Shown: one piece after another, positions 1-64,000 of the stretch | How the letters are laid out: the number at the start of each line of letters is the position of its first letter | Position numbering within the stretch: position 1 is the stretch's first letter | Assembly (NCBI RefSeq): GCF_007655135.1 | Contig: NC_045127.1 | Location: forward strand, 42,357,538-42,421,537 | Direction of reading: 5' to 3' | From: Punica granatum | Taxonomy: Eukaryota > Streptophyta > Magnoliopsida > Myrtales > Lythraceae | Length of the DNA stretch: 64,000 bases | Notes under the pieces: generated by a model | Databases searched by the model: none | What the model was told of the DNA's origin: nothing | What the model saw: the letters and a program-made list of their open reading frames with translations, nothing else | Program-made: the position numbers and the translations under genes

Positions 1-1293
1 TTTCATATCATCAAACTCCTCTTCATCATCCTCATTTGCTCGTTCAGCTTGTATACCTTCCTCTGCATTCTCAGCCTCAGGATCTTCTATAAGATCAACA
101 GAAGGGTCCGCTTGGTCTTGTTGAATGATCCCGTAGTTAGATGGATTATTTGGATCATAAGCTTCCTTCCACTGGACCAATCTCATAGCTCTATTCAGTT
201 TATGCTGAAGAATAAACTTGTCCTTTCCTTCTGCCACCTTTAGCCGATTTATCAACTCACCAATCACTCGGTACTCAAGGCGAAGCCGAAAATGCTTCTG
301 CTCAAATTTGTCGATTTTGCTCATCCATTTGAAAGCCTCATGAAGTGTCTCTGATAAAAGGGTAAAGAAAACAGCAATAAGACCTAAAGACTTCAGGTAG
401 AAAGCAAAATCTCAGGAAAGCTAGTTTGAGTAACCATATGACAAAAATGCTCACTTGTACCAACTACAACAAGAAACTACTGCAACAGTGCCTGCATTCT
501 TTTTCCCCTTATCTGCAAATTTGAATAGAATTGATTCAATCGTCGGAATACTAGGTGATCCCGGATCCCGCAACTGGCTTACTATCTTTCACCCTTTCCT
601 TTATTGAAGGGAGATAAATCGAATTGCCTAACTCCTACATGCTTGAAACTGAATCCCAGAGACTTGCCGCTTACAACAGAGAATCAAATCATAACGTTTA
701 ACCAGGGCTTATCAATGAGGATCGTGAACAAGAAGAAATGAAGACAAATGGACAATAAGGATTATACCACTCTCAACAAAGTTGTTAAGCAACTCCTCAT
801 GGCGCTTGAACTTCTTCTCAAACAATTCGAAATTCTTCCTCATATTTTCCGGATTGAGCCTCTCATCATCCTCATCCGAGTCAGAGTCCGTGGGCTCCTC
901 GAACATGAAGGAGTCAGTGGAAGAAGTGTCGTTGAGCTTCTCCTTCTCAAGCTTCTCAATCAGCGGGCCCACACCCATGTAATCCTCTTCCTCCTCAGCA
1001 TCGATGTCTTTGGTGTCCAGACCAGCCCTCCTCCTAGCTTCTCTTTCTCTCTGCCTATCCCTCTCCACCTCCGCGAGCAGATCCTCGACAGCTCTCGAGG
1101 CCGCATCCGGTTGGTACGTGGAGAAGCGGGATCTATGAAGCTGAGGGACGAAGAGGATTCTGCCACGGGAATAGCAGCCAGGGGAGTAAAGCAAGGGTCT
1201 GCCAGTTGCGGGCGTATGGAAGAGGCTACTTTGTTTGAAGATAAGACTGGACCACGAGAATGGCGCTTGCCGTGAAATCCTCCGGACACTCAT
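1..1293 (-). CDS. Conserved plant mitochondrial protein, 5' part (gene runs off the left edge)
   Basis: Two exons on the minus strand, 1293-768 and 350-1, join in frame: the donor after 768 reads GTATAA, the acceptor before 350 reads ATCAG, and the junction gives FVES|ETLHEAFKW. The start is the first ATG after an in-frame stop-rich leader. The first ~55 residues are rich in Arg and Ser and almost free of acidic residues, as in a mitochondrial presequence. Then follow a charged segment (RDRQREREARR), an acidic region with a Ser/Asp run, and a conserved basic C-terminal half (KFEQKHFRLRLEYRVIGEL, then KLNRAMRLVQWKEAYDPNNP). No stop is reached at position 1; the visible tail is acidic (EDDEEEFDD). 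From memory it resembles a plant family often labelled 'copper ion-binding protein' and possibly part of the plant mitoribosome small subunit. That name is uncertain; the exon structure is firm. Confidence 0.8.
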
Positions 1294-2045
1294 AACTCTT
1301 CTCCTTCCACTACTTTTATTCTTATCAGCTGCTCATGTAATGTAATTAAGAAAATTATCAATATTATGAGATATAATAAAAACTACAGCACACTGCCTAC
1401 ACAAACAACTCCAATCCCGAACTTCATAGGGAGTCAAAAGAAGCTCGGAAAAGCATCTCACAGGGTTAACCAGTCATCAAATTGAATTATTTGCTACATT
1501 TCCAGAGCAGACATCAAGAAAAGCAGGATTAAATGACAAATGTTCGTCGTCGAGAAAAACCTAGAGGAAACGAAACATGTTCGTATCAATGCATTAGAGA
1601 ATTGGGGAATGAAAATATGCATGTGATGAAGATAAAAATACGAAATGTGGAAATATCTGTAACAGGATAAAACCAAAATGCAGAGCAAACCACCGAGCAA
1701 AGCAGGAGGCTCCTATGTCAAAAATGAGCAAAACGAATCATTCAGTCAAGTAAAAGCTCAAACCTAATCCCCATTCCAAGCAGGGGGGGAAGACAAAAGC
1801 CTTAACAGTCTCTAACTAGGCCGGAACTGTACGTACTGCAAAACCATGGGATGGGAATACGGAGACTTTACTTTTCACTTCATTCGGCACGGCAGCTCAG
1901 CCGCTGCAGAGGCGGAAGAAGCTCTGGCGAAAAGCAGAGCAGAGATCACCGAGGAAGGCTGAGTAGAGGCCGAGGCGGAGGCGGAGGTTGTCGGAGGTAG
2001 AGCAGAGGGAAACCTCAGAGAGGAGAGAGGGTGAACGTGGACCGG
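1294..2045 (-). promoter_or_regulatory. Likely 5' leader and promoter region of the minus-strand mitochondrial gene
   Basis: No coding signal is seen here. Read on the minus strand, 2040-1870 is a CT-rich, GC-containing stretch typical of a plant 5' leader. Plausible acceptor AGs occur near 1330, just upstream of the ATG at 1293, so a leader intron across about 1850-1330 is possible. No TATA box stands out. This is inference from base composition and position only. Confidence 0.3.
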
Positions 2046-3018
2046 CTAATACGGCCGAAAAATAATGGGCTGGGCCATCAATAAGATGTTAAAATTGGGC
2101 CGGTCCAGTAGAAAATTTACATGGGCTTTCAGTCCCAACTGGATATATTGTCGATGATTTGCTCGAAACTTCACGAGCTACTGAATTCGAACGTTACGTT
2201 ACTGGAAGGCGATTCTCATCTGATCCGAACTCGAGCCCGAAATTGATAGTTTTGCTTTGTCGACATTCCGTTCATCTGATGCGAAGACCTTGGACATCAT
2301 TCATTTAGTAAAAAAGTTTAAAACAAGAGTGCCTACCAGCTGTGCCCTCGACTACTCGCTTTACCCTACTCACCATCGGTGCATCGATATGGATATAGAT
2401 ATTTCGTTTAAATTCACAAACCTCCTCTCCAGTTTCCGCATCACCATGTGGCAAATCTCTTACGAGTTATGTGAGCGTGAAACCACCAATCAACCTCAAA
2501 ACTAGAGCGTAGCTCATTCTAAGATCCAAAGGTCTAGTCGACTGTTGAGTTTCAGGACAAAATAGGTCAAGTGATATTAGCGCGATAAGATAATTATGGG
2601 CTCAACAATTTGGCTGCTTAGATTCTTCCCAAACGAACACAACCTACCAATTTGATGAATGAAATAGTCTGAAAGTCGGTTCGAAGGGTGGTAAGCTCAA
2701 GGCTGTATTTGGTTCGTAATCACCGTGCTTCCAATTACCTGAAAGTAGGGAGTTGTGATATGGAAAATCTTACCTTATGGAAGCCTTCTTGATTTGGAAA
2801 CCAAGGTGGGCAGAGGCCGACGGATTGGCACCGATAACCCCAGAAGGTCGGTGTGGTTTCGCTCCAGAAAGCGAGGTTAGACTACTTAAAGTAAAGGTAC
2901 GGGAAAAAAAAGTGTAGGAAAGTAAAGATAGAAAAGTAGTTTGCACAATTAATAGTTGTGTCGAGAGGGGCTTACAAGAGAGGACGTACTCGGTATCTAT
3001 AGGCCTTAATTTAGAATA
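2046..3018. other. Intergenic stretch with no recognisable gene
   Basis: Short open frames only, without domain signal or convincing splice sites. No clear repeat termini were found before the foldback element that begins near 3019. Confidence 0.5.
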
Positions 3019-3744
3019 GGTACAGTACAAAAATCCCTTTATAATTTGAACTTGAGGCAAATTAAACTCTGTGATTTTTTGATGGACAACTAACACAATG
3101 TGGTTTACTTTGAGAGACAAAAGGGACCTCACCATTAGTTTTTTTCATCACTTTTGATCTTCAAATTTTACCATTATTACCCACAAACTTCTAACTTTTT
3201 TTCAATTTGATCCTAAAATTCGAAGGAAAAAAAAAAGGAGGGATAGGGCATTAGGGCCGCCAGTTGGCGACCCCGACCCCACCATTGAAGTCGTCTGCAC
3301 CCACGGAAGATGCCAACGACCATGGAGATGGGGTCAAGGTCGCCGATTGGCAACCCCAGTTCCTCGATTCGACCGGATCTCAAGTTTGAGATCCCGGTTT
3401 ATTTAGGGGTTGGAGCCACCAATTGACAACTCCGATCCCACCTTTGAGGTTTTCGGCATTCTTTGTGGGTGTCAACAACCTCGGTAGTGGGGTCGGAGTC
3501 GCCAATCGGCGGCCCCAGCCCCTTTCCCCTTTTTCGAAGCTCAAGACCAAATTGTAAAAAATTAAAAGTTTGAGGGTAATAATGGTAAAAATAAAATTTT
3601 GAGAACCAAAAGTGACGAAAAAACTAGTGGTGAGATCCCTTATGTCTCACAAAATAAACCACAGAGTGTTAGTTGCTCATTGAAAAATCACATGGTCCAA
3701 TTTGCTTCAAACTCAAATCATAAGAGGATTTTTATTCTTTTTCC
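3019..3744. mobile_element. Foldback TIR element, Mutator-like, with a GC-rich core
   Basis: About 200 bp at the left (3019-3220) is matched in inverted orientation by the right (3540-3744); for example the stretch around 3080-3160 (AACTAACAC, GGGACCTCACCA, CATCACTTTTG) recurs reversed around 3600-3690. The ends are GG...CC. The flanks share TTTAGA at the expected duplication site (3010-3015 and 3745-3750), only six of nine bases, so the Mutator assignment is tentative. The core holds about four degenerate copies of a GC-rich motif with GCCAATTGGCGACCCC character. No coding capacity. Confidence 0.65.
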
Positions 3745-3844
3745 TTTAGATGCCCATGATACAAAGATTGAGAAGTATCGCATAAATTAATGAATAGTGT
3801 TTTATTTTATATATATTTCTATACTAATATATAAAGTTAGGTAT

Positions 3845-4717
3845 AGGATTAATTGTACCGGTGGTCCAAAAGGTTTCATGAATGTTTCAAGTTGATCTAA
3901 AACGTTTTTTTGGTACCTTGTTAGTTCATTAAATTTCAAAATCATTTGGATGTAGTACATTCCGTCAATTCATAATTGACACCGTTAGCAAAATGCTGAT
4001 GTGACAAGAATATTATAATAAAAAAATTAATTTAAATTAAAACTCCAAACATTTTAAAATTTCAAAACAATCTAGATTTTTTGAACATTTTCAATTTTAC
4101 CCCAACCCTCTCTCTCCTCCACTATTCATCGTCCCCCCCCCCCCAACTATTCATCGTCCTGAGACCCGCCCTCTCCTTCGACCCGGCAAGTTCCCGTCCA
4201 ATTGCCCCTCTCCTTCTTGACTTTCTCTCTCTCTTCATCTCTGCTAATGGGCGAGCTTCAGTCTCATCATCTGCTCGGCTGCATCAAAGCTGCTCGGGGA
4301 GCCCGAAAGGGGCGACATGGAACCCTCAAAATCGTCCGAGTGGACGAACTTGCAGCCGTTCCCGTTCTTGTAAAACCCTCTCGCGAAGCTGCCGTCCCTG
4401 GACCCACCGGCGCTGCCGCTGCTATTCCCCTGGTAGAATGAGAAGCTGCTGCCGAAAGGAAGTGAGGGGCTGCCGAAGAGAGAGAAAGTCGAGAAGGAAG
4501 AGAGAGAGAAGGTGTGGTACATTTTGAAAATTTTAAAAATTTTGAGTCGTTTTACAATTTTAAAAATTTTGGAATAAAAACGGCGTCAAATACAGATGAC
4601 GAAATGTATTATATCGAAACGGTTTTGAAACTTAATGTACCAACAAGTTACCAAAAAAATATTTTGGAACAATCTAAAACATTCATAAAACCTTTTGGAC
4701 TATCACTGCAATTAACC
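3845..4717. mobile_element. Mutator-like foldback element carrying a host gene fragment (Pack-MULE type)
   Basis: Left terminus (TTAATTGTACCGGTGGTCC) and right terminus (GGACTATCACTGCAATTAA) are inverted repeats that continue for about 240 bp, including the matching TTGACACCGTTAGCAAAATG and CGTCAAATACAGATGAC regions. The terminal sequence is shared with the elements at 4820-6631 and 27922-29136, so the three form one family. The interior (about 4160-4520) is GC-rich and contains a zinc-finger gene fragment, listed separately. No target duplication could be seen at this copy. Confidence 0.65.
4240..4522 (-). pseudogene. Captured fragment of a CCCH zinc-finger (C3H/RRM-type) gene
   Basis: The minus strand reads ...LPFGSSFSFYQGNSSGSAGG, then SFARGFYKNGNGCKFVHSD, then SPSSFDAAEQMMRLK. 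This matches the region of plant CCCH/RRM proteins that runs ARGFCKNGxxCKFxHG followed by a Ser-Pro-rich linker and an EQxxxLRLK helix. The first Cys of that CxxxxxCxxxH pattern is Tyr here, and the RRM and both gene ends are missing. It lies entirely inside the foldback element, so it is best read as a transduplicated fragment. Recognition is by motif pattern only. Confidence 0.55.
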
Positions 4718-4819
4718 TATTTTTGATATCACCCATGACTCATTATGCAACCTTTAAATTTAGGACAAATTAGTAATTTCACTTAAATAACTTTTTACCC
4801 TTACAGCTCCTCTCTTTTT

Positions 4820-6631
4820 GGTTAAAAAGCGCCACTGGTATCAAAAACTTTTGCAATCATTTCATGATTGGTACAAAATTTTTTTTAACAATTTTAATAT
4901 AAAATCTTTCAAAATCTTGCAATTAAGTGTCTGTCAATTCTCCATTGACGCCAGTATTTTCCAACAAGGTACACTATGTGTAATTTAAGCATATAACGTG
5001 GTGCAAATAATATAATAAAATATTCTTTTTCAAAGTTATAATTAAAATAAATCAAATCAAATCACAAAAGAAAACACTCTCTCTCCCCATCTCTCTTGGC
5101 TCTCTCCCGTCTCTTTCTCGTTCCTCTCCCCCTTCTCTCTCTTCTTTCTCTCTATCTCTCTCTCCCATGTAAAAGTTGTAGCAAGCAGAGAAATGGAGAT
5201 TGAGAATATAGCAATTAAACTAAATTCCAACAGTAGAAACAATTCAAGATTCTAAAACGTAGAAGACTCTTACGTGGCATTTGGTTTGTTTGAATATTAA
5301 AATTGAAAGTGGAAGGAATTTAAATAATTAAAATTGAAATTTTTATTCAAACTTTTTATTTGATTGAATCTCAAAATTAGCACGGAATAAATCAAAAAAA
5401 TTGTTTAACAGACTGAAATTGCCTACCATTTTAAGAATAAAAAATTTTAATAATATAATAATAAATTAAAAAAACCCCAGCGAAACGGCCACTGCCCCCA
5501 AGCATCAGACTGCCATCTTCCGGTAGTTTCGACATGATTTGAGCCCATCAGCTAGCTCAGTCGAAGGATGATTTTGCCAAGAATCCCCGATTCAGTCAAA
5601 CTTTAAAAAAAAAAAAAAAAGATGGAGGAAAAGGACGAGAGAGGGCGCCAAGCTTCGGATGAGTTCCTCTGCTTCTGCGGTGATGGGAAGAAACAATCTG
5701 GATCGGGTGACAGGGTGCAAGAAGAGAGGGAAGAGAGAGGAAAGGGAAGAGGAGGGGAGAGAGATGAGGGCCTTTTAAATTAATTTTATTATTTTTAGTT
5801 AAAATTTGAGAGATTGAAATTTTTATTGTATTATTTGTGCCATATTAGATAATATCTAACACGTGAAGTGTCACGTTAAAAAATGCTGACGACATTAATA
5901 AAAAATTGACGGAATGTACTCTATCGTAAAAATTTGGAAAGATTTTATAATAAAATAATAAAATTATTATAAAAATTGTACCGATCGTAAAATATTGCAA
6001 ACGGTTTGTACCAGTGATACTTTTTACTAGGGGTGATCGGTTCCGAATACCCTGTATTTTTCACGATACCCGGACCCTGACTTGTAAGGGACAGGTTCCA
6101 AGATTTTGGAACCGAACTCTACCATGTTGAATCCTGGAACCGGAACCTGTATTATACTATAGGGTTGGAACCTGTAAATTTTTTTCTCTGACAAAATAAA
6201 ATCGAAAATTTCACTGTAAATTTTTTTCTCTAGCTAAATAAAATTGAAAATTTCACATTCATAATCAGTAATTATGCAAAATACAATAAAGATTTAGATT
6301 AATCCACAATAACAAAAAAATAATATGTTTCATCAATCCATCGACAAAATTAAACATCCATAATACGATTCTACACAACAAAGTATCTCTGTTCTGTTTC
6401 ATTAGAATAGACAGTAACTTTACTCTCTTTTTTTTTAATAAATAACTAATTTCGGGTACCCTATAGGCAAGAATCGGAACCGGAATCGAAACCGATTTTC
6501 ACCGGTTCATGATTTTAATACTCGGAACCTACCCTATTTTCAATAAGAGCTACCCGGACCATACCTTAACGGTTAGGTTCCGACCGGTTCCGGGTATACC
6601 CAGTACCCGTACACACCCCTACTTTTTACCC
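4820..6631. mobile_element. Mutator-like foldback element, its right end split by a hAT insertion
   Basis: The left end (GGTTAAAAAGCGCCACTGG) matches the reverse complement of the right end (GGGTAAAAAGTATCACTGG). The repeat continues inward through the TTGCAATCATTTCATGATTGG / TTGCAATATTTTACGATCGG region and the CCGTCAATTTTT stretch. The right terminus is interrupted by the hAT element at 6028-6621: the CTTTTTAC of the TIR is duplicated on both sides of it. The core (about 5480-5770) has GC-rich stretches of possible genic origin (a short frame starting MEEKDERGRQASDEF at 5621) that I cannot name. Confidence 0.6.
6028..6621. mobile_element. Non-autonomous hAT-type element (594 bp) with perfect 8-bp target duplication
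   Basis: The ends are TAGGGGTG...CACCCCTA, the hAT-type terminus. The flanks are the perfect 8-bp duplication CTTTTTAC (6020-6027 and 6622-6629). The subterminal parts are rich in GGAACC/GGTTCC and GGGTACC motifs in both orientations (6050-6180 and 6460-6600). No coding capacity. It inserted into the outermost TIR of the Mutator-like element 4820-6631, so it is the younger of the two. Confidence 0.9.
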
Positions 6632-7707
6632 CAAGAGTCCCACCACCAAAAACCAAATGACATTGTCTTCTAATTAAAACAGCCATATAACACCCCAAAA
6701 ATAAAACAGGTATATAGCATCAATTTTGCCCAGTTCATATCTGACAAAACTTACAAATTGGTCCACGAAAGATACCTCACTATACAAATCGTCCTCGAAA
6801 GATTTGTTTTATATAAATTAGTCTTGCCTTTTGAAATATTAGGACAACTTAGTCTTTCCGTTTCAGTTTTCATCTCATCATTGATGGAAAGGGTTGACAT
6901 GGGCCATTATACTTTGATTTGGCCTATTAAATTCCAAGTTAGATACGAAATTCCCCAAAACAATGTCATTTTTTTGGCTAAGTAATTAATTTCCAATCAA
7001 ATATTTAAAAAAAAAAGAAAAAAAATTCGGAAAACATATTAGGGGCAGATCGAGGGCCCTTCCATTCCGACGACTCTTTCTTCTAGTTCTTCCAAACCTG
7101 GAAAGAGAGAGGGAGAGGGTAGATCGAGGGCCCCATCTCGGCAACCTCCCCTCGACGAGGTCATGACAAGCATCAGGGGCCTCCCTCCCGACGACCTCTC
7201 CCCTCGAACGAGGTCGCTTCGAGAAGAGAGAAAGAGAGAGGGAGGGGGTAGATCGGTGGCCCCCCTCCCGATGACCTCCCCCTCGAGCGAGATCGCTTGG
7301 GTTCTTGAGCAGTCAATCACTAAATTCAAGAAAATCTCAAAAATCAGCTCATGGTACATCGGTTTCCAGATCTCTAGGGGCCGTTTGGTGCTCAGATTAT
7401 TAGATTATTGAGATTTTAAGATTGAAAGAAAAAATTTAACCATGAAATCATTTTTCGAGGAATATAGGAAGAAAAGTGAAATTGTTATGTTAGGTAAGTA
7501 TCGTGAATTACTGAAAAAATTAGTAATAATATACTATTTTTTTTAGTTATATGAGTTGATTCGCCAGACCCACCATGATATTCTAAGAATAACATGTGTC
7601 ACGGAGGGAAAAACTTCCCAATCAGAGGCTGGAAAATTTTAACCCCTGAGCATTATCTCGAGTTAAAACTTTTAAGCTAAACACTCGAAAATAGGTTGAA
7701 AAATTGA
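6632..7707. other. Non-coding stretch with a repeat-like GC-rich block
   Basis: 6740-6990 resembles the left arm of another TIR element (text such as ACAAATTGGTCCACGAAAG). It is followed at 7030-7300 by a GC-rich block with repeated GATCGAGGGCCC / CTCCCGACGACCTC motifs. No matching right arm was found. The open frames here follow the repeat composition and are not judged real. Confidence 0.35.
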
Positions 7708-8164
7708 GGCCCTGTTTGGATTCAGGAACAAAAAATTTTAACTTTAACTTTAACTTTAACTTAACACACTACACAACAAAAACACAAATTTTCCAAGTAA
7801 AAAATTTTAACTGTAACTTTAACTCAACACACTACACAACAAAAACACACGTTTCCCAAGTCAAATTTATAATCATATCTCATTTATCTTTTTTCACAAT
7901 CAAAATCAAAATCAAAATCAAAGTTACTTTAACTCTGAATCCAAACGCACCATTAATTTTGATTTTGATTTTGATTGTGAAAAATGACAAATGAATGTGA
8001 TTATAAATTTTACTTGGAAAACGTGTGTTTTTATTGTGTAGTGTGTTGAGTTAAAGTTAAAGTTAAAACTTTTGACTTGGAAAATGTGTGTTTTTTTGTG
8101 TAGTGTGTTAAGTTAAAGTTAAAGTTAAAGTTAAAATTTTTTGTTCCTAAATCCAAACAGGGCC
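7708..8164. mobile_element. Long-TIR MITE, PIF/Harbinger-like (457 bp)
   Basis: Termini GGCCCTGTTTGGATT...AATCCAAACAGGGCC are inverted repeats, flanked on both sides by TGA (7705-7707 and 8165-8167), consistent with a 3-bp TNA-type duplication. Almost the whole element folds back on itself: runs of TTTAACTTTAAC on the left match GTTAAAGTTAAAG on the right, and the centre pairs ATCAAAATCAAAATC with GATTTTGATTTTGAT. No coding capacity. Confidence 0.8.
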
Positions 8165-9088
8165 TGAGATTTCCTCGAGAAAGTTGAAGCTTTCCTGCGA
8201 TTCAAATGGACCCCCTAATTTCACGCGGGGATAATAAAAAGGAGAATACAACATTTTTGGGACTGGAAAATAAAAAGAATCAATTGCGTAAAAGACCCAA
8301 AATTTAAAGTCAATTATAAATCTATCTCAACATTCTACTGGTAGTGAAACAGAAAAAACAAAAAAAACAAAAAAAACTTAAAATTGCAAATATTTGCTAA
8401 AACATGACTCTTGACAAATTACTACATCCGCTTTTCTTGACCCATATCTTTCAAATTCGAGTCTTAGAGGAGTTATAGTGGTTCACAATTGGCACTCTCG
8501 TCTCGACCTTTTTCGATATCATCGTTGAGGTCAAATACCTCTAAAAACATTGTGATAGATCAATTAGACAATAATGATTAACTTAACAGCTCTGTTTCTC
8601 GTTGACAGGTACAATCAACCATCCTCAAGAGTCGGAAGGTAATTGCCTCTGCTAGTCTTCCTTAGGCCATCATCGAAGAAAGTTTCTTCATTCCATAAGA
8701 TTAGTTTATTCGGAAATTGGTTTCACATTTGAGGAGGTGCAGAATCATGCTTATAAAATTTAGAAAACAAGGAGAAGCAGAACTCGAATTATCAAAGCAT
8801 AGTCGAGCAATGCAGAGGAGCATTGAGACTCATCAAATCATGCAAGCATGGGTTAGATCTTCACCCATAAACAATCTATTCATACATATAGCAAGATGGA
8901 CCCACGATTTGCACTGCCGAACTGCTTTCGTGAACTAATAAAAGTTCCAGCGACACAGACAAAAGTTTTTGTGACAATCATCAGGAAATTTAGCGCACGC
9001 CTCTTCCTGGCAGCTATATTTGAAGCAATTGGCTGCATACTGATAAATTTGACAGCATTTTGTAATCCGTACCTGGAATAACATCAGA

Positions 9089-9117
9089 TGACACCTCCTT
9101 CCGGGAAGGAGGTGTCA
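9089..9117. repeat. Perfect 14-bp inverted repeat with a 1-nt centre
   Basis: TGACACCTCCTTCC and its exact reverse complement are separated by a single G. It lies in a non-coding stretch. It is far more perfect and GC-rich than its surroundings. Confidence 0.9.
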
Positions 9118-10379
9118 CATTAAGAGTAAGCAGAGAATTGAAGCACTAGTTTGCCAAGTAGTAACTTAAAATCATACATCTAGTGAAACATACAGATAGA
9201 AAGAGATCAAGCGGGGAGCAGTTTATGGATTGCCCAACGGAATCGGTTCAGCAAGATCAGTTGTGTTTTTCATTAAAAAACTTCATCATGCAACCAATAA
9301 AACATCTAAAGCTATAGAATTGGCTACCGTACCGGGCCTGAAAGCAGGTCTTACCTTTCGCGGACTTTGAACAGTCTTTTCACCAGTAAATTCCCAACAA
9401 CGGGATCCATACGAGAAAATCTGTGACATATCTCTTCTTTAACAGACAACAGGGACGAGGATTTCAAGTCCCAGGATTGCCCAGAGTTCACAGTTCCCAC
9501 AAGCAACAAAAGAGGCCAGATCCACATGTTATCCCAGAGAATCACAAAGATGCTCCACACATGATCGCAAAAATAAAATGGGCTTATCAAATTAAACCAT
9601 ACATCTACATATGTATATGTATATATATATAACATATGAAAAGGTTTTCAGAATTTACAAGTACCTTGTCAGACAATAGCCTCAATAGCTTGACTTACTC
9701 GTCCACAATAGCTTCATCAACTTCCAGAGTCTACTCGTATTACCATGTAACTGATCCCAACACACGGATAGCAGCATCTAGGGGTCGAAGTTGAGGAAAT
9801 AATACGAGAACCTGTAACATTTGTAACGGAAAGTGAGTTGTGCATGATTCAAAGGATTTGGTTGATTAGTACCGAAAGCTATTAGTTCACTAGACCCATA
9901 TGCAATCTGCGTCTTCCATGTTTATCTTTTCTAATTTACAGCTGATAATGATACACACTAGCACACGCAATCTAGCTACAAACTTGAGCATAATGATACG
10001 TCCCTCATACAAGCACTAACTATCATCTTTGCGAGCAACATGTTTTGAGTAAAGCCGAACTCCTGTTCTCAATCAAAAACAAGTTTTTGCAAAGTATCAA
10101 GAGGTGGTAGAATTTCTTTCTTATCAAGTGCTCTGCACCTCTCAATGTCCTCAGAGATCAGTTCATCCTAAATAAGCTGCTTGAGACATAAGAAGTAAAA
10201 CCGGACTTCATGAGACTCTTAAAATTTAGAATCCAACCTATATGAAGTAATGTTGAGAAAGCAAAATTTCCAAAATGATTAACAGATAAGAGAAGATTGG
10301 TTTATTTGCGTTCTTCCCGTTCTTTATGATATGAATTACTAGATCTGGTCAGATCCATAGGTGTGGATCGATATAACTC

Positions 10380-10680
10380 AAACTGTCAAAGCATGGATGA
10401 ACCATGAAACTACCATGGCATTAGCTTACAAAACAATATTCACTGACTTAATTCCAATACTATCATACTACCATTATCCGAGTCTCACTGATAGGCGATC
10501 AGTTCACCAGCCCAATCAGCATCAGCCTTCCCACTCGAAATCGGTATGGAAGGCATCAAAATGTGGCATCAGTAGTAAAAAAAAGCCTCCATTGAAACAA
10601 GAATCTAGCTTGGGCAAGCTTCCATGCAGTAAATGTTGAATATTTCAAGGCTTAATGTCCTATCATTCTTCGCCAAGGAA
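10380..10680 (-). pseudogene. Decayed Copia-type RNase H fragment (possible)
   Basis: The minus strand at about 10540-10500 reads SSGKADADWAGEL. This matches the (S/T/A)DADWAG motif at the start of the RNase H domain of plant Copia polyproteins. Upstream, in other frames, are pieces resembling the end of the reverse transcriptase region (LFFTTDATF). Downstream frames are broken by stops. No LTRs were found. Confidence 0.35.
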
Positions 10681-13600
10681 ACAAAATATTTGCTGAGCAA
10701 AGAAGGCCATTTGGACAAAACTCGTGGAAAATGATGAAAGAGCTTATCTCTACATCCAAGTTATATACAATGCTTCAAATTTGGACAGCTGTTGTACTCG
10801 AGTGAAGGAATGCCACAATAATAATAATTAAATCCAAAACAAAAAGGGGGAAAATGATAAAGATCAAGAGAGAGACATCTAAATTTATTCAAGTGCCAGC
10901 AGACAAGGGATTCTGTTCCAAAATTAATGAGGAAGCAATAATTAGCAGTAAATAATTCACATAAAATATACTAAACATAGGCTTATTTTTTTGCCCACTG
11001 ACCTAAATGTACCAGCAAGAAGTCCCACATACGAATAGAATGTTTGACTTTTGCCATAGAGAAATTGCTCATACATGATTCTGTTGTTTGCTATGACATG
11101 GAAGCCAAGGGTAGCAGGAAGAAGCAGCAACCCACTAGGGCAAAGAATAAGTGAAGGATTCAGATTGCTGGAAAAGGTCAGAAATGGAAATTAAAACCAA
11201 AATTTGTTGAGCAGTAACATGAAGTTGGCTCCATGGGCTATAGTGCAACATTTATGAATGTGTTTAGGTTCTAGAAAAACAATTTCATAATGATTACCTC
11301 CTTACCTTGTTATGATGCCGGTTCATTGCTATCAGCTTATAAAATCTCCTTGTACCCGATATTTTGTACCATATTTTCCAGTGGTTGTTCTTCATCAGTG
11401 GTGAGAATATGCAATCCATTTCTGTTAGTTGCCCGCGAAACAGCTACATGTAACTGGCCATGAGTGAAAACTTGCTTTGGTACGTACAGTCCGACGTGTC
11501 CGAGAGATTGCCCTTGGCTTTTATGTATAGTCATGGCATAACATACTGATATGGGGAATTGCCTGCGTTTCAGGACAAAGGGCCATTGCGATCCTGATGG
11601 TGACAAAGTTACTCTTGGGATGAGGACCTTATTCCCTATGTTTGAGCCATTCATAGTTTCTCCTTCAACAAAACATTTCCCAAGTTGGGTAATCTTTAAC
11701 CTTGTACCATTACATAGGCCAACACCTTGGTTGAGATTCCTAAGAAGCATCACCGGAGCACCCATTTTTAGTCTCAGTACATGGTTTGGAAATCCTGGAA
11801 AATGTGTTCAAGAATTCTGCTGGATAGAGGAGATCTTCATCCTCCAATTGGAAGTCGGCTTTGCAAATAGTATCAGATGATAGGTAGGTCTTCTCTTCAC
11901 CACGTTGCATTCCCATTATGTAGTCATTGATTTGCTCTACAGTTTCATTCTTATGAGCTAGAATAGCCTGCCGATAATTGGAGTCTCCAATATGATCCAA
12001 CAAATCTGCGTAGGTGCTTCTGACAATAGCTCGAACACCATCTGAACTTGAATGGATCATCAGATCTGATGGTATAGTAACCCATTATTCTCCACAATCA
12101 GGGGAACTTTTGCCATCACCATTGTCAAGGATCCACTGAGCGAAGCTTTCTTTTTCCATTGTCGTGGAGGAATTCATGTTTCTTGACTTCAACCGCATAT
12201 TTTGCTTCAATGAATGTACTTCACGAATGTCCCAAAGGTATGAAGTCTTAATGGAAGCCTCAATAGCGTCCTCCCCATCACCCTTAGGAATAACTGGCAA
12301 AATTTGTCTAAAATCACCACAGAGGACAGTAGTTATTCCTCCAAACAGTTTCGACGAACATTCATCTGCAACGCTTTTCATAATGGGACGAAGGCTTCGA
12401 TCTACTGCTTCAAAGCACCTCTTATCCGCCATAGGTGCTTCATCCCAAATGATCAAGGATGTCTGCATGATTAGGTGAGCGAGCTGTGTGTGTTCATTGA
12501 TAGGACATGTGGATTCAGCCATTGGGTTCAGCAGTATGTGGAATCTCAAATGGGCAGTCCAACCGCCAGGCAGAAGAAGAGCTGCAATACCCGACGTAGC
12601 CACCACAATGGCTATCTTACCCTCAGATCTGATTTTTGAAAGGAGAGTTCTCCAAAGATATGTTTTCCCTGTTCCACCTGATCCGTACACAAAGCTTGCC
12701 ATTCCTTGAATCAACAAATTGAAGAACTCTATCATGAATTGCCTTCTGATCAGAATTTAGTTTATGCAACATCTGAGAGTACTCTTCTTGCATTCTCATC
12801 CTATCATAGTTTAACTCTTCACTAATGAGACGGTTGTTCATTTGCACCATTAGAATGTCATGTGGAACTGTCATGCCCTGACAGCCTTCCAATGACTTCC
12901 CTGCTTTTATGAGAATCTTTTCAATCTCCGAGAGTGCATAATTTTGTACTTGTTCATCAGTCAAATTAACATTGGGAAAGTTCAGTAGCTTACGTTGCTC
13001 ATACAAAATGTCCACCGAGAGTACCTTCCAGTTCCTTTCCCAAAGCTGAGCCGGGTCAACAATCTCACAGAACAGTAAAATAGCGCAGAACAGTTGCGGG
13101 AGCTCCGTTCCAGAACCCCAGGTGGATGCTTCTTTCAAGCAATCATGCCATTCTTGATCATCTTCCAATAAACCTAGAGCATAGCATGCCTCCTTAAAGG
13201 TAGGATAACTGACACCATTCACAGTTCTAATTTCCTGGTAAGAACGGCTGCCCCTAACAACGTTCAGGAGCAAACACAAATAATACATCTCTCCCGTTGT
13301 TGGGGGAACATAGAAAATCCTACCATTGCATCTTCTTGTCCAAATTTTCCCGTTGTTGTTCCAAACAAACTTCATAGGGAATTCTGCATATGAGAGTTGC
13401 TGAGCCTTGCGGTCCTCCGAATTTAATCTCATCCGCTCAGTGAACATCGTCCTTCCAGTTCCAGGTCGATGCAAGGCGCTTTGAACCTGCATCGCTTCTG
13501 GGAAATAAATAATTTGTTGGTCAGGTAGATGGAAGGATAGACGCTCTACAGCTGGTTCACGGTAGAACATTTCAAACCAAAAAATTCGCCAAGCAGCCTC

Positions 13601-15837
13601 TGCAGCAGTAATGTATCTACAATCGAGGTGCGCGTTTATCTCGTCATGGTCATTCACCTGCTGCATCCTACTACTGTCAGCCTTGTCAGCATTTGAGTTG
13701 ATCGAGGTGAATCGAATCGGGCCTTTCTTGACGTTTTTGAAGAGGTACTTCAATGACATTGACCGGTTGCACAGCTCCACATTCAAATGAGCATCGAATT
13801 TTACTAGGAGATTCCTACTATAGGGGACAACATAACGGTTGTCAAGCTGTGTGTCATTCTTAATAATGTACCTTCCATCATTTCTTCTCATGTATATGCG
13901 GAATGCTCCTTCATCCATCGTTGTTTTAGCATGGAATTTCTTTGGAAAATGATTGGCGCAATAATCCTTCACCATACATGGAGAGTTTCGATTTAAAATG
14001 CCGCAAGGGCCATGGACCATGAATTTCTCAACTATGTTGTACGCTGCTGGGTCCTCCTCTTTATTGGGAATCTCGGCAGAGATGATCTCATCAATCCGCG
14101 ATGCTGTCTGGATTTTATCCTCTGCATGTAAGAAGACTAATCTGTGGGCATGCGGTAGGCCTCTCTTTTGGAATTCTATTGTGTAGACAACTGTTTAAGA
14201 AAAATCATGAGTCATATAACTGTGAATACCATTTAAAACGCATAATAACACTCAAACTTCCAAATGAGTTTAGAGAAGCCATTCAAATAAAATCAGCAAT
14301 GCTAATCTATTTATGGAGTTGAAGGTCAACGGGGATACAAATGCAGTTTATGTTACTTTTGTCTTCAACCAATGGTTAATAGTAGAAAACGTCACACTTC
14401 ACAGCCATACAATGTTAGAGCTTTAAATGAACGGCCATACAGACAGGACGCAAGAATGGCAGAACTCATGGTGATCGATCCAATAGCCTTTTAAAATCCA
14501 TAAGAATTAAACCACAATTCTTTTCAGACATAATGAGCGAATGGGAACAATTACAAATGGAGCATAAAGAGAGCAGAACTTGATTTACCGTCCTTGAATC
14601 AGAAAATAACAAATAGTTTCGGTGAAGTTGTCGAAGGAACGTGAGATATTTGCAATATATCAAGATGTACCAGCAACGACTCTTCCGAATATATTGCGGC
14701 GCTTTATATCATCCATCAACTCCCACAACTTTATCGAGAAAACACGAATGACAACATCAATTCTGTCATCACTCTTCTGGCCTTCCAGTGTTTCAATAAA
14801 GTACTGGACTTCTGGCCACTTTGGGTTGCATGTGAATGTCAAGAATAAGTCGGGATGACCCATGGAGCGACATATGGCCATTGCATCCTAAGTGTGAAGA
14901 GAACAGGTGCACATGGCACCATAGATTATGTTTAGCTCGAGGATATTCTTAAGAGAATAGGTAGGAAAATAAGATTTAATATTTCAAACCGCTTTCATAT
15001 AGATTGGAAAGGATAGCCTACTTAGTAATTTTTAGCTCGATATCGAGGTCCGCCTGTACGAGTAGAAGGTAGAACTGTCATTCTGCCAATGCTATCAGGC
15101 ATGAGGCCTGCTTGCCTAATTGCATCTCTTAATCCGCTATACAACTCTGCCAGTAGCTGTCTCTGATAGTGTCGCATCCAGTTGAGTCTGTCTTCCTCTA
15201 TACAAGCAGAAGCATCGACCAAGAACTGCTGAAGTAAACGGCCTGCCCTGAACAAAGTTTGTGACTCTCCAGAACAGCTGTTGTAGGCAGAAAGTGACAT
15301 AGCGTGCACGCGAGTAACTGTCACAGATCCGTTGATTCCATAGAATACCGGAACTACGACATTCAATCTCCTATTGATTCTTTGAATTCCTACGAAACCA
15401 GCATCAAACTCGAATAAAATCCGAGAATGGACAGAGAGCACAAAAACTTCAATTTTTATTAATTGATCAAAAAATGGAATTCGGCCTAAATCTTGTCTTT
15501 TCATAGTCATAGGCTATGAGTTGTGCTCCGAATGCCGTTTTCCTCGAAACAGGGTCATCAGAACCTGCTTTTTTCGAGATACCAATTTGTCACGTCTTCT
15601 GCTGTATCATTCTCTGTTTCAAGGTAAACAAAATTAATAAAAATTGGAGTTTTTATGCTCTTTACCCATTCTCGGATTTGATTCGAGTTTGATGCCGGTT
15701 TCCTAGGAATTTGAAGAATCAATAGGAGATTGAAAGTCGTAGTTCCGGTATTCTGCGGAATCAACGGATTTGTGACAGTTACTCGCGTGCACACTACGTC
15801 AGTTGGTATCAGAGCCGTGTTCGCTCTTGGATTAGCG

Positions 15838-16875
15838 ATGCCGCCCCGCAGAACGGCTAATCAACGTCATGTTGTGGAGGAGGACGAACTGGATCGAAGG
15901 ATCGAGCAGATCATTGATTCCTGACTGGAGGTGGCGTTGGAGCGGAGGCTGGACGTGGTTGTGGATCGCCTAGCCGAGATAATGGGAACGCTGATGGGGG
16001 CCCGGCAGGAGGTCGACCCAAGGCGCGGCCGAGTCCCTAATTTGACTGCGGACTTGGAGGATGTCGAGTATAATTTCTATTCTGAAGAGGACGCGACTGA
16101 CTATGTTAAAGGTGTGGAATGGCCTTGTGAGGATATCATAGATTGTCCCAATGCACCCGCATCAGAGTGGCCAAGTCTGAAGCTTTCATCAGAATCAGTA
16201 TCGGCTGAGGAAAAAGAGAAATTGGCTTCTGAGCAAAAGGTCTTGGAGGCTTGCCGAAACTTCTTTCACGATAAGTATGCACCCGAACTTGATGAGGAAG
16301 ATGAGTTGACTAACGAGGACGACATTGAAGCAGATACCGAAGAAGACACCATGGATTGCAATCCTGGGAACAATGAGGAATTCAAGTTTTTCATAAAGTT
16401 GTTCACGGAGGATGAAAAACTGAGTTTCTACGAGAACAATCACCACGGTGGAGACTTTTGTTGTCTCGTCTGTGCAGCCATCGCTAAGAAGATTGAGGAT
16501 ATTCTAGATGAAAAAATTTCCAATGCAAAGAAAGATGCATGGATTCTTACGGTGCCGATTTCGAAAATTATTCAGTTGTCAAAATTGATCGAAGTGCACG
16601 TGACTCAATCAAAAAAGCAAAGATTCAGTGAAAGTGTTTATTGGTTAAGAGGTGTACGGAATTTTATGTACGAAGAATTAAGAGAAAGAGTTCACAAAGA
16701 GAAGACATTCAAGTGAAAAGTGAGAAAGTAGCATAAGCGTATTAATCTCTCTATTCGTGAAGATCAAGATGATAGTTCGGACGATGACAATTCGAGGGTG
16801 AATTCTCTCCATTCAGGGGAGAATGATGCGGCAAAAGATGTGGCAAATCGATACCTTGAGAAAAATAGATTCTAA
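15838..16875 (+). pseudogene. Chimeric gag-start ORF of the LTR-derived element, with in-frame stops
   Basis: The frame starts MPPRRTANQRHVVEEDELD, typical of plant Ty3/gypsy gag starts, 22 bases after the primer binding site. It runs in one frame to the TAA at 16873-16875, broken by TGA at 15922, TGA at 16714 and TAG at 16729. After about 65 codons the gag-like, Arg-rich text gives way to an acidic segment (DLEDVEYNFYSEEDATDYV), then EEFKFFIKLFTEDEKLSFYE followed by FCCLVC, which resembles a plant zinc-finger-type nuclear protein more than any gag. The last 20 codons (ENDAAKDVANRYLEK) recur in the inverted left end of the element (minus strand, about 15610-15560). Probable capture of host coding sequence; the donor is not identified. 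Confidence 0.55.
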
Positions 16876-17050
16876 CGATCCTGTTTCGAAGGAAACGGCT
16901 TTTGAAGCACAACTCGCAACCTATGGCTATAAAAAGACGAGATTTAGGCCGAATTCCATCATTTAGGGTATCAAACGGACATTTTTATGTTATTTAGGCG
17001 TTTTTATAATTTTTAAAAAAATTATGTCTTTCATATAATTTAGACCTTTT

Positions 17051-17131
17051 TAATCCTATTTAAGTGATGTTAAACCCTAATCCTATTTAGGTGATGTTAA
17101 ACCCTAATCCTATTTAAATGATGTTAAACCC
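17051..17131 (+). repeat. Three 27-bp tandem repeats with telo-box motifs inside the LTR copy
   Basis: Three direct copies of TAATCCTATTTARRTGATGT followed by TAAACCC, with a 27-bp period. Each carries the telomere-like AAACCCTA core. They lie in a ~180-bp segment present in the right LTR copy but absent at the matching point of the inverted left copy. This is not a telomere. Confidence 0.85.
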
Positions 17132-18130
17132 TAGGATTAAATAGTTGTCTTTTAATCAATTAATAAAAATTGGAACTTTTTGTGCTTTTTGCCCATTCTC
17201 GAATTTTATTCGAGCTTGATGTCAATTTCCTAAGAATTCAAAGAATCAATAAGAAATTGAAGGCCGTAGTTTCGATATTTTGTAGAATCAACGGATTTGT
17301 GACAGTTACTCGTGCTGTGCATGCTGCATCAGAAAGCATAATACTGCCTCATTGTAACCGTGTGCTGCTTGTTCCTTTTACCTGTTTCAGGATTCCTATG
17401 ACTTATTTCAAGCCTAAAGCCAACTTCCCCCTATGGAAGTAGCAGAGGATATTGCAGAGCCATGAAGCTTGCATGCAACTCCGATATTATTTGGAGACGG
17501 TCTGACTTGTGCAGCAACTTCTGAGCAAGAAGGCAGGTTATATTGCCTACCATTAGTAGACCTTTTCCCGATCAATTGAAGTTAAAGTTCTCGAACTTCA
17601 CTATCATGGAACTTATCTCTAGCCATCCTAAAAGACTGCACCAAAATGTTATGCTCATCCAACATCTGTAGAAGCTCTCTCATAAGTTCCTCATTGAGTG
17701 AACTCTGATAACCCACGAGCGGCAACACTGCCAACCTGTTTGCAATCTCATTTTCTGTATCGTGTATGTACAGCTGTGCGAATTGAGCCTTCATACCATC
17801 CAAAGGGGCAAGAGAACCAAGAAGGTGGTAATTCTGCCCATTCAAGCGAAATGTGTAAGGGCCACGACGCCTATTGATTTCATTGTCTACTCTACCTCCC
17901 ATTAATGTAAAAGAAAAGGATGCATTATAAGCTCGAATGTTACGCCTAAAAGCTGCTGCGATTCCATTATTGCGATATTCAAGTAAGTGTTGCAGTAAAG
18001 TAGGAGGGGGCTTCAAAAGTGGCAGCTGCACTTGCCCTTCCATGCAACACATGAAGAATTTCGGATTTCTGTGCTGCTTATGTTTTCTTCACCTCTCCTC
18101 ATACCAGTGAAGAGGCCCACAGAACTCACA

Positions 18131-19860
18131 CACACATCTCGACCTTCCGAAATTCCAAGGTTCACTGACGAAACCTGTAAAACTTCTTTTTGGATAATTG
18201 ATACCTGCAAAACATTTAAAGTGAGTACATTCGAATTATGGAATTTGTGACAGATATAGACGGCAAGCAACTCGTAAAGATGGGTATAAGGGAAGATAGT
18301 TTCAGCGAAGCCTGGGAGCAACAGTATATTTTAAGATGAGTTTTATGAATTGAAGGAAACGAGCTGCAAGACATGCTATTTTTTGTTCTATGTTAAAGAC
18401 ATGATGAACAGAATGGGCTTAATTTTTCGAGTTTCAGAATGTGGCACTCAGAGAGAAAAACTGCAGATATACTTTTGTTACAGGAAGCAAGATAAAGTCT
18501 CTTTCCTTAGACTAGTAACCAGCATGCTGTGACGTCCCGGTTCTAGCTCCCACAGAAGCAGCTGAAGTAGAGATAGATTGGAAATGACGACCTGGAACCA
18601 ACAATCCTAGAAAAGACAGAGTCCGAAGAAGTTTCTAAACAATCCTCGACCCATGAAAGACTCCAATAATCAGTTATTCAATACAGTAAGTTCCTAAACA
18701 TCTGTTTTACTGTATGAATGAAGTTCTACTATAAATTCATTCCTCGAACATGCAACAGCTGAGCACGCAGGAAAATAGGATGCTATATATTATTTTGACA
18801 AGATGAACTCAAAAGCAGCAGCATGGCGGGGCCTTTACTCCCCCTGTTCGTAAGTATTAGATTCCGCACATATAGATGGACATCAATAAGTCATAAAGTC
18901 TACTCCATTCATCGGCATGCGCGAGTTTACTGAGCTCACGGAACAATATAATATCCTGGAATGTACTTTTCAATCTCCTCCCGCGCTGTTACACTTATAA
19001 ATGGAGGAGATTGCTCCTCAGAACCGCCGCCACGAACCGGTTTTTTCTTTTTGCTCGGCGAAATACGAGGTATCCCCAGCCTATTGTCCGCCACAAAACA
19101 TTTTCGTTTAAGACTGAAAGTAATTACAATGCATCACTGTGTAGAAAGAACAGGATGGGATCAACCTGCGACGCCGAGTGAAGGGAGCACTCCTCCACGG
19201 ACTAAGTATCTGCTTCCTTCGAGTCCTCGCTTGCTGATATTGGGAAACTCTATCGACGCTCTGGTATCGATCTTCTGAAAATGGGAAAGCCAAAGGACAT
19301 GCAATCAGGAGAAGCACACAAATAAGCCAAAGAATTAAGCAATTTCAGCACAGATAATGTTACGAAATTCGCATGGAATCAGATCAGACCGAGGAGTTGG
19401 AGCATGGCCTGCGGCTGGACCGACCCCGCGCTGCTTCGCCTTTTCGGCCGGGCTATCTTGCATGACAATTTATCGAAAGAAGAGGAAGCAGAGCCTGGGG
19501 AAGGTTCGAAAGAAGAAGGGGAAGAAGCGGAGACCATCCCGGCAGTGGAGGAAGGCGCACGGCAGTAAGAGGAGACTGATGTGAAGGGTCTGAAGATGAG
19601 AGGAACGACAGTAGCAGCTCTTGCTCTTGCAGAGAAAGAGGGTCTTCCTTCCTTCCTTCCTTCCTTTCCATGAGCCCATACACATTCAGAATTCAGAATT
19701 TGAAGGTTTTGCCAAGTATCCACCATGGATGCATGAGAAGCTCCAACTGATTGACACATGGAATCCCCACTCCTATTACAGGCAAGAGAGGGGGAGGAGA
19801 GAGAGAGGGAACAGTTGTCTACTTATTAATCTACACAAAAAATTGTGTTAAAACGTATTA
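18131..19860. other. Non-coding region upstream of the Helitron gene, with possible gene scraps
   Basis: It should contain the Helitron 5' end, but no terminus could be fixed. 18985-19070 has an exon-like piece (TATAAATGG, then a frame MEEIAPQNRRHEPVFSF ending at a GT), and 19380-19760 has overlapping low-complexity frames on both strands. 19645-19671 is a (CTTC)n microsatellite. None of this amounts to a gene. Confidence 0.35.
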
Positions 19861-20850
19861 CTTTTTTTAAAAAAATAATTATTATGATCGGATCATTTAT
19901 CCGGTCGAATGGATATGATAACCTGCTGGGTTGTTCGGGTCAATTAAAACATTCGAAAATTTAGAAAGGGAAATTTTAAAATATAAAGAGTACTCAACGT
20001 AATTTTTATACGAAATTTCTTTTGACTTTTCTAGATAAAGGTAGGGTGAAAAATGTTTGTCAAAAATAATTGATTCGACCACATTGACCTTATCGTTTAC
20101 TCCGATGGTTCGATCAGATAATTTGTTACATTATTCGGATTGGATTTAAAATACTAAGAAATGGGTTGAAAATATGACCAAATCGTTGATTTGTCTCGAT
20201 GTGGACCGGATTACATAGTACCTTCTTTGGATTGGATTCTATAATATATAAAGAAAAAGGAATTTTAAAAATCAAAACTAAAAATTAAAAATCTACAATT
20301 GGGAAGATGTTTATTTATTAATATTGATATAAGATCTAAAGATGATGTGTTTGGAATATTCATGGCCCGTGAAGAATAAACTCTCAAAAGTGGAAAAATA
20401 TTTCCCATTGAAAACCTAAATAAAAAAAATGCATATATCCTAATTTGTATACCTAGTATTTTCAATAAGAAATTTCTTTTGATTTATTAATACAATATTT
20501 GGGTGAAAAAGTACATTTTTTTAAAAATAATTGATCTAACGATAATGACAAGATCATTTATCATAACAGATTGGCTGAATAATCTGCTACCTTGTTTTGG
20601 TTAGATTTAAAATACTAACAAATGGGTTAAAAATGTGAAAAATTTATAAAAATGAAGCAATTGCAACTCAAAGTATTTTCGATAGAAAATTTCTTTTGAC
20701 TTTTCTAAATAAAGGTTAGTAAAAATATTTTTTGAAAATAATTGATATGATTACAATGATCGGATCATTTATTCTAATAGACCAATCAGATATCCTGCTA
20801 CATTATTCGAGTTAGATTTATCATATAACAAAGGGGTTAAAAATGGAATT
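19860..20850. repeat. Four diverged tandem-type copies of a ~0.2-kb AT-rich unit
   Basis: The unit contains GATCGGATCATTTAT, then CCTGCTACATTATTCG, then TTTAAAATACTAA and AAATGGGTTAAAAATG, preceded by GAAATTTCTTTTGACTTTTC. Copies can be read around 19870-19970, 20000-20200, 20460-20640 and 20680-20850. The copies are degenerate and unevenly spaced, so the array is old. No coding capacity. Confidence 0.6.
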
Positions 20851-21024
20851 GGTTCTCGATGTGCATCAACAAAATTACCTATAACCTTTTTATATTGAAT
20901 TTAATAATAATAACAAAGAAAAGAATTAAAAATAAAAAAAGAGAAAGTTGCAAGTGGGGAGAGGGGAGAGGGTCCTCCCACGACAGTAGGTTTGGGATCT
21001 GCTTTCACTTCTTGACGGAATTAT

Positions 21025-21060
21025 ATGGTATGATATGATATGATATATGATATGATATGA
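21025..21060. repeat. (ATATG)n-type microsatellite
   Basis: A short run of ATATGATATG units, slightly interrupted. Confidence 0.85.
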
Positions 21061-21225
21061 AGTCATCATCAATTTAAACATATACTGCATTCAAGTGTCA
21101 ATAAATTATCAATACATTAATTCTTTTGTGAGCTATTTTTTTAAGTTTTAAATAAAAAGAGCACCTTTAAATCTAATCCAGATTAAACATATATATTTAT
21201 ATTTATATTTATATTTAAGATATTA

Positions 21226-21545
21226 ATGGTGTGTTTAGTTTTAGAATTAAGTAAAGTTGAGTTTTGATTTTAATTAGTTTGTAATGATTGTGTTGTTAAA
21301 TTATGAAAAAAAAGTGTGAAAAGGTAATGAATAGTTGAGAGAAAATAATGATTGTGTTGTTGAATTGTGAAAAAAGTAATGAATAGTTAATAGAATTTAG
21401 TATTAAAAATTGAATTGAACGGTTAAAAAATTGAAAAAAATTGAAAAAATAATAATTGTGTTGTTGATTTTTATTGTGTAGCGAGCAGAGTTAAAGTTAG
21501 AATTAAAATTTTAAAAACATAACTCACGAACCAAACAAATTGTCA
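21226..21545. mobile_element. Decayed MITE (possible)
   Basis: The left text GGTGTGTTTAGTTTT and the right text AACCAAACAAATT are imperfect inverted repeats. Internal blocks (GAATGATTGTGTTGTT, AATAGTTGAGAG and similar) repeat directly. The ends are too degenerate to show a target duplication. Confidence 0.35.
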
Positions 21546-22129
21546 TTGAGGCATTAAAAACTTGAGGGAACAGGATAAAAAAATTACTAATAATGCCACA
21601 TGACTCTGTAATGAAACAACCGACACCAATTTCGTTATACCAATAAGGATAAAATTTTATTTCGAAATAAAAAAATTTAAGAAGTTCTACATATGCATAT
21701 ATATATATATATGGAGTTATCCATCTATAAAAGCATGTTACAAAATCTAAATACTCCCCTTATAGGTAGGTAAAAGTGAATTTCTAATATCTCATGCTAC
21801 TTTTAAACTTTTTAAATTAAAAACTATGAAAAAAGAAAAGTATGAGAGGTGTTAAATTTTGTCAGCAGCAATAGCATCCACTTTCTTTTAACCTACTCAA
21901 TAAAAGAAGCCACACGAGTAATCCCTTGGTGTAAGTGGTCGTTTCAATAATTTAATACTTACATTTAATTGAGTAGTTTTTAATTCAAGGAATACACCTC
22001 ATGGTTGAGGACAAAGCCATAACTAATCGCAATAGTCTCATCCAATAAATTGAAGATGCTTACAATTTCACCGAAAAAATAGATATGACATATATACTGA
22101 AAAAAAAAGGATAAAGCACAACAAAGAAT
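21546..22129. other. AT-rich intergenic stretch
   Basis: No coding signal. Contains a short (AT)n run near 21690-21710. Confidence 0.5.
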
Positions 22130-22834
22130 TGGGGATGATCATGGGTTTTCTTAAATGGGTTTTAACCCGTCTCAAATCCTATTGGACCGTTAAAGGGTTT
22201 TACACAATGGGTCACATGAAGGGTTTGGAATTTTTTTATGAAAATCCTGTAGAGTTTGGAAAGAGTTTGGTATTTTGCCACAAAACCCATCTCAAACTGG
22301 TTAAGGTATAAAATGATCAACATACCCCTAACTATTTATTAAATTTATGAAATACACTATTAATTCAATTAGGGTTCATTGCCTCTTCTCATCATTCTTC
22401 TACCGCCGCTCACTCTTAGGAAATACCTTGTTAATTAAATTGGTGAATGCTTGTAATTTTTTTGTTCGAATTTTCAAATTTCATAAAAGGACCAAGGTGT
22501 TTGTTGTGCAGATTTGTTTCTTTATGTTATTGGGGTGAAATTCGGGGAGCATATGCTTCTTGTATTATTGTATTGTAATTTGATGTCGTTATGTTTAAAA
22601 ATCGTGTAATAAAATACCGAGTTTATTGTTGATGCCTTTCACTTTTTCTTTTTTTTTTTGATAATGGGTAGAAAAAGGGTTTTCAATGGGAACCCGTTAA
22701 CTTCATGGAAATTATTTGGGAATTATGTTCTAATTTCTTAATGGGTTTGAAAATAGTTTGGAATTGACCCTTCCCAACGATTTTGGGAATGGAAAAGATC
22801 TAACTATCCCAAACCCGTCCCATGATCATCCCTA
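22130..22834. mobile_element. Non-autonomous hAT-type element (705 bp)
   Basis: Inverted ends TGGGGATGATCATGGG and CCCATGATCATCCCTA. The flanks are CAAAGAAT (22122-22129) and AAAAGAAT (22835-22842), an 8-bp duplication with one mismatch. Subterminal regions repeat AATGGGTTT / AACCCGT motifs in both orientations. No transposase. Confidence 0.8.
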
Positions 22835-23110
22835 AAAAGAATGGCATTGGAATAATACATAATATAAGGACATCTGAGATAAAATAGAAGATAGTTGACA
22901 TAAAAATTTTTGATTATTAAAGAAAAAAGGAGAACTATTAAAGAAATGGTGACAAGTCGCTTTGTAATATGCTTATGGACCCATTTCTGACGCATGTAAT
23001 ACTCATGCACCCTGAGGGTTGCACACCGGGTCTCCCCTTGGAATAAGTGCATCTTACCAATTGAATTGCATCTCTTTTGCTTGAAATTTCTTTACATGTT
23101 ATTTTATTTA
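22835..23110. other. Short AT-rich spacer between two transposons
   Basis: Nothing recognisable apart from the flanking duplications. Confidence 0.5.
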
Positions 23111-24096
23111 GGATAAAATGCAAAATCCTCCCTTGAGATTTGGAGAAATTGACACTTAGCTGCATTTATTTAATAAATATGAATTTAATGTCAATTGACC
23201 GGTTTGACCAAATATATATATTTTGCAAAAATAATAATTTAAATCATAATTTTTTGTTTCTTTTATCTTAAGACCATACAATTATTTATTACTTGATAAG
23301 GTTACCACTTTATATAAAATTTGCGTATGAGGCCTTTCATACATTTTAATTTTTTTTAACTTGAGAAATTAAAAAAGAATAAGAAATAAATAAAAGAGTT
23401 GAAAACATTGACAATAGAAGAAAATTAAAGAAAGGAAAGGGCGGTTGTGGTTCGCTTCCGACCACCACAAGCCCAAGCAACCTCGTCGAAGGGGGGTGGA
23501 GACCTCGCCTAACATGGTGGTGGCCCACGTCCATCTCTCTCTTTGAATAGAGAGTGGATAAATGAAGGAAGGGTAGTGGTGACTCATATCCAACAATAGG
23601 TCGTTGACAGCTTTAGAAGCCAATAACTACCTCGTTCAAGGAGGTGGTGGTGGTTGGCAATAGGGCACCGAACTATCCCTTCCCTTTTCCTTCCCTCTCT
23701 CTCTCTTCGAAGAGAGAAAGGAAAGTGGATGTTGGTGGCTCGTCATCAACCATGCACCATTGGCCAAGCAATGCTGCTGAGACTTTTCTCATTTCTCTTC
23801 AACCATTTTTTAAATACTTTTGTTTGATTTTTCAATTTTTAATTTCTAAATTAAAGAAAATATTTTATAAAAATAAGAAAGGCTTTATACAAAAATTTTA
23901 TGTAAACTAGTGATCATATTAAGTAATAAATAATTATATAGCCTAAGAAAAGAACCCAAAAATTATCACCCAAATGTTATTTTCGCAAAAAATAAGGATT
24001 TGGTCAAGTCCGTCAAGTAGGACTAAGTGCATATTTTTCAAACAAATGGGTTAAGTGCAATTTCGCCAAACCTAGGAAAATCTTTACATTTTACCC
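23111..24096. mobile_element. Non-autonomous Mutator-like element (986 bp) with perfect 9-bp target duplication
   Basis: The flanks are the identical 9-bp TTTTATTTA (23102-23110 and 24097-24105). The ends GGATAAAATGCAAA and TTTACATTTTACCC are inverted repeats; the arms run about 270 bp, matching for example ACTTAGCTGCATTTATTT with AAACAAATGGGTTAAGTGCA. The core (23440-23780) is GC-rich with GGTGGTGG / CCACCACC motifs in both orientations. No coding capacity that I can recognise. Confidence 0.85.
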
Positions 24097-24105
24097 TTTT
24101 ATTTA

Positions 24106-24536
24106 TTATGGATTTTTCTATCCTATAGGGCATAAAATAATCAATAATTACTTACTATATTGGTTGAATTGTTCGTTTATCGAACATATTCGATTTTCTC
24201 AATGTCTAATTTACCCCTTTTTCTAATCCTAGAAACGACTCTTACTACATATAATAATAGCAACTATTATGGACATACATAATAATTATGGAAAAAATGA
24301 CTAGGAAATAAAAGATCTAAGCAAACAGAAATCACTAAGGAAAACCTGAAATCCTGAAATAACTCTAAAAATCTAAAACCTCGAAACATAACTCTAAAAT
24401 CTTATAACGTTCTGATTTTTACAGTTTAGGTTTTTAGTCTTTGAGTTTTAAGCTTTTAGAGTTTTGTTAGAATCTTTTAGGATTTTAGTGTTAATTCAGT
24501 TTAAAATTAGGGTATCAGCATTTATCTATCTTCGAA
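24106..24536. other. AT-rich non-coding stretch
   Basis: 24340-24480 contains loosely inverted AAATCTAAAACC / GGTTTTTAGTC text. Nothing else. Confidence 0.4.
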
Positions 24537-24549
24537 ATTATAGCTAATA

Positions 24550-24710
24550 TATATATATATTTTATATGAGGGATGGCCATGGGCCTAATACAATAAAATA
24601 AAATTCCTAAATATCTAATAAATTGACACAAGTAGTCACACCTGAATATCGAACCTGAGACATCTTGGTCACTAGGCGAAGGCGTACGCCGCTGCTCTAC
24701 ACCCACTTTG
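24550..24710 (-). mobile_element. tRNA-derived SINE with 13-bp target duplication
   Basis: On the minus strand the 5' end reads GGGTGTAGAGCAGCGG (A-box-like) and, about 45 bases on, CAGGTTCGATATTCAGG (B-box-like GGTTCGANNC). The 3' end is an AT-rich tail. The 13-bp ATTATAGCTAATA occurs immediately on both sides (24537-24549 and 24711-24723), as expected for LINE-mediated insertion. Confidence 0.8.
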
Positions 24711-24723
24711 ATTATAGCTAATA

Positions 24724-25436
24724 AATTTAGTAATTATGAGAGGATTAATTAAAGATTAATTGTTTCCAAATTTAAAGAAGAAGGGTACTTAATTAGGTAC
24801 CACAGACATGTTCGTTACATGATCAACTTGATTAGTGGTTATCAGCGACCTCTTGGGGTGGTTAATGGGAGGAGACAAGCATGATGAAATTTTTTTTTCG
24901 TACTCAATCTTTATTTATTATTAAATTTCATCATATAATTCATCTTTTCATTCAATATTGTCGTCAAGGTGACACTGGTAGTCTATATTTGGTCTTGCCA
25001 TTTAAATCTATTGACACGCAAAGCTTTTACAAATAGAAAATATATAAGAAAAAAAAGACACTTATAAGTACTCCATTCAAGATTGTCTTTGACGATTAAG
25101 GTCCTCGGTTATCTACCACGGGTTATTTGTAGTAGATCAGGCCCCATTTGTATCACTGATATATTAAAAAGAAACCTCTAAAATCTCAGTGTTAGGGATG
25201 GAGGCTCTGTTAGCAACCACACCACCATCCTAGGTTAAGTGTGAGGTTGTAACATTGATATTAAATGTAGAAATTTTGGGTATCGATCTTGAGGAGTGGA
25301 GGGCTTACTGTCGGTCACTCTTGCTCTATATCATTGAGTGCCTCCATGGTTGTTGAAGGATTATTTTCTTTTCTTATTTATTTCCAATTTTTTTGGGTAA
25401 GTAAATTGGGACAGGCGCCCAATCGAAATTAAAGGT
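24724..25436. other. Non-coding stretch
   Basis: No gene or clear repeat termini seen. Composition is mixed, with stop-rich frames. Confidence 0.45.
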
Positions 25437-25632
25437 TACAATACCAAAGTGGGTTGGTTCAAGCGATTTGGTACTTGTTCCACTTAAATAAGGTCTCGGA
25501 TTCGAGTATTATGAATGTAAAAAATTCAAGATTGGAGAGTTTTACCCCTTAATGGGCCGACCCAGTTTGACTGGATTAGAATAGGTTTAATTGAGTTTTC
25601 GAATACCAGGATTCACACTGAAAAAAATAAAA
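25437..25632 (+). mobile_element. tRNA-derived SINE-like sequence (possible)
   Basis: A GTTGGTTCAAGCGATTTGG stretch (A-box-like) is followed 30-40 bases later by CTCGGATTCGAGTATT (B-box-like GGNTCGAG). A non-tRNA body then ends in GAAAAAAATAAAA. No clear duplication was seen. Confidence 0.5.
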
Positions 25633-26599
25633 GGTTACAATAGCGGGGGCATGGAGGCCCCAGAAATATCGCTTAGTAATAAAGGACCTAGGCTAAAAAG
25701 AACCAAATACAATAAATGAAAACCCAACAGGAAAGAGATAGCTCTTCGCACTAGCCAGTCTGCATAATAGTTACCCTATTTATGAACTATCAAAACCTCC
25801 CAATTCCTCGACAACAGGCAAGGAGCTTCGTAGAAGAGGGGATGCATTAGCGGCGCACCAATTTGATGGCCTACTAACAACTCTTTAACGATTGTGGAAT
25901 CCACTTCTAATACCAATTTCCGACATCCCGCCTCTCACGCGACTCGTAAGCTTGAGCATACTCCTTACAATTCAGTAACTAATGATGAAGAAAATCCTAA
26001 CCTTGCCATGCGAGTGTGCCGCGGATTGGGCCCCTGCACATTTCAAGCGGAACAAATTCCATACGAGAGATGTCCAAATATGGCCAAGTATAGAAAGGAT
26101 TAAATATGCATGTGGTTTCTCAATGAAAAGGAAGTTTCCATGAATTATGAAGATGGACGCGGGTTTTCTTTATGGAAATAAATATTCTTCACAAATGGAA
26201 GAATTGTATTGGGGTCCATATATATTGCAAGAGATGGAGAAGTTGGATACATGCAATATTGTTTCCTTAATTTTGGAGAATATCTTTCTTATTTCCTCCA
26301 AATTTCTAGGCAGCAACTCATATGCATGCAAGGTTGCTGGAGGCTCGTGGAAGGAAATGACAAATTGTTTCCTAGTGGGGCGGATCATACATGGGAATAG
26401 CTAAAGGTATATGGCTGTTAGCTCGCACAACAAAATTGTTCCGATTCTTTTCCCAGATGAGTTGGTGTGAACGAAGAAGACACAATTGGTGTCTCGATTA
26501 TGGCGGCCAAGGACGTTTCCTTGGTTAGACATCATACTCTTGGAGATTGCTTGAAGATTGACAAAATAATTTATTTAAGTTAGGCAATTTCCTTTTCTT
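25633..26599. other. Non-coding stretch
   Basis: Short open frames on both strands at 26147-26404 overlap each other and match no family I know. Not supported as a gene. Confidence 0.4.
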
Positions 26600-27560
26600 T
26601 AGCTAGTGAGACATAATTTTCCTAGTTTTAGTTATTAGTTTGGGCAACTATTAGATTGTTGCTCGTTATCATTATTTCATTGGAATAAGGCCTAGATGCA
26701 GCTCGAATTAGGTCTCTTAGGTTCGGCCTATAAGAGTAAGCAATGCCATTCATTGTAAGCCTCCCCTTGCAACATAACAACAGGACACTTATCTAATCAT
26801 CTATTCTTTACTTTGTTGGACATGCACTTCAATATCTACATATCGCACCATTTCTACCTTTGATCTTCGTCACCTACCTCGCGGAACCCTTGATTCCATT
26901 CTTCTCCTCGGTCTCGGAATCCTCAATTCCATTCTTCCTCACCTACCCCTTGGAATGTCTTGTTTCGTTCTTTTTCTCACCTTTCCTCACTAGAGCCCTC
27001 GATTCCATTCTATCTCTTCTACCCATCTCGAGGCTTCTGGGCTAAGAATGGTTTCCACTTAGTCAAAGGCTCCGGCCTAAGACTCTTTCTTTTTGGCTAT
27101 CTTGTAACCGAGACCCGCCAAATACGGACCTCCCGGGGATCATGATCTTATCCTTCCACGATCGGCTTTAGGGCTATGACTTCACCTTTCGGCTACCTCC
27201 AATCGAGACCCATCTACAAGGAGGCGTTCCCCAGTTACGGCTTCTTAGCTGAAGCTCATCCATTTCGGCTTCCCCAGCCAAGACACATATGTACGGCCTC
27301 CCTTAGACCGTAGCTAACACTCATCTTTTTGGGGTGCCTTAGCCAATACATATCCTTCACGGGCCTTCCCTAGGCCGCGACCTTTATTCACTTAGACTAT
27401 CTTCTCAGCCGTCTCGACATCACATGAACCGGCTTTCGAGTCGTCTCATACAAATATTGGGCAATAAATCACGTGCACGTCTATAAGAACTTAAACGGCT
27501 TAACTCTCAAAGCCATAATATCGTTTGCAACATCTTCACCATCTCCTGAAAACGCAATTG
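26600..27560. mobile_element. Possible LTR fragment
   Basis: 26640-26830 has LTR-like features: TTGGAATAAGGCC, a TATA-like CCTATAAGAG and a downstream leader text CATTCATTGTAAGCC. 26850-27430 is a CT-rich segment with repeated GGNTTCNCTNGCCGAGAC-type units. No partner LTR, primer binding site or target duplication was found. Confidence 0.3.
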
Positions 27561-27921
27561 TTGGCTATTCCTACAGAGCTCAAGGACCGTGGTGTAATAC
27601 TTTAGCCCAATGAGGACAACTGGTGGTTTCGCTATCACTAACATCTTGGGATTGAGCTTTAGCAACCTAAATGCCACATGGAAGCTAGAGAGTGGATCGC
27701 GAATTCCAAGCGAATCAGTAATATTGTTATATACCTTTAAACTATGGGTTGTATCTCAATGCATATTCCAAATGCTCTTATTAGTGTATAATTCCACTAA
27801 TATGTTCCTATTTGGAATATAGTTTGCCACATATTCCACTTGCCTAATTTCACTAATATGTCCCCATTGAAAATATAGTTTATATTTTAATTTGCCTAAT
27901 TATATTCCTTAACAAATATAT

Positions 27922-29136
27922 GGGTAAATTGCACTGGTGGTACAAAAAGTTTTACAAATATTTCAAGATTGTACAAAAAGTTTTTTTTGCTACTTGATGG
28001 TACAAAATGTTTTAAAACTGTTTATTTGTAGTACAAATCGTTAATTTACCATTGACGCCGTCAAGTGACGCTGACGTGGCTCACTACGTGTCAGCTCATT
28101 TCTAAAGTGGCCGAAACAGTAAACTAGTGTGGCATCCGGATCACTGGATCGGGTCGAATGGGGTCGGGCGAACTTTTAAATAAAACTCCAAACTTTTTAA
28201 AATTTCAAAACAACCTAAATTTTTTGGACTTTTTAAATTTTGCCCCAATCCTCTTTCTCCTGCACCGGTCATCGTCTTCCTCCTCCCCCTCCACTGTTCA
28301 AGCCCAAAGCTCCACCAACTTGAACCTGAGCCCGGTTCCGAGCTCGAGCTCTAGTTCCCAGCGCTTCTCCGTCAATCCGAAGTCCAAGGCCGCGCTTCTT
28401 GGACTCCTAAAGCCTCAGAAATCGTGCTTTGTCGAATTTGCCTGGGTCGTGTTCATTGGTGGGTGTTGTCTCTCGCTGGGGAATTGGGTTGAATTTGCTC
28501 AAGTAGGATTGATCGAATTTGCTCTGTTTCCGATTTAGGGTTTATGGAATTGGCGGTCTCAATGTGAATTCGAGTTGCGACTCTGATTGGCTTTAGAGCT
28601 GGCCACCTCTGGTCAGGACCTCCAAAGGACTTACCCTCTAGAAGAAATCGTGAGAGAAAGAGTAGGGTAGAAGTCATGCTTCGTCGATTCGAAGAATCGC
28701 CGGAACACTAAGACCGGAAAAACTCGACTTTTCCCCAAACGGTTCGGATCCACTGGGAAATTGGAGGCTTTGGTGATTGAACCGTCCTCGCCCAAGGAGT
28801 CGCCTTCGACTAGGGAAGATGATGAACAGTGGAAGGGAGGAGGAAGACGATGAACAGTGGAAGGAGAGAGAGGGTTGGGGCAAAATTCAAAAAATTCAAA
28901 AAATTTAGGTCAATTTTGAAATTTTAAAAAGTTTGGAGTTTTAATTAAAATTAAAAAAAATTATAATAATATTATTGTCACGTCAGTATTTTGCTAACGG
29001 CATCAATCACGAATTGACGATTTGTACTATAAAGAAACGGTTTTAAAACATTTTGTACCATCAAGTAGCAAAAAAAACTTTTTGTACCATCTTGAAACAT
29101 TTATAAAACTTTTTGGACCACCAGTGCAATTTACCC
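27922..29136. mobile_element. Mutator-like foldback element of the same family as 3845-4717 (1215 bp)
   Basis: Ends GGGTAAATTGCACTGGTGG and CCACCAGTGCAATTTACCC are inverted repeats. The flanks CAAATATAT (27913-27921) and TAAATATAT (29137-29145) form a 9-bp duplication with one mismatch. The arms extend about 350 bp, and even the GC-rich borders of the core (CATCGTCTTCCTCC / GGAGGAAGACGATG) pair. The core, about 28300-28860, contains Ser-rich and Pro-rich frames (SPVPSSSSSSQRFS at 28338) that look genic, perhaps a captured exon. The source gene is not recognised. Confidence 0.8.
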
Positions 29137-29391
29137 TAAATATATATAAAATTTTTTTCATTTGTATAGATAATAATGTGGCATTGATAGAAAGTTCTGT
29201 TTAGGTATTTAAATATGTGACGACGTGAGAGGTCAACTCGAGACTTTGTTATTATATATAGAGAAAATAATCCCATATATCCTAATCTTTTCAAATTTTC
29301 TTAGATCTATCACGTACTCTTAAAATTATCTAAAAAGGCCTAACGTTTCTATTTTGTTTGCCATCTATCCTACTGTTACTTTTTTCGTCTA

Positions 29392-32300
29392 TGTCAGCAC
29401 CCCATTTCAGTCCATTGGCTCCCGCGGGGCAAAATAGTCATTTTTTCAATTCATTACATTTTCTAAAAAAAGAATGATTAATTAATTTAAATTAAATTAT
29501 ATATATAAGTATATATAAAAAAAATCAAAAAAATCAAATCCCGGGCAGGCCAGGCAGGGGCCGGGCAGCGCTGACCGGTTGCCCGTGACCCCGCCGGCCT
29601 AATTTAAAAAAAAAAAACAGAGACTCGGGCAGACCGGGCAGGCCGGGTAGCGCTCGCCGGCTGCCCGCGATCCCCGCCGGCCCAGAGATCCCCAAAGTCG
29701 CAATTTCCGCGATTCTCCGCCAAATCGGCCGAAATCTTAACGGAAATGGAATGGAATTGCAACGGAAATACGATTCGAGAAGCGATGAGGAGGACCCAGC
29801 AAGAAAAAACGGAGGAGGGGCTCTGGTTTCGGAGGATTTGGAGATCGGAGATTTCGGAAAACCTCGCCGGAAAACGCGACTTTTCCCCTCGATTCCGGCC
29901 GTGTCAACTCCCGTGACGCCCATCCCGAGCACGGCGTAGCCCAGGCGGTGCTTGCTGCCGTCTCCCGCGTCCTCTCGCGCCGTCGCCGCGACACCCAGAA
30001 GCGGGAACCGCCGTTTGCGGCGGCCGGAATCCTCCCCTCCGCCCATCTTCATCTTCTTCGTTCATCCCCTCTCTCACGGGCTCGGCCCATTTTCCCTCGG
30101 TTTGCGCAGGTCCAGCCCGTTCAGCCCAGTTCAGTCCATCCGAGACGACCCGACCCAATTTGTCGCCTGACCCGTTAGGTCTCACCCGGAAATCGGCCCG
30201 GAACAGGCGGATCCAGACGTAGGCCCAGTCCGGCCCAACCGTTCTCTTTCGCGGCCCGGCCCAGATCTTTGCGGCCTAACATTCACTCCCAACGACGGCC
30301 CAGTAGCAGCCCAGTTAGGCCCGATAGCCAGCTCGGCCCAGCGGCCCAATCCACCCGGCGATTTTATTTTTTTTATTTACAGAATCACCCCTCAACTTCC
30401 CGAACTAGGTATATTCTCGACTTAGTGGCATGATTAGGGCTCCTTTCCTGAATATTATTGCTTGCTTGACGGATATAATGTGAAATGAGTGTTCTTGGGT
30501 CGTGTGGGTGATCGGATTTGTCCCGAACTCGACTTTACGAACTTTCCATTTTGTCACATTTCAGTCCAGAGGACGCATTTTATTTTTTTCAGATCTGCCC
30601 CGAACTCTAAAAATTATTTTCAATCAAGTCCCGATCATTTTAATATTTTCCAATCAGTCCTTGGATTTTTCAGAATTTTCCAAGCGTCCCAAAGAACTTT
30701 CCAAGTTGTTTCAGTTTAGTCCCGGGGACATTTTTCACCCTTTTCAGATCTGCCCCGAATTTCAAAATTTCTTTTCAATCAAGTCCCGGTCATTTTACTA
30801 TTTTCCAATCAGTCCTTGGATTTTTCAGAATTTTTTTAAGCATCCCAAATAACTTTCCAAGTTGTTTCAATTTAGTCCCGGGGCCTTTTTCACCTTTTTC
30901 AGATCTGCACCGAATTTCAAAATTTATTTTCAATCAAGTCCCAGTCATTTTACTATTTTCCAATCAGTCCTGGAATTCCCAGAATTTTTCAAGCCTCCCA
31001 AGGTACTTTCCAAGCTGTTTCAATTTAGTCCTGGGGTCATTTTTTTGTTTCCATATCAGTCCAGATTTTCAAGTTCGTTTCAAATAAGTCCTGAGATATT
31101 TTCATTAATTTTTACATAGTCCCCAATTTTTTTAGAATTTTCAAATCGGTCCTCGAGATTTCATCCGAATTTTCAAATCAGTCCCTGCTCTTTTAAAATC
31201 GTTCAATTTAGTCCCCTAGAATTTTCTAAAATATACGACCCTTTCCTACTTGGATCACCCGCCGACAATGTATGTGCCCCATTTAAATATTTTATTTTTG
31301 TAATTATATGTACGCAACGTGACCATGTCGGAAATTAAAGTTTATCGGGCGGTCAACTAATGGTTATCTCAACGACTCAAAATCGTAGACCAAAGCATTC
31401 GGAAAATTTCTAATTAACCTAAAATTCTACATACAGGGTAATCGAGACGTTAAATTTGGCTAAATTAAATCACTGGACTCTTTTAAATAAATTGTACGAA
31501 CTGATTAATAATCTGTAATCGCATCGACAGTTCAAGAACTGTTAGTCATGCCCTTTTCAAAATTCACAATTTCAAAAGTACCGAGATACGTACAACGTGA
31601 TCTTGATTTTCATGCATACACATATTTACTGATTCAAGGGCATGATTTCTGGTTCTTGTCCTGCCGACACTCTAGTGTAGGTTTGTGTTTAGAACGGGTT
31701 AAAACATGGGAAAACGGATTAATCACAAACTCGGCATAATCAACATGGGCAAATAGTCAAGTAGAGGGTTAGGTTTTGGGTTTTAAGTGAAAACACTCTT
31801 AATCTGTAAAAGCCATATTGCTACGATACAAAATAATCTAAAAATAACCCACTCATTCGAGACTTGACTATGAACATCATGTCTGTCGGGTCCGTTAAAT
31901 GATGCCGAATGCTACATCCCTTCTCAATCACCCTTTTTTGCTTGTTTTAAGGTAGGATTTGTATGCCAAGATACATTGGGTAATAATCAGTTAATTCACG
32001 TAAATTCGGTGATAACAAAACCCCATTGATTGTTTATTTGAGCTTGCTTGTTACATCTTTTGCACTTGATTGTTATGCGAATCGAGCCTGATCCTTAGGA
32101 CTCGATTCACACTGGGTCCAACGCCCATAACCGTCGATCACGGGATCCACTACCCCCATACACCGAGTGCGCATTTAATTTAATTTTCAGTCTTTTCCAA
32201 ACTATACGGTGAGCATGAGTGAAATCATGGCCGAATGCAAACCGATCGGGATTTAGTCATTATAGTTTGTCTTTCATTTATTTGAGAGAACAATGTAAGG

Positions 32301-32731
32301 TTTTACATTATACATATATTCATGTAAAATCCCGGTCGGAGAGTGGACGGTTAAAGTGTTTCTTCGAATTTACGGTGTCAAAACGTATAAGATGAGCGGA
32401 ACTTAATAAAGCGGTAATTAAATTAAAATGGCAAGCCTAGACAAGCTAGAGCACCGAAATGGCGTGTGGGATATAGGCCAATACGTAATAGAACCCCCGA
32501 ATTCGGAATTTTCGGTTCCGTACAGACCATTGCCTTAACATCTTAGGTGTACCCCGTACCCCTAGACCCGGGCAACTCATCGGCCCTCGACCTTCGGGTC
32601 GTAAACAGGTAGTGGTGACTCCTTCTCACGTGCGTCCGTCGCGCGTCCCCGGGAAGGTGGACACTCCCAAGCCGCGTTGCATTTAGGCGCGCGCATGCGT
32701 GCCCCGACGAGACGAAATTCGGGTGCGCACA
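29392..32731. mobile_element. Probable solo LTR (3.34 kb) inserted in the Mutator left TIR, 5-bp target duplication
   Basis: The element runs TGTCAGCACCCC...GGGTGCGCACA, with TG/CA ends, between identical GTCTA sequences (29387-29391 and 32732-32736). It splits a TIR that is continuous in the right-hand copy. No gag, protease, reverse transcriptase or integrase is present, so it is a solo LTR or a non-coding element. The size, the GC-rich 5' part (GGGCAGGCCGGGTAGCGC) and the internal repeats would suit a large-LTR Ty3/gypsy lineage such as Tat/Ogre; that lineage call is a guess. Confidence 0.75.
30575..31040 (+). repeat. Three tandem copies of a 155-bp unit inside the LTR
   Basis: The marker TTTTCAATCAAGTCCC recurs at about 30617, 30772 and 30927, a constant 155-bp period. 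Each copy also holds CCAATCAGTCCTTGG, CTTTCCAAGTTGTTTCA and CAGATCTGCCCCGAA. Weaker fragments continue to about 31210. Confidence 0.85.
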
Positions 32732-32939
32732 GTCTAGAATAGACAGAAAAGCTTACTCAGCTCCGTTAAGCCATGACTGTGCCTACATGGAAAAAAAGTG
32801 GGCCATCTTTGCCCATCTCTCCGTTCTCTTCTCTTTCACTTCCCACTGTGCCAAACTTTCCCAAATTCTCTATCTTCCTCCATAAACCCAGAAATTAGGC
32901 TTTCGAAATCTCTCCGATCGGAAGCAAATCTTCGAGATT

Positions 32940-33310
32940 GAACGTGGCGTCGGAGATTACGATTGTTGAAGGAAGTCTTTGGATTTTTTTTTTCCGAAAC
33001 AGAATGCTGAGGGATACCCTCTGAAATTCCATCCCGATCGAATCCGTTCTGTTGACGATTACGATTGTTGAATCCTGTCTTTGGATTTTTTTTTCCGAAA
33101 CAAAATGCTTAGGGATACCCTCTGAAATCCCCTCCCGATCAAATCTGTTCTGTTTTTTTTTCCTTTCTTTGGAAGGCCTGTACTCGAAGTTTCCCCGGGG
33201 TTGATCTGTTCCTTTTTTTTGTCCATCTTTGGAAGGCCTGTATTCGGAGTTTCCTTGGGGTTGATCCATTCTGTTTTTTTTCCTATCTTTGGAAGGCCAG
33301 TGTTCGAAGT
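32940..33310 (+). repeat. Tandem sub-repeats in the left Mutator TIR
   Basis: Two copies of a ~110-bp unit (ATTACGATTGTTGAA, TCTTTGGATTTTTTTTT, GGGATACCCTCTGAAAT) are followed by three copies of a ~57-bp unit (TCTTTGGAAGGCCTG, GAAGTTTCC, GGGTTGATC) at about 33150-33320. The TIR also holds the likely promoter and leader of the transposase gene; an intron acceptor (TTTGCAG) lies just before the ATG at 33820. Confidence 0.8.
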
Positions 33311-35202
33311 TTCCTTGGGTTGGTAACGTGAAATGAGGTTTTTCCCCTTTTTGACATCCTCATTTTCAACAAAGGCAACAACTTTTGATAAAGACTAATT
33401 GTTGGAATTGAGGGAGGGAGCTGAGTTAGGAATTGACTATTAGTTGGAGTGGAGTGACGAAGGTAAGTTGGAGTTGGGGTTGAGTTGGAGATGAGGGCCA
33501 TTTACTACAAACAATTGAAGATTTTAGTGGGATCTTCACTGTCGTGCCTTTCATTGGCAAGTGGGCCCTCGAATGTTCCCTTCATTTGCTCTGCCTTCTT
33601 TGCCAGATTATTAGAGAAGACAACATGCTTAAAAAACCTTTTTCCTCTGCAGGTTTGGTGGACCCGAGCTTGTCCCCCTATTTGTTTATTAATTCCAAAG
33701 TGAAGACAGAGTGTAAATAACCCATTTATTCACTTTGGAACTTTGTTAATTTAATATGTTATGTTAGTGTTAGGGTGTTTTTAAATGGTTATTAATCTAT
33801 TGCTTTATATATTTGCAGGATGGGAACAGAGTTTGGCTTGATTTTACATCATGGAGGTTATATGCAGTTTAAGTATGAAGTGATGTATCTTAGAGGTAGT
33901 CGAACCATAATAGTTGTAGACCGTAATAGAATGTCATGGCATGAGTTGAAAGGAAGATTAGATGAGTTTGGTTACAAGGAGCCGAAGAGGATGTGGTATG
34001 TGCTTCCTAATTGTAGCTTAGGGACTGGTTTAAGAGAAATGAACACAAATATTGAGGTAGGGAAAATGGCTGACCTTGGGGTTAAATGTGGACATATTGA
34101 TGTGTATGTCGAAGCAGATACAAAGGATGATAACGCTGCTAATGAGGGAGGATATGATGCTTATGATGAATGCGATGTTGGTAATCAGGGAGGAAGTGAT
34201 GTTCATGCTGATGTTGATGGTTTTACGAATGTGTAGTGGGATGAAGGAGGAAATGATGCTCATGACAATGATGAAGAGAATGATGATGATCCTGAGTACC
34301 ATCCACCTCGCGACTCAGATATCACTGATGCCTATTTAATTGATGATGATGAGTACGGAAGTGAGAATGATAATGAGGAATTCATGGCTGGTCAAAGAAA
34401 CAAGAAGATGACATTTCAGGCTAAAAAATGACTAGCTTAGCAAACTAGTTGCCTTGGATATGAGAGTGATTATGTTAATTCGTGTGATGAAATTGTTACT
34501 CCCAACAGCACTAATGATGAGGGAGAAAACGGTAGAAAGGGAAAGATATTCAAGATTTTTAATGCAAAGCGCGATATGCAGAGTATAAATTTTAAAATAG
34601 GCTTGATGTTTGAGACACCTAACCAGTTGAAAACTACTGTGAAGAATTATGCCATTTGGAATGGATATTCTATAAAATGGAAGAAGTCTGGTGGTAATGG
34701 TAAGATGGAGGCAATATGCAAAGACTGCCCTTGGTGACTATATGCTAACTGGTTGCAAAAAAGGGAAGCATTTGTCGTGAAGACTTTGAATGACCAACAC
34801 ACATGTAACAGGGTTTCAAGAAACAACCAGGCAACCTATGATTGGATAGCACACCACTTTTTAGAGAACTTTCGAACTAATATGAATTGGAAGGTTATAG
34901 ATTTGATGCGAGAATTAAATAAGAAGTTTGGGATCATTGTGAGTAAGGCGACTTGTTACAATACTAGGTCTTATGCACGGAAGATGATATAAGGAACTGT
35001 GATTGAGCACTATCATTTGTTGCCCTCCTATGTTGCTGAGCTGAAGAAGATGAATAAGGATATCACATTTGAACTTGTAATTGATAGAGACACATCCGAT
35101 TCAGTTGTTAGATTGAAGATGATGTATGTTTGCTTCGAAGGATTGAGAAGGGGTTTTCTTGAAGGCTATAGAAGAGTGGTTGGTCTAGATGGTTGTTTCT
35201 TG

Positions 35203-35460
35203 AAGACTGAATTAGGGAGCCAACTTTTATGTGCAGTCGTGAGAGATGGAGACAATCAAATGTTCCCACTTGCATGGGCAGTGGTAGAATGAGAAAATGA
35301 GGCATCTTGGAGATGGTTTATTCATCTCTTAAAGACTGAATTGGGGGGCCAACTTTTATGTGCAGTCGGGAGAGATAGAGACAATCAAATGTTTCCACTT
35401 GCATGGGCAGTAGTAGAAGGAGAAAATGAGGCCTCTTGGAGATGGTTTATTCATCTCTTA
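35203..35460 (+). repeat. In-frame 129-bp tandem duplication within the transposase catalytic domain
   Basis: 35203-35331 and 35332-35460 each encode KTELGxQLLCAVxRDxDNQM followed by FPLAWAVVE and ENEASWRWFIHLL. They differ at about eight bases. The first copy carries the TGA stop where the second has GGA. The duplication lies between the first and second catalytic Asp, lengthening that spacing by 43 residues. Confidence 0.9.
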
Positions 35461-36439
35461 AAGAATGACTTGGGACTCTCTGAAGGATTTGGTTGGACCA
35501 TTGTCAGTGACCAACATAAGGTATTGATTTCCCCTTCTTCCTTTTTTTTTTTTAGTTTCTTTATGATGATTAGGGTGCTTTCATCATATATATGCAGGGG
35601 CTTGAGAATGCAGTTAGGTCTCTCTTACCTCATATGGAGCACATAAATTGTGCAAGACATTTATATGCAAATTGGAAGAAAAGGCATACAGGACTTGCAT
35701 TGAAGTCTTGTTTCTGGAGATATGTTCGGATCACAACTGAGGCAGGGTTTAGAAGAATTATGAATGAGATGAGAGCACTCTCAGCACAGGCTACTGATGA
35801 TTTTGAGGAGATTGGTGTCAAGAAGTTTTATAGAGCATATATCAATGAGTGGCCAAAGTGTGATGTTGTAGACAACAACATATGTGAGTGTTTCAATAAC
35901 TATATATTGCTTGCTAGGAGTAAGCATATAATAGACTTGTTAGAAGATATTAGGACTGCACTTATGAAGAGAATGGCAGAGAAGAAGGAGCTCTTTGTGG
36001 GTTCTACTGATGTTTTATGCCCTAGGTTAAGGAAAATAGTAGAGGAGAACAAGGACGGTGCTAGGTACTGTGAGCCCACACATGGTGGTGATTGGAGATT
36101 CCAAGTTGGGCATTTTGGGAATGCATATGTTGTTGACTTACCTGCTAGGACTTGCACTTGTAGGAGATGAAATCTAACAGGAATACCATGCCTGCATGTT
36201 GTGAGCTGCATCAATATATTGCGGCAAGATGTTGAAGATTATGTTAGTAGCTGGCTAAAGAGAGATAGTATATGCTAGCCTATCAATAGTTAATTCCTCC
36301 ACTGAATGGTAAGCACCTATGGTCTAAGCATGAATGTGATCTTGTGTTCCCTCCTCCTATTAAGAAACAACCAGGAAGACCAAAGAAAAATAGAACAAAG
36401 CATATTAGTGAACAAGAACCCAAGGGATCTAAACTTTCA

Positions 36440-37100
36440 AGAAAAGGAATGGAAATGAAGTGCTCAATGTGCAAGGAATATGGTCACAATATGACTACGT
36501 GCAGAAAGAAAGGAAAACAACCCAATGGTGAAACATGTGAAGTAAGTTTTTTTTTTAACTAGTTTCATTGGTTTACCTTCGTCACTCCACTCCAACGAAC
36601 AGTGAATTGATTGGCAGGTTAGACAAGAGGATGGGATGTTATTGGACCAACAAGTGGATGTTCAAAACCAAGTGATTCAAGCTGATACAAAACTGGGGCA
36701 GCATAGAGCTGCAGCACGTACCATAAAGGCAGGACAATCTTTTAGTTATAGGAGTTCAAGGAAGTGCTCGATATGCAAGGCGTATGGTCACAACAAGAGT
36801 ACTTGTAAAAAGAAAAGAAAACAGTCAAATGATGGAACAAGTGAAGTAAGTTTTTAAAATAAATTTTATTGTTAGTTTATATTTAACTGCTTCCTGATGC
36901 AACTCTTTGTGGGTTATATCTTGATTGACAGGTTAGACAAGGGGATTAGATGTTATTGGACTAGCAAATGGATGTTCAGAGGAAAGTAATTCAAGCTGGC
37001 ACACTGCAGGGGCAGCATAGAGATGTAGCGCCTACCACAGAGATAGGGCAACCTTCTACTTATGGGAGTTCAAGGAAGAACTTTCCATATAGTACACATA
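36440..37100 (+). repeat. Repeated zinc-knuckle exon modules
   Basis: Three direct modules share GTTAGACAAGRGGATGGGATG-type text, a TTCAAGCTG...GGGGCAGCATAGAG stretch and an intron donor GAAGTAAGTTTTT. The first two encode a CCHC knuckle; the third (about 36931-37090) is degenerate and lacks the Cys residues. Confidence 0.65.
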
Positions 37101-39113
37101 ACACAGAAGACAGGGCAAAAACTTCAGGTTTAATAAGTCTTTGACGCATATTACATAGTTATGTCAAGTTTCATATTTTTAACAGATGCTTGGTTTATTG
37201 CACTTGCAGATTAGAAGGAAAGAAAAAGGACCGACAAGCTCGGGGAAGAAAGGAGAGCCAAATGTTCAGGCTCAAATTTTCAGAGACTTGTCACAAGCAA
37301 AGAAAGGGGTTGGAGTATTTACTGGAGAAAGTGGAAGGAGTTATGTTTGTGTATGTCATTATAACAATGTTACTTATAATATTCATTTGAAAGATATTCT
37401 AAACCTTGTATGTGTTGCTCATGTGCCAGATCAACCATTTCGAACGTGTTACATGGGAAGGCTTGGAGGGTAATTTGTTAGTCGAGGAATCTCAGATGCA
37501 TGAACCAACTCTTAGGAATGAGCAGCAACAACGGCATCTTCAGCAAAGTTATGTGCAGATGCATGAACAGAGTTCCCTGCATAGGAATGAGCAGCAATGA
37601 ACGACATCAGTGGAGGCCCTTGATGTGAAAATGGTTGGGTTATGTTTAGTTGCTTGGTTTGAATATGGGATGGCTTTTCAGTAGGAAGAAGAATGTACTG
37701 CATTAGTTTTTTCAGCCCATCAACAACGTATACAAGGGCATTGCAGCAAAAGAAAATTTGCAAGAATCCGAGGCAGCACAAATTTTGCATTAGCTTACGA
37801 TATGATGGTACTGTACTTTCTGGGAGCATACTAGCTCTGTAGGGAATAATCCTAGTCCTCGTAAGGGCTCATGTTTTCTTAGGCTTGTTTTGGTTAATGC
37901 GAGTGCCCAGTTCATCATCGTCTCTCTTTTTGTTTCCCCTTCTTAATATATATCTTTCATCAATTTCCCTATCTTTTGTATTTTAAAAAGCTGTAGTTAT
38001 ATCGCAGGTTAAGTTAGCGTCAATTGTTGAGACTCCGTGATTTGATACAGTTGAGATACCTTTACTTGCGATGCAGCGAGACAGTGGTTTGTCCCGATCC
38101 TTGGTCGATTAATTTATATCACATCTACTAGGCCTGGATCATGTGTTTTAAATGTGCATTTTGAGTAAGAGCTTCATATGTGTGTTGATATGTATCCTGA
38201 GGAAATAGAACTTGTCCCAGTAGTATGGATGTATCGACTTTGAAACTTGAAAGCATTCAATTACTTGAAGTTCGGAGGGAATCTTCATAAGCTGCGATTG
38301 GTAAATTCGATTTGGATGGAAATAGGAATGACTCTGGGGCAGGAGATACTGTCATTGCAGCTGCTGAGGATGTCGTTGTTAGAGAAAATGGTAGAGCGTG
38401 ATTTGTAGCTTGAAGATGAACTCTTTCTTGTTTCGGTCTGTTAGGACTCATTGTAAATCTTCTTGTTCGTTTGGTGGTTCGATCATGGCCCATTGGGAGG
38501 GAAAACATCTTGTCTTGGCCACCATTCTGACAGTATTTACATGTATGGGATATTGTTCATTACTTCTACGAGTGATTAGACCAAACTATCACCGTCGTTT
38601 TCTTTTCTTTCGATGTCTTCTTTCTTTTTTTGGTTTTGTTTTCGTTGATTTCCCGAATAACCATTCATTGAGATTTTTAGCAAATTTTTGGCAACCTTGC
38701 GATGGTTGTGTGACAGGAAAAGCTCAATCTTGATGTAATGAGAATAATTCCACCTCTAATGTATTGCTTGAGGTGATTCACTCATGGAAATTCTATTCTC
38801 AACTTATTTTTACCAAAAGATTGTTGATATGGTGGGGAAACATAATGCCATGTTGTATGAATAACGTCATTTGCATGCACCTTATAGGATATTAGGACTG
38901 CATGGAAGTGAAGTTTTTGGTTATCAGAACAGAACTAAACATAAGGTCATGCATGGCAATATGAGCATATTCAGGGCAAATAGTCAATGACCGACAGATC
39001 AAAGAAGATATCCGACAAACCTTATATTTCATTATAAATAATGGAGTCCACTCCGTACAGAGTACAAGCCTACAGGTGATATTATTGCATTTACCCATCT
39101 CCAGGGCCTCCTC

Positions 39114-39596
39114 CTACTTGCCAATACAGAACTTGCACCCCAACCACATCCCAAACAAAATTCCAATCATAATACATATGCAAATTGCAGAAACAACTAC
39201 CCTAACATCACAAGAATTACTATTATGTAGGTGCTTTAACTCTCCCTCCAATTCATTAATCTTAAATTTCATATACTTCTTTTTCCATTCAGACGATGAA
39301 ACTTCTTCTTCAGCAATTTCTGAAATCGATTTCTGCTGAGAAACTTCAAATGGATGGTCAATCCACCTAAAATACCTACACCCTCCATTTTCCCAGTACC
39401 TTGGGCATCTAACAAACTTTCTACCTAGGTTGTTAGCTGTGAGCTATGTCTTCTGTTGGACTCGCAATCCGCAGCTACAAAGGGCCGCATTGCTCCCAGA
39501 AACGGTTGAAGATTCCCTTGAATCATATGTCTCCACTCTTCGGTGCTTTCCTTTGGAAGCTCACTCTCCTATTCCACGTCCAATGACGGCTTCCAT
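39114..39596 (-). pseudogene. GRF zinc-finger ORF of the Mutator element, with two stops
   Basis: The minus strand from ATG 39596 to TAG 39114 reads one frame of 160 codons plus stop. It contains the GRF-type finger CSCGLRVQQKT...NNLGRKFVRCPRYWENGGC followed by RYFRWIDHP, then an acidic/Lys helix (KKKYMKFKINELEGELKHL), and a C-terminal hydrophobic segment ending CICIMIGILFGMWLGCKF. This layout (GRF finger, coiled coil, one membrane segment) is common for the accessory ORF of plant Mutator elements. Two in-frame stops interrupt it (TGA after MEAVIGRGIGE, TAG inside the finger). Convergent with the transposase. Confidence 0.75.
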
Positions 39597-39904
39597 GCCA
39601 GTCAATTCCTAACTCAGCTCCCTCCCTCGACTCCAACAATCAGTCAAGATCACATAATTTCCATCAAGAGGCCAGTGTGGCTGTGAAAACCAAAAGTATT
39701 GCTCGGGTTATGAAACTTCATAACATGTTGCTTTTCTGGGTTTTCAACTCTTTCAAGATTAAAACGCAAAGAGAAATTTATCAAAAGCTGGGAATTTTCC
39801 TCTTACCAAAAGGTACATTGCAAACAAACAGCTGAGAAGCAAATAGAGAAGAACTCGCCATGGAAATACAGAACGATGCGAGCTTTTTTTTCCTAAAGGA
39901 AAAA

Positions 39905-40280
39905 AACAGAATAGATCAACTCTAGGGAAACTCCGAGTATAGGCCTTCCAACGACGGGGGGGGGGAAAAAAACCAGAATGGATTTGATCGGGAGGGGATT
40001 TCAGAGGGTATCCCTCAACATTCTATTTCGGAAAAAAAAATCCAAAGACTTCTTCAACAATCGTAATCGTCAACATAACGGATTCGATCGGGAGGGGGGT
40101 ATCCCTTAGCATTATGTTATGGAAAATAAAATAAAATCCAAAGACGAGATTCAACAATCATAATCGTCAACAGAACGGATTCGATCAGGAGGGAATTTCA
40201 GAGGGTATCCCTCAGCATTCTGTTTCGGAAAAAAATATCCAAAGACTTCCTTCAATAATCGTAATCGTTGACGCCACGTT
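39905..40280 (-). repeat. Tandem sub-repeats in the right Mutator TIR
   Basis: Inverted relative to the left TIR: one copy of the ~57-bp unit near 39905-39960, then three copies of the ~110-bp unit (39965-40280; the middle one is shortened). The copy numbers therefore differ from the left TIR (two long, three short). Confidence 0.8.
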
Positions 40281-40625
40281 CAATCTCGAAGATTTGCTTC
40301 CGATCGGAGAGAATTCGAAAACCTAATTTCTGGGTTTATGGAGAGAGACAAAATTTGGGAAAGTTTGGCACAGTGGGAACTGAAAGAGAAGAGAACAAGA
40401 GAGATGAGTAAAGATGGCCCACTATTTTTCCACGTAGGCATAGTCACGGCTTAATGGAGTCGAGTCAGCTTTTCTGTCTATTCTAGATGGAAAAAGTAAC
40501 AGTAGGATAGATGGCAAACAATATAGAAACGTTACGTCTTTTCAGATAATTTTAAGACTACGAGATATATTTAAGAAAATTTGAAAAGGTTAGAATATAT
40601 GAGATTATTTTCTCTTATATATATG

Positions 40626-41066
40626 AGTAAACTAACAATTTGCCTCTCGAGATATTAATATTACATCAAATTAGATCTCATGAAAATTTTTACATCAAAT
40701 TAGATCTTGATAGATTAAGTGTACATCAAATACCATTTTCGTCTGCCTGTCATCCAATAATGAACGGAAACATCTGATGCGACATTATTTCTTACTTTTT
40801 TTACATCAACTTTGATATTGATCTATTAAATATACATCATATTACCCATTATGTCAGATGGTTACTTCAATTTTGACATTAATCAATTAAATGTACATCA
40901 TATCGCCTATACCGTCAGATGATTCCGTTGAGTTTTTAACGATAAACAAATGGAAGGGGCAATATGATGTACATTTAATAGGTCAATGTCAAAATTGATA
41001 TAAAATTTTTTTGAAATCAGATTTAATGTAACATCGATCTATTGATGGACAAATTGTTAGTTTACT
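40626..41066. mobile_element. Foldback MITE (441 bp) between the Mutator element and DCL1
   Basis: AGTAAACTAACAATTTG at the left and CAAATTGTTAGTTTACT at the right are inverted repeats; the arms continue (TTACATCAAATTAGATCTC / ATCAGATTTAATGTAAC). Several copies of a motif with ACATCATAT and GTCAGATG lie inside. It abuts the Mutator target site, and no duplication is clear. Confidence 0.7.
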
Positions 41067-41894
41067 TTATATATATATATAAATATAGATTTCTTTAAGA
41101 CGTGTAGAACTCTAGGAAAAACGATTACAACCCCCTATTCTCGGCCCTTCCATGAATGAGGTGGAGTATCTATTTTGATAGAGATTAGAGTCTAGCAATA
41201 ATGTCACGGTCGGGTCTTATCTAACGGTTTCATCAGTATGGTATGTTTTAAGTGGACTGGCCTCGTCCATTGATCGTGGGTCCACATTAAATTTTTACTT
41301 GTATTTGGCAACAATAATCTTTATATAATTATAATCACATACATATATACTTATATTTCATTAATTTATATAAAACATCCGTCCAACTGAGTTTGACAAT
41401 TCGTATCTTTCGGCTGGAACTCGATCACCACTGAACTCGTGCGACTTCTGACGCAGGGGAAGCAGTCGTCTGTCCATGTCCGAGGGATCTTCCACTCAGA
41501 AGGAAAAAAGAACAAGAAAAAAAGAAAAAAAAGAAAAAAACCATGTCCGAGGCGATTACTTCGTGTTCCAGTTCAGTTGAAGGTCTTCATGTCACGCTAA
41601 TCTCCTGACACACTCTCTCTCTTCCCACTCTCCCAGAGAATCCCTCTCTCTCTCAGGCTGTCTCCCTCTCCCTCAGCACTCATCATTCAATTCGATTCCG
41701 CAGCATCCCATTCCATTCTGCCCCATTATCCTTCTCCAGAATCGAATCATTCCAGTCACCGGCGTGATTTCTTCATTCCGCAGGGTCAATCTCTCTCTCC
41801 CTCTCGCTCTCTCGTTCTCTCTATGCGTACACTATTGCTGGTGGTGTAGCCAGCCCTGCTTCGGCCGGAGGTAGAGACTGTGTTAGTAGGAGAA
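41067..41894 (+). promoter_or_regulatory. DCL1 upstream region and 5' leader
   Basis: 41600-41830 is strongly CT-rich (CTCTCTCTCTTCCCACTCTCCC and similar), as in many plant 5' leaders. AT-rich TATA-like text (TTATATAAAACATC) occurs at about 41370, but the transcription start cannot be fixed. 41495-41545 is an A-rich low-complexity run. An upstream ORF of eight codons (ATG 41823, TAG 41847-41849; MRTLLLVV) precedes the DCL1 start by 45 bases. Confidence 0.55.
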
Positions 41895-43563
41895 ATGGAG
41901 AAGGATTCTAGGGTTTCGGAGAACGCCGCCGACGGCCCTCATTCCTCTTACTGGCTGGACGCCTGCGAGGACATGTCCTGCGACGTCATGGGCGAGTTCA
42001 TCAATTTCCCCCCCGCTGACACCGCCAGCTCTGATCAGGACGCCCTCGTCAACGTTAATGATTTCTTCGGCGGCATCGATCACATCCTCGATAGCATCAA
42101 GAGCGGTGCCGGAGTCCCCACCTCTCATCCTCCCCCGCCTCCTCCTCCTCCCGGTGCCCAGTTCGGGGCCGACGGGAACCCCTCTGCAGCGCCACCGCTG
42201 CTGCAGCAGCCTGAAGCCACGGTCCCGTCTGATTCCGTCTGGCAACAGCAGGGAGACGCGGTTTGCAAGTCGCCGCACAACGAAGCTCCGAGGAATGGGA
42301 ACCGAGAGAGGGACCGGGACTCTGTTGGGGAGGAAAGGGGCGGCAAGAGGGCCCGGTTTGGCAGTTTTAAGAATGACAGGTTTCACTCAGGCAAGGGGCA
42401 TTGGTTTCAAAGGGACAGGGACAAGGAAAGATGCTTCAACCGTAAGAGGTCGAGGGACTCGGATGAGACCGATAGAAGAGATCGGGACCATGTCCGCAGA
42501 AGAGAGCATTACTGTGCCGGTTCTCGGAGGGATGGTAGAGAGAGGGACTGGAGGGAGCGGGAACCCCGGGGTTATTGGGAGAGGGACCGTCTCGGGACCA
42601 ATGAGATAGTTTTCCGCATGGGTGCCTGGGAAGCCGAGCGTAACCGAGATGGGAAGTCCAACGCCAACGGTCACCAAGACAGTGGACAGGTGCAGGACAG
42701 GCCCGAGGAGACTAAGGAGAAGCCTCCCGAAGAGCAAGCTCGTCAGTATCAGCTGGATGTTCTCGAACAGGCCAAGAGAAAGAACACGATAGCGTTCCTT
42801 GAAACTGGGGCGGGGAAGACCTTAATCGCTGTTCTACTAATGAAAAGTGTTTGTAGTGATTTGCAGAAGCTGAACAAGAAAATGCTGGCTGTATTCTTGG
42901 TCCCCAAAGTTCCTTTAGTCTACCAGGTAATGTGTGTCCCGCGAATGCTTCGGATTTTGAGTTTTGTAGTTATAATGTGTTTTCCTGAATAAGCCTCTGT
43001 GCCAACTGCCATCTCGTTCCTGTGCGCTTTCAGCAAGCAGAAGTCATTCGGGAGCGAACTGGTTTCCAAGTAGGCCATTATTGTGGTGAAATGGGACAGG
43101 ATTTCTGGGATGCTAGAAGGTGGCACCGGGAGTTCGAAACAAAGCAGGTACATCTGAAGCTTGTTTTCTTGGTTGTGCCGGGCATTTTTTTCATATATGA
43201 TCCAGCTAGAGTTCCAGTTCTTCAATCTTGTGCATGAGTTGCACTAGCACAGAACAAGCGTACCAATCATATTGAATGAAGCATATAGCACTGGAAAAGA
43301 AGATACTATGCAGGAAAGGAAGCTCGTTATCTAAGCCTTTCTGAATTTTATAGACTTGAAGATGTCTTAACTCCTTTCTGACCCACCATAATGAACATAA
43401 TTATTGTCAATAAATCCTTTCCTAAAGCTTCGGTATGTTCTAAGCATGGGGGAAAATTGACAGTCTGTGAATATTGAACCAAAGTAAGAGACATTTAAAT
43501 AAATATTCCTTAGCAAAACAAAGTTTGAATTCTAAAATAGTCACTTGGCTAAATAGGGAGAGA

Positions 43564-43598
<35 letters not shown>

Positions 43599-46500
43599 GA
43601 GAGAGAGAGAGAGAGAGAGAGAGATATTGGCAAGAACATTATGGGGTGGATAGTAAATGGATTCGAGGAGATGAAAAAGGAAAGTTACATTTGCATACAA
43701 TAGTTGGAGCAGCCATTGAATTAGCTGGAAGTGTAAAAGGCAAAATGTAGATTTATCTTTGTGAAGAGATACAATTACTTTGCTTGTATTGGAATATAAC
43801 TGAGATAAACTGCATTGTCTTACAATTGTTTTGACAACAAAATCCTAAAGAGGAGATGAAACATATGATTTATCAAGAACCTGCTGTGTAATGTGTTGAA
43901 CTTGCATTTGGTACACAATCCTATACTCAATATTACATCCTTTAAAAAAAAAAAAATGCTGATACTAACCTTGTTTTGTTCTCACATGAATTCCAAGACT
44001 TAAGTCCTACTTGCTTGATTTGGCTAGACTTCTGTCCATGCCTTTCAGAAGCACATCATTTACCATGCATCCTTCTGACCAGCTACACAAGAGTATTTTA
44101 CATGCGGTTGTCGATGGAGCTCAACTTTTACCTGCATTTCCCGGGATAGGAAACCTATTTTTGCTGCTTTGTCGGTTCCCTTTTCTGTTCTAGGTTAAAA
44201 GGAGGCGGTTTAGAAGTTATATTTCATTCTGTATTATGTTATCAACATAACATTCTGTGGCGATTAGGCAACTACCTTCTGAGAGCATTATTACCAGTCT
44301 GTTGATTCGATTAGTAACAAAGTTCACTTATCCTTTCAGACTGGTAATAATGCTCTCACACTCTCAAAAGGTAGTTCCTTTCTTAATGACGCTCTCATGA
44401 GACTTGAGAGTTCACTCTCGGAAGGTGGTTCTCATGAGACTGGTAATAAGTAATAACGCTCTTATGAGACTTGAGAGTTCACTCTCAAAGGTAGTTCTCC
44501 TTTCTTAAGAGCATTATTACCAGTCTGTTAGTTTGTCTGTTGATTTGATTGGCAAGCATTTTTACGAGTCTGCTGCACAGGCAGCAGTTTTTATCCTGTT
44601 GCTGCCAATGCTTCCAATTATTCCAAAGGTCAGCTGGGACAATTTAGTATAACAACGATAATACCCGAAAGTAGGGCCCCTTTGATGTGCGGGTTTAAAA
44701 ATTAAAATGAAGTTTGATTAATATTAGTCATATTACTTGAAACAATCTATTGGATGGTATCTATATATGAAAGAATCATTAATAAAATGTCAATTAAACT
44801 TACAGTAATCAAGTAACGTGAAAAGTTTTTCCTTTATGCAAATTAAAAAATTTCAGGATTTAAGAAGGGAATACAGAGTAAAATCTATGGATAACAATAT
44901 AAAAACGGGAAGAATGCTACAATTCATTATTTAGCTAATAAGTCTCATCGGAAATTCAATTCTTCCTCCCTCTCTTCATAAATTAAAAAAAAATCGTGAA
45001 TACATGAATTATGTATAAACTAAAATGAAAAAAAAATGTATATAAAAGACCCTCAATACTCTCTCTCTCTCTCTAATGGAAGCAATATTTTCTATAATCA
45101 GGATCAGTCACAATCTATTGTTATCTTTGAATCTATAATGTTGTTACAAATCCAGATGACGGGTCTCACAAAATATTCTGTAGATAATTGCATCTCATCA
45201 TAAACCATGTGAAAGATGAAAATCTCATTAGACATACTACTTACAAATAATTTATGGAAAAATTTTAAAACTAAAAAATTCAAATATAATGTTAATGACA
45301 CATTGGTTCATTTTGAGGCCATCAAGCTGTCACACCTACCACCGAGGACTGGTGGTCTAGTGGTAACAACCTGGGACATTTGGCTTGAAGTACCAAGTTC
45401 GAGTGACCTCCCTGTGCAACCACAGATCTCCTAATGCAAGAGTCTTCAGTGTAGCCAGGAAGGACTATAGGGGGGTTCTTACACGAACCTGGGGGAGTAC
45501 AAGTAAGCAGGCCTGCTCACCACTGGCGCCTTAGTGGGGGGCTGAGTCCTGTGAGGGTACCTATGCTGGTAAAAAATCGGAGTGCGTGGGGTGGGTGACA
45601 GCCCACTACTTCAAACCTCCTTTTTTTCTTCAAAAAAAAAGCTGGTTCTACCTCACCTCTTTTTTCTTATATATATAGATATAGGCATGGAGCTCACACA
45701 TCGTGCATAGTAGAATAGGAAATACCTTTCATTTTTGTTAATTTCTCCTCATCAAATAAAAAATAGCGATATTTAAGAGAATCCTTTGCTGCTTCATCAT
45801 GAAGAACCATTTCCAGGCTGATCAAGTCACTGTTGTTTGCTTCTTTTTATTCATGACATCCCATTTTGATCATCCTAACTTAAACTTTCACATATCAGTT
45901 CAGCTGTTATCTCTATAGAAAGATCCAAATTTTACTTTGGTTCAGAAATTGAGAGAGAGAGAGAGAGTAAAAAAAATGTAGAGCATTAATTTCCTTTTTA
46001 TAATGTGGTGACGGACTCATTGATGAGCCTCACAAAATATTATGCATAGATTTAGATTTAGATTTAGATATAGATACCTTAAGTAAACTCTTGTTTTATA
46101 TCCACCACATGAATCTTATCATAGTCTTAACTTAGTTACAGACACTAACCTGCTAATTCCTTCTCTGGCATCTGAGTTGTAAGGTATAAGTCATCTATTT
46201 GGTTGCAGATAGCAGCTTCAATGTGCTCATTTATACGTTGCACCTCAAAAATGGATTGGGATGAGATCCCAACATTTCATTTTATTACCCTTTTCAGAGC
46301 TGGAATCATCTTTCTCAAGATGTTCTTTCATATCTCAGCCGAAAAGAAAAGGTCAATATTCATCTGGTGAAGTGGTTCTATAATACATTCCTTCTCATTG
46401 CAGGTACTAGTAATGACTGCTCAGATATTACTGAACGTCTTGAGGCACAGCATAATTAAAATGGAAATGATAAATCTTCTTATTTTGGACGAGTGCCATC

Positions 46501-47557
46501 ATGCTGTAAAGAAACATCCTTATTCTTTGGTAATGTCTGAGTTTTATCATACGACGCCAAAGGAAAAGAGACCGTCTGTTTTTGGGATGACTGCTTCACC
46601 TGTCAACTTAAAGGGTACATTTCCAACTCCCTTAGTTCGTTCTCATGGCTCCTGTATTCAGTCTTGGATTTTCCCTTCAGTATTATTAACTGATTTAGGA
46701 GTTATCCTCTTATGTAACATGCAGGGGTTTCTAGCCAAGTTGACTGTGCTATTAAGATCCATAATCTCGAAAGCAAGCTGGATTCCACAGTTTGCACCAT
46801 AAAGGATCGTAAGGAGCTGGAAAAGCATGTCCCGATGCCCTCCGAGGTTGTGGTGGAGTATGATAGAGCAGCTAGCTTGTGGTCCCTCCATGAACAAATA
46901 AAACAAATGGAAGTGGCTGTGGAAGAAGCTGCACAATCTAGCTCTAGGAGGAGCAAGTGGCAATTTATGGGCGCAAGAGATGCAGGTGCCAAGGAAGAAT
47001 TGCATCAAATTTATGGCGTCTCCGAGAGAACAGAGAGTGATGGTGCTGCTAATTTAATACAGAAGCTGAGAGCTATCAACTATGCTCTTGGTGAACTTGG
47101 TCAATGGTGTGCTTACAAGGTGCTGCAGACTTCGGCACGAATCTTGCTTAAATTTATCAGATTATTATGCAGTGGTTGAGTTGGTTCTTTCTTTGCAGGT
47201 TGCGCAATCATTTTTGACGGCTTTACAAAATGACGAGAGGACAAATTACCAGCTCGATGTCAAGTTCCAGGAATCTTACTTAACTAAGGTTGTGTCACTC
47301 TTACAATGCCAATTATCAGAGGGGGCTGTTTCTGATAGGGACATGAAAGAATCGGACAATATAACATCTGAAGGGACAGAACCTGATGAGATAGAGGAGG
47401 GCGAACTTCCTGATAGCCATGGTTAGCGAGCCTCATGACCCTCTTATTGGCAAAATCGAATACAATAATAATTACTCAGTTTTTAGAAGCAATATAGTCC
47501 ATTTCTATTTTTGCATTGTTCTTGCTATAAAGATTCACGTCCATATTTATATATATA

Positions 47558-47589
<32 letters not shown>

Positions 47590-50500
47590 AGTTCCGAGCT
47601 GATTTCTCACGCTATCACATCATCAAAAATATAAAACAAGTCTCTTGCATTGCCATGTCATCATCATTTATACTAAGGAAATTTTATAATTTTTTTACCA
47701 AGAAAATATTATTGTATAGATTGTCCTTTATATTCATAATATTTTCTTATTTACTATTAAGAAAAGTGGATGATAGTGAAATATATAATATATTATATTA
47801 TTCTAATTATGTAGATGTTTTGTTGTGTGTGTATATACTGATATTATAGTAGAGTATTTTAATAAAAAGGAAAGGAATACTTTTTATTAATTATTAAGGA
47901 AATAATTTGCATATAATATTATTTACTAATTTGAGATTAAGAATGAAATAATTCATATATGATGTTTCCTATTACGTTTTCTTAACTCATAGTATAAAAT
48001 CCTATTAAAAGTGATATATAATTACAAATCTCATGTCTTGTTTCCTTTGCTCTCTCTCTTTGGGTTCTTCTCTCTTCATACTCCATTATTGTCAAGTTTA
48101 TGTTTTCACGCGATTTTTCATTTATTTTTACGAGTAATTGCATATTTACATAAAGATAATAGTTTATTAGTTTTAATTTTTTATCTAAAATTTTGTCGTT
48201 AGTTTTATATTGTTTGAGAAACAATTCAATGTTCGAAGAATCAATATCGGAGATAAGCTATATGATTGTTTTTATTAGTATAATTTTTTTTCAATTGCAA
48301 CTCTTCTATTGATTGTACTTTTGTTAGGTGATTAATATATATAATATTCTTTTATTTTTAATTATAAGTAGATAATTTACTCAATATCATCATCATTATT
48401 ATTGTTCTTATCTTTGTTTAAGAATTATTTTCTCTACCTAGTTCGAAAATACAATTTTTTTAGATATATATTAGAATATTATTATTTTCTTTTCCAATCT
48501 CGCCCATCACGCGGTCATCTAGTTTGTCTAACTCCCACCTAAAGCTCAAAGGTGATGGTCTGAATCCCGGCAAAGGATCTCTTATGTCTTGCTTATTGGT
48601 CAAGAATTAAGGAAATAGTCAAGTGAAATCCTTGAGCTTTTTCTTCCTGACACTTGAATGTTTTCTTTTCTTTCTTTGGCTGCAAACAAGGAAAAACAAA
48701 TTAAATAGATGGTCAAAAGCTTATCTTTTATCTTTTCAACTTGATCGCGATTTACATGCCTTACAATCTTTCATTGCTGATTTCTAGGTAAGTCTATAAA
48801 ACTTATCTTAGTGGCTTCCTTTTAACAACTTGAAATGAGACAATATCGGTTTCTCTAAGTAGAGAAATCCATTTACAATTTGATTTCTCATGTCAAAATG
48901 ATGGTCAATTATCTTGGTCGGTACCTTTTCAATTTGTTTCCATGTCAGCACCATTTAACAGGTTAAGGATGGAAAGACAGTATTGAACATTCAATCCCAT
49001 GCATAAAACACGATTATAAAGGAAAAAGAAAATGAAGAGGACAATTCAAAAAGCAGTTGATTATAAAGGACCAAAAGTGCACTTTCTTTCATTGAAGTTT
49101 AAGAGAGAGTGAAAGTAGTGGGTTGGAGACGAAGTAGCAGTGGCTCTAGAAGCCTTAGATATTTCCTGCTTGCAGATGTCATGACCCGGACAATTTCACC
49201 ACTTATCTGTCACATGTTTCCTGCTTGATCAAAAAACCCTCACAGAAGAAACTTTTGAAAAGCCTTAATAAGTTATCTGTCGTAAAAGGTCCAGTGCTTT
49301 TATTAACTTTTCACATGTTCTAATCGTGGAGTCACTGAAACTGACAAGAAAAGCTTGGGTGATCCACCCATAGTTGGACATAATGCTTTTACTGTGGAAT
49401 TGTTCTCTCTTTAAAGGTTCTTCTTTGATGTAGTTGTTTCTGGTGGGGAGCATGTGGATGAGATAATTGGTGCTGCCGTCGCTGATGGAAAAGTGTCTCC
49501 AAAAGTTCAATCACTAATAAAGATACTGCTCAAGTATCAGCGCACGGAGGATTTTCGTGCAATCATATTTGTCGAACGTGTTGTAGCTGCTTTGGTTCTT
49601 CCAAAGGTTGGACCTGCCATGACGAATCCCTGATATTAATTTCAGTTCTTTATGGAGTTCTTAATATTGAATTTGTGTTTCAACCAATATCCAGGTTTTT
49701 GCAGAACTTCCATCTCTTAGTTTTGTCAAATGTGCAAGCTTGATTGGCCACAACAATAGTCAAGAGATGCGGACGTGCCAAATGCAGGACACAATTGGCA
49801 AGTTTCGGGATGGTCGAGTAAGTCCACTTTCTCAGGTTCATAGAATATCCCTCTGGGTAGAATGTGCTGATATGGTAGATTGCTTGTGTAGGTCACCCTG
49901 CTGGTTGCCACTAGTGTTGCTGAGGAAGGGCTGGATATTCGACAGTGCAATGTGGTCATCCGTTTTGACCTAGCGAAGACTGTTCTGGCATACATTCAGT
50001 CTCGGGGTCGTGCAAGAAAGCCTGGATCAGATTACATCTTGATGGTCGAGAGGTATTATATCATTGCCACCTCGATATACGCATCCTTTTATGACAGAAT
50101 TTGAGAACCTGACTTTTGTTAATTTTTAGGGGGAATTTGTCACATGCTGCATTCTTGAGGAATGCACGCAATAGTGAAGAGACCTTACGAAAGGAAGCAA
50201 TTGAGAGAACCGATATTAGTCATCTCAAGGATACTTCGAAATTTATATCAGTGGATGCAACCCCAGGAACAGTGTATCAGGTTGAGTCAACTGGTGCTGT
50301 TGTGAGCTTGAATTCTGCTGTCGGACTTATCCATTTTTACTGCTCTCAGCTGCCCAGTGACCGGTAACTTTAAATTCTTATATCGAGCATATTTTTCCAC
50401 TGCTCTTCTTCTTTCCTTAGGACTAAATTTTCTCTTTATTATCTTCAGATACTCAATTCTTCGGCCTGAATTCATCATGGAGAAGCATGAGAAGCCTGGA

Positions 50501-53500
50501 GGTCCCACTGAGTATTCGTGCAGGCTTCAACTCCCCTGCAATGCCCCATTTGAAAAGCTTGAGGGTCCTGTGTGCAGCTCAATGCGCTTAGCCCAACAGG
50601 CATGGTGTCTTGGTCCTTTAAATTTTTTACTGAATACCCATTCCACCGATTAGGGAATATAATAAATATGTTGCTCCCAATGTGCAGGCTGTTTGTCTGG
50701 CTGCCTGCAAGAAGCTCCATGAGATGGGGGCATTTACTGACATGCTCTTACCGGACAAAGGAAGTGGAGAAGAAGGCAAGAGGGTAGACTCCACTGATGA
50801 AGGAGATCCGCTTCCTGGTACTGCCCGACACAGAGAGTTCTATCCTGAAGGTGTTGCTAATGTTCTCCAGGTTGGTTAATTGTTTCTTTGACATATATCC
50901 ATCAATCTTCCTTGTTGATTTGTTTCAAGTGGGCAGAAAAAATTATATGCAATTAATTTCTTTTGTACGAAAAACTCGAAAACTTTTTTGTTGAATTCTG
51001 GCAGCATCTGTATGTATTTATTATTCTGAAAGATCAACAAAAATGTTGATGAAATATATTTTTCTATTATATATTATATATTTATGTATATATATATATA
51101 TATATTTCTTTTGGCTGTAAACCTACTCAAATTGGCTGAACTTTCAGGGAGATTGGATCTTGCGTGGAGGGAAAAGTTGTGATGGGTCCAGAATGCTTCA
51201 TTTACATATGTATGCCGTCAAATGTGTAAATGTTGGCTCTACAAAAGATCAGTTTCTGACGCAAGTTTCAGATTTCTCAGTACTATTTTGCAATAAGCTG
51301 GATGCAGAGGTACTTTGACTAGTCTTGGGAAATACTTAATTGTTAACAAGACGAAGCGTCTCTCTCTAAAAGCAATCGTCAATTGTAGGTGTTATCGATG
51401 TCTATGGATCTATTTATCGCGCGAACCATGATAACAAAAGCATCTCTTGTTTACAAGAGAGCGATTGATATCACAGAAGATCAGGTCAGTTCTTCTATTC
51501 TTTTTGTCGGTGATATATTTATTTATTTAATTGTTTGGGTAAAATGCTGAAGTTGCATCCTTAGTTGAGTTTGTGTTCTTGGTCTTGTGCAGTTGACAGT
51601 TCTTAAAAGCTTTCATGTAAGGTTGATGAGTATCGTGCTTGATGTGGATGTTGAACCTTCCACCACTCCATGGGATCCTGCAAAGGCATATCTATTTGTC
51701 CCTGTGGTTGGCGATGAATCTATAGATCCTTTTAAAGAAATTGACTGGAATCTGGTCGAAGCAATCGTGCAAACAGATGCATGGAGCAATCCGCTGCAGA
51801 GGGCTCGACCTGATGTTTACCTTGGTACAAACGAGCGCACTCTTGGTGGGGACAGGAGGGAGTACGGGTTTGGCAAGTTGCGTCACGGCATGGCCTTTGG
51901 GAACAAGTCCCATCCAACCTATGGCATCAGAGGTGCTGTGGCACAATTTGACGTCGTGAAAGCTTCCGGACTGGTCGCTAATAGAGATGCCCTTGAAATG
52001 CAAAGTTACTCCGATATGATCCAAAAAAGATTGGTGATGGCTGATTCCTTTATGAGTTCAGACGATCTAGTGGGAAGAATTGTGACAGCTGCTCACTCTG
52101 GGAAGCGGTTCTATGTGGACTCAATATGTTATGATATGAATGCTAATAACTCTTTCCCGAGGAAAGAAGGGTATCTTGGCCCGCTCGAGTACAGCTCATA
52201 CGCGGATTATTACTGCCAAAAGTAAGATCAATTCGTTCCATTTTAAGGAGGCAGAATTTGTTTCGGCTTACTTGATTTCTGCTTCCTAAAACACACTGGT
52301 GTCTAACATCGTCATTGAATAGCTGCAATGCACCTTAGATGTGCCAGAAGAACAAAGAAGCTCAATTTAGTCCCGTGGGTGAAAACCTTAACTGCTGTCA
52401 TTCTATGGGGTTTTTTCGTAAACCGTCAGTCTCTATTACCTCTATGATAGCAGTTATGAACCCAAGAGGATTAAGTTGAGCTTTTTGGTTCTTCTTGGGC
52501 AACTAAGGGTGCATTTGGCTATTCGTTTTCCATATTATCAGATATGGAGTTGATCTGATACATAAGGAACAGCCGTTAATTAGAGGGCGTGGCGTTTCAT
52601 ATTGCAAGAATCTCTTATCTCCCAGATTTGAGCATTCGGAAGGTATGTAGCTTCATCTTTTTTATTTCTCTATTTTTCTCCCTCCAGTTTTAGTTTGTTG
52701 TGATTTGTGGAACAGGATGCTTGATGTAATTTTCGTATGGGTTTATAGTTTCATAAATTTGATGAGTGATGCTTCTCATTGGATTATGCAGCGGAGTCTG
52801 ATGAAACTCTTGACAAAACATACTATGTGTTCCTCCCTCCTGAGCTTTGTCTTGTACATCCACTCCCTGGATCACTAATTCGAGGTGCTCAGAGGCTCCC
52901 CTCAATCATGAGAAGGGTTGAGAGCATGCTGCTTGCTATTCAACTTCAGGACGTAATCAATTACCCAGTCCCCGCTTCGAGGGTATGTAGTTTATTGAAT
53001 GGTACATTCTAACTTCTTGCAACAATTTTTATCTGATCAAGTGTTCTGAATTCGCCAGATCCTGGAAGCTTTGACAGCTGCCTCGTGCCAGGAGACATTT
53101 TGCTATGAAAGGGCGGAGCTTCTGGGAGATGCCTATCTGAAATGGGTCGTCAGCAGGTTTTTGTTTCTTAAGTATCCTCAGAAGCATGAGGGTCAGCTTA
53201 CAAGGATGAGACAGCAAATGGTGAGCAACATGGTTTTATACGAGTATGCATTGAGCAAAGGGCTTCAATCATACATCCAGGCAGATCGGTTTGCTCCATC
53301 TAGATGGGCTGCACCCGGTGTCCTTCCGGTGTTTGATGAGGACACCAAGGATGAGGAATCATCCTTGTTCGACGATGAGACTTCAGCCACAAAGGGTGAG
53401 TCTAGGAGGGAGTTTAACGGTGATGTGGATTATGACGATATGGAAGACGGTGAACTCGAGAGTGACTCGAGTTCTTACCGAGTCCTGTCAAGTAAGACAC

Positions 53501-54780
53501 TGGCAGATGTTGTTGAAGCACTGATTGGGGTATATTACGTGGAAGGTGGGAAAAATGCTGCCAACCACCTCATGAAATGGGTAGGAATACAGGTCGAGTT
53601 CGATAATGAAGAGATAGAGCATGCAATAAAGCCATCCAATGTGCCCGAGAGCGTCCTTAGAAGTGTGAATTTTGATGCATTAGAAGCTGCGCTAAATATT
53701 AAGTTCATAGACAGGGGACTGTTGGTGGAAGCTATTACTCATGCATCCCGACCATCTTCTGGAGTCTCGTGCTACCAGCGGTTGGAGTTTGTTGGCGATG
53801 CTGTGTTGGATCACCTTATCACGAGGCATCTTTTCTTCACATACACTGATCTTCCACCTGGGCGCTTGACAGACCTTCGAGCTGCTGCAGTAAACAATGA
53901 AAATTTTGCTCGTGTCGCTGTTAAACACAAGCTCCATTTGCACCTTCGGCATGGGTCTAGTGCTCTGGAGAGGCAGGTAATTGGGTTGTCTTTATCCTGT
54001 TTGAAGTGTTGCAACACCACTTTATTACTCTGTCCACCCTGATTTTGGCACTTCTGGCTCATTCTTTCCCAGATAAGAGATTTTGTAAAAGAAGTTCAGG
54101 AAGAAATATCGAAGCCTGGGTTTAACTCTTTCGGTTTGGGAGATTGTAAAGCTCCAAAAGTTCTCGGTGACATTGTTGAATCAATTGCTGGTGCTATATT
54201 TCTGGACAATGAACGGGATACGGCCGTTGTCTGGAAGGTTTGTTCACAATGAAGAGCATTCTTTTTTTCGGCGTTTGATATGGAAGTGTTGGGTGAAAGA
54301 GTTCTCTTTGTTTTATTTCTATGTTTCATCAGGTTTTTCAGCCTCTATTGCACCCAATGGTCACTCCAGAAACACTCCCAATGCATCCGGTTCGTGAGCT
54401 GCAGGAGCGATGCCAGCAGCAAGCTGAGGGCTTGGAGTATAAAGCCTGTCGTAGTGGCAATTTGGCCACAGTTGAAGTATTCATCGATGGCGTACAGGTT
54501 GGAGTAGCTCAGAACCCACAAAAGAAAATGGCACAGAAACTTGCTGCCCGGAATGCACTGGCTATTCTGAAGGAGAGGGAGACCACTTTCGCAAAGGAGA
54601 AGGGCGAAAATGGAGATGGAAAGAAGAAAAATGGCAGCCCGACATTTACAAGGCAAACATTAAATGATATCTGCTTGCGCCGGAACTGGCCAATGCCGTT
54701 CTATCGGTAAGACATTGTATTTATCTTTCATTGCATTGAATCTGAAAAAATATAAATAAATAAATAAATAAATGTTTTTT

Positions 54781-54811
<31 letters not shown>

Positions 54812-55310
54812 TGTTGTGGGCAATTGATATTACTTTCTAAGAAGAGAAAGCGTTATCATCATACGGAACCAACCAATTTCATCTGAAAAGTTATGCTCGT
54901 CAATTCGTTGATTTTATCTTTTGATGTATATGCGCACGCTCGCTGGGACATGCATGTTTGTTTTGTTTGTGTTACCAAGTTCTCTTAAAGCATCAAATAT
55001 TCTGCCCATAAATGATATGGTTCTGCCTAACATGCTGGACATTTATCAAATAACATAGCGACACCGCTGCGTGACTGGATTATCAATATAGTATGTTGTT
55101 TTACATTGGTAGGCTGCTTGCACCTGTAGGTGTGTGAATGAAGGCGGCCCTGCACATGCGAAGAGGTTTACGTATGCGGTGCGTGTGAATACGACCGACA
55201 GGGGATGGACTGATGAATGCGTGGGAGAGCCAATGCCAAGCGTCAAGAAGGCCAAAGACTCTGCCGCGGTCCTCCTCTTGGAGCTCCTCAACAAATGGTA
55301 TTCCTCATGA
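41895..55310 (+). CDS. DCL1: DICER-LIKE 1, miRNA-processing RNase III (20 coding exons, 1938 residues)
   Basis: Nuclear enzyme that cuts pri-miRNAs and pre-miRNAs to ~21-nt duplexes. Exons: 41895-42926, 43034-43147, 46404-46614, 46725-47119, 47199-47421, 49434-49606, 49695-49817, 49892-50052, 50130-50363, 50449-50599, 50688-50870, 51148-51309, 51389-51484, 51593-52221, 52542-52642, 52792-52982, 53059-53976, 54073-54237, 54333-54706, 55130-55310. They join in frame to 5817 nt. Start: first in-frame ATG; the text [14 protein letters not shown] and [15 protein letters not shown] is the DCL1 N-terminus. Then an Arg/Asp-rich NLS-like region, helicase with ETGAGKT (303-309) and DECH (411-414), helicase C domain with [15 protein letters not shown]283, PAZ (within exon 14), RNase IIIa ([12 protein letters not shown]1413, D1417), RNase IIIb ([14 protein letters not shown]1636, D1640) and two dsRBDs (about 1774-1840 and 1865-1935). 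No stop or missing catalytic residue. Intron 2 (3.3 kb) and intron 5 (2.0 kb) are large and repeat-filled; intron 10 is GC-AG. Confidence 0.98.
43566..43625. repeat. Poly-G (32) plus (GA)n tract in DCL1 intron 2
   Basis: An uninterrupted run of 32 G is followed by about 14 GA repeats, on the sense strand of the intron. Confidence 0.95.
44273..44530. repeat. Nested inverted and direct repeats in DCL1 intron 2
   Basis: A perfect 21-bp inverted repeat (44281-44301 GAGAGCATTATTACCAGTCT+G with 44337-44357) forms a hairpin with a 35-nt loop, and CTACCTT / AAGGTAG extends it. A third copy in direct orientation lies at 44508-44528. Between them, two direct copies of GAGACTTGAGAGTTCACTCT text occur at about 44400 and 44466. 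No other element is recognised in 43626-45320. Confidence 0.85.
45330..45638 (+). mobile_element. tRNA-derived SINE in DCL1 intron 2
   Basis: GGTGGTCTAGTGGTAAC (A-box) is followed by CCAAGTTCGAGTGACC (B-box). A body with GGACTATAGGGGGGTTC and GGGGTGGGTGACAGCCC-type text ends in CCTCCTTTTTTTC/A-rich sequence. AAGCTG occurs at both borders (45324-45329 and 45639-45644), a short possible duplication. The tRNA-like head plus this body fits plant SINEs. Confidence 0.7.
47540..47592. repeat. (TA)n/(TAA)n microsatellite in DCL1 intron 5
   Basis: A TATATAATATATAATAATAA run continues as about 11 TAA units. The rest of intron 5 (47593-49433) is AT-rich. A possible tRNA-like SINE relic lies near 48500-48580 (GCGGTCATCTAGTTTG, then GGTCTGAATCCC). 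Confidence 0.85.
51298..51398 (+). promoter_or_regulatory. miR162 target site of DCL1, created by splicing exons 12 and 13
   Basis: Exon 12 ends CTGGATGCAGAG (51298-51309) and exon 13 begins GTGTTATCGA (51389-51398). The joined 22-nt site is complementary to miR162 with one bulged base, at the same exon junction known in Arabidopsis DCL1. In unspliced RNA the site is interrupted by intron 12, so only mature mRNA is a target. In Arabidopsis this pairing provides negative feedback on DCL1. Confidence 0.85.
52321..52520 (+). ncRNA. Long intronic hairpin in DCL1 intron 14, candidate MIR838-like precursor
   Basis: The 5' arm (52321-52408) and 3' arm (about 52434-52520) pair over nearly 85 nt with few bulges. 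The 5' pieces AGCTGCAATGCACC, AGAAGAAC and AAGCTCAATTTAG face GGGTGCATTTGGCT, GGTTCTTCTT and TTAAGTTGAGCTT, and TTAACTGCTGTCAT faces ATGATAGCAGTTA. The loop is about 25 nt. The hairpin fills most of the 320-nt intron. In Arabidopsis, intron 14 of DCL1 contains MIR838, and this is intron 14 by coding-exon count. The 3'-arm segment 52482-52501 (TTTTTGGTTCTTCTTGGGCA) sits where miR838 does and looks loosely similar to miR838 as I recall it. Processing is inferred, not shown. Confidence 0.75.
54783..54811. repeat. Poly-G (29) tract in DCL1 intron 19
   Basis: An uninterrupted run of 29 G on the sense strand, preceded by (AAAT)n and TTTTTTTT. Confidence 0.95.
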
Positions 55311-56000
55311 TCTATCCAGCTTTCTACTTGTTATATATTCGTGGGTGGTCCAAATCGAGAGAAAAACCAAGACTATCTATCGTTCATTCACTGACCATTC
55401 AAAATATACACTCTCACTCATATATTACAAAGTGACACCTTTACTTGCTCTATTTCACACTTGTGCCAATATACTATGCAACACTCTCAACAGTGGGAAC
55501 TCGTATTTTAAGCTCGCCTATTTAAGTTGTTGACGGGTGCTTGTCTTAGAATAACGGAGGAAATGCCTTTAGTGAACTTGTGATGGTTGCATTTCCTGTT
55601 ATTTTATGCAACGCAGCAACTGAATATGTTTAGATTGCTAACACCTCAATTCTCTCCTGCATGTCTTTGTTCGTCTGCATAAACTGTTTACTTCATAATT
55701 ATATTCTGGACTAATTTCATTCGATACATCAAAATTTACCACAACCTCCAGTTTGATCCTCGAAGAAACTTTGCCATCAATATAGTCCTTAACGTTTTAT
55801 TCCGTTTATCAAAATGGTCCGACATTAAATTTGTACGACAGAAATCTTGCATGGCCTCTCACATGGCTTAACAGTGTGAGAAAAAATAATAATAATAATA
55901 AAATCCGACCTAGGACTTATAGTATTGGTGCAATTAAAAATTGTATTCTTTAATTATCAAAAAAAAAAAGGGGGGAGAGGAAGGGGGAGCTCTGGTGGGG
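55311..56000. other. DCL1 3' region and intergenic DNA
   Basis: The 3' UTR follows the TGA at 55308-55310. No clear AATAAA signal was fixed. From about 55740 the text (GTTTGATCCTCGAAGAAACT, CGTTTATCAAAATGGTCC) resembles a transposon arm without a visible partner. Confidence 0.4.
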
Positions 56001-56140
56001 CAGCTTGCCAGCGACCTCCCCAGGTGGTCACCGGAGGATCCCAACACCTCCGGCGGCCTCACGTGAGGGGACATTGCCAGCGGGGGAGTCCCACCCGAGA
56101 TCCCTTCCTCTCTCTCTCTCTCTCTCTCACCCGAGATCCC

Positions 56141-56174
<34 letters not shown>

Positions 56175-56300
56175 GGGAAACAGAAATAGAGCAGAGGGGG
56201 AACTCGAGTGGGACTCTTCCACCGGCGACCTGGGATGGGTCAAGTGTTTCAATAACATGCAGTCACCTCACTTGCGGAAACTGAAAGGATGAAAGGACAT
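56001..56300. repeat. GC-rich repeat-like block with duplicated (CT)n tracts
   Basis: CACCCGAGATCCCTTCC occurs twice, each followed by a CT run (about 56109-56127 and 56143-56174). The flanking GC-rich text (GGCAGCTTGCCAGCGACC, GGCGACCTGGGATGGG) is like the core of the foldback elements elsewhere in the window. Confidence 0.6.
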
Positions 56301-58043
56301 GAGTCACATGTTTATAATTTGCACTTATGTTGAATGTGATTATTATTTATATTTAAAGATACAAAGTTACAAGCATACTGGTGTGAGGATGAGCAGGATG
56401 AGGTGAGGGTGATGTTGGGTCAAGCATGTGGTGTGAGGGCACAGGTCTAAAAAAGGGTTAGCACAGGTACTTTTGCCCACAATAAGATTGGGGAGGAGAA
56501 GCTTTCTAGCTTTCATTTTGGTGGCCTTCAATGACGACAAGACCGTCGAGAAAGTGATTCTAAATATATGCATATGCAGCGGAGCTGCACTAAAATTCTA
56601 ACCTAACAAGAGTAGGAGCCGTCTGTCTATCGTGACTATGGTAAGAATTATAAATTCCGTTCATTGAGACCATGTTAGTACTTCCATTATCTACGTATTT
56701 GAAATGTTTGTGAGTGTGTGTCGGGTGATGCATACATTGGTTCGGTCGTTGAAATGAAATTCTGATTGTGAGTCCTTTGGAGTGACAATAAGGATATGAC
56801 TGATGACGTGATATCATGTCGTGTCTCTGCTTAATATGATTTAACACGAGAGAATAGTTGACATAGTTCCGATCCAAGCAATAGATGTACAATTAAATTT
56901 CATTTGGTTGCAATAATTCATGTGGTGGTTAATTTTGTTTACTTTTTTTTTCATTCCTATTTGTCTTTTTTTGGCCCCTTAAAGATTCTTAGGGACATTC
57001 TTTATAGACTATTATTTTTCAATTTGTTGTCTATCTTAGTTAATTTTCATATTTGGTTAGACCTACCTCATCATATGCACAGACCTTTCATTTAGTAATA
57101 TATAACTTCCGAGATAGTAACTAGACTCCACCATGTCTATCAATTCAGCAAATCAAAGCTCCATGTCCGTCGATCCTTCGCATTCGTAATTGTCAGTAGT
57201 AATTGATCATATGCATATATTACCTTTTGATGTTGAGACTATAAGCAACAAATACTTATTTAGTTAGTTTTAGTTGGTATGCTTCTCGTGTTATCGTTCC
57301 AGAACTCTCATCTGTCTCTTCTTATCAGAGCATAGTATGATCTTCTGCCACAACAAGGCTCAATATTGCAGCTTACATTTGATGATTCTAATGAAGTTTT
57401 TAACCATAGTCTATATTGAATATCATTTAAAATAATGATAACTCATCAATTAATTCATAATAAAACTTTAAAAGGGCAACCTTTAATCCCTTAATTATAA
57501 TTAATTGCTTGTTTTAACTAAATCAAATAATTATTGTGGAAGAATCGCTCATAAATTATGTACTTTGTATTATATATACAATTTAAAATAATAATACTCA
57601 TCCAACAACTTAAAATAAAATTTTATTCCTCAATTATTAATTCAATTAAATTAATTAGATATTTTATAGTATATACCTTTTAAAATAATGATAACTAATT
57701 CTTTAACTTATAATAATACTTTATCCCTTAATTTAAATTAATCGGCAGCGTAGATGATCTCTGCGGTAGTGGGGCCCGTCAACGGAGCCCCACCACCCCA
57801 TTTTCCCTTATTATCTCTTTGATTTCGAAGAGAGGAGATCTCAAGCGATGGTGGGCTGCATTGCCTTGATCGGGGCCGGCATCGGAGCCACTGTCGTCCC
57901 TTTCGATCAATTGGCAATCCCCCTTTTTCCTGGAGCAAATGGGACCATTTTGCAATTACAAAAAATATTGGGGGCACCACTGGAAATTAGCAAAAAATAA
58001 GACTTGATTGAGCCAATAAAAAAAGTAGGTTCCCAATTATTGA
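56301..58043. other. Intergenic, AT-rich, no gene recognised
   Basis: 57730-57975 has a GC-rich block (GGGGCCGGCATCGGAGCC) followed by TTTTGCAATTACAAAAAA text, resembling the core plus one arm of a foldback element. Open frames here are not supported. Confidence 0.4.
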
Positions 58044-58652
58044 GGCTCAGTTTCAAGTGATAAGTGTTGATTTCAAAATAAGTTAAATTGCTTGGAAGTA
58101 ATAATTTAAAACTATTGAATTAAAATTAATATTTGAAATAGATAATAAGTACAAGTAGTAAGCAAAAGTATATCAACCTAGTGAAGAAAATCACGTTTTC
58201 AACTGTTAAAATCAATCAAACCATGATTTAAAATAATAAACTAAACACTATTTTAGTTTAAAAACTAGTAAAATTTGCACTTACTGAATCACCAACGCAT
58301 TCCCAAATGAAGCCTTAAGTACTTTTTTTTACTTAGTTTGGGAGTGTCGTTGTTGATATAAAAGTGCTGAAATATAATTGTTGAAAAATAAATATTGATT
58401 TCAAAATAAATTAGAAATATTTGGAAAGTCAGTATATGAAATTTTTAAAATTAAAATTAATGCTTGAAATAAAATATAAGCAAAAAGTATTTTTCATAAG
58501 CACCTATGAACTTACTAAAAAGATCATGTTTTCAACCGTTAAATTCAACCAAGCCATGATTCTAAAATAATTCACCAGATACTAGTTTTGCTTAAAAACA
58601 AATCAAAATATAAATTATACGACCATCACCGCACTTTTAAAAAAAGCCTTAA
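58044..58652. repeat. Two tandem copies of a ~0.3-kb MITE-like sequence
   Basis: 58044-58318 and about 58337-58652 share in the same order TTGATTTCAAAATAARTTA, TTAAAATTAATNNTTGAAAT, ATCATGTTTTCAACNGTTAA, CCATGATTNTAAAATAAT and a terminal AAGCCTTAA. An inverted relative lies at about 62670-62870. No coding capacity and no clear duplication. Confidence 0.7.
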
Positions 58653-59618
58653 TCTATTCAGATACTTCATTTTTTATGTTAAACGAATAAGCCAAATGGC
58701 ATTTAATGAAGAAAAATTAGTTTTAAGCATTTATTTGTGGTAATCAAACACCACCTTAGTTACACCGTTATATGTGCTATCCTGAACATAGGATTTGAAT
58801 TTTCAGCATTACGTGCGTCTTGCCGAATCTATCTACTATATATCTATCATCTATTGCATATAAGTAAAGTGTAAGTTTATTTCGAAGTACGGTTTAGTTC
58901 TTTTCACGTTATCACAGGCGATTCTTTCTTTCCTTTTTAAATGTTACCGCATTTACTTAGCTATGAGCTAAGTTTTCCTTAGCTATGAAGAAGTTTTAAT
59001 TAACGATGAAGTTTATATCTTAAGCTACAGTGGAAAATTTAATCCAGTAAAATTCAACCTGATGGTGTAAAATAACTTTATAGAGGGAGTATTGCTCATA
59101 GATTCAAATGAACTGCAATTACAGAAGATACAATGATCGTCTAATGAGAGCATAATTTTGTTTAATTTTCTTATGATATATTTAAATAATAATAATACCC
59201 GTGCATGCACAAATTACCCTTTAGTTAATAGTTGATGCCGGCCAAGTTGGCCAATAAAATTATCATAAAACGGTACAGCAACAATGATGGCAGTTGAGGA
59301 GAAAAAACCTCACACCATTGAATTATCAACCGCAGACCAAAAGAATAAATACCAAATTGGCAGCAAACTAAGGCATAAATTTTTCATCTGCAAGAATTCT
59401 TATTCAGGGAATTGACGTACAAAACATTATAGAAACGCAACAATCTCTTAATAGGGAAGAATAAGTCCATCCTAACAGCGGCAATATGGATAATAATAAA
59501 TTCCTTGTTCAATCCTCAAAACAAAACAAATCTGACACGGAACGACCTGGTTAATCTGAATGAATGTTCTCAGTACCTTGTTGGCAAAGGAATTCGCCAC
59601 AAATGGGGGATTCTTCTT
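58653..59618. other. Intergenic and 3' region of the pyrophosphatase gene
   Basis: No gene recognised. The part next to 59618 is presumably the 3' UTR of the minus-strand gene; no polyadenylation signal was fixed. Confidence 0.4.
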
Positions 59619-61725
59619 TTACCTCCTCAATGTTTGCAAGATGTACTCAGCATAGAGGTTCCTACACCCAAGATGGAATTGTTACATCCTCATTGACAAG
59701 GAGAATTATGACTCAGCAGTTTCAGCAAATGATCCATGTCCTTGTGCCATGTAAACTAAAACTCCATCCAGCTGCAACAAGTTCTCTTACTAAGGTTTCA
59801 GCAGCAAGAAAAAGTTTAAGCCAATGGATACATTCGCTGTATGTGCGTTGACTAATTCACTAGTTCTAACAGTGAAATGGTCATGTTTCCATCATGTAGT
59901 CATTCCATCGTACCAAACAGGGCCATATATTTCCTAGGAAGTGCAGGATGACATGTGTATCTGATGTTTAGTTGTTTAGAAGACAACAGCTTACATCGAG
60001 TATCGGATGGCTTCAACAGCAGATGTTGACGGTAAGAAATCGTTCACAGCAACCTCCTTGTTCTCATTCTTTTTGTCTGTTAGAATTATTAAGGAAAAAA
60101 TGCATTGGCTTTCATTGTAATTAACTAATTATGATAGTCAGGCAGTATGGACTGGAAAGATAGGAGATCAACATAGCCGTGAACAAAGAGGATACAGTCT
60201 TCAAAAAAGCGACGGATCTCTGAAAGGCGATGTGGGGGAAGCTCTTTGATGTCAGTGTAGTGTTTGTACTCAGGGTCATCGGCGCACACTGCAATAATCT
60301 TATCATCCTTCTCTCCCTGGTTTACATGTGAAGCATATAAAGCTTTTAGATTGCTCGAATCAATAAAGCTAAATAGCAAACAAAATTTGGTAGCATTCAA
60401 GATTCTGATCCTGGGAGGACTAACTATAAAGAGCTTACCTGGTCAATCATAGGCATCAGTCCAATGGCTCGGGCACGCAGGAAACACCCTGGGAGGACTG
60501 GTTCCTGCTCCATAATAGTGTAAAATGCATGCTTCATTTCAGCATGAGGATTATGTTTGATGAACTATGATGGAAAGGCAAGGAATGAAATCACGAATAT
60601 ACCTGCATGAGGATTAAGACATCCATCGGATCGTTGTCCTCACATAATGTGCGAGGGACGAAGCCATAATTATGGGGATACACTACTGATGAATATAACA
60701 CCCTATCCACCTGACGAAGATAACATGTTCACCAAAGGGAGGAGTTAGGGTCTGGTAAACATCTTAAGCACCAATTAACTGGTGAATCGCTTGATCACTA
60801 GATAGACTGACACCTTGACAATAAGATCAATTAACTTGTAATTCGCTTGATCACTAGATAGACTGACACCTTGACAATAAGACCAATTAACTTGTAATTC
60901 GCTTGATCACATGATAGACTGACACCCGATGAATTATGTGGTTATATCGGTGCTTTCATACGTCGCTTGGATGCGTCGGTACCTTCTGATTTTTCTTTCC
61001 ACTTCCCTCTCTACTCTGCGGCCTAAGTGAATTCCAAGAATCTAAAATGATAATCACACAGCCGAACTGTCTAACAATTACTTTGGATACTGATGAACTA
61101 ACCTATGATCATGAGCAGAGTCCAACGAATCCAAGGAGCGGAAACATTTCGGACATCTGTACTATAGGCTAGCAATTTCTTGCTGGGGCAAATGATGTGA
61201 CTGAATCATGATTTTAAAGCGGTTAATCTTACCTTAATCAGACCAGTCTTCTTGTCAAGTTCATACTTGACCTTGCTCCCCTTGGTTATCTCAACAACCT
61301 TTACGGTTAAAAAGATTAGCAGACAACATCAGTTTCGCAGCCGAATTTCGAAATCCTCAGAAACATCAACAGAAAAATCGGTTTTTTGTTTTCCGCCATG
61401 TCGTCCTTTGCTCTAATTAAGCTGGAGCGAAGAAGGAGACACTTACGCAGTTAAAGATATTGGGAGCTCCAGGTCCTGCGAGCAATCATGTTGTAATTCT
61501 ATTAGCTTCACATCCAGATATATTTTGACTTCAAGAAAGGTGGTTGTTTGTGCAAAACCAAGTATCTCAATATGTATATATACCAATCTCAAGATCATGC
61601 CAAGGATGGGCAGCCACTGATCTCCTGGACAATGTTGAGAGGATCCTCTCGTTCAGGCGAGGTGCAGGGCGATGCGGCTGGCTTCCCTCAGCTTCATTTC
61701 CATTTCCATCTCCATCGCTGCTCAT
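59619..61725 (-). CDS. PPA: Soluble inorganic pyrophosphatase (8 coding exons, 218 residues)
   Basis: Hydrolyses pyrophosphate to two phosphates with Mg2+; family I soluble enzyme, cytosolic as no transit peptide is seen. Coding exons from the start: 61725-61584, 61475-61447, 61298-61233, 60710-60603, 60504-60439, 60316-60196, 60076-59995, 59661-59619. All have GT-AG borders and sum to 657 nt in frame. Start: first ATG after a leader-intron acceptor (AAGCAG). Text in order: [71 protein letters not shown], the family signature DNDPMD (104-109, metal-binding Asp), [37 protein letters not shown] and the C-terminus [13 protein letters not shown]. The short N-terminus is Gly/Asp/Asn-rich. Length equals the usual plant form. 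If intron 7 is retained, translation stops after YSM. Confidence 0.95.
60772..60930. repeat. 56-bp tandem repeat, about 2.8 copies, in pyrophosphatase intron 3
   Basis: CAATTAACTTGTAATTCGCT and TTGATCACTAGATAGACTGA recur at 60772, 60828 and 60884, a 56-bp period; the last copy is cut short. Confidence 0.9.
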
Positions 61726-62399
61726 CCCTGCTTGTGCATTCACAATGTTAGATAGTAAACATACCAAAGCACCTTGATCTACAAAATGTAAACTCTTTTG
61801 GACAGCGTGCAGTCAAAGACTGGATTTGGTTCGAGCTCGACACCTGACCGATGATCAATTCCACATATTGATTACGTACGTGAACTCCGAATACAATAAT
61901 CTCCAATAGGTTCATTCATTCCGTCACAAAATCCATTCCTCATACCAAACACGACATTAAAACAGCCGAAAACAGTTGGTTCATGTCTCCTTTCGGTCCT
62001 CCGACTCAAGTATGAGGCCAAATGAATGTGCAACAATACGTTGATATATATACACACACACACATCTACATGTTTGTGCGCGGGTACATGGCTATGTTGC
62101 CAATGTCCCCTCTAAAGTTTCACATGCCAAACGGAACCGATCCGGTGGACTTCGGATCACCGAAGATGCCCGCTTCAATCTTTTTACAGTAATCAACCAA
62201 AGGAAAAAAAAAATAAAAGAAATCTTTTTATGGTAAAAAAGAAGAGAGATCGCGCACACGAATCAATCGCTTTAGATCCTAGTGAGGTTCTGCCCCCAGA
62301 CAGGTCAGCAGAGGAGACTATGTTTATGCAATCATGGGGTCTGCTCCAATTTCCAAACGACCAGTGCCGTTCCAACCGTAAGATTGACATGGGAGGGGC

Positions 62400-62455
62400 T
62401 CATACCTGATGCCGTCGGAGAAGGCTGAGAAACGCGGCGGCTGAATTGATCGGAT

Positions 62456-62500
<45 letters not shown>

Positions 62501-62535
62501 GGCCGGGGGTAGGGGGGAAGAGTTTATATAGGAAG
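62400..62535 (-). promoter_or_regulatory. Pyrophosphatase core promoter and first leader exon
   Basis: On the minus strand, CCTATATAAACTC (62533-62521) is a good TATA box. It is followed about 25-60 bases on by a (CT)n tract (62497-62459) and a GC-rich leader (AGCCGCCGCGTTTCTCAGCC) ending at a donor, ATCAG|GTATGAG, at 62406. The leader exon would splice to the acceptor just before the ATG at 61725. The (GA)19 run on the plus strand is therefore likely transcribed in the leader. Confidence 0.75.
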
Positions 62536-62639
62536 GGAGGGAGGGATCCGTTTTCTATTTTTTGTCGAGAAAATTGTACGTTCAAATGCAAACAGACAAA
62601 GCTGAGCTGTAATGTTGAACTTTTGAATGTCTGTTAGAG

Positions 62640-62880
62640 TTTGTTTGAGTGGGAGGTTCATAATCATTTTCTTTTTTTAATTTTAAGTAAATTTAATGTT
62701 TGGCGAGAGTTTTTGAAATCATGATTTGGGTCGAAATTGTGGTTGCAAACGTAATTTTCTCAAGCTAATTAATAGGTACTTATAAAATTTACTTCTGCTT
62801 ATTTTGTTTCAAGTATTAATAATTGTCGTTTTTACTTTCACCCACCCCATCTAAGCATCCCTCCAAACATAGAATTCAAT
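62640..62880. mobile_element. MITE-like sequence related to 58044-58652, inverted
   Basis: Contains GAAATCATGATTTGGG, GGTTGCAAACGTAATTTTCT and GTACTTATAAAATTTACTTC followed by TTTTGTTTCAAGTATTAAT, the reverse-complement order of the copies at 58 kb. The ends are not sharp. Confidence 0.5.
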
Positions 62881-63640
62881 TCGTTTTTGAGGAGAATTTA
62901 ATCGAATTATGTTTTTTTAATCGAAGTTAATTGATTTAAAATTAACATTGAAATTGAAATCGTGCAAAATCGAGAAGATTAACCCGAGTTCGTTTCAATT
63001 GGAAATGCAAAGTTCAATTTTGAAATTTAGAATCGTAATTCCTTCTAAAATGCATTCCAAATAGAATCATTCAATTCAGTTAACCTAAATTCGTTATTAT
63101 CATCCTAGTAGTTGGTGAACTCAGTCAGAGTAGGGTCCCCGACGAAATGGGACATAATTCATGTACAATTGGATCAAATTGAACCAAACCAAACCAAAGT
63201 GAAACTGGACTGAAATCATTTCTTACAGATTTCATTTTGCACCTTCACATTGACAATTTTCTATGAAATAACCTCGACATTCAAACCTTCCCAGGTTCCA
63301 TCCCGACATGCTCCGCCGCAGCAGTTCTCGTTATAGATTGGATGAAGGGTAATCAACTCTAGCATTGCACATGACATTTAGTAACTGTTCAATTGATGGC
63401 CTAAGAGATTCTCATTCTATATAGAAGGGTCAATAATTGACTTGCGTGGAGGATCCTTAATAAAAGACCCTAAGCCTCCACAGTTAAGAAAATAACGATG
63501 TGCAATTAATACAATAGGATTCTCAAATCTCTCCGTTGTCCATTGAGGCCACTATGAATAATCCCATTGTGCAGGACTATTGCTGATGTAAATCATAAAA
63601 AGCGAAATCTTCATACATTTTAGGCTTCCATTTTTGATAA
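62881..63640. other. Intergenic, no gene recognised
   Basis: AT-rich text with many GAATTNAATT variants; no coding or repeat-terminus signal. Confidence 0.4.
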
Positions 63641-63654
63641 ACTTTGGTTATGTT

Positions 63655-64000
63655 TGACTGTCATATTTGGAATAGGGGTTAGGATATGATGAAATGGGAT
63701 TTGAAATCCCAAGAATATATTTGGCTTAATATTTAAGGTTTCGGGTGTTGGTGGCCGGCGTTGGGCCACCACAGCCCCAATCTCTTTTCTCTCTCTCTCT
63801 CTCTACTGCGATTTTGACAGATTCCGGGCGGTGGTGGTTGGTGTCGAGCCACCACTGCCACAGCTATCTAAATGACATGACTTGAAAATTTGAAGAACCC
63901 CAAGGGCATTTTCGTCCTTTCATTAAAACTATAATCTCAATATCTATCTTTTATCCCACCTCTTAATGGGATAATTTGTTTAATACTTTATCCTATCTTA
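63655..64000. mobile_element. Foldback element reaching the right edge (probably incomplete)
   Basis: Left TTAGGATATGATGAAATGGG is imperfectly inverted by the text at 63950-64000 (CCCACCTCTTAATGGGAT, TTTATCCTATCTTA). The core has two direct GGTGGCCGGCGTTGGGCCAC-type units (63750 and 63825) around a (CT)n tract. The window ends before a terminus can be fixed. Confidence 0.45.

What the first reader, a model, noticed from the sequence alone, without database searches (positions are those of the whole stretch)
52321..52520. Intron 14 of DCL1 is a ~200-nt hairpin: a candidate self-regulatory miRNA precursor like Arabidopsis MIR838
The two arms pair over about 85 nt with few bulges. Intron DNA this short would not keep that pairing by chance. 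The hairpin lies in the same intron that hosts MIR838 in Arabidopsis DCL1. If DCL1 cuts it during transcription, the pre-mRNA is severed, giving feedback on DCL1 itself. The candidate mature strand (52482-52501) only loosely resembles miR838 as I recall it. So the system may be conserved by position and structure rather than by mature sequence, or may have arisen separately.
Basis: partly seen in the sequence, partly recalled or inferred. Interest (0 to 1): 0.88.

Follow-up and report, generated by a model that had tools for sequence, protein, structure and literature searches.

The report
DCL1 intron hairpin resembling MIR838
In a genome that matches pomegranate, intron 14 of the microRNA-making gene DCL1 holds a long, single-copy hairpin where Arabidopsis carries MIR838, and DCL1 would likely cut it and so limit its own production.

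Summary
Intron 14 (52222-52541) of a complete 20-exon DCL1 gene folds into a 208-nt hairpin, 52317-52524, with 79 pairs; 0 of 200 shuffles of 52321-52520 fold as well (z -9.7). The miR162 site, across exons 12/13 as in Arabidopsis, fixes the intron number. The protein is 99% identical to Punica granatum DCL1. One copy was found in the 320-Mb genome.

MIR838 (RF03974) is the only one of 4227 Rfam families below E 1 in this intron, but its score (25.3 bits) is far under the gathering cut-off (190). Unrelated hairpins also hit miRNA families, so that E-value is weak. Arm-level, pairing-preserving nulls favour resemblance (0 and 5 of 3000); pair-column nulls are marginal to negative.

Most likely it is a MIR838-type cis feedback hairpin, probably of common descent, drifted in mature sequence. 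Dicing, feedback and small RNAs are untested. Prior art: Medicago DCL1 intron 14 has a hairpin with three matching 21-nt reads. A new member of a known kind, not a new kind.

The parts
41895..55310 (+). DCL1 gene, coding exons 1-20 (1938 aa)
   Evidence: Hand-built exon model, GT-AG introns (GC-AG in intron 10), 0 internal stops; exon 14 matches Arabidopsis DCL1 7eld_A at E 1.4e-105; 99% to a Punica granatum protein
51298..51309 (+). miR162 target site, 5' half (end of exon 12)
   Evidence: CTGGATGCAGAG at the exon 12 end; three loci with perfect miR162 that pass Rfam MIR162_1 in the same genome
51389..51400 (+). miR162 target site, 3' half (start of exon 13)
   Evidence: GTGTTATCGATG
51593..52221 (+). 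DCL1 exon 14 (PAZ region)
52222..52541 (+). DCL1 intron 14, 320 nt, GTAAG...CAG, phase 2; if retained, stop TAA at 52223-52225
52303..52307 (+). Candidate branch-point CTAAC (branch A 52306), 11 nt 5' of the hairpin; 235 nt from the 3' splice site in line, 27 nt if the hairpin is looped out
   Evidence: Motif search, one of four YTNAY motifs in the intron; inference
52317..52401 (+). Hairpin 5' arm
52402..52443 (+). Hairpin terminal loop region (holds a small inner stem)
52444..52524 (+). Hairpin 3' arm; stem base 17 nt from the 3' splice site
52482..52502 (+). Predicted 21-nt product at the place of miR838 (52481-52501 aligns to miR838, 14 of 21 identical)
   Evidence: predicted only
52341..52361 (+). 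Predicted opposite strand of that duplex (2-nt 3' overhangs, 3 unpaired bases per strand)
   Evidence: predicted only
52542..52642 (+). DCL1 exon 15

Best explanation
Intron 14 of this DCL1 gene folds into a 208-nt hairpin at the site of Arabidopsis MIR838, which DCL1 likely cuts out of its own pre-mRNA, so that excess DCL1 would lower DCL1 output. Shown: the gene, the intron number, the hairpin, its single copy at the sensitivity used, and the stop codon that a retained intron 14 would bring at once. Inferred: DCL1 enters at the stem base and cuts in 21-nt steps; a cut intron cannot be spliced, so full-length mRNA is lost. Retention gives the same loss by truncation. The best-placed branch-point motif (CTAAC) lies just 5' of the hairpin and the 3' splice site just 3' of it. 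DCL1 could therefore still separate lariat and exon 15 after the first splicing step, which needs no co-transcriptional cut. Sequence resemblance makes common descent with MIR838 more likely than not. The 21-nt product would be a by-product that is free to drift.
For: Fold z -9.66, 0 of 200 shuffles. Intron 14 fixed by the miR162 exon 12/13 junction (the Arabidopsis junction and intron 14 from PMC4429486 and PMC4833791, passages). MIR838 is the only one of 4227 Rfam families below E 1 in the intron, full model 1-170, E 0.0075. Arms resemble the RF03974 consensus beyond pairing: 0 of 3000 (column shuffle) and 5 of 3000 (3-bp blocks); 18 of 1500 and 65 of 1500 for single arms. Of 15,948 windows scored on both strands, 6 reach the score and 5 of these lie on the hairpin. 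In the Rfam alignment 18 of 50 lettered pairs differ on both sides yet pair, 4 are broken. One match in the genome at E 0.001, and one for the 5' arm alone at E 10. A 21-nt duplex with 2-nt overhangs fits. No good target site in DCL1 coding mRNA (best 15 of 21 among 90 hairpin 21-mers, ungapped), so feedback would act by cutting, not by targeting. Precedent: Medicago intron 14 hairpin with three 21-nt reads (PMC4833791).
Against: No small-RNA, degradome or RNA-seq data could be read. The Rfam score is far below gathering (25.3 against 190), and E becomes 1.5 over the whole window. Three control hairpins hit miRNA families at best E 3e-19, 0.036 and 0.0008. Pair-column nulls are not significant with cheap gaps (426, 433 and 511 of 2000) and give 9 to 100 of 500 in eight other settings. 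Ten unrelated pomegranate miRNAs reach 10-13 identities in the hairpin against 14 for miR838. The minus strand scores as well as the plus strand. Salvia DCL1 has no stem-loop meeting miRNA criteria in its 19 introns (PMC4429486), and a grape intron scan matched no miR838 (PMC2717091). In Medicago 5' RACE found no fragment with its 5' end in intron 14 (PMC4833791). Introns 1, 11 and 13 also lack a YTNAY motif near the 3' splice site, so the branch-point argument is weak.
Confidence: 0.6

Rival explanations
1. A young or neutral inverted duplication, or the remnant of a foldback element, that happens to sit in DCL1 intron 14 and does nothing.
For: The window holds other long inverted repeats (34 pairs), and five other loci fold more strongly. 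Pair-column similarity to MIR838 is not robust. Intron 14 without the hairpin is 112 nt, close to 13 of the other 18 introns, which are 74-110 nt, as if 208 nt had been inserted.
Against: One match in 320 Mb at E 0.001, and one for the 5' arm alone at E 10, so neither family nor parent was found. No direct repeat of 5 nt or more at the ends. Exact coincidence with the MIR838 intron and the best Rfam match.
Confidence: 0.22
2. A splicing element only: the stem loops out 208 nt, brings the CTAAC branch point to 27 nt from the 3' splice site and sets the rate of intron 14 removal without being diced.
For: Position of CTAAC, hairpin and 3' splice site. Medicago retains intron 14 in 9% of DCL1 mRNA in seed and 15-22% elsewhere (PMC4833791). 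5 of 18 C-terminally short DCL1 proteins in a set of 184 end at the exon 14 border, one of them (P0128) from an assembled contig of transcript size.
Against: Does not explain the precedent of 21-nt RNAs in Arabidopsis and Medicago. Other introns lack the motif too. The end-point count is biased, because the query ended at that border; four others of the 18 end at other exon borders.
Confidence: 0.1
3. An ordinary intronic small-RNA gene whose product silences other genes, processed by DCL1 or DCL4 from the excised intron, with no effect on DCL1.
For: Long, nearly continuous stem with few bulges. Published term 'miR838 mirtron' (PMC12825306). Inefficient co-transcriptional processing of miR838 (PMC9023350).
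Against: Host gene is the processing enzyme itself, repeated in Arabidopsis, Medicago and, at another intron, moss. No target search was made outside DCL1.
Confidence: 0.08

Closest known systems
MIR838, Arabidopsis thaliana DCL1 intron 14 (Rfam RF03974)
   Same: Same gene, same intron, same kind of structure; the predicted 21-nt strand lies at the same place on the 3' arm; best Rfam family for the intron
   Different: Mature strand 14 of 21; 25.3 bits against a cut-off of 190; 7 of 57 consensus pairs fall in a gap; 88 nt stand against 30 model positions in the loop part; expression unknown
Medicago truncatula DCL1 intron 14 hairpin (PMC4833791, passages)
   Same: Intron 14, hairpin with a miR838-like stretch, premature stop on retention
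   Different: There three 21-nt reads map to the stem-loop, none at the miR838 homologue; sequence not available here (supplement), so not aligned
ppt-miR1047, Physcomitrella DCL1a intron 7
   Same: Intronic hairpin in DCL1, proposed same feedback
   Different: Other intron, other sequence; held to be independent (PMC4429486, PMC3565333, passages)
DCL1 5' UTR stem-loop of Brassicaceae (PMC12825306, passages)
   Same: DCL1 binding to its own transcript
   Different: In the 5' UTR, no small RNA reads mapped there; not sought in this window

Membership tests
MIR838 (RF03974) | Lies in intron 14 of DCL1 | tested here: met
   20-exon model, miR162 site at exon 12/13
MIR838 (RF03974) | Score at or above the Rfam gathering cut-off (190 bits) | tested here: not met
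   25.3 bits; no hit in the gathering scan
MIR838 (RF03974) | Sequence resemblance beyond pairing | tested here: inconclusive
   0 and 5 of 3000, 18 and 65 of 1500, but 426-511 of 2000 and 9-100 of 500
MIR838 (RF03974) | Mature miR838 sequence kept | tested here: not met
   14 of 21 at 52481-52501; ten unrelated miRNAs reach 10-13
Plant MIRNA locus (criteria recalled: Axtell and Meyers 2018) | Hairpin under 300 nt with a 21-nt duplex, 2-nt 3' overhangs, at most 5 mismatches | tested here: met
   208-nt hairpin; 52482-52502 with 52341-52361, 3 unpaired bases per strand
Plant MIRNA locus (criteria recalled: Axtell and Meyers 2018) | Precise 21-nt reads of both strands in replicate libraries | not testable with these tools
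   No read data; the 10 novel pomegranate miRNAs of PMC4880961 Table 3 do not match the window, but that study mapped reads to poplar
DCL1-intron self-regulatory hairpins (functional kind) | DCL1 cuts the hairpin and lowers its own full-length mRNA | not testable with these tools
   Needs degradome or RACE data and a mutant
Foldback transposon / MITE | Multi-copy with target-site duplications | tested here: not met
   1 match in 320 Mb at E 0.001; no direct repeat of 5 nt or more at the ends. The positive control with another hairpin did not complete

The most novel reading that the evidence does not exclude
The DCL1 intron-14 hairpin is an ancient rosid 'fuse': Arabidopsis, Medicago and pomegranate inherit the same hairpin, selection keeps its double-stranded shape and its place between branch point and 3' splice site, and the 21-nt product is a dispensable by-product free to drift. 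MIR838 would then be not an Arabidopsis novelty but one visible face of an old cis-regulatory dicing site.
Probability: 0.4. Interest if true: 0.72.

Novelty: new member of a known kind. Interest (0 to 1): 0.5.

Why it matters
miR838 has been called non-conserved (PMC4833791) or seemingly Arabidopsis-specific (PMC4053937). A third lineage, Myrtales, with a hairpin in the same intron makes an old, structure-conserved feedback on DCL1 testable. It also bears on whether some plant MIRNA genes are kept for the act of dicing rather than for the small RNA.

Tried and rejected
Rfam gathering scan of the window: 0 hits. Whole-window permissive scan: MIR838 appears only here, but at E 1.5, one of 12 rows that all stay below their families' cut-offs. 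Scans for DCL1 relatives in viral contigs (exon 14) and bacterial and archaeal genome contigs (exon 17): none, so intron DNA of another plant could not be had and compensatory changes were counted only against the Rfam consensus. The Rfam E-value as proof of homology: rejected, because of three control hairpins one gave a far lower E (3e-19), one a lower E (0.0008) and one a higher E (0.036) for other families. Energy as proof: rejected, other hairpins in the window are as stable. Self-targeting of DCL1 coding mRNA: best 15 of 21 among 90 hairpin 21-mers, ungapped, rejected. Arm strings in the paper library: 0 papers; in three pomegranate small-RNA papers the terms miR838, DCL1 and short arm strings were not found in the main text; supplements could not be read. 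Plant structured-RNA survey PMC12218528: DCL1 and Dicer not found in its text. Exon-14-end truncated proteins as simple intron retention: rejected for P0128, P0141, P0142 and P0150, since the added residues do not fit reading through a GT donor; they need another junction or are model errors.

Full report
What is there. The window is part of a 320-Mb assembly. Its DCL1 protein is 99% identical to Punica granatum CDL15_Pgr023568; the next matches are Trapa incisa (86%) and Rhodamnia argentea (82%) (635 matches, best 120 listed). I take it as pomegranate or a very near relative. A hand-built 20-exon model runs from 41895 to 55310, 1938 aa, without internal stop. The miR162 site CTGGATGCAGAG|GTGTTATCGATG is split across exons 12 and 13, as in Arabidopsis (PMC4429486 passages), so the intron at 52222-52541 is intron 14. 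Exon 14 gives one match in the genome. Three loci carry a perfect miR162 and all three pass the Rfam MIR162_1 cut-off, so the parts of the miR162 loop are present as well.

The hairpin. 52321-52520 folds at -90.6 kcal/mol, z -9.66, 0 of 200 shuffles as stable. The stem runs from 52317/52524, with 79 pairs, a lower stem of 64 nt on its 5' side, an asymmetric internal loop and a 13-bp upper helix. No other DCL1 intron folds like it (19 introns). In a scan of 5104 windows of 200 nt (both strands, step 25) it is the sixth distinct locus by energy; the five above it are richer in G+C (0.555-0.67 against 0.42), and after correction for G+C two loci, 7826 and 3326, stay above it. Stability alone is no proof of function.

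Is it MIR838? With permissive thresholds the intron matches RF03974 MIR838 end to end, E 0.0075, 25.3 bits; the next family is at E 2.5 (4 rows). Over the whole window the same hit has E 1.5. Three control hairpins of 320 nt hit other miRNA families at best E 3e-19, 0.036 and 0.0008, and none of the three lists MIR838. So the E-value is inflated by pairing; what speaks for MIR838 is that the only low-E family is the one expected from the position. Null tests that keep the pairing: the summed local score of both arms against the consensus is 48 against 27.9 +/- 3.8, 0 of 3000 (single columns), and against 30.6 +/- 4.3, 5 of 3000 (3-bp blocks). Single arms against dinucleotide shuffles: 18 of 1500 (3') and 65 of 1500 (5'). 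Scored along both strands of the window, 6 of 15,948 positions reach 48, five of them on the hairpin, on both strands. Alignments of whole pair columns are weaker: 426, 433 and 511 of 2000 with cheap gaps, and 9 to 100 of 500 in eight settings. The miR838 match is 14 of 21 at 52481-52501, against 10 to 13 for ten unrelated miRNAs. In the Rfam alignment 57 pairs exist: 7 fall in a gap, 24 are identical, 18 are changed on both sides and still paired, 4 changed on one side, 4 broken; that alignment was fitted to the structure. My judgement: common descent more likely than not, sequence-based family membership not met.

Origin. The hairpin has no second match at E 0.001, and the 5' arm alone has none at E 10; the search passes over very common words, so this bounds rather than excludes repeats. 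No direct repeat of 5 nt or more flanks it. A recent inverted duplication of another gene or an active repeat is therefore not supported; a positive control with another hairpin of the window did not complete (last try), nor was the 3' arm alone.

How it would work. A retained intron 14 gives a stop at its first full codon (K*). The stem base is 17 nt from the 3' splice site. No YTNAY motif lies within 60 nt of that site; of the four in the intron, CTAAC lies 11 nt before the hairpin, 27 nt from the site if the stem is looped out, and one (branch A 52391) lies inside the hairpin. Introns 1, 11 and 13 also lack a nearby motif, so this is a hint only. If it is right, DCL1 could cut between lariat and exon 15 up to the second splicing step. 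None of 90 hairpin 21-mers has more than 15 of 21 complementary bases, ungapped, in the DCL1 coding mRNA, so the feedback would act by cutting in cis.

Prior art. Arabidopsis intron 14 and MIR838 and moss intron 7 and miR1047 are described in PMC4429486, PMC4833791 (Arabidopsis only) and PMC3565333, passages read. PMC4833791 reports a Medicago intron 14 hairpin with a miR838-like stretch and three 21-nt reads that match the stem-loop, none of them the miR838 homologue; intron 14 retention in 9% of DCL1 mRNA in seed and 15-22% elsewhere; and unsuccessful 5' RACE. Salvia has no stem-loop meeting miRNA criteria in 19 introns; a scan of the introns of 56 grape biogenesis genes, which asked for targets in grape exons, matched no known miRNA (PMC2717091). 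A Brachypodium paper calls miR838 seemingly Arabidopsis-specific (PMC4053937). Searches of the library for miR838 with DCL1 and intron (36 of 36 listed, the best 30, 30 and 15 listed of 7,767, 468 and 1,284), for the arm strings (none) and for pomegranate small RNAs (20 listed of 2,217) showed no paper on a DCL1 intron hairpin in Myrtales. I saw passages or single sections of 12 papers, none whole, and no supplements.

Side evidence. Of 184 DCL1-like proteins fetched (120 listed of 635, 65, one shared), 18 are short at the C-terminus; 5 of these end within three residues of the exon 14 border: P0128, P0141, P0142, P0150, P0127; four more end near the borders of exons 11, 15 and 17 (two). P0128 comes from an assembled contig of transcript size. 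The query ended at the exon 14 border, which favours such hits, and the added residues of four of the five do not fit plain intron retention. I read this as a hint of unsettled splicing at intron 14 in other plants, no more.

Verdict. A real, MIR838-positioned hairpin, single-copy at the sensitivity used, in pomegranate DCL1; function by analogy, likely but untested.

Noticed in passing
50600-50687: DCL1 intron 10 has a GC-AG splice donor (CAG|GCATGG) in the hand-built model.
   Followed up: no
P0128, P0141, P0142, P0150, P0127: DCL1 proteins of other plants that end within three residues of the exon 14 border by alignment, then 0-45 unaligned residues; P0103 (Cajanus cajan) has an in-frame insert at the same border.
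   Followed up: partly
7778-8095: AT-rich inverted repeat that matches Rfam MIR869 at E 3e-19 (81 bits, below its cut-off of 330) and several other miRNA families; probably a foldback element. Copy number could not be tested.
   Followed up: partly
44201-44520 (DCL1 intron 2): Repeat-like stretch with inverted units around AGAGCATTATTACCAGTC in a 3256-nt intron; second-best fold among DCL1 introns.
   Followed up: no
15292-15804, 3024-3738 and 27922-29136: Long inverted repeats with arms of 121-173 nt, 81-91% complementary, likely transposon-derived.
   Followed up: no
G000:C7:2565665-2565685, C7:4563853-4563873, C8:25748752-25748772: Three MIR162 loci with perfect mature miR162, all above the Rfam cut-off.
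   Followed up: yes
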